DNA of 38,820 nucleotides from assembly GCA_945861025.1 (NCBI GenBank), contig CAMASN010000028.1, positions 1 to 38,820 on the forward strand, given 5' to 3'. The stretch is from Ferrithrix thermotolerans DSM 19514. GTDB taxonomy: Bacteria; Actinomycetota; Acidimicrobiia; Acidimicrobiales; Ilumatobacteraceae. Under the pieces are notes generated by a model. It searched no databases. It was not told where the DNA came from and saw nothing but the letters and a program-made list of their open reading frames with translations. The translations under genes were made by a program, and so were the position numbers. This document shows positions 1-38,820 of the stretch, piece by piece. Positions within the stretch are counted from its first letter, which is position 1; the number at the start of each line of letters is the position of its first letter.

Positions 1-867
1 CGTGTGCCGCACTGGGAAACAGCAACGGCGTTGGGCATTCTCGATAACGAACGCGGCACCAAGATCAGCGGTGCGATGTTTACGCTGCAACGCGGTTTGG
101 GCGCCACGATGGCGCGAGCGTTGTGCCAACTGGCGCTCGATCGCAACGCCGATGCGTTCGAAGAGATTCGCCCGCCAACGCTGGTATCCACCGCAACGCT
201 CACTGCTACTGGTCACCTCCCGAAGTTCGCCGACGATGCGTTTGCCATCGAGCGCGACGGGTTGTGGGCAATCCCCACGGCCGAGGTGCCGCTCACTTCG
301 CTGTATGCCGGCGAGATCCTTGATGAGACTGCGTTGCCGGCGCGGGTGATGGCGCACACATCGTGTTTCCGTCGCGAGGCGGGCTCGGCCGGTCGCGATA
401 CCCGCGGCATGTTGCGCACGCACGAGTTCGACAAGGTTGAGATTCTTGCGATCGCTCATCCCGATCAGGCCGCCGCAATGCTCGACGAACTCGTCGCTCG
501 TTGCGAGGGCACCATTGCTGTGTTGCGCCTGCCATACCGAATCATCGACATCTGCACCGGCGATCTTGGCCAAAGCCATCACCGCTCGTTCGACATCGAG
601 GTCTATGCGCCAGGTTGCGATCGTTGGCTCGAGGTCAGCTCGGTCAGCTGGTTTAGCGATTACCAAGCTCGTCGCGCCGATATTCGTTTCCGTCGCACGG
701 GTCAAAAGGGAACCGAGATTGCTCACACCCTCAACGGGTCGGCCTTGGCGGTTCCGCGTGTGTGGGCCGCGATAATCGAGAACTACCGTCAAGCCGACGG
801 CAGTGTCATCGTGCCCGAGGCGCTGCGGCCGTACATGCGTGGCGTCACCGTCATTCCGGCAAAGTGA
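1..867 (+). CDS. serS: Seryl-tRNA synthetase, C-terminal catalytic part (5' truncated by window)
   Basis: Class II aminoacyl-tRNA synthetase that charges tRNA-Ser, and also tRNA-Sec in selenocysteine-using bacteria. The reading frame is open from base 1, so the start and the N-terminal tRNA-binding coiled coil lie outside the window; 288 codons of the catalytic core remain. Motif 2 is clear (CFRREAGSAGRDTRG followed by HEFDKVE), as is motif 3 (NGSALAVPR and ENYRQADGS), together with the CTGDLG and QARR segments. In the serine-site loop the usual SSCSN reads SSVSW, so an Asn common in the family is Trp here. The stop is ten bases before pdxH, so the two are probably cotranscribed. Identity is certain; only the missing 5' part is unknown. 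Confidence 0.96.
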   Translation, partial: RVPHWETATALGILDNERGTKISGAMFTLQRGLGATMARALCQLALDRNADAFEEIRPPTLVSTATLTATGHLPKFADDAFAIERDGLWAIPTAEVPLTSLYAGEILDETALPARVMAHTSCFRREAGSAGRDTRGMLRTHEFDKVEILAIAHPDQAAAMLDELVARCEGTIAVLRLPYRIIDICTGDLGQSHHRSFDIEVYAPGCDRWLEVSSVSWFSDYQARRADIRFRRTGQKGTEIAHTLNGSALAVPRVWAAIIENYRQADGSVIVPEALRPYMRGVTVIPAK

Positions 868-877
868 TCGCTACAGC

Positions 878-1546
878 ATGAACAAGTCGGTGCGCGATCG
901 CAGAGTTCAATACGAGACAGCCGGTCTCGACCTCGCCGATCTCGCGCCCGATCCGTTTGCCCAATGGCATCGTTGGTACGAGCAAGCCGAAGAGGCTGGT
1001 TGTGTCGAACCCAACGCAATGGTGCTCAGCACAAGCGGCCTCGATGGTGTGCCCGATAGTCGTTACGTGTTGGCACGCGGAGTCACCGAAGCAGGCTTCG
1101 AGTTCTTCACCAACTACGAGTCCGCAAAGGGAGCACAGCTCTCGGCGGTGCAGCACGTGTCGGCGTTGTTCACTTGGTTGCAGCTGCACCGCCAGATGAA
1201 GATTCGCGGCACGGCATGTCGCATGTCTGCTGCTGAATCTGATGACTACTTCTCATCGCGGCCGAGGGCTTCGCAGGTGGGTGCATGGTCGTCGCCGCAA
1301 TCAGCTGTGCTGGCCGATCGCGCCGAGCTTGAGCAACGAGTGGCCGAGGTCGAGGCCCGCTACCCAGTGGGCAGCACCATTCCGCGGCCGGCTCATTGGG
1401 GCGGATGGCGCATTGCCATCAGCGAGGCCGAGGTGTGGCAGGGTCGGCCCAGCCGTTTGCACGATCGATTTCGCTACCGCTTGGCCGATGGAGCGAACCC
1501 CGCCGAGCCCAACGCAGCGTGGATTATCGAGCGCCTGGCTCCGTAG
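878..1546 (+). CDS. pdxH: Pyridoxamine/pyridoxine 5'-phosphate oxidase
   Basis: FMN-dependent cytosolic enzyme that oxidises pyridoxine or pyridoxamine phosphate to pyridoxal phosphate, the cofactor of several enzymes in this window (SelA, the group II decarboxylase). The 222-residue product matches the usual family size. Recognisable segments are FFTNYESAKGAQL (FMN binding), SSRPRASQVGAWSSPQS, and the C-terminal block PAHWGGWRI, EVWQGRPSRLHDR and ERLAP. I chose ATG 878, ten bases after serS; the frame is open further upstream, but that part overlaps serS. The 3' end overlaps the convergent gene on the other strand by 23 bases. Confidence 0.95.
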   Translation: MNKSVRDRRVQYETAGLDLADLAPDPFAQWHRWYEQAEEAGCVEPNAMVLSTSGLDGVPDSRYVLARGVTEAGFEFFTNYESAKGAQLSAVQHVSALFTWLQLHRQMKIRGTACRMSAAESDDYFSSRPRASQVGAWSSPQSAVLADRAELEQRVAEVEARYPVGSTIPRPAHWGGWRIAISEAEVWQGRPSRLHDRFRYRLADGANPAEPNAAWIIERLAP

Positions 1547-2153
1547 GTTCTTGGGTGTCGAGGTTCCACGAGTTTGCGGCAGCCGCCAACGCGACGATGA
1601 GCGCTTCGGTATGAGGCGTGTGTCCTGGACCTTCCCAGTCCCACCACAGTGGGCTTGAGCCGCGCACCCTCGGCGGCAACTCAATCTGCACGCCTTGGTT
1701 TGGTGGCAGGTTCACGGGGTTGTCTTGATGCTGCCCGCGTAGGTCGATGGGGATGGAGTCGAGCTGGGTGCGAATGTCGTAGGCGGGTAGGTGCATCTGT
1801 AAGTGCGAGCCGACGTGCTGAGCCAGATCGCGGTTGCGGCCGCCGAGCAGCAACGAGGTGAACAAGCCTTGGCGGCCGTAGCCGTGCACGGTGACCACGA
1901 CATCGACATGCTCAACAAAACTGGCGAGTGCTGGCGAAGCAGCAGGGCTCACCTTGTGCGAAGGGATGTGCCATTGCAGGTCGTTGGGTTGCAACACGCC
2001 GTAGTAGCTGGCTCCGCTGCGCTCGGCGGCGTCGGCAGCGATGACATCGGTCATCTCTTCGAGCGAGCCACCATGAAACGCCATGAATCCGAATCGTGAT
2101 CGCAGTTCGCAGACCTCGCGCACTCCAGGGTGGGCAAGCAGTTTCTCTAACAT
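1524..2153 (-). CDS. Poly-gamma-glutamate hydrolase-like zinc amidohydrolase (Gamma_PGA_hydro type)
   Basis: 209 residues with the signature of the phage/bacterial poly-gamma-glutamate hydrolase family: FGFMAFHGGSLEEMTDVIA (residues 21-39, with H27 and nearby acidic residues as likely zinc ligands), a central VTVHGYGRQG (H90) and a LLLGGRNRDL strand-turn. Family members cleave gamma-linked glutamate polymers; the substrate here is unknown, and actinobacterial homologues need not act on poly-gamma-glutamate. No signal peptide is visible, so it is probably cytosolic. It starts nine bases after the ccdA stop and is the last gene of the tlpA-ccdA operon, which gives no obvious functional link. 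The family call is from motifs only. Confidence 0.65.
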   Translation of the reverse strand: MLEKLLAHPGVREVCELRSRFGFMAFHGGSLEEMTDVIAADAAERSGASYYGVLQPNDLQWHIPSHKVSPAASPALASFVEHVDVVVTVHGYGRQGLFTSLLLGGRNRDLAQHVGSHLQMHLPAYDIRTQLDSIPIDLRGQHQDNPVNLPPNQGVQIELPPRVRGSSPLWWDWEGPGHTPHTEALIVALAAAANSWNLDTQEPTEPGAR

Positions 2154-2162
2154 CGCGAACTG

Positions 2163-3020
2163 CTACTGAGCCCGTTGTTCGTTGCGCTTGGTGAGGACTA
2201 CATAGGCAACCGCACCGGCCACCAATAGCCCGAGAACAATCGCAAGTTTCCACACACCTTGGCGTTGCAAGAAGTTCACAACGGTGCCCTGCCACCCATC
2301 GACCCGACCGGTAAGACCATCGGAGCCGCGCTCGCTGATAGCGCTGTACCAGTACCAGGTGAGGTACATGCCGGTTGCCATGATGAATACCGCTGCAACT
2401 CGATCGACGTATTTCAGCGCATTGCGCAGCACCAGCAGCAGGCTGGAACTCGCAAACGCCAAGGTGACGGTGAGAGCGGTAACCAACAACGCCATGCCAA
2501 CGCCGTACAAGGCGAGGCTGACGACGCCGCTGAGGTAACCCTTCGATGAGAACGTGCCAAGAATGGCCGAGATCAGAAACCCGATGGTGCATCCGATTGA
2601 GGCCACAGCGTAGGCAACGCCGAAGCCGAACATCGACCAGAACGTTTGGTTGCGTTGCTTTCCCGCGCCGAATTGCGACGTTGCGAACGGCGGCTTCCAT
2701 CCGGCCAACATGAAGCAGCCGAGGATCACGAGTGCAATGCCGATACCAAAACCCGCGTATTTGGCGTTGTCTTGGATGGCCGATGTGAATGCTCGGCTCA
2801 CGACACCAACAACGACGAACACCGAAATGAAACCGGCCGAAGTTGCGGCGCTTACCAAGAGGGCACGCTGAACACTGGCGCGTTGGCTGCCCGGTTGCGA
2901 GCCCTCGAGACCCAAGAAGTACATGAGGTAGGTGGGCAACATCACGAAGCCGCATGGGTTTACAGCGGCAAAAATGCCGAGGAGGAAGCTGTAGGCAAAG
3001 TTGCCTTGCAGAGCGATCAT
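2163..3020 (-). CDS. ccdA: CcdA/DsbD-type transmembrane thiol-disulfide transporter
   Basis: Integral membrane protein that passes reducing equivalents from cytosolic thioredoxin to extracytoplasmic thiol proteins, for cytochrome c maturation or disulfide reduction. 285 residues with multiple hydrophobic helices. The two redox cysteines are in canonical places: C23 in NPCGF of the first helix and C144 in IGCTIG of a later helix. A C-terminal helix near residues 262-278 is followed by a short basic tail. Its ATG overlaps the TGA of the upstream tlpA-like gene (ATGA), so they are translationally coupled, and the partner is probably that membrane-anchored thioredoxin. Confidence 0.9.
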   Translation of the reverse strand: MIALQGNFAYSFLLGIFAAVNPCGFVMLPTYLMYFLGLEGSQPGSQRASVQRALLVSAATSAGFISVFVVVGVVSRAFTSAIQDNAKYAGFGIGIALVILGCFMLAGWKPPFATSQFGAGKQRNQTFWSMFGFGVAYAVASIGCTIGFLISAILGTFSSKGYLSGVVSLALYGVGMALLVTALTVTLAFASSSLLLVLRNALKYVDRVAAVFIMATGMYLTWYWYSAISERGSDGLTGRVDGWQGTVVNFLQRQGVWKLAIVLGLLVAGAVAYVVLTKRNEQRAQ

Positions 3021-3610
3021 GGCGCGAGAAGCATTTCGTTGATGACCGAGCGGATGGTTGCTTCGCTCAAGGCGATGCCTTTTTGCGCGGTGATGGTTCC
3101 GTCTGCGGCGACGAACAATGTGTAGGGAAGTCCAGCCACTCCAAGGGCGCTGACGAGTTCGCCGTTTTGATCAGAGAGCAGTTCGTAGGTGACGCCCTTA
3201 TCGCGGGCGAAGGCCAACGCTGTGCTGTCGTTGGCGAACTGGTTCACGCCCACGAAACGAACTCGATCGCCAAAGTCGTTGTGTAACTGGGCGAGCGCAG
3301 GCATCTCTTTCTTGCATGGCTCGCATGTGGTGGCCCACACGTTGAGCACTAGTGGTTTGCCAATGAGGCTCGCCGTAGACACCTTGGTGCCGGTGCCGTC
3401 GAGCAGATTCACGGTCGGCATTTTCTTGCCCTGGACGGGCTTGTTCACTGCGAGCCCCGGCTCGACGAAGGTGCTGTTCGAGGTGATGGTGATGTTGTCG
3501 TCAGCGACAGGGGTCGAGTCGCTCTGACGACTAAGGGCGTAACCACCCACGAGGCTCACGACAACTGCCACTCCAAGCGAGCCCACCAGCACACCGCGAT
3601 TCACAGCCAT
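3017..3610 (-). CDS. Membrane-anchored TlpA/ResA-like thioredoxin
   Basis: 197 residues: an N-terminal uncleaved anchor or signal (about residues 8-26), a low-complexity linker, then a TlpA/AhpC-type thioredoxin fold. The active site is CEPC (C96, C99) in WATTCEPCKKEMP, and the cis-proline region is GLPYT (P162). It probably works outside the membrane as a thiol reductant supplied by CcdA, whose gene overlaps its stop codon. It heads the operon. A TAGCCT hexamer six bases before the ATG suggests a leaderless transcript. Whether its clients are cytochromes c or other thiol proteins cannot be told from this window. Confidence 0.9.
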   Translation of the reverse strand: MAVNRGVLVGSLGVAVVVSLVGGYALSRQSDSTPVADDNITITSNSTFVEPGLAVNKPVQGKKMPTVNLLDGTGTKVSTASLIGKPLVLNVWATTCEPCKKEMPALAQLHNDFGDRVRFVGVNQFANDSTALAFARDKGVTYELLSDQNGELVSALGVAGLPYTLFVAADGTITAQKGIALSEATIRSVINEMLLAP

Positions 3611-3616
3611 TGCGTC

Positions 3617-3622
3617 AGGCTA
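3617..3622 (-). promoter_or_regulatory. -10 box of tlpA-ccdA operon (leaderless)
   Basis: TAGCCT on the minus strand, six bases upstream of the ATG, placing the transcription start at the start codon. The same heptamer TAGCCTG precedes orn, the aldehyde dehydrogenase gene and nadE. Confidence 0.6.
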
Positions 3623-3639
3623 CCGATCAGTGCCCTCCA

Positions 3640-3671
3640 GTTGATGGCGCGGCTCGCGTCGCGCCATCAAC
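3640..3671 (-). terminator. Hairpin between whiB7 and tlpA-like gene
   Basis: Perfect 12-bp inverted repeat (3640-3651 and 3660-3671) with an 8-base loop, 33 bases past the whiB7 stop codon and ahead of the tlpA promoter. There is no T-tract, so it is either a U-less terminator or an mRNA 3' stabiliser for whiB7. Confidence 0.55.
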
Positions 3672-3704
3672 ACAGATTGGGGGCAGTGCCGGTGCGGGAT
3701 CCAC

Positions 3705-4094
3705 TTAGGCCACCCGCACCGGCACTGAGATTGCGTCCTCGTTGATCACAACGAGTGGACGAGGATGCTTTGGGGGACGCCCCCGTGGACGCTTGTGCGC
3801 CACGATGCGTCCCGTATCGATGAGTTCGCCGCCCCACACGCCCCACGGCTCGGCGCGATCAAGCGCAGCCTCGAGGCAAGCCACCGAGAGCGGACACTTG
3901 GCGCAGATGGCCTTGGCGCGCGCAATCTCGAGCACCAGGTCCGAGAAGAACAGGTGCGTCAGCGTTCCGTTGCCATCGCGGCAGCGAGCCTTGGACCAAT
4001 CGAGACGCGCGGCGCCGTTGTTGCCAACGGCAAGAGTCAGTTGGTGCTCGGCATCGCCATCGTGGGCAAGTTCGGTGAAGCTGATTGCATACAT
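3705..4094 (-). CDS. whiB7: WhiB7-type [4Fe-4S] transcription factor
   Basis: 129-residue Wbl protein. The cluster ligands are C38, C64, C67 and C73 (C-x25-CxxCx5C). The EPW triad (82-84) runs into GVWGG (85-89), and KRPRGRPPK (101-109) is an AT-hook. EPW plus GVWGG plus a C-terminal RGRP AT-hook is the WhiB7 signature; in mycobacteria and streptomycetes WhiB7 binds the primary sigma factor and activates intrinsic antibiotic-resistance genes during translation stress. The start ATG has a GAAAGGA ribosome binding site on its upstream side. The leader upstream carries an upstream ORF and an intrinsic terminator, which fits the attenuation known for this gene. The tail past the AT-hook (about 20 residues) is longer than in the M. 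tuberculosis protein. Confidence 0.93.
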   Translation of the reverse strand: MYAISFTELAHDGDAEHQLTLAVGNNGAARLDWSKARCRDGNGTLTHLFFSDLVLEIARAKAICAKCPLSVACLEAALDRAEPWGVWGGELIDTGRIVAHKRPRGRPPKHPRPLVVINEDAISVPVRVA

Positions 4095-4171
4095 CTCGAG
4101 TCCTTTCGGGTCTCTGACTGGTTTCGGGTTTTGGATGTCGGTGTCGAAGTGGTGGTTGGGGAAATAAAAAA

Positions 4172-4196
4172 GGCCGCCGGGATGATCCCGGCGGCC
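4172..4196 (-). terminator. Intrinsic terminator in whiB7 leader (attenuator)
   Basis: Near-perfect palindrome with 12-base arms (4172-4183 and 4185-4196), followed in the minus-strand direction by TTTTTTATTT (4171-4162). It sits 25 bases after the upstream ORF stop and 77 bases before the whiB7 ATG, so read-through is needed for whiB7 expression from the leader promoter. Confidence 0.88.
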
Positions 4197-4200
4197 TCGG

Positions 4201-4235
4201 AGCGATGTGCTCGACGTTGTGTTACGTCGATCGCT
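4201..4235 (-). promoter_or_regulatory. Stop-codon hairpin of the whiB7 leader
   Basis: Inner arms 4211-4217 and 4224-4230 (7 bp, perfect) with a 6-base loop containing part of the upstream ORF stop codon (4222-4224). Outer 5-base arms 4201-4205 and 4231-4235 also pair. A ribosome at the end of the upstream ORF would disrupt it, so it is a plausible sensor or spacer element next to the terminator. Confidence 0.5.
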
Positions 4236-4410
4236 TCCCGAGCCGTCGGGGGGAACGCTTAGTCGATGCGTTCATTGCAAAACCATTGGTATTGCAGGAA
4301 GCTGACTTCGGCTGCCATCCGTGTCCGAGTGCGAGCTCGAGATAATCGCTAGCGCGCGACACAACAGCGGCGGAGCCAACTGCATGTACTGCGTGCATCG
4401 AGCGGTTCAT
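4222..4410 (-). CDS. whiB7 leader peptide (upstream ORF, 62 codons)
   Basis: Small ORF between the presumed whiB7 promoter and the attenuator terminator. ATG 4410 has AGGA eight bases upstream. The product has no recognisable domain, ends in a basic tail (KRSPRRLGKR) and contains scattered Cys, Trp and Pro codons but no strong single-residue run. Its position, the hairpin over its stop codon and the terminator right after it suggest that it acts in cis: ribosome progress through it would decide terminator formation, as described for whiB7/wblC leaders in other actinobacteria. An upstream in-frame ATG at 4494 exists but would overlap the promoter. Whether the peptide itself matters cannot be judged. 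Confidence 0.6.
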   Translation of the reverse strand: MNRSMHAVHAVGSAAVVSRASDYLELALGHGWQPKSASCNTNGFAMNASTKRSPRRLGKRST

Positions 4411-4448
4411 CTCAAAAGTCCTGATCGGGTTCGAGTGGGTGGGAAAAG

Positions 4449-4475
4449 ATCGTATGTCGTTCGACGTTGTCGAAC
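4449..4475 (-). promoter_or_regulatory. Probable whiB7 leader promoter with 17-bp palindrome
   Basis: A -10-like TACGAT (minus strand, 4454-4449) lies about 40 bases before the upstream ORF start. Just upstream is a 17-bp palindrome GTTCGAC-N3-GTCGAAC (4459-4475) spanning the spacer and -35 zone, a possible operator. The -35 itself is weak, which would suit an activator-dependent promoter. The arm order is the reverse of an actinobacterial SOS box. Confidence 0.4.
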
Positions 4476-4535
4476 AGTTGCAAGGAAACCACATTTACGA
4501 AAGAAGCGCAACTGATTAAACGCACACAGCGTCAC

Positions 4536-4541
4536 TAGGGT
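4536..4541 (+). promoter_or_regulatory. -10 box of thioesterase gene
   Basis: TAGGGT eight bases before ATG 4550, consistent with a leaderless or near-leaderless transcript; no Shine-Dalgarno sequence is evident. Confidence 0.45.
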
Positions 4542-4549
4542 CAGGGTCA

Positions 4550-5323
4550 ATGAATCGCGGTGACTTTGACGAAATGGTTCCACTTCCGGCGTCAGGCCGC
4601 GTGTTTACGGCCACCCGGCGCGTGCGCCTTGGCGATGCATCACCAGTGGGTCGTCTGCGCCTCGATGCGTGTGCTCGCTACTTACAAGACGTGGCCAACG
4701 ACGATTCGCGTGATGCGGGTCTGCCGAATCCAACTGCATGGGTAGCGCGTCGAACAGTGTTGCGTGTGCGGCAGTTTCCGCAGTATCTCGACATGCTCAC
4801 GCTGCGCACGTGGTGCAGTGGCTTGGGTTCGCGCTGGGCCGAGCGTCGCTACTCGGTGACTGGCCACGACCCAATCACCCACGAACCCGCCGAGCACGCG
4901 TGCATCGAGGCCACCACGTTGTGGGTGCATGTCGATATGCAGACGATGAAGCCGATAGTGGTTCCCACCGACTTTGCGTCGTTATATGGAGAGGCCGCAG
5001 CGGGTCGCACCGTCAGTGCTCGGTTGCATCTGCCATCCCGGCCGGGCGACATTGCCACTGCCACCACCGGTTGGCCGCTGCGGTTCACCGATTTCGACGT
5101 ACTCGGGCATGTGAACAACGCGGTCTACTGGTCGATGATCGAACAGCAGATGGCGCGGCTTCGTAGTTTCAGGGCGCCGTTTACTGTGACACTCGACCAT
5201 CACGATGCCATCGACGTTGGGTCCGAGGTACACGTTGCCGTGGCCGACACCGAAGCCGGTTTCGATGTGTGGGTCACCACCAGTGCCGGCAGCGTGGCCG
5301 CCGTGGCGCGCGCTATTCGGTAA
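4550..5323 (+). CDS. Acyl-ACP thioesterase (FatA/FatB-like double hotdog)
   Basis: 257 residues forming two hotdog domains in tandem. The first (about 15-140) has the TATRRVRLGDASPVGRLRLDA and WVARRTVLRVRQFP patterns of acyl-ACP thioesterases. The second (about 165-250) has WPLRFTDFDVLGHVNNAVYW, in which the Asp, His and Asn-Asn are characteristic of the hotdog active site. The family hydrolyses acyl-ACP to free fatty acid, which sets chain length or recycles ACP in the cytosol. It is divergent from the whiB7 leader and its last codons overlap the convergent metallo-beta-lactamase-fold gene by 11 bases. Chain-length specificity is unknown. Confidence 0.85.
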   Translation: MNRGDFDEMVPLPASGRVFTATRRVRLGDASPVGRLRLDACARYLQDVANDDSRDAGLPNPTAWVARRTVLRVRQFPQYLDMLTLRTWCSGLGSRWAERRYSVTGHDPITHEPAEHACIEATTLWVHVDMQTMKPIVVPTDFASLYGEAAAGRTVSARLHLPSRPGDIATATTGWPLRFTDFDVLGHVNNAVYWSMIEQQMARLRSFRAPFTVTLDHHDAIDVGSEVHVAVADTEAGFDVWVTTSAGSVAAVARAIR

Positions 5324-6407
5324 CTACGTACTCGAACACGCCGTTGGTCTCAAGGCGCTTCATCTGCCCGCCGAGACGAAGGTGTTCGAGGTGGGCAAAC
5401 GTCTCGCTGTCGGCCATTGCGCCCTGCACTCGAGGCGAGAACAGGTGGGTAGACATCTCCATCACGCTGGCGGGCCGGGCGAGTTCGACCGAGGTGGAAT
5501 GCAACTTCTCGAGGCGGCCCTCGTGGTGGTGCTTGATCTCTTGGGCGCGACCAGCCAGATCGGCGAAGGGGTTGCCGTGCGCCGGCAAGGCGATCTTCAC
5601 TTGCGGGCCGTAGGCGGCCACTTTGTCGAGCGAGTGGAAGAAGGCGCCAAGCGGATCTCGAGTGGTGCCCATGCCGCCGATGTGTGGCGTAATGGTTGGC
5701 AGCACATGATCGCCGCACAACATGCAACCCTCGATGGGGTCGAACAGACACAGGTGATCGTCGGTGTGGCCGGGCGTATGCACGGCAATCCAGTCGCGGC
5801 GCGCGAGACGAATGGTGATGGCTTCGTCGAGCCGCACGGTAGGAACTGGCATCTTGCGCATTTTCGGAAAGGCACGCGCTGCGCGGAACCACATGCGCCG
5901 CTTGAGCGGGATGTCTACGCCGGGGCCACCCCATGGCGTTGTTTCCCATGGAAAGCGGCGCACATGCTCGAACGGTTCGTCGGGCGGCAACTCGGCTTCA
6001 TCGACGGCCATGTCCTCAACATCGACATCGGGTGGCTCAGTTGGGTCCCACATCATGCGGAACTTGCGATGCGTCACAATGTCGGCGCCGGTCTGGTCGC
6101 GCAGCCAGCCAGCACCACCAAAGTGATCGGGATGGCTATGGGTGACAACCACGGTGTGCACGGCGCGCAGTGGGAAGCCGGCTGCTTTGAGCCGTGCCTC
6201 GAGCACAACGTATGAGTCTTTGCTCGGTAGGCCTGGGTCTACGACAGCGACGCCACGCTCGTCTTCGAGCAGATAGCAGTTCACGTGACCGAGGCCGGGC
6301 ATTGAGATGGGAAGTTGGCTGCGCAAGACGCCGGGGGCCAACTCAATAATCTCGTCGGAAGCGGGCTCCTGCTCTTGTTTGCGGGGACGCGCTGCCTGTT
6401 CGGTCAT
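5313..6407 (-). CDS. Metallo-beta-lactamase-fold hydrolase
   Basis: 364 residues. Zinc-binding motifs: THSHPDH (H90, H92, D94, H95), then HTPGHTDDHLCL, CGDHVLP and finally LPAHG. An insertion between about residues 115 and 190 contains acidic and Pro-rich stretches, and a helical C-terminal extension follows the last His. The layout resembles glyoxalase II-like and LACTB2-like hydrolases of thioesters or nucleic acids, but the substrate is not evident. It is downstream of orn (gap 45 bases) on the same strand, yet has its own -10-like hexamer TACCGT six bases before the ATG, so it may be transcribed separately. Confidence 0.8.
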   Translation of the reverse strand: MTEQAARPRKQEQEPASDEIIELAPGVLRSQLPISMPGLGHVNCYLLEDERGVAVVDPGLPSKDSYVVLEARLKAAGFPLRAVHTVVVTHSHPDHFGGAGWLRDQTGADIVTHRKFRMMWDPTEPPDVDVEDMAVDEAELPPDEPFEHVRRFPWETTPWGGPGVDIPLKRRMWFRAARAFPKMRKMPVPTVRLDEAITIRLARRDWIAVHTPGHTDDHLCLFDPIEGCMLCGDHVLPTITPHIGGMGTTRDPLGAFFHSLDKVAAYGPQVKIALPAHGNPFADLAGRAQEIKHHHEGRLEKLHSTSVELARPASVMEMSTHLFSPRVQGAMADSETFAHLEHLRLGGQMKRLETNGVFEYVVTE

Positions 6408-6413
6408 GCCTGC

Positions 6414-6419
6414 ACGGTA
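6414..6419 (-). promoter_or_regulatory. -10 box of MBL-fold hydrolase gene
   Basis: TACCGT (minus strand) six bases before the ATG at 6407, in the orn-MBL gap; predicts a leaderless transcript. Confidence 0.5.
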
Positions 6420-6449
6420 CAGCTGCTTCGCTGTGTAGAGCGAGTGCTG

Positions 6450-7004
6450 TTAGGCCGTTGTGTCGGAGCGCACGGGGATGAACACCCGTTCGCGGTAGAA
6501 CTGCAGTTCGGCGATGCTGGCCCGAATGTCGTCAAGCGCGCGATGGCTACCGGATTTGCGGGGCAGTTCGTTTTTGGTCTGCGGATACCAGCGGCGAGCG
6601 AGTTCTTTGATGCTTGAGACGTCGATGCTGCGGTAGTGCAACCAGTCCTCAATCTCGGGCAGATACGCCGTGAGAAAGCGGCGATCCATACCGATGGAGT
6701 TGCCACACAGTGGAACCGTGGATGCGGCGGGAACATGTTCTTTGATGAAAGCGAGCGTCGCTGCGCCGGCCTCTTCGAGCGTGACGGTGCTCGCGCGAAT
6801 CTCATCGAGCAGGCCGCTGCGAGTGTGCATGTCGACCACCACTTGTTGCATGTTGGCGAGGGCTTCTTCGCTTTGGTGGATGACCAGATCGGGGCCTTCG
6901 GCGATAATATTCAGCTCGTCGTCGGTGACGATTGTCGCAATTTCGACAATTACGTCTCGGGTCGCATCGAGGCCGGTCATTTCGAGGTCCATCCACACGA
7001 GCAT
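6450..7004 (-). CDS. orn: Oligoribonuclease (DEDDh 3'-5' exoribonuclease)
   Basis: 184 residues. It degrades 2-5 nt RNA fragments and, in other actinobacteria, also pGpG and related linear dinucleotides. The ExoI motif is WMDLEMTGLD (D6, E8), ExoII lies around GNSIGMDRRFL, and ExoIII is SGSHRALDDI with the general-base His. I place the start at ATG 7004 rather than the GTG at 7010: the -10 hexamer TAGCCT ends right before that GTG and lies six bases before the ATG, which fits leaderless initiation, and the protein then begins MLVWMDLEMTG as in most orthologues. Divergent from the aldehyde dehydrogenase gene. Confidence 0.95.
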   Translation of the reverse strand: MLVWMDLEMTGLDATRDVIVEIATIVTDDELNIIAEGPDLVIHQSEEALANMQQVVVDMHTRSGLLDEIRASTVTLEEAGAATLAFIKEHVPAASTVPLCGNSIGMDRRFLTAYLPEIEDWLHYRSIDVSSIKELARRWYPQTKNELPRKSGSHRALDDIRASIAELQFYRERVFIPVRSDTTA

Positions 7005-7010
7005 CGCCAC

Positions 7011-7016
7011 AGGCTA
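7011..7016 (-). promoter_or_regulatory. -10 box of orn (decides start codon)
   Basis: TAGCCT on the minus strand, six bases before ATG 7004. It abuts the alternative GTG at 7010, which argues against that start. Confidence 0.6.
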
Positions 7017-7059
7017 CCGAGGGTAAGGCTCAGGGCGGCGGGCCTGTTGGGTAGCGAAG

Positions 7060-7065
7060 TAGCCT
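7060..7065 (+). promoter_or_regulatory. -10 box of aldehyde dehydrogenase operon
   Basis: TAGCCT seven bases before ATG 7073; same hexamer as the divergent orn promoter. Confidence 0.6.
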
Positions 7066-7072
7066 GTCAGCG

Positions 7073-8428
7073 ATGTCTGAGACCCTCGCCCTCATCAACC
7101 CGGCAACCGAAGCGCTGATCCTGAATCAGCCACTTGCCACCGCCGCCGATGCCGATGCAGCCATCGCGCGAGCAGCGACAGTGTTGCCCTCGTGGCGGGC
7201 CATGGCCCCTCTCGATCGCATCAAAATAATGCGTCGATTCGCCGACACCGTCGCCCAACATGCCGACGAACTAGGTCGCCTCGACACGATGAACATGGGC
7301 ATGCCCATCGGCAACAGCGTGTGGTGCGCCAACACCGCCGCCGAGGTGTTGCACTACTACGCCGGGTGCATCGATAAGCACACCGGCTCCACCATTCCAG
7401 TTGCAGGCGGAGTCACGATGACCTTCCACGAGCCGCTCGGTGTCGTTGGCGTCATCACTCCCTGGAACTTCCCAATCCTTACCGCGGCATGGAAGATTGG
7501 GCCAGCCCTGGCGTGCGGCAACACCGTGGTCATCAAGCCCTCTGAGCTCACGCCGTTGAGCACCATTCGTCTTGGCGAGTTGGCCCTCGAGGCTGGGCTT
7601 CCCGAGGGTGTGCTCAACGTGGTCGTTGGCACTGGCCCCGAGGTCGGTTGGCGCTTCGTCGAGAATCCCACCGTGCGCAAAGTTGGCTTCACCGGAAGCA
7701 CCGCTGTGGGTAAGCGAATCATGGCGGGCTGCGCCGATCAGGTCAAGCGAGTCACGCTCGAGTTGGGTGGCAAGAGTGCCAACATCGTGTTCGCTGATGC
7801 CGACCTCGAGGCTGCCGCTGCATCGGCTCCGGGCGCAGTGTTCGACAACTCGGGCCAAGACTGCTGCTCGCGTAGTCGCGTGCTGGTGCAGCGCGAGGCG
7901 TATGACCGCTTCGTCGAGTTGTTCATTGCGGCGTCGCAACAGTTCTTGGTGGGCGATCCGTTGTCGGCCGACACCGCAATGGGCCCGTTGGTTACTGGTG
8001 CGCACAAGGCAAAGGTGCAGGGGTTCCTCACCGACGCCGATGTGCTCTGGACTGGCTCTGCTCCCGCTGGCCCTGGCTACTGGATGCCGTGTCACGTGGT
8101 GGCGTCGGGCCCCGATACTCGAATTGCTCGCGACGAAATTTTCGGACCTGTGGCGGTGGTCATTCCGTTCGACACTGAGGCCGATGCAATCGCCTTGGCA
8201 AACGACAGCGTGTACGGCTTGTCTGGATCGGTGTGGACTCGCGACGCGAACCGTGCGATGCGTTTGGCGCGAGGTATCGATACGGGCACGTTGTCGATCA
8301 ACAGCAATTCGTCGGTTCGCTTCAGCACGCCTTTTGGTGGTTTCAAACAGAGCGGCCTCGGGCGTGAGCTTTCGATGGAAGCGCTGAACCACTACAGCGA
8401 ACTCAAGACAGTGTTCTGGGCCAGCTGA
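7073..8428 (+). CDS. NAD(P)-dependent aldehyde dehydrogenase
   Basis: 451-residue member of the ALDH superfamily; it oxidises an aldehyde to the acid in the cytosol. Catalytic and cofactor residues are in place: TPWNFP (N132), IKPSE (K155), the FTGST Rossmann turn, ELGGKS (E230 general base) and GQDCC (nucleophile C264), with DEIFGPV and FGGFKQSGLGRE near the C-terminus. GQDC followed by CSRSR is closest to betaine or gamma-aminobutyraldehyde dehydrogenase-type enzymes, but the substrate cannot be set from sequence. At 451 residues it is slightly shorter than typical 475-500. The stop codon overlaps the fxsA start (TGATG), so it heads a three-gene coupled operon. Confidence 0.9.
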   Translation: MSETLALINPATEALILNQPLATAADADAAIARAATVLPSWRAMAPLDRIKIMRRFADTVAQHADELGRLDTMNMGMPIGNSVWCANTAAEVLHYYAGCIDKHTGSTIPVAGGVTMTFHEPLGVVGVITPWNFPILTAAWKIGPALACGNTVVIKPSELTPLSTIRLGELALEAGLPEGVLNVVVGTGPEVGWRFVENPTVRKVGFTGSTAVGKRIMAGCADQVKRVTLELGGKSANIVFADADLEAAAASAPGAVFDNSGQDCCSRSRVLVQREAYDRFVELFIAASQQFLVGDPLSADTAMGPLVTGAHKAKVQGFLTDADVLWTGSAPAGPGYWMPCHVVASGPDTRIARDEIFGPVAVVIPFDTEADAIALANDSVYGLSGSVWTRDANRAMRLARGIDTGTLSINSNSSVRFSTPFGGFKQSGLGRELSMEALNHYSELKTVFWAS

Positions 8429-8883
8429 TGCTGTTGTTCGTGCTATTTATCGTGATGCCGATTGCCGAGCTGTATGTGTTCGTGAAGGTAAGCGCCGCGA
8501 TCGGATTCTTCAACTCGCTCGGGCTCATCGTGGCGATCGCTGTGGTCGGCGCGTGGCTGGTCAAGCGCGAGGGCCTCAAGGTGTGGCGACGCTTTGCCCA
8601 GCAGGTGCAGACCGGTCAGATTCCGACTCGCGAGATCGCCGATGGAGTGTGCTTGCTGGCTGCAGGTGCGCTGATGCTCACTCCCGGTTTTCTCACCGAC
8701 ACGGTCGGCATTTTGTTGCTCTTGCCGCCCACGCGCGCCATCGTGCGAACGTGGCTGATGAAGCGTCAGGGTCTTGGTGGGTTCGGCCGCGGCCGTGTGA
8801 TCAAGGCCACCTATGGTGGACGAATGACTGATGTAACCGACGTAACCGACGTGACTGAAATTCGCGGCGAGCTCGACAAATGA
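8428..8883 (+). CDS. fxsA: FxsA family membrane protein
   Basis: 151 residues. The FxsA domain (about 1-110) contains hydrophobic segments (residues 1-20, 25-45 and 68-100), the IAELYVFVKV start, VGAWLVKREG and the LLAAGALMLTPGFLTDTVG block diagnostic of the family. E. coli FxsA is linked to exclusion of phage T7 F-exclusion toxicity; the cellular role is unclear. The tail holds a degenerate nonapeptide-coding DNA repeat (8830-8856) that gives TDVTDVTDVTE. Both ends overlap neighbours (TGATG before, ATGA after), so expression is tied to the aldehyde dehydrogenase and Nudix genes. Confidence 0.87.
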   Translation: MLLFVLFIVMPIAELYVFVKVSAAIGFFNSLGLIVAIAVVGAWLVKREGLKVWRRFAQQVQTGQIPTREIADGVCLLAAGALMLTPGFLTDTVGILLLLPPTRAIVRTWLMKRQGLGGFGRGRVIKATYGGRMTDVTDVTDVTEIRGELDK

Positions 8884-9710
8884 GCAAGGCGGTCGATCAC
8901 TCGCTGGTGCCAATTCGCCCTGCAGCAACGGTGATGTTGGTTCGCGACACTGCCGAACAAGATGGCATCGAAGTCTTTATGCTGCGGCGCACGCTGCAGG
9001 CCGCGTTCGCTGGCGGAATGTACGTGTTTCCTGGGGGCCGCCTCGACGATGTCGACCATGGTCCAGCCATGGAGGCAATGTGCGACGACCTCAGCGATCT
9101 GCAGGCCAGCGAACTGCTGCAGATCGAGCAGGGCGGTCTTGCGTACTGGGTCGCTGCCATTCGCGAATGCTTCGAGGAAGCGGGCGTGTTGCTGGCCCGC
9201 TCGGCACACACCGGCCACGAGATTCGTTTCGATGAGGCCGATGTCATCGATCGCTTTTCTGCGGCGCGACATCTGGTTCACGACGGCCACCTCGATCTCA
9301 TCGAGCTGTGCCAGCGCGAGGGTCTACGACTGATGACCGACGTCATTTTTTACACAGCGCACTGGGTCACGCCCATGGGCGAAACACGCCGCTTCGATAC
9401 CCGCTTCTTTTTGGCACGCGCGCCTCATGCGCAAGAGCCGCTGCACGACGACAGCGAGACCATCGCCAGCTTGTGGGTTCGTCCAACAGTTGCGCTCGAG
9501 CGCGAGCGCGCCGGCGAGCTGATGATGTTGCCGCCCACCATTGCGTGCTTGAAGTTTCTCGAGCCGCACGCACAAGCTGATCATGCGTTGGCCGCGGCCG
9601 CCGCTGTGGGCGTGCCGCCGCGCATCCTTCCTAAGGTGCGGTCGAACGAACCAGGTCGGCCGATACAGGTGGTGCTACCCGGCGAGGCCGGCTACGACGA
9701 TTTGCCGTAG
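8880..9710 (+). CDS. Nudix hydrolase, NUDT19-like
   Basis: 276 residues. An N-terminal Nudix fold starts RPAATVMLVRD; the Nudix box is split. GGMYVFPGGRLDD gives the first part and AAIRECFEEAGVLLA (REcFEEaGv) the second, separated by an insertion of about 35 residues. A long insertion in the box is typical of the NUDT19 (coenzyme A/acyl-CoA diphosphatase) subgroup, so hydrolysis of a CoA-type pyrophosphate is the best guess. Its ATG overlaps the fxsA stop codon, making it the third gene of the coupled aldehyde dehydrogenase operon. Substrate unproven. Confidence 0.8.
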   Translation: MSKAVDHSLVPIRPAATVMLVRDTAEQDGIEVFMLRRTLQAAFAGGMYVFPGGRLDDVDHGPAMEAMCDDLSDLQASELLQIEQGGLAYWVAAIRECFEEAGVLLARSAHTGHEIRFDEADVIDRFSAARHLVHDGHLDLIELCQREGLRLMTDVIFYTAHWVTPMGETRRFDTRFFLARAPHAQEPLHDDSETIASLWVRPTVALERERAGELMMLPPTIACLKFLEPHAQADHALAAAAAVGVPPRILPKVRSNEPGRPIQVVLPGEAGYDDLP

Positions 9711-9748
9711 GCCTCGGCCTATGGGCGCTGCGCTGCGCTGGGCGTGGC

Positions 9749-10948
9749 TCAGGCTTTGTCGAATGCCGCAGCAACCGCGGCCAGCATGCGAGCCGAACAG
9801 CCCGACATGTTGATGGGCGGAGCGATGTCGCTGATGATCTGCTGAGCAATCGAGCGGAACACCACTGCCGCGGCGCCGCCATCGGGTGACAGCGAAACCG
9901 GCATGCCAGCATCGCCGCCTGCGCCAACGGCGGGCTCAAGCGGCACTTGGCCCAGCAGCGGCACACCGATTTCGTCGGCCAGCGCCTGACCGCCACCCAC
10001 ACCGAACAGTGCGTACGACTCGCCGTGGTCACACGTAAACGAGCTCATGTTTTCGATAACGCCCGCCACGCGTAAGAAACTGCGTCGGGCCATATCGGCG
10101 GCTCGGCTGGCCACCTTTTGTGCAGCCAGAGCGGGCGTGGTGACGATGATGAGATCGGTGCGCGGCAACATGCGCGCGAGACCCATCTGCACGTCGCCGG
10201 TGCCAGGTGGCATGTCGATGATGAGGTAATCCATCTCGCCCCACGCCACGTCGCGCAGAAACTGCTCGACGGCCTTGGTGAGTATGAGTCCACGCCACAT
10301 CAGCGCGGTGTCTTCGTTGACTAAGAATCCGGTGCTCACGACCTTGAGTTCGCCAGCGCCAACCTTGACGATGTTGGGCATGATCTTGGGCCGATCGGAT
10401 CCTTCGACAGCCTGGGCCTCGAGCCGATCGGTGATGCCGAGCAGGCGAGGCACCGAGAATCCCCAGATGTCGGCGTCGAGCACGCCAACGACAAAACCTT
10501 GGGCCGCAAGCGCGGCCGCCACATTGACCGTGACCGAGCTTTTTCCAACCCCGCCCTTGCCGCTGGCGATCGCGAGGATTCGACATGATTGCGACACCTC
10601 GGTGTCGGGGGCGTTTTCGCGGGCTGCCCAGCGCGCCTTGAGCATGACCTCGCTGCGTTCGTCGCTGTTCATCTCGCCCCACTCGATGCGCACATTGCGC
10701 ACCTGAGGATGAAGCGCCACGCGGGACTCGACATCCTTCTTGATCTGGGCGCGCAATGGGCAGCCGCCAATAGTGAGTTTCACCCACACCGTGACATCGA
10801 CACCGCCGGTTGAATCGGCTGGCGAGATCACGACATCGGGAACCATGCCCAAGGTGACAATGTCGGCTCCGAGCTCGGGATCGACCACCGCGCGCAACAA
10901 GGCGAAAATGTCGTCACGAGTAGGAACCACGGGGCTGGTTGTGGGCAT
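9749..10948 (-). CDS. mrp: Mrp/ApbC/NBP35-type Fe-S cluster carrier ATPase
   Basis: 399 residues. The N-terminal MIP18/DUF59 domain (about 10-90) has VVDPELGADIVTLGM and the IGGCPLRAQI Cys region. The P-loop ATPase domain carries the deviant Walker A SGKGGVGKSS (129-138), DADIWGFSVP and DMPPGTGDVQM. The protein binds and transfers Fe-S clusters. The C-terminal CxxC seen in many homologues is incomplete: FTCDHGE keeps only one Cys, as the motif is also eroded in some actinobacteria. I start at ATG 10948, just before the MIP18 domain; the frame extends to 11179 but that would overlap erpA. Divergent from erpA, 88 bases apart. Confidence 0.93.
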   Translation of the reverse strand: MPTTSPVVPTRDDIFALLRAVVDPELGADIVTLGMVPDVVISPADSTGGVDVTVWVKLTIGGCPLRAQIKKDVESRVALHPQVRNVRIEWGEMNSDERSEVMLKARWAARENAPDTEVSQSCRILAIASGKGGVGKSSVTVNVAAALAAQGFVVGVLDADIWGFSVPRLLGITDRLEAQAVEGSDRPKIMPNIVKVGAGELKVVSTGFLVNEDTALMWRGLILTKAVEQFLRDVAWGEMDYLIIDMPPGTGDVQMGLARMLPRTDLIIVTTPALAAQKVASRAADMARRSFLRVAGVIENMSSFTCDHGESYALFGVGGGQALADEIGVPLLGQVPLEPAVGAGGDAGMPVSLSPDGGAAAVVFRSIAQQIISDIAPPINMSGCSARMLAAVAAAFDKA

Positions 10949-11036
10949 AGGAAAACTTACCCGATTGCCCTTGATATTCGCCGGAGAACGCAAAAGCCGA
11001 TATCGTCTTATCAACCGTCGCTCCGAGGAGGATCTC

Positions 11037-11360
11037 ATGATCACGTTGACCGAAACTGCAGCCAACAAAGTAAAAGAACTTCTGGCAGCCGAAGGTGCCA
11101 GCGATTTGGCACTGCGCGTTGCTGTTCGCCCCGGTGGCTGCAGCGGCTTCTCGTACGAAATGTTCTTCGACGGCGACATTGCTCCCGACGATGAGCAGGC
11201 CGAGTTTGGCGAAGGCGTTCGCGTGCTGGTCGATCCCGCATCGGCACAGTTGTTGCTTGGCGCATCGCTCGATTACAAAGACGGTCTCAACCAGGCCGGG
11301 TTCAACATTACGAACCCAAATGCTTCACGCAGCTGCGGCTGCGGCCAGAGCTTCAGCTGA
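11037..11360 (+). CDS. erpA: A-type iron-sulfur cluster carrier (ErpA/IscA-like)
   Basis: 107 residues with the three invariant cysteines C35 (GGCSGF), C100 and C102 (SCGCG). It takes part in assembly and delivery of [2Fe-2S]/[4Fe-4S] clusters. The start ATG follows a strong ribosome binding site, GAGGAGG, about five bases away. The pairing with the divergent mrp gene joins two Fe-S carriers in one locus and suggests shared control from the 88-base intergenic region. Fe-S clients in the window include WhiB7. Whether it is functionally ErpA or IscA/SufA-like cannot be settled from sequence. Confidence 0.92.
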   Translation: MITLTETAANKVKELLAAEGASDLALRVAVRPGGCSGFSYEMFFDGDIAPDDEQAEFGEGVRVLVDPASAQLLLGASLDYKDGLNQAGFNITNPNASRSCGCGQSFS

Positions 11361-11381
11361 GGCCTGCGCCTCGCTGTTGAG

Positions 11382-12275
11382 TTACCCCGCAAGTGCGTTG
11401 AGCACTTCGTCGAGTTCGTCCTGACTCCATAGGGCGTCGAGTCGCGCCACGATCTTGCCGGTTGCATCGGCCATCCAAGTCACCGGCTCATAGTTCAGGT
11501 TGTACGCATCGACGGCCGGAGCCGACACCGTGGTCGAGTCGTCGGTGTATACCTCGGCATGCACGATGACGATCTTGTCGCCGAGTCGCTTGCCGGCGTT
11601 GATCAGTGCTTCAAGCCCGGGAGCGCATGTGCCGAACTGGCAATGGGCTGGGGTCCCCACCAAGTACACCACGGGCTTACCCAGGGTCAACGCCTCGGTG
11701 AGTGTGATGTCGTGAAACGGGCACGGCCCGCCGGTGAGTCGGGTGCAGATTGGGTTGACGCCACGGGGATTGTCGGTGGTGGGCGTGTCGAACGGCGGCA
11801 ACTGCTGACCTACACACGGCACCAACACGGTTGCTGGGTCGTTGATCTGGAATGCGCCACCCTGGGGTGTGCCACCGTCGATGATGAGCGCATAGACGCC
11901 CACCTCATCGAGTTGAGCGTGGAAATCCCAGTACGACATTGCGTCAGTGACCTTTCGGCGCTTGGCAGACAACGCGGGGATCACGGTCTTACCGGTATCG
12001 ATGTTGATGATCTTGGCGTTGATGACCGCGGGGCCATCCGATAACAGCGCCTGCTTGTTCGCCAGCGAGATGGGCAATCGCACGAAACCAGGCACGAGGA
12101 CTTCCTGGTTGAAACGCTGAGCGACGTCGAAGCCGTTCTCAGATGTCTTGATGTCGACAGGGTCGTTGCCCGGGTTGGAGTCGTTGGTCGTGTAAGACTT
12201 TGCGCTGTCACTACAGGCAGCGAGTACCAATGCACTTGAAGCAAGTAGAAAGCGGCGGCGATCGAGAGGTTGCAC
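11382..12275 (-). CDS. Tat-exported lipoprotein with thioredoxin-like domain
   Basis: 297 residues. The N-terminus has a twin-arginine-like DRRRFLLASS, a hydrophobic stretch and a lipobox ending LVLAAC, so the mature protein is lipid-anchored outside. A beta-rich region (about 40-170) contains several Cys, followed by a thioredoxin-like region with KPVVYLVGTPAHCQFGTC, where HCQFGTC (CxxxxC) sits where CxxC would be, and a conserved WMADATGKIVARLD end. I chose GTG 12275 because TAGTGT lies seven bases upstream and the Tat motif then follows a short n-region; a TTG at 12308 is an alternative. It may be an extracytoplasmic redox or sensor lipoprotein; the function is not known. Confidence 0.7.
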   Translation of the reverse strand: MQPLDRRRFLLASSALVLAACSDSAKSYTTNDSNPGNDPVDIKTSENGFDVAQRFNQEVLVPGFVRLPISLANKQALLSDGPAVINAKIINIDTGKTVIPALSAKRRKVTDAMSYWDFHAQLDEVGVYALIIDGGTPQGGAFQINDPATVLVPCVGQQLPPFDTPTTDNPRGVNPICTRLTGGPCPFHDITLTEALTLGKPVVYLVGTPAHCQFGTCAPGLEALINAGKRLGDKIVIVHAEVYTDDSTTVSAPAVDAYNLNYEPVTWMADATGKIVARLDALWSQDELDEVLNALAG

Positions 12276-12282
12276 CGAACGA

Positions 12283-12288
12283 ACACTA
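12283..12288 (-). promoter_or_regulatory. -10 box of Tat lipoprotein gene
   Basis: TAGTGT (minus strand) seven bases before GTG 12275; supports that start over TTG 12308. Confidence 0.5.
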
Positions 12289-12333
12289 CAGAGTCGTAGC
12301 CACCTCAACCCCGCGTCAGAGATTCCTTCCCGT

Positions 12334-13845
12334 ATGAAACGACGAGACCGCCAAACACAACGAGCGCCACGACGCGGCCGCGTTGTGTTTGCTGTCGTTG
12401 TTGTGCTCGCAGTTGGCTTTGCCGCCGGCGCAGCGTGGGCGATTCCGGTGATTCAGCGTGATCTCGTTTCCAAGGCCGCCGATCGCATCGAAGCAGTTGG
12501 TGTGTCTGGCGTGAGAGTCTCCTTCTCGGGCCAAGACGCCACCATTACCTGTATCTCGCCGCTCAAAGATTCGGCCGCAGTGAAGGCTGCAGTGCTCGAT
12601 ATCAAGGGTGTACGCAGCGTGGGCTTGAGTAGCGGATGCGCGACTGCAACATCGACGCCCACCGACAGCACAACTCCGGGCACTGGCGGCGGAGCGAACT
12701 CGGTACCCGACGCTGCAACAACGGTTACACCGGTGGTGAAAGTGGTGCCCGACGGCAAGGTGACTCTCTCTGGTCGGGTCGATACGGCCGCCCAGAGCGA
12801 CGCCCTCGTCGCTGCAGCGATCACCGCCTTCGGATCAACCAACGTCACCGTGAGGCTCACCACAAATGCGCAGGACGGAAATCAAAGCGATGCGATTGTC
12901 GATCAGTTCGTGTCGCTCATCGAGGTGTTTGCTGGTCGTTTGAAATCGGGCACCGCAGGCGTTGAGGGTGGCAAGCTCTTTATCGAGGGCATCGCCAACG
13001 ATTCGAGTGCGTTCTCGGCCCTCACCATTGCAGCGAAGAACGCAGGTGTGGCCAAAGCCGACATTGCATTGAGCATGGGTGCGGCCGAAGTCATGAGTGC
13101 AGCCAAAATTACTGTGGTGTTTGCGGACAACAAGATGACCATTACGGGCACTGCTGGCACCCGTGAGCAGAAGCTTGCGCTGTTCCATGCAGCCGACGAC
13201 GTCCTGAGCGTTCGTGATGTCACCGACTCGGTCACTCTGGCCGACCAACCAGTCGCGGTAGCCGATGCTGACCAGATGGCGGTTGAAGACCTTGGTGTTC
13301 TCATTCGCGCAATGCCTGCAAACTTGTTGAGCGGTGAGGTCGGCTACGACGGCACCGACTTGCGGGCGACCGGTGTCTACCTCAACGAGCAATCGAAGTT
13401 GGTGTTCGAAGCGGTGGCCAAAGGTGTTGGTGTCACGCCGACCCTTACTGCACGGCCCGGTGCGGGCCAGTCAGAAGCCGCGAGCATGCAACAGCAACTG
13501 AACGACTACGTGGCGGCAAATCCGTTCTTGTTCACCAGCAACACGCCCGGCCTACTCGGTGGCAGCGAGACGCTTCTCGATCGAGTTGCCTCAATTGCGA
13601 AAGAATTCAAAGGCACTGTTATCGAGGTGCACGGTCACACCGATAACGAAGGCGACGCCATTCGCAATCTCAACCTCAGCCAGGCTCGAGCCGATGTCAT
13701 CGTCTTCGAACTGGTGACGCGTGGAATCCCGCCCGAGCAGCTGTTTGCGAGGGGCTATGGCGAGACCAGACCCAAGGTTCCCAACGACACCACTGCCAAC
13801 CGAGCAATCAACCGCCGCGTCGAGTTCGTCGTCACCGCAGGCTGA
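12334..13845 (+). CDS. Envelope protein with BON-like repeats and C-terminal OmpA domain
   Basis: 503 residues. Basic N-terminus, one transmembrane anchor (about 16-37), then BON/OON-like alternating beta-alpha modules (about 38-100, with a Thr/Pro/Gly linker at 102-128, and 130-320). The C-terminal OmpA-like peptidoglycan-binding domain (about 385-500) has EVHGHTDNEGD, NLSQARADVIVFELVTRGI and NRRVEFVV. The architecture resembles mycobacterial ArfA (Rv0899). It probably tethers the membrane to the cell wall. It is followed by a coiled-coil/HhH protein 49 bases downstream. No clear promoter or ribosome binding site before the ATG. Confidence 0.85.
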   Translation: MKRRDRQTQRAPRRGRVVFAVVVVLAVGFAAGAAWAIPVIQRDLVSKAADRIEAVGVSGVRVSFSGQDATITCISPLKDSAAVKAAVLDIKGVRSVGLSSGCATATSTPTDSTTPGTGGGANSVPDAATTVTPVVKVVPDGKVTLSGRVDTAAQSDALVAAAITAFGSTNVTVRLTTNAQDGNQSDAIVDQFVSLIEVFAGRLKSGTAGVEGGKLFIEGIANDSSAFSALTIAAKNAGVAKADIALSMGAAEVMSAAKITVVFADNKMTITGTAGTREQKLALFHAADDVLSVRDVTDSVTLADQPVAVADADQMAVEDLGVLIRAMPANLLSGEVGYDGTDLRATGVYLNEQSKLVFEAVAKGVGVTPTLTARPGAGQSEAASMQQQLNDYVAANPFLFTSNTPGLLGGSETLLDRVASIAKEFKGTVIEVHGHTDNEGDAIRNLNLSQARADVIVFELVTRGIPPEQLFARGYGETRPKVPNDTTANRAINRRVEFVVTAG

Positions 13846-13894
13846 CTGGCTCAACCATGAACAATCGCCGATTCAAGGAAAGGAACGCCACGAC

Positions 13895-14677
13895 ATGCTG
13901 TACACGCTCGGAATAGTCTTTGTGTGGTTCGTGCTCGCATTCGTGTTGGGTGCCGTTGTCGGATGGTTCGTGCACCGCGTTGTTCGCCGCTCGTCGGGTC
14001 CGCGCAGTCCTCAGGCAAGCCCTCCATTCAATGGCGCCAGCGGCGACGCAATCGATTCGTCAGCCACTATGCAGGCGCTGCGAGCCGAGTTGAAAGAACT
14101 CAAGAGCCGAGTGGTGGCGCTTGAGCCGGTTGAGTTCGAGCGAGATCGGCTCCGCCGCGAATTGGCTGAGTTGCGTGCGATTCGTGCCTCCGAACTGAAG
14201 ATCGCTGTGAGCACTCCGATTCAGACTCCGCCGCCCCCCGACGATGTCAGTGCGTTGCGCAACGAGCGCAATCAGTTGCGCGCGTTGTTGGGTCGACACG
14301 AGGCCACCATCGGCATCCAGGCTGCAACAATCGATCGCCTGCAAAGCCATGTTGACTCAGAGTCGCAAGACGCTCCGCGCCCACCCGACATTGAGATTGG
14401 CCGCGCAATGCTGGGCACCGCAATCCAACTTGATGACCTCACCGTGGTGGTCGGTATCGATATCAAGATTGCCGACCTGTGCCGTCAGCACGAGATCACC
14501 ACGTGGTGGGGATTGGCCAACACCGATGTTCGCGTGTTGCGCAGCATGCTCGAATCGGCTGGTCACAGCGTGGAGCAGCATGATCCCAGTTCTTGGCCGC
14601 AGCAAGCGCGGCTCTTGGCGCACGGAAGTTGGCAGCAATTCGTGAACCTCACCAATCGTTTGCGGCGGGTCAACTGA
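13895..14677 (+). CDS. Membrane-anchored coiled-coil protein with HhH-like C-terminal domain
   Basis: 260 residues. One N-terminal transmembrane helix (about 3-27), a basic stretch, coiled coil segments (about 55-95 and 110-145), then a C-terminal domain (about 175-258) with LTVVVGIDIKIADLCRQHE, ITTWWGLANTDV and HDPSSWPQQARLLAHGSW. That pattern is the helix-hairpin-helix-like module seen at the end of many OmpA- or LysM-associated proteins, where the consensus is a GIGPKI turn; here it is degenerate (GIDIKI). ATG 13895 has AAGGAAAGGAA upstream. It is in an operon with the OmpA protein, so an envelope role is inferred, but the function is unknown. Confidence 0.72.
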   Translation: MLYTLGIVFVWFVLAFVLGAVVGWFVHRVVRRSSGPRSPQASPPFNGASGDAIDSSATMQALRAELKELKSRVVALEPVEFERDRLRRELAELRAIRASELKIAVSTPIQTPPPPDDVSALRNERNQLRALLGRHEATIGIQAATIDRLQSHVDSESQDAPRPPDIEIGRAMLGTAIQLDDLTVVVGIDIKIADLCRQHEITTWWGLANTDVRVLRSMLESAGHSVEQHDPSSWPQQARLLAHGSWQQFVNLTNRLRRVN

Positions 14678-14714
14678 CCTCGCCATAAGGCGCAGAGTTT
14701 GCTGAGTAGCGGTC

Positions 14715-14720
14715 TACGAT
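14715..14720 (+). promoter_or_regulatory. -10 box of ridA operon
   Basis: TACGAT seven bases before ATG 14728; leaderless start predicted for the five-gene operon. Confidence 0.5.
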
Positions 14721-14727
14721 TGCTTCC

Positions 14728-15078
14728 ATGTCGAAGCCTGTAGGTCCCTATACCCCTGTTGTTCGCGCTGGCGATTGGATCATCGTGTCCGGCCAGCTTG
14801 GCCTTGTCGATGGCGCCATTGTCGCCGGAGGCGTTGCCGCCCAGACAGCGCAAGCTGTTGTGAACCTCAAGGCGCAGTTGGCCTCGATGGGTGCGTCCCT
14901 CAGCGACATCGCCAAGACAACGTGCTTCCTCACCGACATGGACACGTTCCCCACCTTCAACGAGGCCTACGTGGCAGGTTTCGGCGAGAGTCGTCCGGCG
15001 CGCAGCACCATCGGCGTGGCAGCGCTTCCCATGGGTGGCAACGTTGAGATCGAAGCGTGGGCATACAAGCCTTTGTGA
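14728..15078 (+). CDS. ridA: RidA/YjgF family enamine/imine deaminase
   Basis: 116 residues, standard family length. Signature GPYTPVVRAGDWIIVSGQLG at the N-terminus and RPARSTIGVAALPMGGNVEIEA at the C-terminus, with the active-site Arg in ARSTIG and the Glu in VEIEA. RidA proteins hydrolyse reactive enamines such as 2-aminoacrylate formed by PLP enzymes. It heads a tightly packed operon that also contains a PLP decarboxylase two genes on, which is a possible source of such intermediates. The tag start follows three bases after its stop. Confidence 0.9.
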   Translation: MSKPVGPYTPVVRAGDWIIVSGQLGLVDGAIVAGGVAAQTAQAVVNLKAQLASMGASLSDIAKTTCFLTDMDTFPTFNEAYVAGFGESRPARSTIGVAALPMGGNVEIEAWAYKPL

Positions 15079-15081
15079 GCT

Positions 15082-15684
15082 GTGGCAGTGAGTGAAGTCA
15101 CCGCTCAGGCGTCCGCGGCAGACATGGTTCAGCGCTGCTCGTGGTCACTTGATGGTGCTGAAATGCAGCAGTATCACGACACCGTGTGGGGCGTTCCGCA
15201 GTTCGACTCGCGCATGTTGTTCGAGTTCCTCACGCTTGAGGGCGCGCAGGCTGGTCTGAGTTGGCGCACGATTTTGCTGAAGCGCGATGGCTATCGCAAT
15301 GCCTTCGAACAGTTCGATGTTCATAAGGTCGCCGCGTTCAACGACGACGACGTGGAGCGTCTGATGCTGGACGCATCCATCGTGCGTAACCGCGGCAAGA
15401 TCTCAAGCACCATCACGAACGCGCAGCTGTGGTGCGAGTTGCCCGACCCGGTGGGTCTGGTGTGGAGCTTCGTTGAGGGCCGACCGCAGCAAAACAACCT
15501 CACGGCCATGAGCGATATGCCGGCGTCTACTGCGGCGAGCGACCGAATGAGCAAAGAACTCAAGCGGCTTGGCTTTCGTTTTGTTGGCTCAACTATTTGT
15601 TACGCGTATATGCAGGCGTGCGGAATGGTGAACGATCATCTCGTCTTGTGTTTCCGTCATAGCGAGTGCGCCGCGTTAGGCTGA
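15082..15684 (+). CDS. tag: DNA-3-methyladenine glycosylase I
   Basis: 200 residues. It excises N3-methyladenine from alkylated DNA. The family pattern is complete: RCSW (C19, zinc ligand) and YHDTVWG near the N-terminus, FEFLTLEGAQAGLSW with the catalytic Glu, and the C-terminal DHLVLCFRHSEC (zinc-binding His and Cys). GTG 15082 is three bases after the ridA stop; a GTG six bases further on is equally possible. A repair enzyme embedded between ridA and metabolic genes is unusual. It is followed after five bases by a tiny membrane protein gene. Confidence 0.93.
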   Translation: MAVSEVTAQASAADMVQRCSWSLDGAEMQQYHDTVWGVPQFDSRMLFEFLTLEGAQAGLSWRTILLKRDGYRNAFEQFDVHKVAAFNDDDVERLMLDASIVRNRGKISSTITNAQLWCELPDPVGLVWSFVEGRPQQNNLTAMSDMPASTAASDRMSKELKRLGFRFVGSTICYAYMQACGMVNDHLVLCFRHSECAALG

Positions 15685-15689
15685 CCAAC

Positions 15690-15845
15690 GTGCCTGGAGC
15701 TATCGCCATTCTCATTTTGCTGCTCGTGCTTCCCGTAGTGGTGTGTATGTCGTTTGCCGCTGTCGCAGCGGTCTTGGGCCACCTGCTCTACAAAGACGGC
15801 GAAGTTCGCAACGCAGATAGTGAACTGCTCGATCTCAACGTCTAG
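15690..15845 (+). CDS. 51-residue single-span membrane protein
   Basis: A short gene in the gap between tag and the decarboxylase. GTG 15690 opens a frame with a hydrophobic span (residues 4-34, rich in Ile, Leu, Val and Ala) followed by a polar, acidic C-tail (LLYKDGEVRNADSELLDLNV). The TAG stop overlaps the next GTG start (TAGTG), so it is translationally coupled to the decarboxylase. No family recognised. The clean coding-like third-position bias, the membrane profile and the coupling argue that it is a real gene; it may be a regulator or anchor of a neighbouring enzyme, but nothing proves it. Confidence 0.6.
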   Translation: MPGAIAILILLLVLPVVVCMSFAAVAAVLGHLLYKDGEVRNADSELLDLNV

Positions 15846-17218
15846 TGCATCAGCACGACGCAGCGACCGAGGAACTCACTGAAGCCATCGTTCGCTACGC
15901 AGTTGCTCGCGTTCGACTTGATCCACCGTTAGATCATGCTGCCAGCGCAGCAGAGCTACTCGCCCACACGGGCAATACGGTCACCGAAGACGGCCTTGGC
16001 GGCCTCGAGGCCTTGAGGTTGTTTCGCGAGGTCCTCGCGCCGGCCACGATCAGCGTTGATCACCCGAAGTTCTTGTCGTTCGTGCCTGCCGCGCCTACCG
16101 AGGCGTCGATCTTGTTCGATCTTGTGGTTGGCGCCAGCAGTATCTACGCCGGCTCATGGATGGAAGGTGCTGGCGCCGTGTTCGCTGAGAACCAAGCGTT
16201 GCGCTGGCTGGCCGACCTTGCCGGCCTTCCCGACTCGGCGGGTGGTGTCTTTGTCAGCGGGGGAACCAATGGCAACTTGTCGGCACTGATTGCCGCTCGT
16301 CACCAATGGCGCCAGAAGTCGATGGGCAGCAATGATCGCGCCCGCGGCCTCATCATCACGTCGGGTGGCGCGCACTCGTCGATTGCGTCGGCGGCACGCG
16401 CTATGGATGCCGATGTGTTGGTCGTTGCCACACATGACCCCGCCCGCCTTGACGGCGCCTCGCTTGAGGTGTGTGTCAACACGATGAGTTATCACGATCG
16501 TTCGCGCGTCTTTGCAATTGTGGCCACGAGTGGCACCACGAACGCGGGCATCATCGACGATCTCGAAGGTGCCGGTCGTGTTGCCAACGAGATGGGCGCG
16601 TGGTTCCACGTAGATGGCGCCTACGGGGCAGCGGCGTTGTGCTCACCAACGCAACGCCCCAAGTTCGCTGGCATCGAACGATGCGACAGCTTCATTGTCG
16701 ATCCGCACAAGTGGCTGTTTGCGCCGTTCGATTGTTGTGCGTTGATCTATCGCGACCCTGCCGTGGCACGAGCCGCGCACACTCAGCACGCCGGCTATCT
16801 CGATGTTTTGCACGACGATGCTGCGGCCGATGTCGAGTGGAATCCCAGCGACTATGCCCATCATCTCAGCCGTCGAGCGCGTGGCTTGCCGTTTTGGTTC
16901 AGCCTTGCAACCCACGGTACGCGCCGTTACGCCGAGGCGATCGACCTCACCATGCAGCTCGCTGCCAAAGTGGCCGGGTTGATTCGTGAGGCATCACACG
17001 TAGAACTGTTGCTCGAGCCGGAGCTCTCGATTGTGTTGTTTCGCCGTCATGGCTGGGGTCCAGCCGACTATCAGGTGTGGAGCTCGCGCGAACTGATGAG
17101 CGGTCATGCGTTCGTCGTGCCCACCGTATGGCTGGGCGAGACCGTTCTCAGACTTTGTTTTGTGAATCCACTGACCACCATCAATGAAGTGAGTGACATC
17201 TTGGACTCGTTGCTGTGA
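15845..17218 (+). CDS. Group II PLP-dependent decarboxylase (aromatic-amino-acid/glutamate decarboxylase-like)
   Basis: 457 residues, PLP fold type I. Residues visible: FVSGGTNGNLSAL (phosphate-binding loop), H177 in GGAHSSI (ring stacking), VATSGTTNAGIIDDL, D257 in FHVDGAYG, and the Schiff-base Lys K289 in DPHKWLFAP. The N-terminal HPKFLSFVPAAPTEASIL block matches the DOPA/tyrosine/histidine decarboxylase group, so it probably decarboxylates an aromatic or similar amino acid; the substrate is not determined. The start GTG overlaps the stop of the membrane-protein gene, and the stop overlaps the next GTG. Located with RidA, a scavenger of PLP-enzyme by-products. Confidence 0.85.
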   Translation: MHQHDAATEELTEAIVRYAVARVRLDPPLDHAASAAELLAHTGNTVTEDGLGGLEALRLFREVLAPATISVDHPKFLSFVPAAPTEASILFDLVVGASSIYAGSWMEGAGAVFAENQALRWLADLAGLPDSAGGVFVSGGTNGNLSALIAARHQWRQKSMGSNDRARGLIITSGGAHSSIASAARAMDADVLVVATHDPARLDGASLEVCVNTMSYHDRSRVFAIVATSGTTNAGIIDDLEGAGRVANEMGAWFHVDGAYGAAALCSPTQRPKFAGIERCDSFIVDPHKWLFAPFDCCALIYRDPAVARAAHTQHAGYLDVLHDDAAADVEWNPSDYAHHLSRRARGLPFWFSLATHGTRRYAEAIDLTMQLAAKVAGLIREASHVELLLEPELSIVLFRRHGWGPADYQVWSSRELMSGHAFVVPTVWLGETVLRLCFVNPLTTINEVSDILDSLL

Positions 17219-18582
17219 ACGCCGATCTTGTGATCAACAACGCATTGCTCGTTGCCACCGTCGACGCGAACCGCCGTGAGCTACCGGGTGGTTGGGTCGC
17301 AATTCGCGATGGCATCATTGTTGGGGTGGGCTCGTCGTCAGACCCCTGCCCGCCGGCCGATCGGGTCATAGACGCAACCGATTGCTTGGTCACGCCGGGT
17401 CTCGTAAACACCCACCACCACCTGTATCAAAACCTCACTCGCGCCTACCCGCCGATGACCAAGGCGCCACTTTTTGGTTGGCTCAAAGAGCTGTATCCGC
17501 TGTGGGCTGGCATCGATGAGGAAGCCGTGTTCACGTCGGCGTGGGTTGGCCTCGCCGAACTCGCGCTTGGCGGGTGCACCACCTCGACCGACCATCTGTA
17601 TTTACACCCACGCGGTGCCGGCGACTTGCTTGCCGCAGAAATTGCCGCTGCGGTAGATCTCGGAATGCGCTTTCATCCCACTCGTGGCTCAATGTCATTG
17701 TCCGAGAAAGACGGTGGTCTGCCGCCCGACATCGTGGTGCAAGACGACGATGAAATCTTGGCCCAGAGCGAAGCGGCGGTGCTGCGTTTCCACGACCGCA
17801 GCCACGGCGCAATGGTGCGCGTGGCCTTGGCCCCGTGCTCACCGTTTAGCGTCACTGAGCAGTTGATGGTGCGATCTGCCGAGCTCGCTGAACGACTCGA
17901 TGTGCGGTTACACACCCACTTCGCCGAGAACTCCGAAGACGACGCGTTCTCATTGGCCACCTTTGGCTGTCGCCCAATGGAATACCTCGAGCGCACCGGT
18001 TGGTGTGGTCCGCGCACCTGGGTGGCCCATTGCGTGATGCCGAATCACGACGAGATTCATCGCCTCGGTGCGGCTGGGGTGAGCGCGGCCCACTGTCCGA
18101 GCAGCAACATGATTCTTTCGTCGGGCATTGCGCCCATTGTCGATCTGCGCGCCGCTGGGGTGCATGTTGGTCTGGGCGTTGATGGTTCGTCGTCGGCCGA
18201 CGCGGCCTCAATGTGGCTCGAGGCGCGCACCGCAATGCTGCTCGCCAAGTTGCGCGATGGCGCTCACGCGGGTCACGCCCGCATGGCGCTCGAGATTGCC
18301 ACCGAAGGCGGCGCCGGTTGCCTCGGCCGCATCGGCGAGATCGGCACGCTTGCAGTTGGTGCTGTTGGCGACGTAGCGGTGTGGTCGCTGACCGGCCCCG
18401 CGTTTGCGGGTGCCATCGCTGACCCCGTTGAGGCGTGGTTGCGCTGCGGGCCGGTGTCGGCACGACACACCATCGTTCATGGGCGCTCGATCGTGAGCAA
18501 CGGTTCGCTCGTGAGTCCGCATGTCGACGAACACCTTCGCACGCATCGTCGCATTGCTGCGAGAATTCAAAACGTTGGCTAG
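17215..18582 (+). CDS. 8-oxoguanine deaminase-like amidohydrolase
   Basis: 455 residues, amidohydrolase superfamily (ATZ/TRZ subgroup). Metal ligands: NTHHHLYQ (H67-H69), HTHFAE, AHCVM and the Asp in GVDGSSSAD. The segments APLFGWLKELYPLW, GGCTTSTDHLYLHP and RGSMSLSEKDGGLPPD match 8-oxoguanine deaminases, which convert 8-oxoguanine to urate; other ring deaminations such as hydroxyatrazine-type are alternatives. Likely cytosolic. The GTG overlaps the decarboxylase stop (GTGA). It ends the operon, which thus combines two nucleobase-damage enzymes, tag and this one. Confidence 0.85.
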   Translation: MNADLVINNALLVATVDANRRELPGGWVAIRDGIIVGVGSSSDPCPPADRVIDATDCLVTPGLVNTHHHLYQNLTRAYPPMTKAPLFGWLKELYPLWAGIDEEAVFTSAWVGLAELALGGCTTSTDHLYLHPRGAGDLLAAEIAAAVDLGMRFHPTRGSMSLSEKDGGLPPDIVVQDDDEILAQSEAAVLRFHDRSHGAMVRVALAPCSPFSVTEQLMVRSAELAERLDVRLHTHFAENSEDDAFSLATFGCRPMEYLERTGWCGPRTWVAHCVMPNHDEIHRLGAAGVSAAHCPSSNMILSSGIAPIVDLRAAGVHVGLGVDGSSSADAASMWLEARTAMLLAKLRDGAHAGHARMALEIATEGGAGCLGRIGEIGTLAVGAVGDVAVWSLTGPAFAGAIADPVEAWLRCGPVSARHTIVHGRSIVSNGSLVSPHVDEHLRTHRRIAARIQNVG

Positions 18583-18647
18583 TCAGTTGCCAAGGTCACT
18601 GTCGTTTCCACTCGGCCTCAACAGAGCTCGTGGCGTGCTACGCGGCG

Positions 18648-18956
18648 TCAGCAACCCATAGCGTAAGCCATAGCGGCACAAACCCGATACATGTCGGCAT
18701 CAGTAACCTCACCCACGAGAGCCGTCAGGTCTCGTTGGCGCACCGTGTGAATGCCGTCGCAGTTGATGACGCTCGTGCGGTCGAGTCCTGCTGAGCTCCA
18801 GTCGAAGTCGACCTCGGCGCCGATGCCTCGGATTGATGATGTGATCTCAGCAACGGTGACGAGCTCGCGAACGTCAATTACAGCATCCCTCGTCAGAACA
18901 AGTACCGGGCGGCCCTTTCCGGCAACCGTCGTTGTCCAGATCTCCGCACGCTTCAT
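18648..18956 (-). CDS. mazF: MazF/PemK-family toxin
   Basis: 102 residues with the PemK/MazF endoribonuclease pattern: RPVLVLTRDAVI near the N-terminus, VAEITSSIRGIGAEV, then SVINCDGIHTVRQRDL. MazF toxins cleave mRNA at short motifs in the cytosol. The usual GDIW start is replaced by RAEIWTT. Its ATG overlaps the antitoxin stop (ATGA), the classic toxin-antitoxin coupling order. The gene ends tail-to-tail with the deaminase gene, 65 bases away. Cleavage specificity is unknown. Confidence 0.85.
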   Translation of the reverse strand: MKRAEIWTTTVAGKGRPVLVLTRDAVIDVRELVTVAEITSSIRGIGAEVDFDWSSAGLDRTSVINCDGIHTVRQRDLTALVGEVTDADMYRVCAAMAYAMGC

Positions 18957-19165
18957 GCCTCGCTGGCTGCGCTTTCACCCCACGCCTCGAGGGGCGTCCA
19001 ATCGTCGGCGCTCTCTGGACGCTTGGCGTATTCCGCACGATCGTGCTGCTCTTTGGCGTGCCTGACAGCTGTCGCGATCCCGTCGCGCGCTGCGGCGGAG
19101 AGTGGTACGCCGTAACGCCGGGCTTCTTCGGCCAGTTCGTCGTCGATGGTAAATGTTGATCGCAT
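18953..19165 (-). CDS. MazE/VapB-like ribbon-helix-helix antitoxin
   Basis: 70 residues. The N-terminus MRSTFTIDDELAEEARRYGVP is a ribbon-helix-helix DNA-binding start; the C-terminal half is acidic and disordered, as expected for toxin wrapping. It neutralises the coupled MazF and probably autorepresses the pair. I chose ATG 19165 over the GTG three bases upstream because TAGCAT lies exactly six bases before the ATG. The 65 bases upstream, between the pair and glnR, hold no further gene. Confidence 0.8.
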   Translation of the reverse strand: MRSTFTIDDELAEEARRYGVPLSAAARDGIATAVRHAKEQHDRAEYAKRPESADDWTPLEAWGESAASEA

Positions 19166-19171
19166 CACATG

Positions 19172-19177
19172 ATGCTA
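19172..19177 (-). promoter_or_regulatory. -10 box of the toxin-antitoxin operon
   Basis: TAGCAT (minus strand) six bases before ATG 19165; leaderless antitoxin mRNA predicted. It overlaps the palindrome-like ATGCTAGCAT, a possible autorepressor site. Confidence 0.5.
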
Positions 19178-19230
19178 GCATCAGGAACCATCATCTCGAG
19201 TCTCATGGTCACCGCAAACTTGGCTGACGT

Positions 19231-19932
19231 TTAGCCCCAGCGGGTCTGGCCGAAGCGGTAGCCCACGCTGCGCACGGTCTGGATCAGGTTCTGGTGTTCT
19301 TCGCCGAGCTTGGCGCGCAGGCGGCGGATGTGCACGTCTACCGTGCGGGCGCCGCCGTAATACTCGTAACCCCACACTCGGCTCAGCAGCACTTCGCGGG
19401 TGAACACGCGGCCTGGGTTTTGGGCGAGGAACTTCAGCAGCTCGTATTCCATGTAGGTCAGGTCGAGCGGCTTGCCCTCGATCGCTGCTTGATAGGTCTC
19501 GACATTGAGCGCGAGCCCGCTGTACTCAACGAGGTCGGGCCGCATGTCGGCGCTCGCGCCGTTGCCGTTCTTGCGCAGCATGTGCCGTAGGCGAGCTTCG
19601 AGCTCTATGGGGTGAAAGGGGGTGAGGCAGAAGTCGTCGAATAGGTCGTCGCGCATGCTGAGGTCGGCCAGCTGGCCTCCGCTGAGCAACACCAACAACG
19701 GTGCCACGGGTATGTCGCGCTTGCGTAACGCGCGGCACAATGCCCACGCGGTTTCGGGGTCAGCATCGCAGGCGACCACGGCTCCGGCCCAGCCGCCGGA
19801 AGGCTCGTGGCGGGTGACATCGTCGGCGCCGGTAACGGCTTTCCACTTGTATCCACCGAGGTCGAGCGTGCGCACGAGATCGGTGGGCGGTGGGTCACCG
19901 AAGATGGCCAGTAGTTCGGCCGACTCGCTCAC
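19231..19932 (-). CDS. glnR: GlnR-type OmpR-family nitrogen regulator
   Basis: 233 residues: an atypical receiver domain (1-120) and a winged-helix domain (about 135-230) with LDLTYMEYELLKFLAQNPGR, VFTREVLLSRVWGY and GARTVDVHIRRLRAKLG, very close to mycobacterial/streptomycete GlnR. The receiver keeps an Asp (D56 or D58) but lacks the usual acidic pair and the conserved Lys before Pro (LTPFHP), so phosphorylation-dependent control is unlikely; an atypical receiver is known for GlnR. It controls ammonium assimilation genes. The GTG start overlaps the stop of glnA (GTGA), so the regulator is made with its targets. No partner kinase gene nearby. Confidence 0.9.
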   Translation of the reverse strand: MSESAELLAIFGDPPPTDLVRTLDLGGYKWKAVTGADDVTRHEPSGGWAGAVVACDADPETAWALCRALRKRDIPVAPLLVLLSGGQLADLSMRDDLFDDFCLTPFHPIELEARLRHMLRKNGNGASADMRPDLVEYSGLALNVETYQAAIEGKPLDLTYMEYELLKFLAQNPGRVFTREVLLSRVWGYEYYGGARTVDVHIRRLRAKLGEEHQNLIQTVRSVGYRFGQTRWG

Positions 19933-21266
19933 AGTGACCTCAGGTACCGATCGTGCTCAAAGGCGCTCACGTGCGCTTTGTAGGAGCGCCATTCGTTGCG
20001 TTTGTTGCGCAGGAACCACTCGAAGATGTGATCTCCAAGCGCTTCTTTGACGAGCTCGGAGGCCTCCATCACTTTCAGCGCATCGCCCAGAGAGGACGGA
20101 ATCTGGTCGATGCCCAGCGCGGTGAGCTGAGCGTCGTCGAGCTGGAACAAGTTGGCGTCGGCTTCGATCGGAAGCTCGTAGCTGTCGCGGATGCCGCGCA
20201 TGCCCGCTGCCAAAATCACGCTGAACGCAAGATAGGGGTTACATGCCGGATCGGGTGAGCGGTACTCGATGCGTGTGGCCATCGGGTTGCCCTTCTTCGG
20301 AATGGGTACCCGGATCAGACCGCTACGGTTGTTGCGTGCCCAACTGATGTGCACCGGGGCTTCGAAGCCCGGCACGAGCCGTTTGTAGCTATTGACCGTT
20401 TGGTTGGTGACCGCAGTGATCTCGGCGGCGTGCCGCAGCAGGCCAGCCATGAAGTGCTTGGCAATCGGCGACAGGTTGTAGGCGTCGTCGGGCGAATAGA
20501 AAGCGTTCTCTTCGCCGTTGAACAGCGACATGTGAACATGCATGCCAGAACCCTGCACTCCTTCGAGTGGCTTGGGCATGAACGACGCATGCACGCCTTG
20601 GCTCGCAGCTACTTCTTTCACCACGAGACGGAAGGTCATGATCGAGTCAGCCATGCTGAGCCCGTCGTTGTGGCGCAGGTCGATCTCGTGCTGGCTTGGC
20701 GCGTCTTCGTGGAAGCTGTACTCGACTGGAATGCCCATGGCTTCGAGCGTGCGAATGGTCTGCTTACGCATCGACCCCGAAATGTCGCTGGTGGTGAGAT
20801 CGAAGAAGCCGGCCTCGTCGAGTGGCTCAGGTGCTTGGCCGCGCTGCGGGGGAGCGAAGTAGAAGTACTCCATGTCGGGAGCAACGAAGAAGGTGAGGCC
20901 TAACGCCCGGGCTGCGGCAAGGTTGCGCTTGAGCACCTGACGTGGGTCGCCCTCAAACGGCGTGCCATCGAGATTGTGGATGTCGCAGAACACTCGCGCC
21001 TCAGGCGTTTTGGTGTCGCCCCACGGCAACACCTCGAAGGTGTTGGCATCAGGAATCGCGAGCACGTCGCTTTCTTGCACGCGACTGAAGCCGTCGATGG
21101 ACGAACCGTCGAAAGTCATGCCGTCCTCGAGAGCATTCTCGAGTTCGACCGGGCTGATCGCGAAACTTTTCAGGTTGCCCAACACGTCGGTGAACCACAG
21201 GCGCACCAAGCGGACGCCGCGTTCTTCGACAGTGTGCAGGACGTACTTGCGCTGCTCTTCGTTCAT
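19929..21266 (-). CDS. glnA: Glutamine synthetase type I
   Basis: 445 residues. It makes glutamine from glutamate, ammonia and ATP as a dodecamer. Clear segments: MTFDGSSIDGF, APDMEYFYFAPP (metal ligand Glu), EDAPSQHEIDLRH, GSGMHVHMSLF, SWARNNRSGLIRVP and RIEYRSPDPACNPYLAF. The length and the absence of a typical adenylylation Tyr loop (NLYDLP) point to the GSI-alpha kind, so it is probably not controlled by adenylyltransferase. A clear AGAGAGG ribosome binding site precedes the ATG. It lies downstream of glnII with a terminator hairpin in the 81-base gap, and overlaps glnR at its 3' end. Confidence 0.96.
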   Translation of the reverse strand: MNEEQRKYVLHTVEERGVRLVRLWFTDVLGNLKSFAISPVELENALEDGMTFDGSSIDGFSRVQESDVLAIPDANTFEVLPWGDTKTPEARVFCDIHNLDGTPFEGDPRQVLKRNLAAARALGLTFFVAPDMEYFYFAPPQRGQAPEPLDEAGFFDLTTSDISGSMRKQTIRTLEAMGIPVEYSFHEDAPSQHEIDLRHNDGLSMADSIMTFRLVVKEVAASQGVHASFMPKPLEGVQGSGMHVHMSLFNGEENAFYSPDDAYNLSPIAKHFMAGLLRHAAEITAVTNQTVNSYKRLVPGFEAPVHISWARNNRSGLIRVPIPKKGNPMATRIEYRSPDPACNPYLAFSVILAAGMRGIRDSYELPIEADANLFQLDDAQLTALGIDQIPSSLGDALKVMEASELVKEALGDHIFEWFLRNKRNEWRSYKAHVSAFEHDRYLRSL

Positions 21267-21282
21267 GGCTGAGCCTCTCTCG

Positions 21283-21323
21283 AAAAAGCGTCAGGGGCCG
21301 GACGTTCGGCCCGACCCCTGACG
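21283..21323 (-). terminator. Intrinsic terminator between glnII and glnA
   Basis: Arms 21315-21323 and 21289-21297 (9 bp, perfect) with a GC-rich interior, followed on the minus strand by a T5 run (21287-21283). It lies 25 bases after the glnII stop and would limit read-through into glnA-glnR. Confidence 0.8.
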
Positions 21324-21347
21324 ATACTGCTTACGTTTGGAACGGAA

Positions 21348-22352
21348 TCAGGCTGCGCCGCAGACCGTTTCTAGGATGAGCCGGGTGACCGTATATGGAT
21401 CGACGTTGGCGTTTGGACGACGATCTTCGGCGTAGCCCTTGCGCTCCTTGGCGACCTGCCATGGAATGCGCACCGATGCGCCACGGTTGCTGACGCCAAA
21501 GCTGAACTTGTTCCACGGGGCGGTCTCGTGCTTGCCAGTGAGGCGGCTCTCGATGTCGTGGCCGTAGTGCTTGACGTGAGCCTCGACGCGCTTGCTGAGT
21601 GCATGGCAGGCGTTCTCGATGGCTTTGTAATCCTCGCGCATTGCCTTGGTGCTGAAGTTGGTGTGGGCGCCTGCGCCGTTCCAGTCGCCAGCGGCTGGCT
21701 TGGCATCGAAGCTGATGACTACGTCGTAGTCCTCAGCGATGCGGTGCAACAGCCAACGGGCTACGTGCATGTGATCGCTCACGGTGAGTGCGTCGGCTGC
21801 GCCGATTTGGAACTCCCACTGGCCGGGCATCACTTCGGCATTGGTGCCTTCGATCATCAAGCCAGCATCGAGGCACGCCTGAGTGTGCTCTTCGATGATC
21901 TCGCGGCCCACAACACGTCCGGCGCCAACGCCGCAGTAGTACGGGCCCTGCGGGGCAGGGAAGCCGTTCGTTGGGAAGCCCAGTGGAGTGCCATCAAGCT
22001 TGAGCATGGTGTATTCCTGCTCAATGCCGTAGATCATCTCTTGCTTGGCGTACTTCTTCGCAGCCTTCTCGCAAGTGGCGCGGGTGTTGGTTGGGTGTGG
22101 CTTCATGTCGGCCGCCAACAGCACGTCGCACAGCACCAAGATGTTGGTACCGCCACGGATTGGGTCTGGACATGAGAACACTGGGCGTAACACGCAGTCG
22201 CTGCTCTCGCCGCCGGCCTGGTTGGTTGACGAACCGTCGAAGCCCCAGATTGGCGGGGTGGTGACAGAGTCATTGATGATCTTGGTCTTCGAACGGAGCA
22301 ATGGAGTTGGCTCAGTTCCGTCGATCCAGATGTATTCAGCTTGATAGGCCAC
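21348..22352 (-). CDS. glnII: Glutamine synthetase type II (eukaryotic type)
   Basis: 334 residues, typical of bacterial GSII. Visible: AEYIWIDGTEPTPLLRSKTK, PIWGFDGSSTNQA, YGIEQEYTML, GPYYCGVGAGRVVGREI, GQWEFQIGAADAL, GDWNGAGAHTNFST and SNRGASVRIP. GSII is induced under nitrogen limitation in streptomycetes and rhizobia. I start at GTG 22352: GGAAGGA lies seven bases upstream and the protein then begins VAYQAEYIW like its relatives; the frame stays open to 22475 without similarity. A candidate promoter and a direct-repeat operator lie upstream. Confidence 0.95.
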   Translation of the reverse strand: MAYQAEYIWIDGTEPTPLLRSKTKIINDSVTTPPIWGFDGSSTNQAGGESSDCVLRPVFSCPDPIRGGTNILVLCDVLLAADMKPHPTNTRATCEKAAKKYAKQEMIYGIEQEYTMLKLDGTPLGFPTNGFPAPQGPYYCGVGAGRVVGREIIEEHTQACLDAGLMIEGTNAEVMPGQWEFQIGAADALTVSDHMHVARWLLHRIAEDYDVVISFDAKPAAGDWNGAGAHTNFSTKAMREDYKAIENACHALSKRVEAHVKHYGHDIESRLTGKHETAPWNKFSFGVSNRGASVRIPWQVAKERKGYAEDRRPNANVDPYTVTRLILETVCGAA

Positions 22353-22373
22353 TGGTGGTCCTTCCGAAATGGA

Positions 22374-22379
22374 AATGTA
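22374..22379 (-). promoter_or_regulatory. Probable -10 box of glnII
   Basis: TACATT (minus strand), giving a short leader of about 15 bases that contains the GGAAGGA ribosome binding site. The sequence 17 bases upstream is a poor -35, which fits an activator-dependent promoter. Confidence 0.45.
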
Positions 22380-22429
22380 GAGGGCCCGGAGAGTGTGCCG
22401 GTCGAGGGTTTCAACCCCGTTGCCCGTTT

Positions 22430-22446
22430 GTGAACGCTGTGTGAAC
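22430..22446 (-). promoter_or_regulatory. Candidate GlnR (or PhoP) operator upstream of glnII
   Basis: Direct repeat GTTCAC-N5-GTTCAC on the minus strand, period 11 bases. It satisfies the AC-N9-AC core reported for GlnR boxes and also resembles the 11-base direct repeat units bound by actinobacterial PhoP, another OmpR-family regulator. It lies about 70 bases upstream of the predicted transcription start. Confidence 0.5.
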
Positions 22447-22527
22447 TCGCCCGGCTTCGTTGCCGCGCAGGTCACCTCACATTATCGAACGCAGGTCAAT
22501 GGCGGAAAGTCGTGAGAATCACGGTGG

Positions 22528-22533
22528 TATCGT
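22528..22533 (+). promoter_or_regulatory. Possible -10 box of the 22543 gene
   Basis: TATCGT nine bases before ATG 22543. Weaker case than others because of the longer spacing. Confidence 0.35.
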
Positions 22534-22542
22534 CAGCGCCAT

Positions 22543-23421
22543 ATGTCCACGAGTAATCGTCGCTCCCGTCGTCGTGTTGTCATTGTTGGCGCCGTTGTAC
22601 TGCTGTGTCTGCTGATTGCCGTAGCGATGGGATTGGGCCGCGACAGCAACACACCGGTGGTCACCATCAGTCACGGCACGGGCAAGAACGACTTGGTCGT
22701 GAGCATTGGTCTCACGGGGGGCTTTGCACCACCGGGCGCAGTGTTCGAGGCGGTGCCTACGTTGGTGGTGAGCGGCGATAGGCGCCTCATCGTGCCCGGT
22801 GCACAGACGCAACAGTTCCCGGGCCCGTTGTTGGCGCCGTTGTTTGAGCGCACCGTCACGGAAGCTGCGATCCAGAGAATTCTGAACTTCGCCGATGCGT
22901 CGCGGCTGCTTCAAACGCCACCTGTGTATGTAGCCGATCTCAATGTTGCTGACGCACCGAGCACGGCGGTGGTGCTGTCCGCGAACGGCCAGACCTATAC
23001 ACATTCCGCGTACGCGCTTGGGTTCGACACACCAGCGCAGACTCCGGCCCGCCAGACCTTGGCCGATTTCGTCGCTGCGCTCAGCGACGTCAACAAGTAT
23101 TTCGGCGCCGCCAACTTGGGCGACGAAACCCGCTTTGTCGCCGAGCAATATCGGGTGCAGGCGCGTGAGATATCGGCCGCAGATAGCGCCGCTCTGAATC
23201 CGAACCCCGACACCGTGGCGTGGCCAGCAGCGGCCGGAGTCTCGCTTGCATCGGCTGGTCAGTGCGCCATTGTTCAGGCAGCCGATGTGCAGACCTTGTT
23301 TGCCGCCGCCACGCAGACCACCGTCTTCACCGATAACGGTGTTGCATATCAGCTTGTGGTGGCCGCGATGTTGCCCGGCGATACCTGCGGCACCGAAGAA
23401 TTGTCGGCGCCCACCACGTAA
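22543..23421 (+). CDS. Hypothetical membrane-anchored extracytoplasmic protein
   Basis: 292 residues, no family recognised. A basic N-terminus (NRRSRRR) and a hydrophobic span (about 12-31) form a signal anchor; the rest is soluble, Ala/Thr-rich and extracytoplasmic by inference. Three Cys remain outside the anchor region (near AGQCAI and GDTCG), and could form a disulfide. Short VVTISHGTGKNDLVVSIGL and YVADLNVADAPST stretches suggest beta structure. It is divergent from glnII and upstream of nadE by 41 bases, but nadE has its own promoter. A TATCGT nine bases before the ATG may be its -10 box. Confidence 0.7.
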   Translation: MSTSNRRSRRRVVIVGAVVLLCLLIAVAMGLGRDSNTPVVTISHGTGKNDLVVSIGLTGGFAPPGAVFEAVPTLVVSGDRRLIVPGAQTQQFPGPLLAPLFERTVTEAAIQRILNFADASRLLQTPPVYVADLNVADAPSTAVVLSANGQTYTHSAYALGFDTPAQTPARQTLADFVAALSDVNKYFGAANLGDETRFVAEQYRVQAREISAADSAALNPNPDTVAWPAAAGVSLASAGQCAIVQAADVQTLFAAATQTTVFTDNGVAYQLVVAAMLPGDTCGTEELSAPTT

Positions 23422-23450
23422 CGCCGCCACAGGCCAGCCGCGTGTTTCGG

Positions 23451-23456
23451 TAGCCT
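23451..23456 (+). promoter_or_regulatory. -10 box of nadE
   Basis: TAGCCT six bases before GTG 23463; supports a leaderless GTG start. Confidence 0.6.
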
Positions 23457-23462
23457 GCCGCT

Positions 23463-25181
23463 GTGACTCGGCTTCGCATTGCGCTCGCGCAGATAAATCC
23501 AACCGTCGGCGATCTGCAGGGCAACCTCGCCAAGATCCTCGATTACTACGATCGGGCCGAGGCCGCGCAGTGCCACATCATTGCGTTTCCTGAGCTGTGC
23601 ATCACGGGCTACCCGCCCGAAGATCTCGTCTTGAAGCCGCGATTCGTCAGCGACAACAAAGACGTGTTGGCCGCCATTGCGGCGCGAACCGGTAACTGCG
23701 TTGCTGTCGTTGGTTTCGTAGAGAGCGATCGCGATCTCTATAACGCCGCCGCCGTATGCGCCGGCGGCGAGATCAAGGGCACCTATCGCAAACGGTTGCT
23801 GCCGAACTACGGCGTGTTCGACGAGGCCCGCTATTTCACTCCTGGCGACGAAAGCGATCAGCTCGAGTTGTACGTCATCGGTGGCGTGAAGGTTGGCGTC
23901 AGCATCTGCGAAGACATCTGGAGCCCCGTGGGCCCGTTGGCCGCGCAGGCTGCTGGTGGCGCCGAACTCAACATCAACATCAACGGCTCGCCGTATCACC
24001 GCGGCAAGGTCGAGAGCCGCGAGAGCATGCTGTCTACACGCGCTGCCGATGCCAGCTGTGCGTTGGTCTACGTGAACCAAGTGTGCGGCCAAGATGAGTT
24101 GGTGTTCGATGGCGCGTCAATGGCGTTCGATGCCGATGGCAATCTGCTGGCGCGCGCTGCTCAGTTCGAAGAAGAACTGTTGATCACCGACATCGACATA
24201 GCGCCGGTGTTCCGCAAGCGGTTGCTCGATCCTCGCGGTCGGGTCACAGACACGCTGTTGCCGACCGTGTTCATCAGCGACGAGACCGTTACTCAGCTGC
24301 ATGAGTCGCCGGTTCGCATTGCGCCGTTGCTCAACCCGGTTGCCGAGATGTATCAAGCACTCGTGCTCGGCACGCGCGACTACGTGCACAAGAACAATTT
24401 CACCGATGTAGTCATTGGCTTGTCGGGCGGCATCGATTCATCGATCGTTGCCTGCGTCGCGGTCGATGCCTTGGGCGCCAACCATGTGCACGGTGTCTCC
24501 ATGCCGTCGCGCTACAGCAGCGACGGATCAAAGACCGACGCCAAAGCGTTGGCCGACAACCTCGGAATCGATTACCGCACTGTGGCCATCGAGCCTGCGT
24601 TTAGTGCCTATCTCGAGATGCTTGCTCCCTCGTTTGTCGATCGTGAGCCCGACCTCACCGAAGAGAACTTGCAGAGTCGTGTGCGCGGCACCACGTTGAT
24701 GGCGCTGTCGAATAAGTTCGGCTGGATGGTGCTCACCACCGGCAACAAGAGTGAGATGGCCGTTGGGTATTTCACCATTTACGGCGACAGCGTGGGTGGC
24801 TACGCGGTCATCAAAGACGTCTTCAAGACACGCGTGTACGACCTGTGCCGCTACGTGAATCAGCGAGCGGGCTACGAGCTCATCCCCGAAGATGTCATCA
24901 CCAAACCGCCGTCAGCCGAACTGCGTCCCGATCAGCGCGACGACCAGTCGCTGCCTCCATACGAAGTGCTTGATCCGATTCTTGAGATGTACATCGAGGA
25001 AGATCGCATCGCCACCGAGATCATCGCAGCGGGTCACGACGAAGCCATGGTGCGGCGCATCACCCGCCTTGTCGACACCAACGAATACAAGCGTCGTCAG
25101 TGTCCTCCAGGAGTGCGAGTGAGCATCAAGGCGTTCGGCAAAGATCGCCGACTGCCGATTACAACCACTTACCGAGGCTGA
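23463..25181 (+). CDS. nadE: Glutamine-dependent NAD+ synthetase
   Basis: 572 residues. An N-terminal nitrilase-type glutaminase (about 1-270) has the triad E44 (FPELCITGYPPEDL), K110 (YRKRLLPNYGVFDE) and C149 (SICEDIW). The C-terminal synthetase has the PP-loop LSGGIDSS (320-327), SKTDAKALADNLGI and TTGNKSEMAVGY. It catalyses the last step of NAD+ synthesis, amidation of deaminated NAD using glutamine ammonia. At 572 residues it is the shorter two-domain form, not the longer (about 680) mycobacterial form. The 3' end overlaps the convergent MFS gene by 23 bases. Confidence 0.96.
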   Translation: MTRLRIALAQINPTVGDLQGNLAKILDYYDRAEAAQCHIIAFPELCITGYPPEDLVLKPRFVSDNKDVLAAIAARTGNCVAVVGFVESDRDLYNAAAVCAGGEIKGTYRKRLLPNYGVFDEARYFTPGDESDQLELYVIGGVKVGVSICEDIWSPVGPLAAQAAGGAELNININGSPYHRGKVESRESMLSTRAADASCALVYVNQVCGQDELVFDGASMAFDADGNLLARAAQFEEELLITDIDIAPVFRKRLLDPRGRVTDTLLPTVFISDETVTQLHESPVRIAPLLNPVAEMYQALVLGTRDYVHKNNFTDVVIGLSGGIDSSIVACVAVDALGANHVHGVSMPSRYSSDGSKTDAKALADNLGIDYRTVAIEPAFSAYLEMLAPSFVDREPDLTEENLQSRVRGTTLMALSNKFGWMVLTTGNKSEMAVGYFTIYGDSVGGYAVIKDVFKTRVYDLCRYVNQRAGYELIPEDVITKPPSAELRPDQRDDQSLPPYEVLDPILEMYIEEDRIATEIIAAGHDEAMVRRITRLVDTNEYKRRQCPPGVRVSIKAFGKDRRLPITTTYRG

Positions 25182-26343
25182 CCCGATAACGCCAGTGACT
25201 GAACACGGTGACCGAAGCGCAGCAGGCACCAAGTATTGCCGGAAGCCACATGCCATGCGCCGAAAACGCGGCTGTGGCCGGAGCCGACATTACGGCTCTC
25301 CCCAAGGTGCCGCCCGCAATCACGAAGCCGAGTCCCATCGACGGATGCTCGGGCACCAAGTTGCTGGCCAACGGCAGCGCCGAGACGATTGCGAACTCGA
25401 ACGCTCCGATGTACAACGCCAACAGCGGCAACGCGATGTACACGTGACTCGAGGTGACCGCCAGTGCAATGCCGAACGGAATAATCAGCGCCGCGCCAGA
25501 GATGGCCGAGCGTTGCTTACCCCAGCGATCGGAGAAGCGAATCATCGACGAAGTTGCGATGAGTTCTACGGCGCCGAAGCCGAAGATAACAATGGCGATG
25601 TCGGTGTCGCTAAAACCAAAGCTGTCTTTCAGCCACTTGCCGAAGGTGACGAATACGCTTTGTGCGCAAGCGGTGAGGGCGAGCATCGCGACAATGACCC
25701 ACCAGCCTTTGCCAAGCCTGGGCTTCACGTGCTCAGCCGTTCGTGGCGAGCGCAAAGGAGCTATCTCGTCCGGTAGATGCTGACGCAAGAATGCCGAGCA
25801 GCAGATGATTGCGACCGCGGCAACGGCGTAGCCCCATCGCCACGAACTGGCGCCGGTGACGAGTCCCATGATGACAACGCCGATGAACAGGCTGCCGGCC
25901 CATGCGGTTTCGGTGAGGCCGACGGCTCGGCCGCGCTGCTCGTACGCAACACGATCAGACAGCCACGAAATGACGCCGACGTCGAACACGATCTTCGCCA
26001 TCGTGAGGAAGGCGAGACATACGCCCAACTGGTAGATGTTGCGGCTCAAGGCGCAACCGGTGACGGCTATTGAGAGCGCCACCAAGCCGCCGCAGATGGT
26101 TGTGCGCCGTGTGACCCGGGTGGCAATGCGTCCGAGTATCGGAGCGCCGAGTCCGCCGAGTTCGCCCACAGCGAGGGCTGCTCCCACGGCCGGCAGCGAC
26201 GCGTGCATATTGCCCGAGATAGTGGCGAGGAATGGCGGCGCGAATCGGTACGCGCTGTTGGCTCCAATTTTGGCGATGGTGAACGGAGTAATCGCCCGGC
26301 GCACGTCGGGTGCATACGAGGTATCGAGGCGGGCGGACAACAC
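25159..26343 (-). CDS. Major facilitator superfamily transporter
   Basis: 394 residues with about twelve hydrophobic segments and the MFS loop motif GRIATRVTRRTT after helix 2, with a related SDRWGKQRS after helix 8. Substrate unknown; no drug-efflux signature can be claimed. GTG 26343 is preceded by TACTGT with an eight-base spacer, so the mRNA is probably leaderless. A perfect inverted repeat (26371-26388) lies upstream, between this gene and divergent ask, and could be an operator. Confidence 0.85.
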   Translation of the reverse strand: MLSARLDTSYAPDVRRAITPFTIAKIGANSAYRFAPPFLATISGNMHASLPAVGAALAVGELGGLGAPILGRIATRVTRRTTICGGLVALSIAVTGCALSRNIYQLGVCLAFLTMAKIVFDVGVISWLSDRVAYEQRGRAVGLTETAWAGSLFIGVVIMGLVTGASSWRWGYAVAAVAIICCSAFLRQHLPDEIAPLRSPRTAEHVKPRLGKGWWVIVAMLALTACAQSVFVTFGKWLKDSFGFSDTDIAIVIFGFGAVELIATSSMIRFSDRWGKQRSAISGAALIIPFGIALAVTSSHVYIALPLLALYIGAFEFAIVSALPLASNLVPEHPSMGLGFVIAGGTLGRAVMSAPATAAFSAHGMWLPAILGACCASVTVFSHWRYRVSLGKWL

Positions 26344-26351
26344 GGGTGGTC

Positions 26352-26357
26352 ACAGTA
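26352..26357 (-). promoter_or_regulatory. -10 box of MFS transporter gene
   Basis: TACTGT (minus strand) eight bases before GTG 26343. Confidence 0.45.
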
Positions 26358-26370
26358 CCGAGCTTGAGTC

Positions 26371-26388
26371 CCGAACGAGTTTGTTCGG
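26371..26388. promoter_or_regulatory. Inverted repeat between MFS gene and ask
   Basis: CCGAAC-N6-GTTCGG, perfect 6-bp arms, centred near the -35 zone of the MFS gene promoter. A candidate operator for an unknown regulator; the spacing (GAAC-N6-GTTC) does not fit the LexA box (N4). Confidence 0.4.
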
Positions 26389-26459
26389 CGTTGAGCGTGC
26401 ACGGCCAGTCGTGTCATGTCGTTGCGGCGTCGTGTCGCGGTGTCGTGGCTTCCGACCGA

Positions 26460-26465
26460 TAACCT
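26460..26465 (+). promoter_or_regulatory. -10 box of ask
   Basis: TAACCT nine bases before GTG 26475. Confidence 0.4.
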
Positions 26466-26474
26466 GTCCAATCC

Positions 26475-27725
26475 GTGGCCCTGATTGTTCAAAAGTATGG
26501 CGGTACTTCGGTAGCCGACCCCGATCGCATGCGTGCGGTTGCCGAACATGTCGCGTTCACCAAGCGCCATGGCAATGATGTTGTTGTCGTTGTCAGCGCA
26601 ATGGGCAAGACCACCGACAACCTCATTTCGTTGGCCGCTCAGGTTTCTAATACCCGCTCGGGTCGCGAGATGGACATGCTGCTCACCACGGGCGAGCGCA
26701 TGTCGGCTGCATTGGTCTGTATGGCCATCAGCGATCTCGGCATCGAGGCGGTCAGCTTCACCGGCAGCCAGGTGGGCATCATCACCGATAACAAGCACGG
26801 CAAGGCCAAGATCATCGAGGTCAAGGGCGACCGTGTTCGCGAGGCCTTGGCTCAGGGCAAGGTGTGCGTTGTTGCTGGCTTCCAAGGTGTGAGCAACGAG
26901 AACGAAATCACCACGCTTGGTCGTGGCGCCAGCGATCTCACCGCATCGGCACTTGCCCAGGCACTCAACGCCGATGCATGCGAGATTTATACCGATGTCA
27001 CGGGCGTGTTTACCGCCGACCCGCGCATCGTGCCGCAAGCTCGCAAGTTGGCTCACGTCAACTTCGATGAAATGCTCGAGATGGCGGGTGCCGGCAGCAA
27101 AGTGCTCGCACTGCGCAGCGTCGAGTTTGCTCGTAACCACAATGTTCCCCTCCATGTCCGTTCGAGCTTCACATGGGAGCCGGGCACATGGGTGAGCTCG
27201 AAGGAGCCAGGCATGGAAGAGCCCATCGTTTCGGGTGTTGTCACCGACACCAGCGAAGCCAAGGTCACCGTCATTGGTGTGCCCGACCGTCCCGGTATTT
27301 CAGCGGCGCTGTTTGAGCCGCTCGCTGACGCCAACGTGAACGTCGACATGATCGTGCAGAACACCTCGAAAGAGGGGACCACCGACATCAGCTTCACGAT
27401 GCCCAAGGCAGACATGGCCGTCGCCGAGCAGATCGTTGCCCGCGTCGCAGCCGAGATCGGTGCGGTGGGCGTAAACCACAATGCCAGCATCTCCAAGATC
27501 AGCCTTGTTGGTGCCGGTATGAAGACCAGCCCCGGCATCGCCGCCAAGATGTTTCGGGTGTTGGCCGACAACGGCGTGAACATCGAAATGATCTCTACGT
27601 CGACCATCCGCATCAGCGTGGTGTGCTCGGCAGCCGATCTCGAAACGGCTGCTCGTTGCTTACACACGGCGTTCGGTCTCGACAGTGGCCAGGCCTATGC
27701 AGCGCCGCTTCCCGAGCGCAAGTGA
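26475..27725 (+). CDS. ask: Aspartate kinase (alpha subunit)
   Basis: 416 residues. First enzyme of the Lys/Thr/Met pathway; phosphorylates aspartate. [12 protein letters not shown] (7-18) starts the amino-acid-kinase fold; [32 protein letters not shown] (usually GGSDTTA) and [13 protein letters not shown] follow. Two ACT domains in the C-terminal 150 residues ([18 protein letters not shown] and [15 protein letters not shown]) bind allosteric amino acids. GTG start. An internal ribosome binding site and ATG at 27213 predict a separate beta subunit. The stop overlaps the methyltransferase start, and asd follows one gene later. Confidence 0.96.
27213..27725 (+). CDS. Aspartate kinase beta subunit (internal in-frame start)
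   Basis: In-frame ATG 27213, codon 247 of ask, preceded by AAGGAG six bases away, a near-ideal ribosome binding site inside a coding region. It would give a 170-residue protein holding only the two ACT domains. Corynebacterium glutamicum and Bacillus aspartokinases form alpha2-beta2 complexes from just such an internal start at about codon 250. Inferred from position and ribosome binding site. Confidence 0.6.
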
Positions 27726-28561
27726 GTCGGCGTCGTCCCCAACTCATTCCTTGGCGCACCGCCGGTCGCGTCAGCGAAAGTCAGAAATCGGCCGACGATG
27801 TCGTGCGCGAAATCGGTTGGGTCTTTAATAACGAAATCGGCGAGACGCTTGATCTTGCTGAGTTCACCAACACTGGTGACCACGAAATTTTCGCTTATCT
27901 CGAAGCCTTTCAACTTCGCACCGACGATCTGCCTAAGCAGACCATCGTCGAGATTGGCTCGGGAATTGGTCGCATGACCGCCGGCTTCAGTCGTGCCTTC
28001 GCGCAAGTGATTGCGTGCGATCTCGACGCCGCTTTTCTCGAGCGCTGCCGTCAGACAGTTGCGCAGTTTGGTGAAGTGTCGCGGTTGCGCACCTGTCACG
28101 TTGCCGATGGTCGCACCTTGGCCATCTCCGACGGCGAGGCCGATATCACCTTCAGCTACATCACGTTGCAGCACTGTCAGCACGACGACGCGTTGTCGTT
28201 GGTCACCGAGGCGGCACGGGTTACCAAGCCGGGTGGGCACATCGCCCTCAACTTCCGCACATGGCAGCCCATCGATCTGGCGCTGTGGCCGCTGGGCAAG
28301 TTGATGCGCGCAATGTGGCGTTTGCCTCGGGTTGGTCCGTGGCTTGCTCGTCGCCGGTTGGCGTCACGATTGGGTTGGCAGGCCAACCGCTTGTCGCCCG
28401 ACGAAGTCTCGCGCCACCTCGCTGACCTGCCCTACAAGTTCGCAACACGCGTGATTTACCACTCGCCACATCGCCGTCTCAAGGCTCGTAACGACGCCGA
28501 ACTGCGCACATTCGAGGGCGTGAACCGCAGCCACTGGTGGCTGATTGCGGAACGTTCGTAG
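27722..28561 (+). CDS. Class I SAM-dependent methyltransferase
   Basis: 279 residues. Motif [12 protein letters not shown] (76-86), then DLDAAF (motif II acidic end), and [14 protein letters not shown] with the [10 protein letters not shown] post-motif. About 70 residues precede the Rossmann fold, and a basic amphipathic stretch (about 194-220) follows; an interfacial or lipid substrate is possible but not shown. GTG 27722 overlaps the ask stop (GTGA), so it is coupled to aspartokinase although no pathway link is apparent. It sits between ask and asd. Confidence 0.8.
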
Positions 28562-28588
28562 CGCTATCGGCGCTGCTTGGAGTACTAA

Positions 28589-29650
<1,062 letters not shown>

Positions 29651-29725
29651 CCCCAGCCGCCGCCCGCCTTGGTCCCGCGCCCTGCCGTGCCCACCCCCCA
29701 ACGTCCCGCGCCCTCGCCCCGCCCG

Positions 29726-29786
29726 GTTTGTTGAAGACAATTGGTCAACCCCCAACCTGTTGTCTTCAACAAACGTTTTGTTGAAG
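29726..29786. repeat. Inverted repeat element with third half-copy after asd
   Basis: Perfect 15-bp arms GTTTGTTGAAGACAA (29726-29740) and its complement (29760-29774), 19-base loop, plus a third partial copy TTTGTTGAAG at 29777-29786. Its A/T content is much higher than the flanking pyrimidine-rich tract. It could be the asd terminator (TTTT just after the right arm) or a small dispersed palindromic repeat. Confidence 0.75.
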
Positions 29787-29790
29787 GAAA

Positions 29791-29811
29791 GTGGTGAGTG
29801 GTGAGTGGTGG
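29791..29811. repeat. Heptamer tandem repeat
   Basis: Three copies of GTGGTGA (the last GTGGTGG) head to tail between the inverted repeat and mazG. Strongly purine-rich on the plus strand, opposite to the pyrimidine-rich stretch at 29652-29725. No gene here. Confidence 0.6.
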
Positions 29812-29832
29812 AGGGCGGCGAGTCGGCGGATG

Positions 29833-30114
29833 TCAGCGGCAGGCGCAGGGCATTGCGGCGCACCGAGGGCATCCGGCTGCGTAGCGCTGCACGGCAAGCG
29901 CGAGGTCGATGTTCATCTGGTTCGCCAGTGATGCCACCCAGGCCAGGACGTCGCCGAACTCGTGTTGCTGCTGCTCGACGGTGCCTTTGCGCACGGCTTG
30001 GGCTAACTCGCCAAGTTCTTCACAAAGCCACGCAACAGTGCTGGGGATACCGCGGGCTCGGTCTCGATCGCCGTAGGTGCGTTCGATCACATCTTGAAGG
30101 TGAGCCAGATCCAT
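29833..30114 (-). CDS. MazG-like nucleotide pyrophosphohydrolase
   Basis: 93 residues, a single MazG domain. The helix-bundle acidic motif is WLCEELGELAQAVRKG followed by EFGDVLAWVASLANQ, where the Glu and Asp residues bind Mg2+. The family hydrolyses noncanonical or excess nucleoside triphosphates. It ends in a Cys-rich tail CPRCAAMPCAC, which could bind a metal and is seen in small MazG homologues. TAAGTT six bases before the ATG indicates a leaderless transcript. Short but complete. Confidence 0.83.
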   Translation of the reverse strand: MDLAHLQDVIERTYGDRDRARGIPSTVAWLCEELGELAQAVRKGTVEQQQHEFGDVLAWVASLANQMNIDLALAVQRYAAGCPRCAAMPCACR

Positions 30115-30120
30115 GCAACG

Positions 30121-30126
30121 AACTTA
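30121..30126 (-). promoter_or_regulatory. -10 box of mazG-like gene
   Basis: TAAGTT (minus strand) six bases before ATG 30114. Confidence 0.5.
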
Positions 30127-30171
30127 GGGTTCGTGAGCGCGCTACGCGGGGATTGCTCAACCTGCAAACAA

Positions 30172-30248
30172 TGGTCGGGGTGGGGAGATTTGAACTCCCG
30201 GCCTCCACGTCCCGAACGTGGCGCGCTACCAAGCTGCGCTACACCCCG
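30172..30248 (-). tRNA. tRNA-Pro (anticodon CGG)
   Basis: On the minus strand a full cloverleaf: acceptor CGGGGTG paired with CACCCCG, D arm with AGCTTGGTA, anticodon stem CCACG/CGTGG around loop TTCGGGA (anticodon CGG, codon CCG), T arm GGGAG-TTCAAAT-CTCCC, discriminator A73 and an encoded CCA end. C1-G72 is typical of bacterial tRNA-Pro. Confidence 0.96.
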
Positions 30249-30264
30249 CAGGTGCCCGACGATG

Positions 30265-30705
30265 TTATCCGGCGGTTACTTGCTCTTCCTCAAGCGTCTC
30301 AGCGGGCGCGTCGAGGGTTTCGTCGGCGGTGTCATCGAGCGCCGGAGCGAGTGCGCAGGCGACGCCACGCTTGATCGAGAGCGCATCGAGCGGCTTCACG
30401 ATCCACGAGTCGGCACCGCTGCGGCGAGCGAGAAATACGTCGGCCTGGCGATCGAGCACCATCAAGATGGGAACCCGCGGCATGGCGCCTGAGCTTTCGT
30501 CGTGACGCAGGTTCATGGCCACAGCCATGCCGCCCATCGAGCCGCTTTGCAGATCGAGGATGGCGATGTCGGGCGTTCTGGCCAAGACGACATCGGTGAC
30601 ATCGCGACCATTGCGACACACGGTGAAACTGGTTTCTGGCCCGCTCAGGGCGGCGACGATTTCGTCGACGACCCATTGGGCGTCGGTAGCGACCAAGACA
30701 TGCAC
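30265..30705 (-). CDS. Stand-alone receiver-domain protein (CheY-like)
   Basis: 146 residues with only a receiver fold. Phosphoacceptor D51 in IAILDLQSGSMGGM and the conserved Lys K104 in WIVKPLD are present; of the N-terminal acidic pair only D8 remains (ATDAQ). No output domain: after residue 120 there is an acidic tail (DDTADETLDAPAETLEEE), so it would act through protein contact. GTG start with TAGGTT six bases upstream. It follows the two ArsA-type ATPases on the same strand (gap 24 bases), but its own promoter suggests separate expression. No kinase nearby. Confidence 0.85.
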   Translation of the reverse strand: MHVLVATDAQWVVDEIVAALSGPETSFTVCRNGRDVTDVVLARTPDIAILDLQSGSMGGMAVAMNLRHDESSGAMPRVPILMVLDRQADVFLARRSGADSWIVKPLDALSIKRGVACALAPALDDTADETLDAPAETLEEEQVTAG

Positions 30706-30711
30706 GACAAG

Positions 30712-30717
30712 AACCTA
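30712..30717 (-). promoter_or_regulatory. -10 box of receiver-domain gene
   Basis: TAGGTT (minus strand) six bases before GTG 30705. Confidence 0.5.
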
Positions 30718-30729
30718 GCCGCCCGAAGG

Positions 30730-31854
30730 TCAAACCTTGAAGAGATGCCCCGCGATCTCGCGAAGTCCGCCTAGGTCGTGCACATCGTCGGCCAGCAATG
30801 GCACCCGATGAATGGCCGTATTCCCGGTGTCGGCGATGAGCGGAGCGATGACACCTTCTTCGGCATCGGCAAGGGCGCGCAGCTCGGCAAGGTTGCGCCA
30901 CAGGCCGGCCAGATTGTGATCTCCGGCAGTTTCGGCGGTTGCTGCGGCGGCAAGCGCCTGCTCGGCGGTGGCATCGCCAAACCGTGGTTGCAAGCGGTTC
31001 ACGATGACAGCGGTCACCGACAGTTTTGAATCGGCGAGACGCGCTGCGAAGTAGCGAGCCTCTTCGACCGTGTCGTGCCGGGCTGAGGCCACGAGCACGT
31101 AGTGAGTGATCGACGAGTGCAACAGTTCGGACACCGAGTCGGCGCGATCGCGGAATCCAGTCTCCATGCCTTCGAACGCTTGGAAGAACGCGATGGCATC
31201 GGCCAGCACATCGCCACCCACCACCTTGCCGATGGTGCGCAGCACAGGTTGCGCGGCCACGTTGAGCACTTTGAGACCTTTGCGCGCTGGCAGCATGAGT
31301 AGTCGGAACAGCCGATGATTGATGAAACGTGTGAGCGTTGCGGGCGCATCGAGGAAGTCGAGCGCGTTGCGCGTTGGCGGAGTGTCGACCACCACGAGAT
31401 CGAAGCGATGATCGCTGTGCAACTGGTACAGCTTTTCGGCAGCCATGTATTCCTGCGTGCCCGATAAAGCGCCGGCGATGTTGTGGTAAAACGCGTTGGC
31501 CAAGATGCGCTCGGCGCGTTCGGGAGTCTCGGCGTATTGACGCACCAGACCATCGAATGTGGTGGCGGGGTCGAGCATCATCGCCCAGAGTTCGCCGAAC
31601 GCTGTGGCGTTGGGTTCGAGATCGAGATGCACACGAGTGGGCTCGTTGCTGAGTCCGTCGGCAAGGCCCAACGCATCGGCCAAGCGGCGGGCGGGGTCGA
31701 TGGTGACCACCACGACTCGTTTGCCAAGCGCTGCAGCGTGCATCGCAATGGCCGCCGCAGCAGTGGTCTTGCCGACGCCGCCCGAACCGCAGCTCACGAT
31801 GATCTCCGCATCGCGCAGCACGATGTCGAGCGCTGACAACTGCGTGGTGCTCAT
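30730..31854 (-). CDS. ArsA/Get3-like P-loop ATPase, Rv3680 type
   Basis: 374 residues. Deviant Walker A CGSGGVGKTT (22-31), the VVTIDPARRLADALGL block and the DLVVVDTPPTRNAL switch are typical of ArsA/Get3. No arsenite-binding Cys cluster is evident, so arsenite pumping is unlikely. It matches the second member of an actinobacterial pair (Rv3679/Rv3680 in M. tuberculosis) that forms a Get3-like complex with a proposed role at the cell envelope. Its ATG overlaps the stop of the first member (ATGA), so they are coexpressed and probably form a heteromer. Confidence 0.87.
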   Translation of the reverse strand: MSTTQLSALDIVLRDAEIIVSCGSGGVGKTTAAAAIAMHAAALGKRVVVVTIDPARRLADALGLADGLSNEPTRVHLDLEPNATAFGELWAMMLDPATTFDGLVRQYAETPERAERILANAFYHNIAGALSGTQEYMAAEKLYQLHSDHRFDLVVVDTPPTRNALDFLDAPATLTRFINHRLFRLLMLPARKGLKVLNVAAQPVLRTIGKVVGGDVLADAIAFFQAFEGMETGFRDRADSVSELLHSSITHYVLVASARHDTVEEARYFAARLADSKLSVTAVIVNRLQPRFGDATAEQALAAAATAETAGDHNLAGLWRNLAELRALADAEEGVIAPLIADTGNTAIHRVPLLADDVHDLGGLREIAGHLFKV

Positions 31855-32732
31855 GACGGAAGCTGCGCAATCTGCTGCAGCAACGACTTCGCGAGCACGC
31901 TGATATCGGCGGGAGTGAGGCCGGCCACTGCAAGTTGCGGCAGCACAATCTGGGCGAGAGCAAGATCGGTGGACAACCGCTTGAGTTCGTCGCGCTGGCA
32001 GTGGCGGCGGTGATTGCGATAGTCGGCGGCGGCCAGCAGGTCGGGGTTGGCAGAAAGCGAATTGTTGTCGCTGTCGACAACGGTGATTGGCTCGCCGAGA
32101 TCGACACCGTTCACGATGACCGGACCCAGCTGCACGCCCACGCGCTCTTCTACCGAGTACGCCGTCTCGATGAGTTCGTTGATAGGCGTTGTCTCGGGCA
32201 ACGTAACCAGCAGCACCTGGCAGCGGGTTGGGTCTTGGAACATCTCGAGCACGTCTTGCGCTTGCGTATGAATGGGGCCGCCGCGAACCGTGTCGAGCAG
32301 GCCGCGGGCTGCAAGTAAGAACGTGATTGCGTGTCCGGCGGCGGGGCCATCGACCACGATGAGGTCGTAGTCGTCGCTGCGCTCGAGCTGTTTGAGTTTG
32401 CCGAGCACCACGATGTCGTCGATGCCAGGTGCGGCGGTGGCCACAACGTCGATGATGCCGTTGGTGGCGAGGCGCTTCGAGACTCGGCGCAGACCATGCG
32501 TGTCGAGATAGTCAGCCAGTGCCTCTGGCGCAGTGATGGTGAGCACCTCTGCAGAGGTCTGGGCGAGGAGGTCGTTGAGTACCGGCTTGCCCTCGAGTTC
32601 GACAGCGAGGACGCGAAGTCCGGCACCGGCTGCGGCATGAGCCAATACAGCGGTTACGGTTGTCTTTCCTACGCCCCCTTTCCCGGCCACTATGACCAGG
32701 CGGGCTGCACCAAAGAACTGCACTGATTCCAC
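31851..32732 (-). CDS. ArsA/Get3-like P-loop ATPase, Rv3679 type
   Basis: 293 residues. Walker A AGKGGVGKTT (16-25), VLAVELEGKPVLNDLL, and DLIVVDGPAAGHAITFL instead of the DTPPT switch of its partner. It is the first member of the paired ATPases. GTG 32732 has GGAGG four bases away; ATG 32771 (13 codons upstream) is an alternative but has no such site. Divergent from nfeD with only 19 bases between the start codons, which share one palindromic ribosome binding site. Confidence 0.87.
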   Translation of the reverse strand: MESVQFFGAARLVIVAGKGGVGKTTVTAVLAHAAAGAGLRVLAVELEGKPVLNDLLAQTSAEVLTITAPEALADYLDTHGLRRVSKRLATNGIIDVVATAAPGIDDIVVLGKLKQLERSDDYDLIVVDGPAAGHAITFLLAARGLLDTVRGGPIHTQAQDVLEMFQDPTRCQVLLVTLPETTPINELIETAYSVEERVGVQLGPVIVNGVDLGEPITVVDSDNNSLSANPDLLAAADYRNHRRHCQRDELKRLSTDLALAQIVLPQLAVAGLTPADISVLAKSLLQQIAQLPS

Positions 32733-32736
32733 ACGC

Positions 32737-32746
32737 CCTCCGGAGG
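32737..32746. promoter_or_regulatory. Palindromic ribosome binding site shared by two divergent genes
   Basis: CCTCCGGAGG reads GGAGG toward both genes: four bases before the GTG of the ArsA-like gene (minus) and five before the TTG of nfeD (plus). With 19 bases between the starts, both promoters must lie within the opposing gene. Confidence 0.6.
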
Positions 32747-32751
32747 CTCTC

Positions 32752-34185
32752 TTGCGCAGACTAGCGATCATCGTGTTGGCCACAGCGGCCGGAGTCGGTC
32801 TTCTCGCCCCTCCAGCGGGTGCGGCGAGCCCGTCAACTGGCGTTGCGCGCCCCGTCGACGCGGCCTCTGATGCGCTTGCGCCGGTCGATGTCGTGCAGGT
32901 CAGCGGCCTGATCGACGAGATTCTGGTGGACTCGATTACCCAGTCCATCAAGCAGGCTGAGGCCAATGGGTCACAGGCCCTTATTTTGCAGATCAACTCC
33001 AACGGCGCCGTTGTTTCACGCGATCGCATGGCTGTGTTGCTCGATCGCCTCCACAAGTCGCCAGTGCCCATCGGCATCTGGGTCGGTCCGTCGGGCGCCC
33101 AACTCTATGGCTTGCCAGCGCAACTTCTCGCCGCAGCCGATGCCACCGGCATGGCTCCAGGCGCCAGCATCGGCAACTACGGCACGCCACTCGAGGTCGA
33201 TGGTGTCACCATCGACTTTGGCGCAGCCACCGACACACTTCGTGTCGGAACCTTGGGTTTCCAAGATGCCCGCACCGCTGGCGCACTGAAGTTGCAGACC
33301 ACCGACGAAGGTGTTCCGGCGATTAAGAACATGGTGTTGCAGATGGATGGCATGCAGGCGCGTGGGCGCACGCTGGACACCATCAGCGAGTCGCTCACCG
33401 ATCAAGGCGGCACTCAGAACAACGCCACGTTGGTGCGCTTCTTCAAGCTCAGCTTGATCAACCAACTCATGCACACGGCCAGTAGCCCAGCGGTTGCTTA
33501 CTTGCTGTTCATCATTGGCCTTGCGTTGCTCATCTTCGAGTTCTTCACGGCCGGCATCGGCGTGGCTGGCGTTGTTGGCGCAACCTGTTTGGTCTTGTCG
33601 AGTTACGGTCTCAACGCCTTGCCGCTGCATGGTTGGGCGCTTGCAGCGATTCTCGTGTCGATGGTCGCGTTCGCGATCGACGTGCAAGTGGGTGTGCCGC
33701 GGCTGTGGACTGGTTTGGGGCTCGTGCTCTTCATTGGCGGGTCGTTCACGCTGTACCGCGATGTGCTCGGCGCCTCGCTGCGTCCGTCATGGATCACACT
33801 GATCGCAGGCATCGGCGGCATCATGCTCACGTTTATTGTCGGTATGCCTTCTATGGTGCGCACCCGTTTCGCTACGCCAACTGTTGGCCGCGAATGGATG
33901 ATCGGCGAGATGGGTACTGCGCTCGCCGACATCAGCCCCGAGGGCATCGCCGAGGTGTCGGGTGGTCGCTGGCGCGCTCGTGCCAACCGTGCAACTCCTA
34001 TTAAGGCTGGCGAGACACTGCGTGTTGTCGCCATCGATGGCGTCACGCTCGAGGTCGAACCCGAAGAGGGTGGCGCCAAGGATTACCGCGAGATGCGCAA
34101 GAAGTCGGGCGATGCAGTTGATGCAACGGCTGAAACCGCCGACGTTGCTGAAACCGCCGACGTCGCCGCCGCTGACCCCGACTGA
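32752..34185 (+). CDS. NfeD-family membrane protein with ClpP-like domain
   Basis: 477 residues. Signal peptide (1-24, ending PPAGAA), then a ClpP/SppA-like domain (about 40-220) with VDVVQVSGLIDEI, ALILQINSNGAVV, IWVGPSGAQLYGLPA and GMAPGASIGN. The Ser in GPSGA sits where the nucleophile of NfeD proteases lies. A multi-span NfeD membrane domain (about 235-365) and a beta-barrel OB domain (about 380-445, GEMGTALADISPEG) follow. NfeD proteases act with stomatin/SPFH proteins; no SPFH gene is in this window. TTG 32752 is chosen for its ribosome binding site and signal peptide. The tail carries an 18-bp tandem duplication. Confidence 0.85.
   Translation: MRRLAIIVLATAAGVGLLAPPAGAASPSTGVARPVDAASDALAPVDVVQVSGLIDEILVDSITQSIKQAEANGSQALILQINSNGAVVSRDRMAVLLDRLHKSPVPIGIWVGPSGAQLYGLPAQLLAAADATGMAPGASIGNYGTPLEVDGVTIDFGAATDTLRVGTLGFQDARTAGALKLQTTDEGVPAIKNMVLQMDGMQARGRTLDTISESLTDQGGTQNNATLVRFFKLSLINQLMHTASSPAVAYLLFIIGLALLIFEFFTAGIGVAGVVGATCLVLSSYGLNALPLHGWALAAILVSMVAFAIDVQVGVPRLWTGLGLVLFIGGSFTLYRDVLGASLRPSWITLIAGIGGIMLTFIVGMPSMVRTRFATPTVGREWMIGEMGTALADISPEGIAEVSGGRWRARANRATPIKAGETLRVVAIDGVTLEVEPEEGGAKDYREMRKKSGDAVDATAETADVAETADVAAADPD
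34129..34164 (+). repeat. 18-bp tandem duplication in the nfeD tail
   Basis: Copies 34129-34146 and 34147-34164 differ in the last base only and encode AETADV twice. In frame, so it lengthens the acidic tail; a recent slippage or unequal exchange event. Confidence 0.7.
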
Positions 34186-34193
34186 CCAGCTTT

Positions 34194-35048
34194 CTAACGC
34201 GTTGCGGTCACGAGCCACACGTTGCCATCGAACGAGACGGCATCGTCAACGAGTCGCTTACTGAACTCGGAGCGGATTGCGTCCTGTGCGGCTGCAAACG
34301 TGGCCTCATCAACTTGAACACGCAGATTCTGTCCAGCGGTGGTGCTCATTGACTGGTTCACGGCCGCCTCGAGGCCTAACCCAGCGCCGAGCATTGTCTG
34401 AGCGCTGAACGGTTCGACCTGCACCGCCGACCATCCCGCAGCAGTGAGCACGCTCTTCACGCGATCACGATCGCGAAACGCAAACGGACCCGGAGCGTTG
34501 GCGGGCGGAAGCACAGGCTCTGGCGTGAAGGTGCGCATGATCTGTGCTGGCAGCGAGATCCATTCGTTGAGTTCTTCTCGTTGCCAACACACAAAGGTCA
34601 GCCGGCCGCCAGAGCGCACATTGCTCGCAAGGTTGGTGAAGGCCGCGGTTGGGTCGGCAAAGAACATGACTCCGAATCGCGAGAACATCGCGTCGGCGTC
34701 GTGATCGATAGGCGCGATGCGATCGGTCTGCGCATCGGCCACCACGAACGACACCGTTGGCCGGCCAATTGCGTGTTCGCTTGACGCAGCGATCATCGTG
34801 GTCGAGATGTCCGCACCGATCACCCAACCGGATAGTCCAACAGCGTCGGCGATGGCGAGCGTGGTCGTGCCGGTGCCGCACCCGATGTCAACGATGTGTT
34901 CGCCGGGCTGAGCCTGGAGCGCGCCGAGCGCGGCATTGCCAAAGTGCACGAGCTGTCGGTCGAACTGAGCCTGCTGTTGCACCCATTGACGCCCCGCATT
35001 CTCGGTCCAATACGTTGACTGTTGTTGGTTCGCACTGCTATCTGCCAT
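34194..35048 (-). CDS. Class I SAM-dependent methyltransferase (UbiE-like)
   Basis: 284 residues. Motif I VDIGCGTGTTTLAIADAVG, then VIGADISTTMI, VADAQTD and FSRFGVMFFADP. Typical of small-molecule methyltransferases of the UbiE/MenG kind; substrate unknown. I chose ATG 35048, which begins MADSSANQQQSTYWTENAG; the frame is open upstream but would run into the divergent hydrolase gene. Only 34 bases separate the two starts, and no TANNNT box is visible at the usual distance from this one. Confidence 0.82.
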   Translation of the reverse strand: MADSSANQQQSTYWTENAGRQWVQQQAQFDRQLVHFGNAALGALQAQPGEHIVDIGCGTGTTTLAIADAVGLSGWVIGADISTTMIAASSEHAIGRPTVSFVVADAQTDRIAPIDHDADAMFSRFGVMFFADPTAAFTNLASNVRSGGRLTFVCWQREELNEWISLPAQIMRTFTPEPVLPPANAPGPFAFRDRDRVKSVLTAAGWSAVQVEPFSAQTMLGAGLGLEAAVNQSMSTTAGQNLRVQVDEATFAAAQDAIRSEFSKRLVDDAVSFDGNVWLVTATR

Positions 35049-35068
35049 GCCGCAGCTTCGCATGTGCC

Positions 35069-35074
35069 TACGAT
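35069..35074 (+). promoter_or_regulatory. -10 box of alpha/beta hydrolase gene
   Basis: TACGAT eight bases before ATG 35083. Confidence 0.45.
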
Positions 35075-35082
35075 GGAGAGCG

Positions 35083-36048
35083 ATGACCACAGGTGCCCCA
35101 AGCGCTCCGTTGGCCTCGACTTCTGGCGGTTCTCGCCAGATCGTGGTCGAAAAGCGCACGTTTGTTCAGGGCCGCCCTGCGGCATACAGCGTGGCGGGAG
35201 CTGGAATGCCAGTGGTTCTGCTGCATGGCTGGGCGTTGGCCCATCACACCTACCGCGATGTCATCACTTCAATCGCTCAGCAAGGTTGTCGTGTCATCGC
35301 CCCGGCCATGCCTGGCTTCGGTGGCACGCACGAGATCCCAGAGCGCGACTTCTCGATTGCTGGTTATGCGCGTTGGGTCGCAGATCTGCTCGACGCTCTC
35401 GAAGTCACCGAGCCGGTTGTGGTGGTGGGTCATAGCTTTGGCGGTGGCGTGGCGATTCGCTTCGCGCACGACCACAGCGATCGGGTGCGTTCGATGGTGT
35501 TGGTCAACTCGGTTGGCGGATCATCGTGGCGCAAGGGCCATGTGCTGCGATCGATCGCCGAGCGTCCGCTGTGGGACTGGGGCCTTCACTTTCCGGGCGA
35601 CATCTGGCCGCTGCGCCAGGCGCGGCGCGTGCTGCCGGTGATCGCCGAAGACTTCCTTCCGAATCTTGTGCGTAACCCGCGCGCCATCATCAAGGTGGCC
35701 AACTTGGCGCGGCGCGCCGATCTGCGCAGCGAACTCGAAGCGCTACGCGAAGTCGGCAAGCCGATCACCATCTTGTGGGCGGCGCGCGACGGCATCATCC
35801 CGCGTGAATCGTTCGAGGCGCTGTGCGTTGCGGCGGGTGTTCAAGGAACAGTGGTCGAGGGTTCGCACTCGTGGCTGCTCGCCGATCCGGTGCAGTTTGG
35901 CGAAGTAATCACTAACGACATGAACATCGCCAAACTTGCTCGTGACCTTGAACAGAAGGTGCCGCCAAAGCGGCGCCGTGGTTTACGCCGGGTGGAGACC
36001 CTCATTGGTGCCACCAACGACGGGAAGCCTGGGCCCGCCAATCCGTAG
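35083..36048 (+). CDS. Alpha/beta hydrolase
   Basis: 321 residues. HGWALAHHTYRDV (oxyanion strand), nucleophile elbow GHSFGGG, then ILWAARDGIIP with the acid Asp and GSHSWLLADP with the catalytic His; a complete alpha/beta hydrolase triad. Between the elbow and the Asp there is a cap region (about 145-235). Substrate unknown. The C-terminus is basic ([14 protein letters not shown]) and its last 66 bases overlap the 3' end of convergent selB. ATG 35083 preferred for its -10 box and GGAG; ATG 35047 is in frame but overlaps the divergent methyltransferase. Confidence 0.85.
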   Translation: MTTGAPSAPLASTSGGSRQIVVEKRTFVQGRPAAYSVAGAGMPVVLLHGWALAHHTYRDVITSIAQQGCRVIAPAMPGFGGTHEIPERDFSIAGYARWVADLLDALEVTEPVVVVGHSFGGGVAIRFAHDHSDRVRSMVLVNSVGGSSWRKGHVLRSIAERPLWDWGLHFPGDIWPLRQARRVLPVIAEDFLPNLVRNPRAIIKVANLARRADLRSELEALREVGKPITILWAARDGIIPRESFEALCVAAGVQGTVVEGSHSWLLADPVQFGEVITNDMNIAKLARDLEQKVPPKRRRGLRRVETLIGATNDGKPGPANP

Positions 36049-37731
36049 ATCGTCGCGTCGGCGGGTGATGCCGCGTGCGTCGAGTTCGGCAGCGAGCGGC
36101 AACGCATGCTTACGAGTAGAGGCGGTGACATCGCGGAATTGGGCGACGGTAAATCCGTCGGGACTTTCTGCAAGCAACGCAGCTGCCGCGTGCGCAGCGT
36201 CATCAATGGTTTGCGGATGGAAGTAGATGCCGTCGCGTTCGACCACGCGCGCGCTGCGAATCAGTAGACGCAGTTCGGTCTTATCAACGTTGGTTGCATC
36301 GGGCGGCGTGAATTGGCCAGCCAGCAATGCAGCCACAAACGGATGGTCTGCGAGTGGGTCACGAACCTCGGCCTCACGGGCGCGGCCGTTATCGATCTCG
36401 ACGGTGTCGATGGTTGCTAACACCGCGCGCTCGCGATCATCGAGCGAGGCGATGTCGAGACCCAACGGACCAGCAGCGCTCACACGCTCGAGCACCGAAG
36501 CGCGTAGCGCATCAACTGCTCCCGCTGTGACAACCCATTGACCGATGGTGGCCTCAAGCCGCTCACCGGTGAGCAGAGCAAGTTCGTCGACAGTGACCCA
36601 GCCGCGTTCGGCGATGACACGGTTGATGTCACGGTCGGGGCGAGCCTTCGATGCGGGCAGCACCGGCGCAATGTCGAGCACTTCACCGCCGCCAACGGTT
36701 TCGTTGCGGCCCGATTCGCGCAGGATGAAACGGTCGCCGGGCAGCAGTGGCAACGCCTCGGGTAGGTGCAGGCGGATGAGGCCGTTGGCGCCGGGCTGAA
36801 TGGCTTCGTCGCCAAGCACACGGAGCTTCACGGTGAATTCGCCCGAGCCGATGTAGGCCACGAACGCGCCACGACGAGACACCTCGTGTTCCAGGCGCTC
36901 GAGCACGTGCAGCGACGCATCAAATCGGTTCGTGGGCCGCCATTGCTTGGGGTGCACTACAGCGTCGCCGCGTCGCACATCGGTGTGCTCAACTCCCGAC
37001 AGGTTGAGTGCTACGCGGTTGCCGGCACCAATGTTTTGCATCGTGCTGCCCAGGCTCTGAATACTGCGTACACGCACGTCGTTGTGGCGGGGTCCCACTG
37101 CCACGCGATCGTCTACTTGCAGCGAGCCGTCGGTAAGGGTTCCGGTGACCACGGTGCCGCTGCCTTTGGCCGCGAAGACTCGGTCGACCCACAGTCTTGG
37201 TCGGTCCCTGTCGATGGCCTGCGGTGTGGTTGCTACCAAGGTGTCGAGCGCCTCGCGTAGCTCATCGAGACCTGCACCAGTTGGTGCTGAAACACCGATG
37301 ATTGGCGCGTCGGCCAAGAAGGTGCCGGCAACGTGATCGAGCACTTCGAGCGTCGCGATGTCGCGCCATTCGTCGTCGACGAGATCTACCTTGGTCAGCG
37401 CAATCACGCCGTGGCGCGCCCCGAGCAGTTCGAGAATGCGCAGATGCTCTTCGCTCTGCGGCTTCCATCCTTCGGTGGCCGCAACCACGAACAGGCACGC
37501 ATCGATACCGCCCACACCGGCGAGCATGTTGCGCAGAAAACGAATGTGTCCGGGAACGTCGATGAAGCTGATGCCCTCGCCCGATGGAAGCACAGCGTGA
37601 GCGAAGCCGAGGTCGATGGTGAGCCCGCGGCGCTTCTCTTCGGCAAAGCGATCTGGGTCGGTGCCCGTTAGCGCCAACACGAGCGAGCTCTTGCCGTGGT
37701 CAACGTGACCCGCGGTGGCAACAACGCGCAC
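35983..37731 (-). CDS. selB: Selenocysteine-specific elongation factor SelB
   Basis: 582 residues. A G domain like EF-Tu: GHVDHGKSS (8-16), the SelB-specific [14 protein letters not shown] (switch I), DVPGHIRF and TKVDLVD. Two EF-Tu-like beta barrels follow ([11 protein letters not shown] through GGGEVLDI), then C-terminal winged helices (about 380-582) that bind the mRNA SECIS hairpin. It delivers Sec-tRNA to in-frame UGA codons. GTG 37731, six bases after the selA stop; the pair is an operon. No selenoprotein or tRNA-Sec gene is visible in this window. Confidence 0.96.
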
Positions 37732-37737
37732 GGGGTT

Positions 37738-38820
37738 CTAGCCCAATGTCCGCAGGGCGTCGATCACGATGCGGTCGTCTTCGGGATCGACGCTGCGCAG
37801 ATCGATGAAGGTGCGACCCTCGCGAACTCGGCCGATAACTGGCGTGCTGTGGGCGCGCAGCGCAGCGAGGTGATCGCCAGCGAGCACCACGCCGAATGAG
37901 GGCATGCTGATGCCGGGTGCAGAACCTGCGCCCGGCAGCGCTTGCATTTCTTCGCCAGAGCCAACGCCAGTGGCGGCGCAGATAGCTGTGGCGCGGCCAC
38001 GCAGTTGCTGCATTGGTGCGGCCACCATCCGCCAGAACGGAATCGTTGTTGCGGCTGACTTATCGAGATAGGCCAACGCCGTGGTTTGCAGGCTCGACAA
38101 CACCAGGCCACCGGGTCGCAGTGCGCGGGCAAGCGGATGACGCGCACACGCAGCCACGAGATCGCGCCGGCCAACGATGATGCCGGCCTGGGGACCACCG
38201 AGCAGCTTGTCGCCGCTAAAGGTAACCAGTGCGGCGCCGTGCTCGAGGCTCTGCTTGGCCGCAGGTTCGTTGGCTAGCCATGCGGGCGGTGGGCCGCTGA
38301 GCCATGGGCAGTTCGAGTCGATCAGGCCGCTGCCGATATCGGCCACAACGGGCACAGACAGCGTTGCGAGTTCGGCGACTGTGGTCTCTTCGACAAAGCC
38401 GTCGATACGAAAGTTCGAGGGATGCACCTTCATGGTGAGCGCAATGTCGGCACCTTGGCGAGCGATGGCCTTCGAGTAATCGCTGAGCCGAGTGCGGTTT
38501 GTGGTGCCCACATCAACCAGCGTTGCGCCCGACTGCTCCATCACGTCGGGTACGCGAAACGCTCCGCCGATCTCAACGCTCTCGCCGCGGCTCACGGCCA
38601 CACCACGGTCGTACGCCAGAGCGGCAAGCACCAGCATCACAGCAGCCGCGTTGTTGTTCACGACCATTGCCGCCTCGCCGCCGCACAGGCGTGCGAACAG
38701 TTGGCCCACTGCAGTTTGCCGAGACCCACGCTCGCCGGTGGCGAGGTCGAACTCGACGTTGATCGGGCGGGCGGTCTGTTGCGCGCCTACGGGAGCGCGT
38801 CCGAGGTTGGTGTGCAGCAG
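37738..38820 (-). CDS. selA: L-seryl-tRNA(Sec) selenium transferase (5' part outside window)
   Basis: PLP-dependent enzyme that converts Ser-tRNA(Sec) to Sec-tRNA(Sec) with selenophosphate. The frame is open to the window edge and the visible protein begins LLHTNLGRAP, a typical internal motif about 80-90 residues in, so the N-terminal domain and start lie beyond 38820. Visible motifs: FDLATGERGSR, VVNNNAAAVML, and the PLP Lys in SGDKLLGGPQAG (lysine codon near 38206-38208). Ends six bases before selB. Confidence 0.96.
   Translation of the reverse strand: MLHTNLGRAPVGAQQTARPINVEFDLATGERGSRQTAVGQLFARLCGGEAAMVVNNNAAAVMLVLAALAYDRGVAVSRGESVEIGGAFRVPDVMEQSGATLVDVGTTNRTRLSDYSKAIARQGADIALTMKVHPSNFRIDGFVEETTVAELATLSVPVVADIGSGLIDSNCPWLSGPPPAWLANEPAAKQSLEHGAALVTFSGDKLLGGPQAGIIVGRRDLVAACARHPLARALRPGGLVLSSLQTTALAYLDKSAATTIPFWRMVAAPMQQLRGRATAICAATGVGSGEEMQALPGAGSAPGISMPSFGVVLAGDHLAALRAHSTPVIGRVREGRTFIDLRSVDPEDDRIVIDALRTLG

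Follow-up and report, generated by a model that had tools for sequence, protein, structure and literature searches.

DNA uptake sequence dyads consist of a short motif arranged in inverted pairs where convergent genes end, and they number many hundreds. In REPIN/RAYT systems (REPtrons), short palindromes with lineage-specific arms are dispersed through extragenic DNA, and the gene of the cognate enzyme is flanked by the same palindromes (PMC3116915, PMC3733652). AbiEi, the antitoxin of AbiE type IV toxin-antitoxin systems, binds inverted repeats (PMC7319586).

The window analyzed here, a stretch of 38,820 nt from Ferrithrix thermotolerans DSM 19514 (CAMASN010000028.1, positions 1 to 38,820), contains a palindrome downstream of asd. 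Its family resembles REPIN/RAYT in that 26 extragenic palindromes are dispersed in the genome, the arms are lineage-specific, and an enzyme gene is flanked by them. It differs in the enzyme, which is an AbiEi-like protein with a DUF559/Vsr-like nuclease domain instead of a Y1 HUH transposase, in the missing GTAG/CGTC tag, in a stem of about 22 bp closed by a loop of 3 nt, and in its occurrence in Actinomycetota. Because it has neither the Y1 transposase nor the tag, the family is not assigned to REPIN/RAYT. Like DNA uptake dyads, the family places a short motif in inverted pairs where convergent genes meet; it differs from them in having 26 dyads, few single motifs, and a cognate gene of its own.

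The palindrome downstream of asd

The palindrome (29727..29773, no strand) lies between the gene named asd in the preliminary description (28631..29650, + strand) and a small convergent gene, which we take to be MazG-like (29833..30114, − strand, stop at 29833). It has the form TTTGTTGAAGAC-N4-GGT-N9-ACC-N4-GTCTTCAACAAA (family 1), and its 47 nt form a stem of 22 bp with a loop of 3 nt; the inverted-repeat arms 29726-29745 and 29755-29774 are 90% complementary. The folding energy of the segment 29720-29800 was −26.9 kcal/mol (z −3.3), a value equalled by none of 200 shuffled sequences. The preliminary description was right in seeing an inverted repeat here, but the 15 bp given for it fall short of the 47-nt unit.

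On the left, the palindrome is preceded by a C-rich flank (29651..29724, no strand; G-rich when read outward on the − strand) that contains an imperfect direct repeat of 24 nt (29660-29683/29691-29714). On the right, a third half-copy, TTTGTTGAAG, stands beside the palindrome on the + strand (29777..29786), followed by a G-rich flank with three AGTGGTG heptamers in tandem (29790..29810, no strand). The C-rich tract (about 29651-29724), the extra half-copy outside the hairpin, and the heptamer repeats had all been pointed out before and are present at these positions. A tRNA gene (30175-30248, − strand) is located close to the MazG-like gene, and a tRNA was the sole match in an Rfam search of the window.

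Twenty-six copies in one genome

The genome (2.89 Mb in 104 contigs, 95.6% complete) yielded 70 matches to TTTGTTGAAGACAA with up to two mismatches, versus seven for the reversed control pattern, which is more than chance would give. A two-arm pattern matched at 27 places versus two for its control. One of the 27 (C30:28775, three mismatches) was dropped as not being a palindromic copy; the consensus of the remaining 26 near-identical copies is that given above for the window palindrome. Spacing is built into the two-arm pattern and left free in a search with the arm motif alone, which revealed no dyad in this genome at a spacing other than 33 nt. The third half-copy (up to three mismatches) adjoins the palindrome in 21 of the 26 copies and is a trait of the family.

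According to a crude purpose-made codon-based gene caller, 15 of the 26 copies lie between convergent genes, nine between tandem genes, and one between divergent genes, and one overlaps a gene end. The convergent share exceeds that of background junctions (56 of 347 in 400 kb; Fisher 5.6e-6). Twenty-four copies are solo, and the remaining two bracket a gene for a 319-aa protein. The extra half-copy had originally been taken to suggest a dispersed palindromic repeat or a remnant of a small mobile element, with a count of copies and contexts in the genome proposed as the check. Such an origin is supported by the 26 copies in convergent, tandem, and divergent contexts, most simply explained as insertions relative to close relatives, and by the nuclease-like gene flanked by the same palindromes; a motif confined to the asd locus, which would have spoken against it, was not found.

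Occupied and empty sites in related genomes

Two of the eight other genomes of the genus examined, G006 and G008, contain the window family, which was also seen in assemblies labeled LacPavin (identical to G006) and ZH-Jul18 (very probably G008). At least one of these two sister species has a copy at the same place for 24 of the 26 copies; for the other two, both on contig C24, no matching flanks were present among the sister sequences compared. All 18 loci that could be traced into G006 via a flanking gene and were uncut by a contig end were occupied, i.e. carried the palindrome within three mismatches. Excluded from this set were locus W15, because of a contig end, and a hit of 81% on C253, which was taken as a paralogue.

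The relatives G001 and G007 are without the window family. For 20 copies, both neighboring genes could be anchored on a single locus of G001 or G007, and at 11 of these 20 loci G001, G007, or both have a gap of at most 30 bp; for five of these 11 loci, the gap in the other relative is larger (41-112 bp). The gap between asd and the MazG-like gene is 182 bp in the window, 0 bp in G007, and 3 bp in G001, and the C-rich left flank is part of the DNA missing there. Because 11 of 20 gaps in the nearest family-lacking relatives do not exceed 30 bp, the element was most simply inserted, and the simplest reading of the sequence comparison is that insertion predates the separation of the three sister species. 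Transposition was not seen, 24 of the 26 copies having a sister counterpart and the two on C24 not being comparable. For three of 24 G006 copies no counterpart was identified here; in two of these cases the corresponding position lies beyond the contig end in the own genome. Since no recent transposition was apparent among the 24 comparable copies of 26, the burst of copies may be old and finished.

With the two-arm pattern, 15 of 61 relatives gave matches, and the 12 genomes other than G000, G006, and G008 had one to eight each; those listed for these 12 carried two or three mismatches, were not palindromic by eye, occurred about as often as controls, and were rejected. A covariance model (R1) applied to 298 genomes of the order, with the best 20 candidates scored per genome, retrieved the family itself and three hits at two places in one other genome, a result that says little about palindromes with other arms.

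The bracketed gene codes for an AbiEi-like protein with a nuclease-like domain

The copies at C48:9351 and C48:10371 bracket the gene of the 319-aa protein at a distance of 1020 bp (1018 bp in G001). The N-terminal 160 residues match AbiEi profiles: the orthologue from G006 was recognized by the PADLOC AbiEi model (E 1.3e-20, residues 9-166). The protein itself scored 21.2 bits with Pfam DUF559 (cut-off 20.6) and 20.7 with Pfam AbiEi_4, below the cut-off of 25. In NCBIfam, it had no match; of three proteins compared with this collection, two were without a match and the third gave a weak one. The unit differs from AbiE systems in the fused nuclease domain, in the absence of an adjoining AbiEii toxin (two neighbors translated in G001 and judged by eye), and in palindromes that stand on both sides and are dispersed. 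The neighboring genes presumably encode a solute-binding-like protein and a GroEL-like protein.

A profile of ten sequences matched with its C-terminal part PDB entries 3hrl (6e-8) and 3r3p (8e-7), the latter a "mobile intron protein" that we take to be I-Bth0305I, and weakly Vsr (0.03-0.07). D238, E249, and H256 are invariant across the ten sequences. The domain resembles Vsr-fold homing endonucleases, but no intron or intein was seen at the gene, which is bracketed by gene-specific palindromes instead. An AlphaFold model was poor (mean pLDDT 46.8) and too weak for a fold search. As judged by dN/dS values of 0.052 (own gene versus G006), 0.066 (own gene versus G008), and 0.049 (G006 versus G008), the nuclease gene is under purifying selection.

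The orthologue in G001 is 69-70% identical and is bracketed at the corresponding sites by the palindrome family of G001; the same unit therefore carries different arms in different lineages. The outer neighbors of the unit are 176 bp apart in G007, and the gene is absent there. This gap (L225) holds a palindrome that is identical at 41 of 49 positions to the one beside a DUF559 gene of G007 (L345), as if the site had attracted different families.

Other palindrome families

The G001 family has different arms (TTTGYCYGAGSGAAAG), the same length of 47 nt, and a similar center; of 15 copies read, 11 lie between tandem, three between divergent, and one between convergent genes. The genome containing the window has at least three genes of the AbiEi-DUF559 type. 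One of them, on C15 (L378), comes with its own family (TAAAGCGTCAGCGCACG), of which the copies L378:1417 and L378:2471 bracket the DUF559 gene and three further ones in the sequence of this genome examined are solo (L156:5620, L156:6803, and L164:13501); the two in L156 bracket an unrelated gene. For the gene on C12 (L343), no solo copy was recognized in the sequence of this genome examined. Three solo copies in that sequence belong to a fourth family (GCATGGGCGCGAT), whose gene was found in G006 (L347). Palindromes of a dispersed family with GCATGGGCGCGATKTGGGAC are present in the own genome at L077:1844, L156:13880, and L168:5273 with C-rich or G-rich flanks in the style of the window family, and its gene-bearing unit was found only in G006 (L347).

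In a selection of 22 sequences from five families, changes on both sides were seen at 15 of the 22 stem pairs, with the reservation that most sequences belonging to neither the window family nor the G001 family had been found by a skeleton pattern that fixes the center. This skeleton (TTTG-N13-GTCGA-N3-TCGAC-N13-CAAA) matched in 22 of 200 genomes of the bacterial family: several times each in G000, G001, G006, G007, and G008, twice in G070, and three times in G072 (two palindromes). The remaining 15 genomes had one hit each, not palindromic by eye.

Palindrome-bracketed units in Actinomycetota

Homologues of the protein were detected in 109 of 296 Actinomycetota genomes (full-length profile, E 1e-12 or better), the counts per genome being lower bounds as at most about seven candidates were scored in each. 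In the eight genomes first examined, a uniform test found a matching palindrome pair at 12 of 16 loci, in a sample for which genomes had been chosen for having palindromes and which included two trios of orthologues; L335 is also paired and was missed because the gene call ran past its stop.

A wider set comprised 70 loci in 34 genomes. Thirty of these were single loci from 30 genomes; the other 40, for the most part additional hits in these genomes, were picked before their flanks were seen. It includes the discovery case (L348), and the underlying profile was built from proteins of genomes already seen to have palindromes. A pair was counted as matching from 62% full-length identity upward, a cut-off of our own choice (the 99% point of control genes was 0.59). 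Matching palindromes of about 47 nt flanked 39 of the 70 loci, in 27 of the 34 genomes; the other 31 DUF559 loci had no matching pair by this test. Of 329 control genes, taken from three genomes in the genus of the window, two had such a pair; one of these was itself a DUF559 gene, and the other was flanked by two solo copies of a different family of the own genome. Cross-locus (shuffled) pairings gave five of 700 and far windows six of 133, controls that partly answer the restriction of the control genes to one genus. An earlier test with a different statistic on the first 30 loci had given 14 of 30 versus three of 433.

The pairs span a median of 1032 bp (IQR 1002-1085, range 932-1312), 21 in direct and 18 in inverted orientation. 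Arm similarity tracked protein similarity (Mantel r 0.33, reached in none of 2000 permutations, 47 units): in this comparison, the arms diverge fast yet follow the protein, and they are mostly gene-specific. Among plasmid records, NZ_LR134454.1 alone was matched, with a DUF559 gene and matching palindromes on both sides; phage records gave no match.

Proposed origin of the solo copies

In the reading that we prefer and consider probable, the window feature is a gene-less copy from a REPIN/RAYT-like palindrome family whose gene-bearing form encodes an AbiEi-like protein with a DUF559/Vsr-like nuclease domain. This form is a compact unit of approximately 1.03 kb in which the AbiEi-like winged-helix/DUF559-Vsr-like (homing-endonuclease-like) gene stands between two palindromes. 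The AbiEi-like part most likely binds the palindrome arms, an assignment made because AbiEi proteins bind inverted repeats (PMC7319586). The nuclease domain would then probably nick or cut at or near the arms; through cutting and repair, short copies of the palindrome would reach small gaps between genes, and local tandem duplications would be scars left by repair. The sequences themselves show the dispersed family, its lack between the corresponding genes of close relatives, the cognate palindromes around the gene in many actinobacterial genomes, constraint on both gene and arms, and arms that vary by lineage at one site; binding, cutting, and copy movement by this protein are inferred, and the system is probably mobile.

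The nearly frozen arms at solo sites, which are unexpected for idle selfish DNA, count against this reading, and so do the 31 DUF559 loci without a matching pair, the palindrome in the G007 gap, and the weak or missing Pfam AbiEi_4 and NCBIfam matches. Solo copies may be kept intact through use by the host or through active maintenance by the protein. More tentatively, with the chances somewhat against it, the units could form a widespread, undescribed class of palindrome-bracketed mobile elements in Actinomycetota, in which the AbiEi-nuclease recognizes, spreads, and actively maintains its own 47-nt palindromes. Protein and arms would then be in rapid co-evolution, and either the protein or a host function that it has acquired would keep solo copies intact throughout the genome.

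Constraint on the palindromes and a possible role as host sites

In 36 comparisons of orthologous copies, covering 21 own loci, no change was seen at the 216 sites of the inner GGT/ACC, whereas 22 of 288 sites in the N4 segments and 38 of 324 in the center had changed; third codon positions of nearby genes differed at 15%. The outer arms differed from those in G006 at one of 324 sites (18 loci with 18 positions each, hand tally); this set is relied on here since a value of 0/864 is biased, its loci having been fetched by an exact-arm pattern. In orthologous copies such as L088:4001 and L143:7286 the loop reads CCC in one and GGG in the other with the arms unchanged, as if the center had been inverted.

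When tandem copies were read on the transcribed strand, the window family (orthologues included) had 18 G-T pairs versus 29 A-C mismatches, and the G001 family had 15 versus ten. There is no consistent excess of G-T pairs and therefore no consistent signal of RNA pairing; a pure RNA-hairpin role was demoted on these counts, and the pattern of substitutions looks more like constraint by DNA recognition than by RNA pairing.

Near-invariant arms and GGT/ACC across species would also be expected of binding sites for a host protein, in a regulon or in chromosome organization, whose only link to an AbiEi-DUF559 gene would be that this gene is autoregulated through the same operator, and AbiEi proteins are described to bind inverted repeats in their own promoters (PMC7319586). 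Autoregulation requires a site upstream of the gene only, however, and the palindromes match on both sides of the gene at more than half of the 70 loci; moreover, many copies lie where the gaps of relatives measure 0-30 bp. We therefore regard host sites as a rather unlikely explanation, though one to be taken seriously.

Flanks of the copies and a possible role in termination

Short tandem repeats were present in 28 of the 52 flanks, i.e. beside 20 of the 26 copies, versus 21 of 349 stretches after stop codons, eight of 78 intergenic centers, and 48 of 1000 random stretches. In the 60 nt next to the stem, read inward, 46% of the bases are C and 19% are G. A surplus of C over G was seen on 49 of 52 sides, versus 60 of 93 in the control, and this skew fades by about 120-140 nt. 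Around copies of the G001 family it is weaker (23 of 30 sides). The flanks of orthologous copies vary, with a mean identity of 0.80 (66 comparisons, 50 nt) versus a shuffled baseline of 0.61.

A C-rich, G-poor RNA made from both convergent genes and followed by a hairpin is what a bidirectional, possibly Rho-dependent terminator would produce, and the inward strand has this composition, the Rho-type resemblance being one of composition only. The skew was present on all 39 sides that are transcribed into, versus eight of 11 start-codon sides (25 of the 26 copies, the one overlapping a gene end being left out), the convergent context of 15 of the 26 copies fits as well, and so does the surplus of G-T pairs in G001 tandem copies. 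On the other hand, no terminator-like site was found, and a hairpin with a T-run occurred on four of 52 sides, at variance with the plain terminator that the preliminary description had allowed for as a contrary outcome. Nor do G-T pairs outnumber A-C mismatches in the window family when its tandem copies are counted; in the G001 family, most copies are tandem and a single one is convergent; and termination leaves both the identical arms at 26 loci and the bracketing of a nuclease gene unexplained. As the primary function, termination is unlikely; an effect on convergent neighbors is possible as a secondary side effect of insertion.

Ordinary transposable elements as an improbable source

A 47-nt palindrome looks like two joined terminal inverted repeats, and the copies could be the ends of an ordinary insertion sequence, in the manner of MITEs, in which DUF559 travels as a passenger; all dyads found by the arm motif in the genome are spaced at 33 nt, however, with no widely spaced arm pair seen besides the copies themselves, and for most DUF559 genes the arms are individual, which makes such an origin highly improbable. 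Classical REP/REPIN sequences mobilized by a RAYT (HUH Y1) transposase have in their favor the REPtron layout of dispersed extragenic palindromes plus a flanked cognate gene (PMC3733652, PMC3116915), but can practically be dismissed, since a search for Y1_Tnp (PF01797) that was positive in six of 14 control genomes gave no match in this one, GTAG/CGTC or its complement was found within 8 nt of the palindrome foot in none of the 26 copies, and RAYT is refuted for this genome unless encoded in the part missing from the assembly.

Implications

Together, the palindrome family and its AbiEi-nuclease gene suggest a REP-like system that is undescribed and probably mobile. In a search of open-access full text, no paper linking DUF559 with palindromes was found. 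The palindromes offer a testable partner for a common uncharacterized protein family, and the preferred reading would mean that REP-like pairs of palindrome and enzyme arose independently on a non-HUH nuclease. The spread and persistence of palindromic repeats would then be testable in a second, unrelated system.

Two of the DUF559 units deviate from the simple layout. The unit L336 (G463) has extra inverted-repeat arms outside its left palindrome (1244-1363), hinting at tandem palindromes, and L341 (G001, contig C59) may be a hybrid unit, as the two strong palindromes that bracket its gene differ in their arms.
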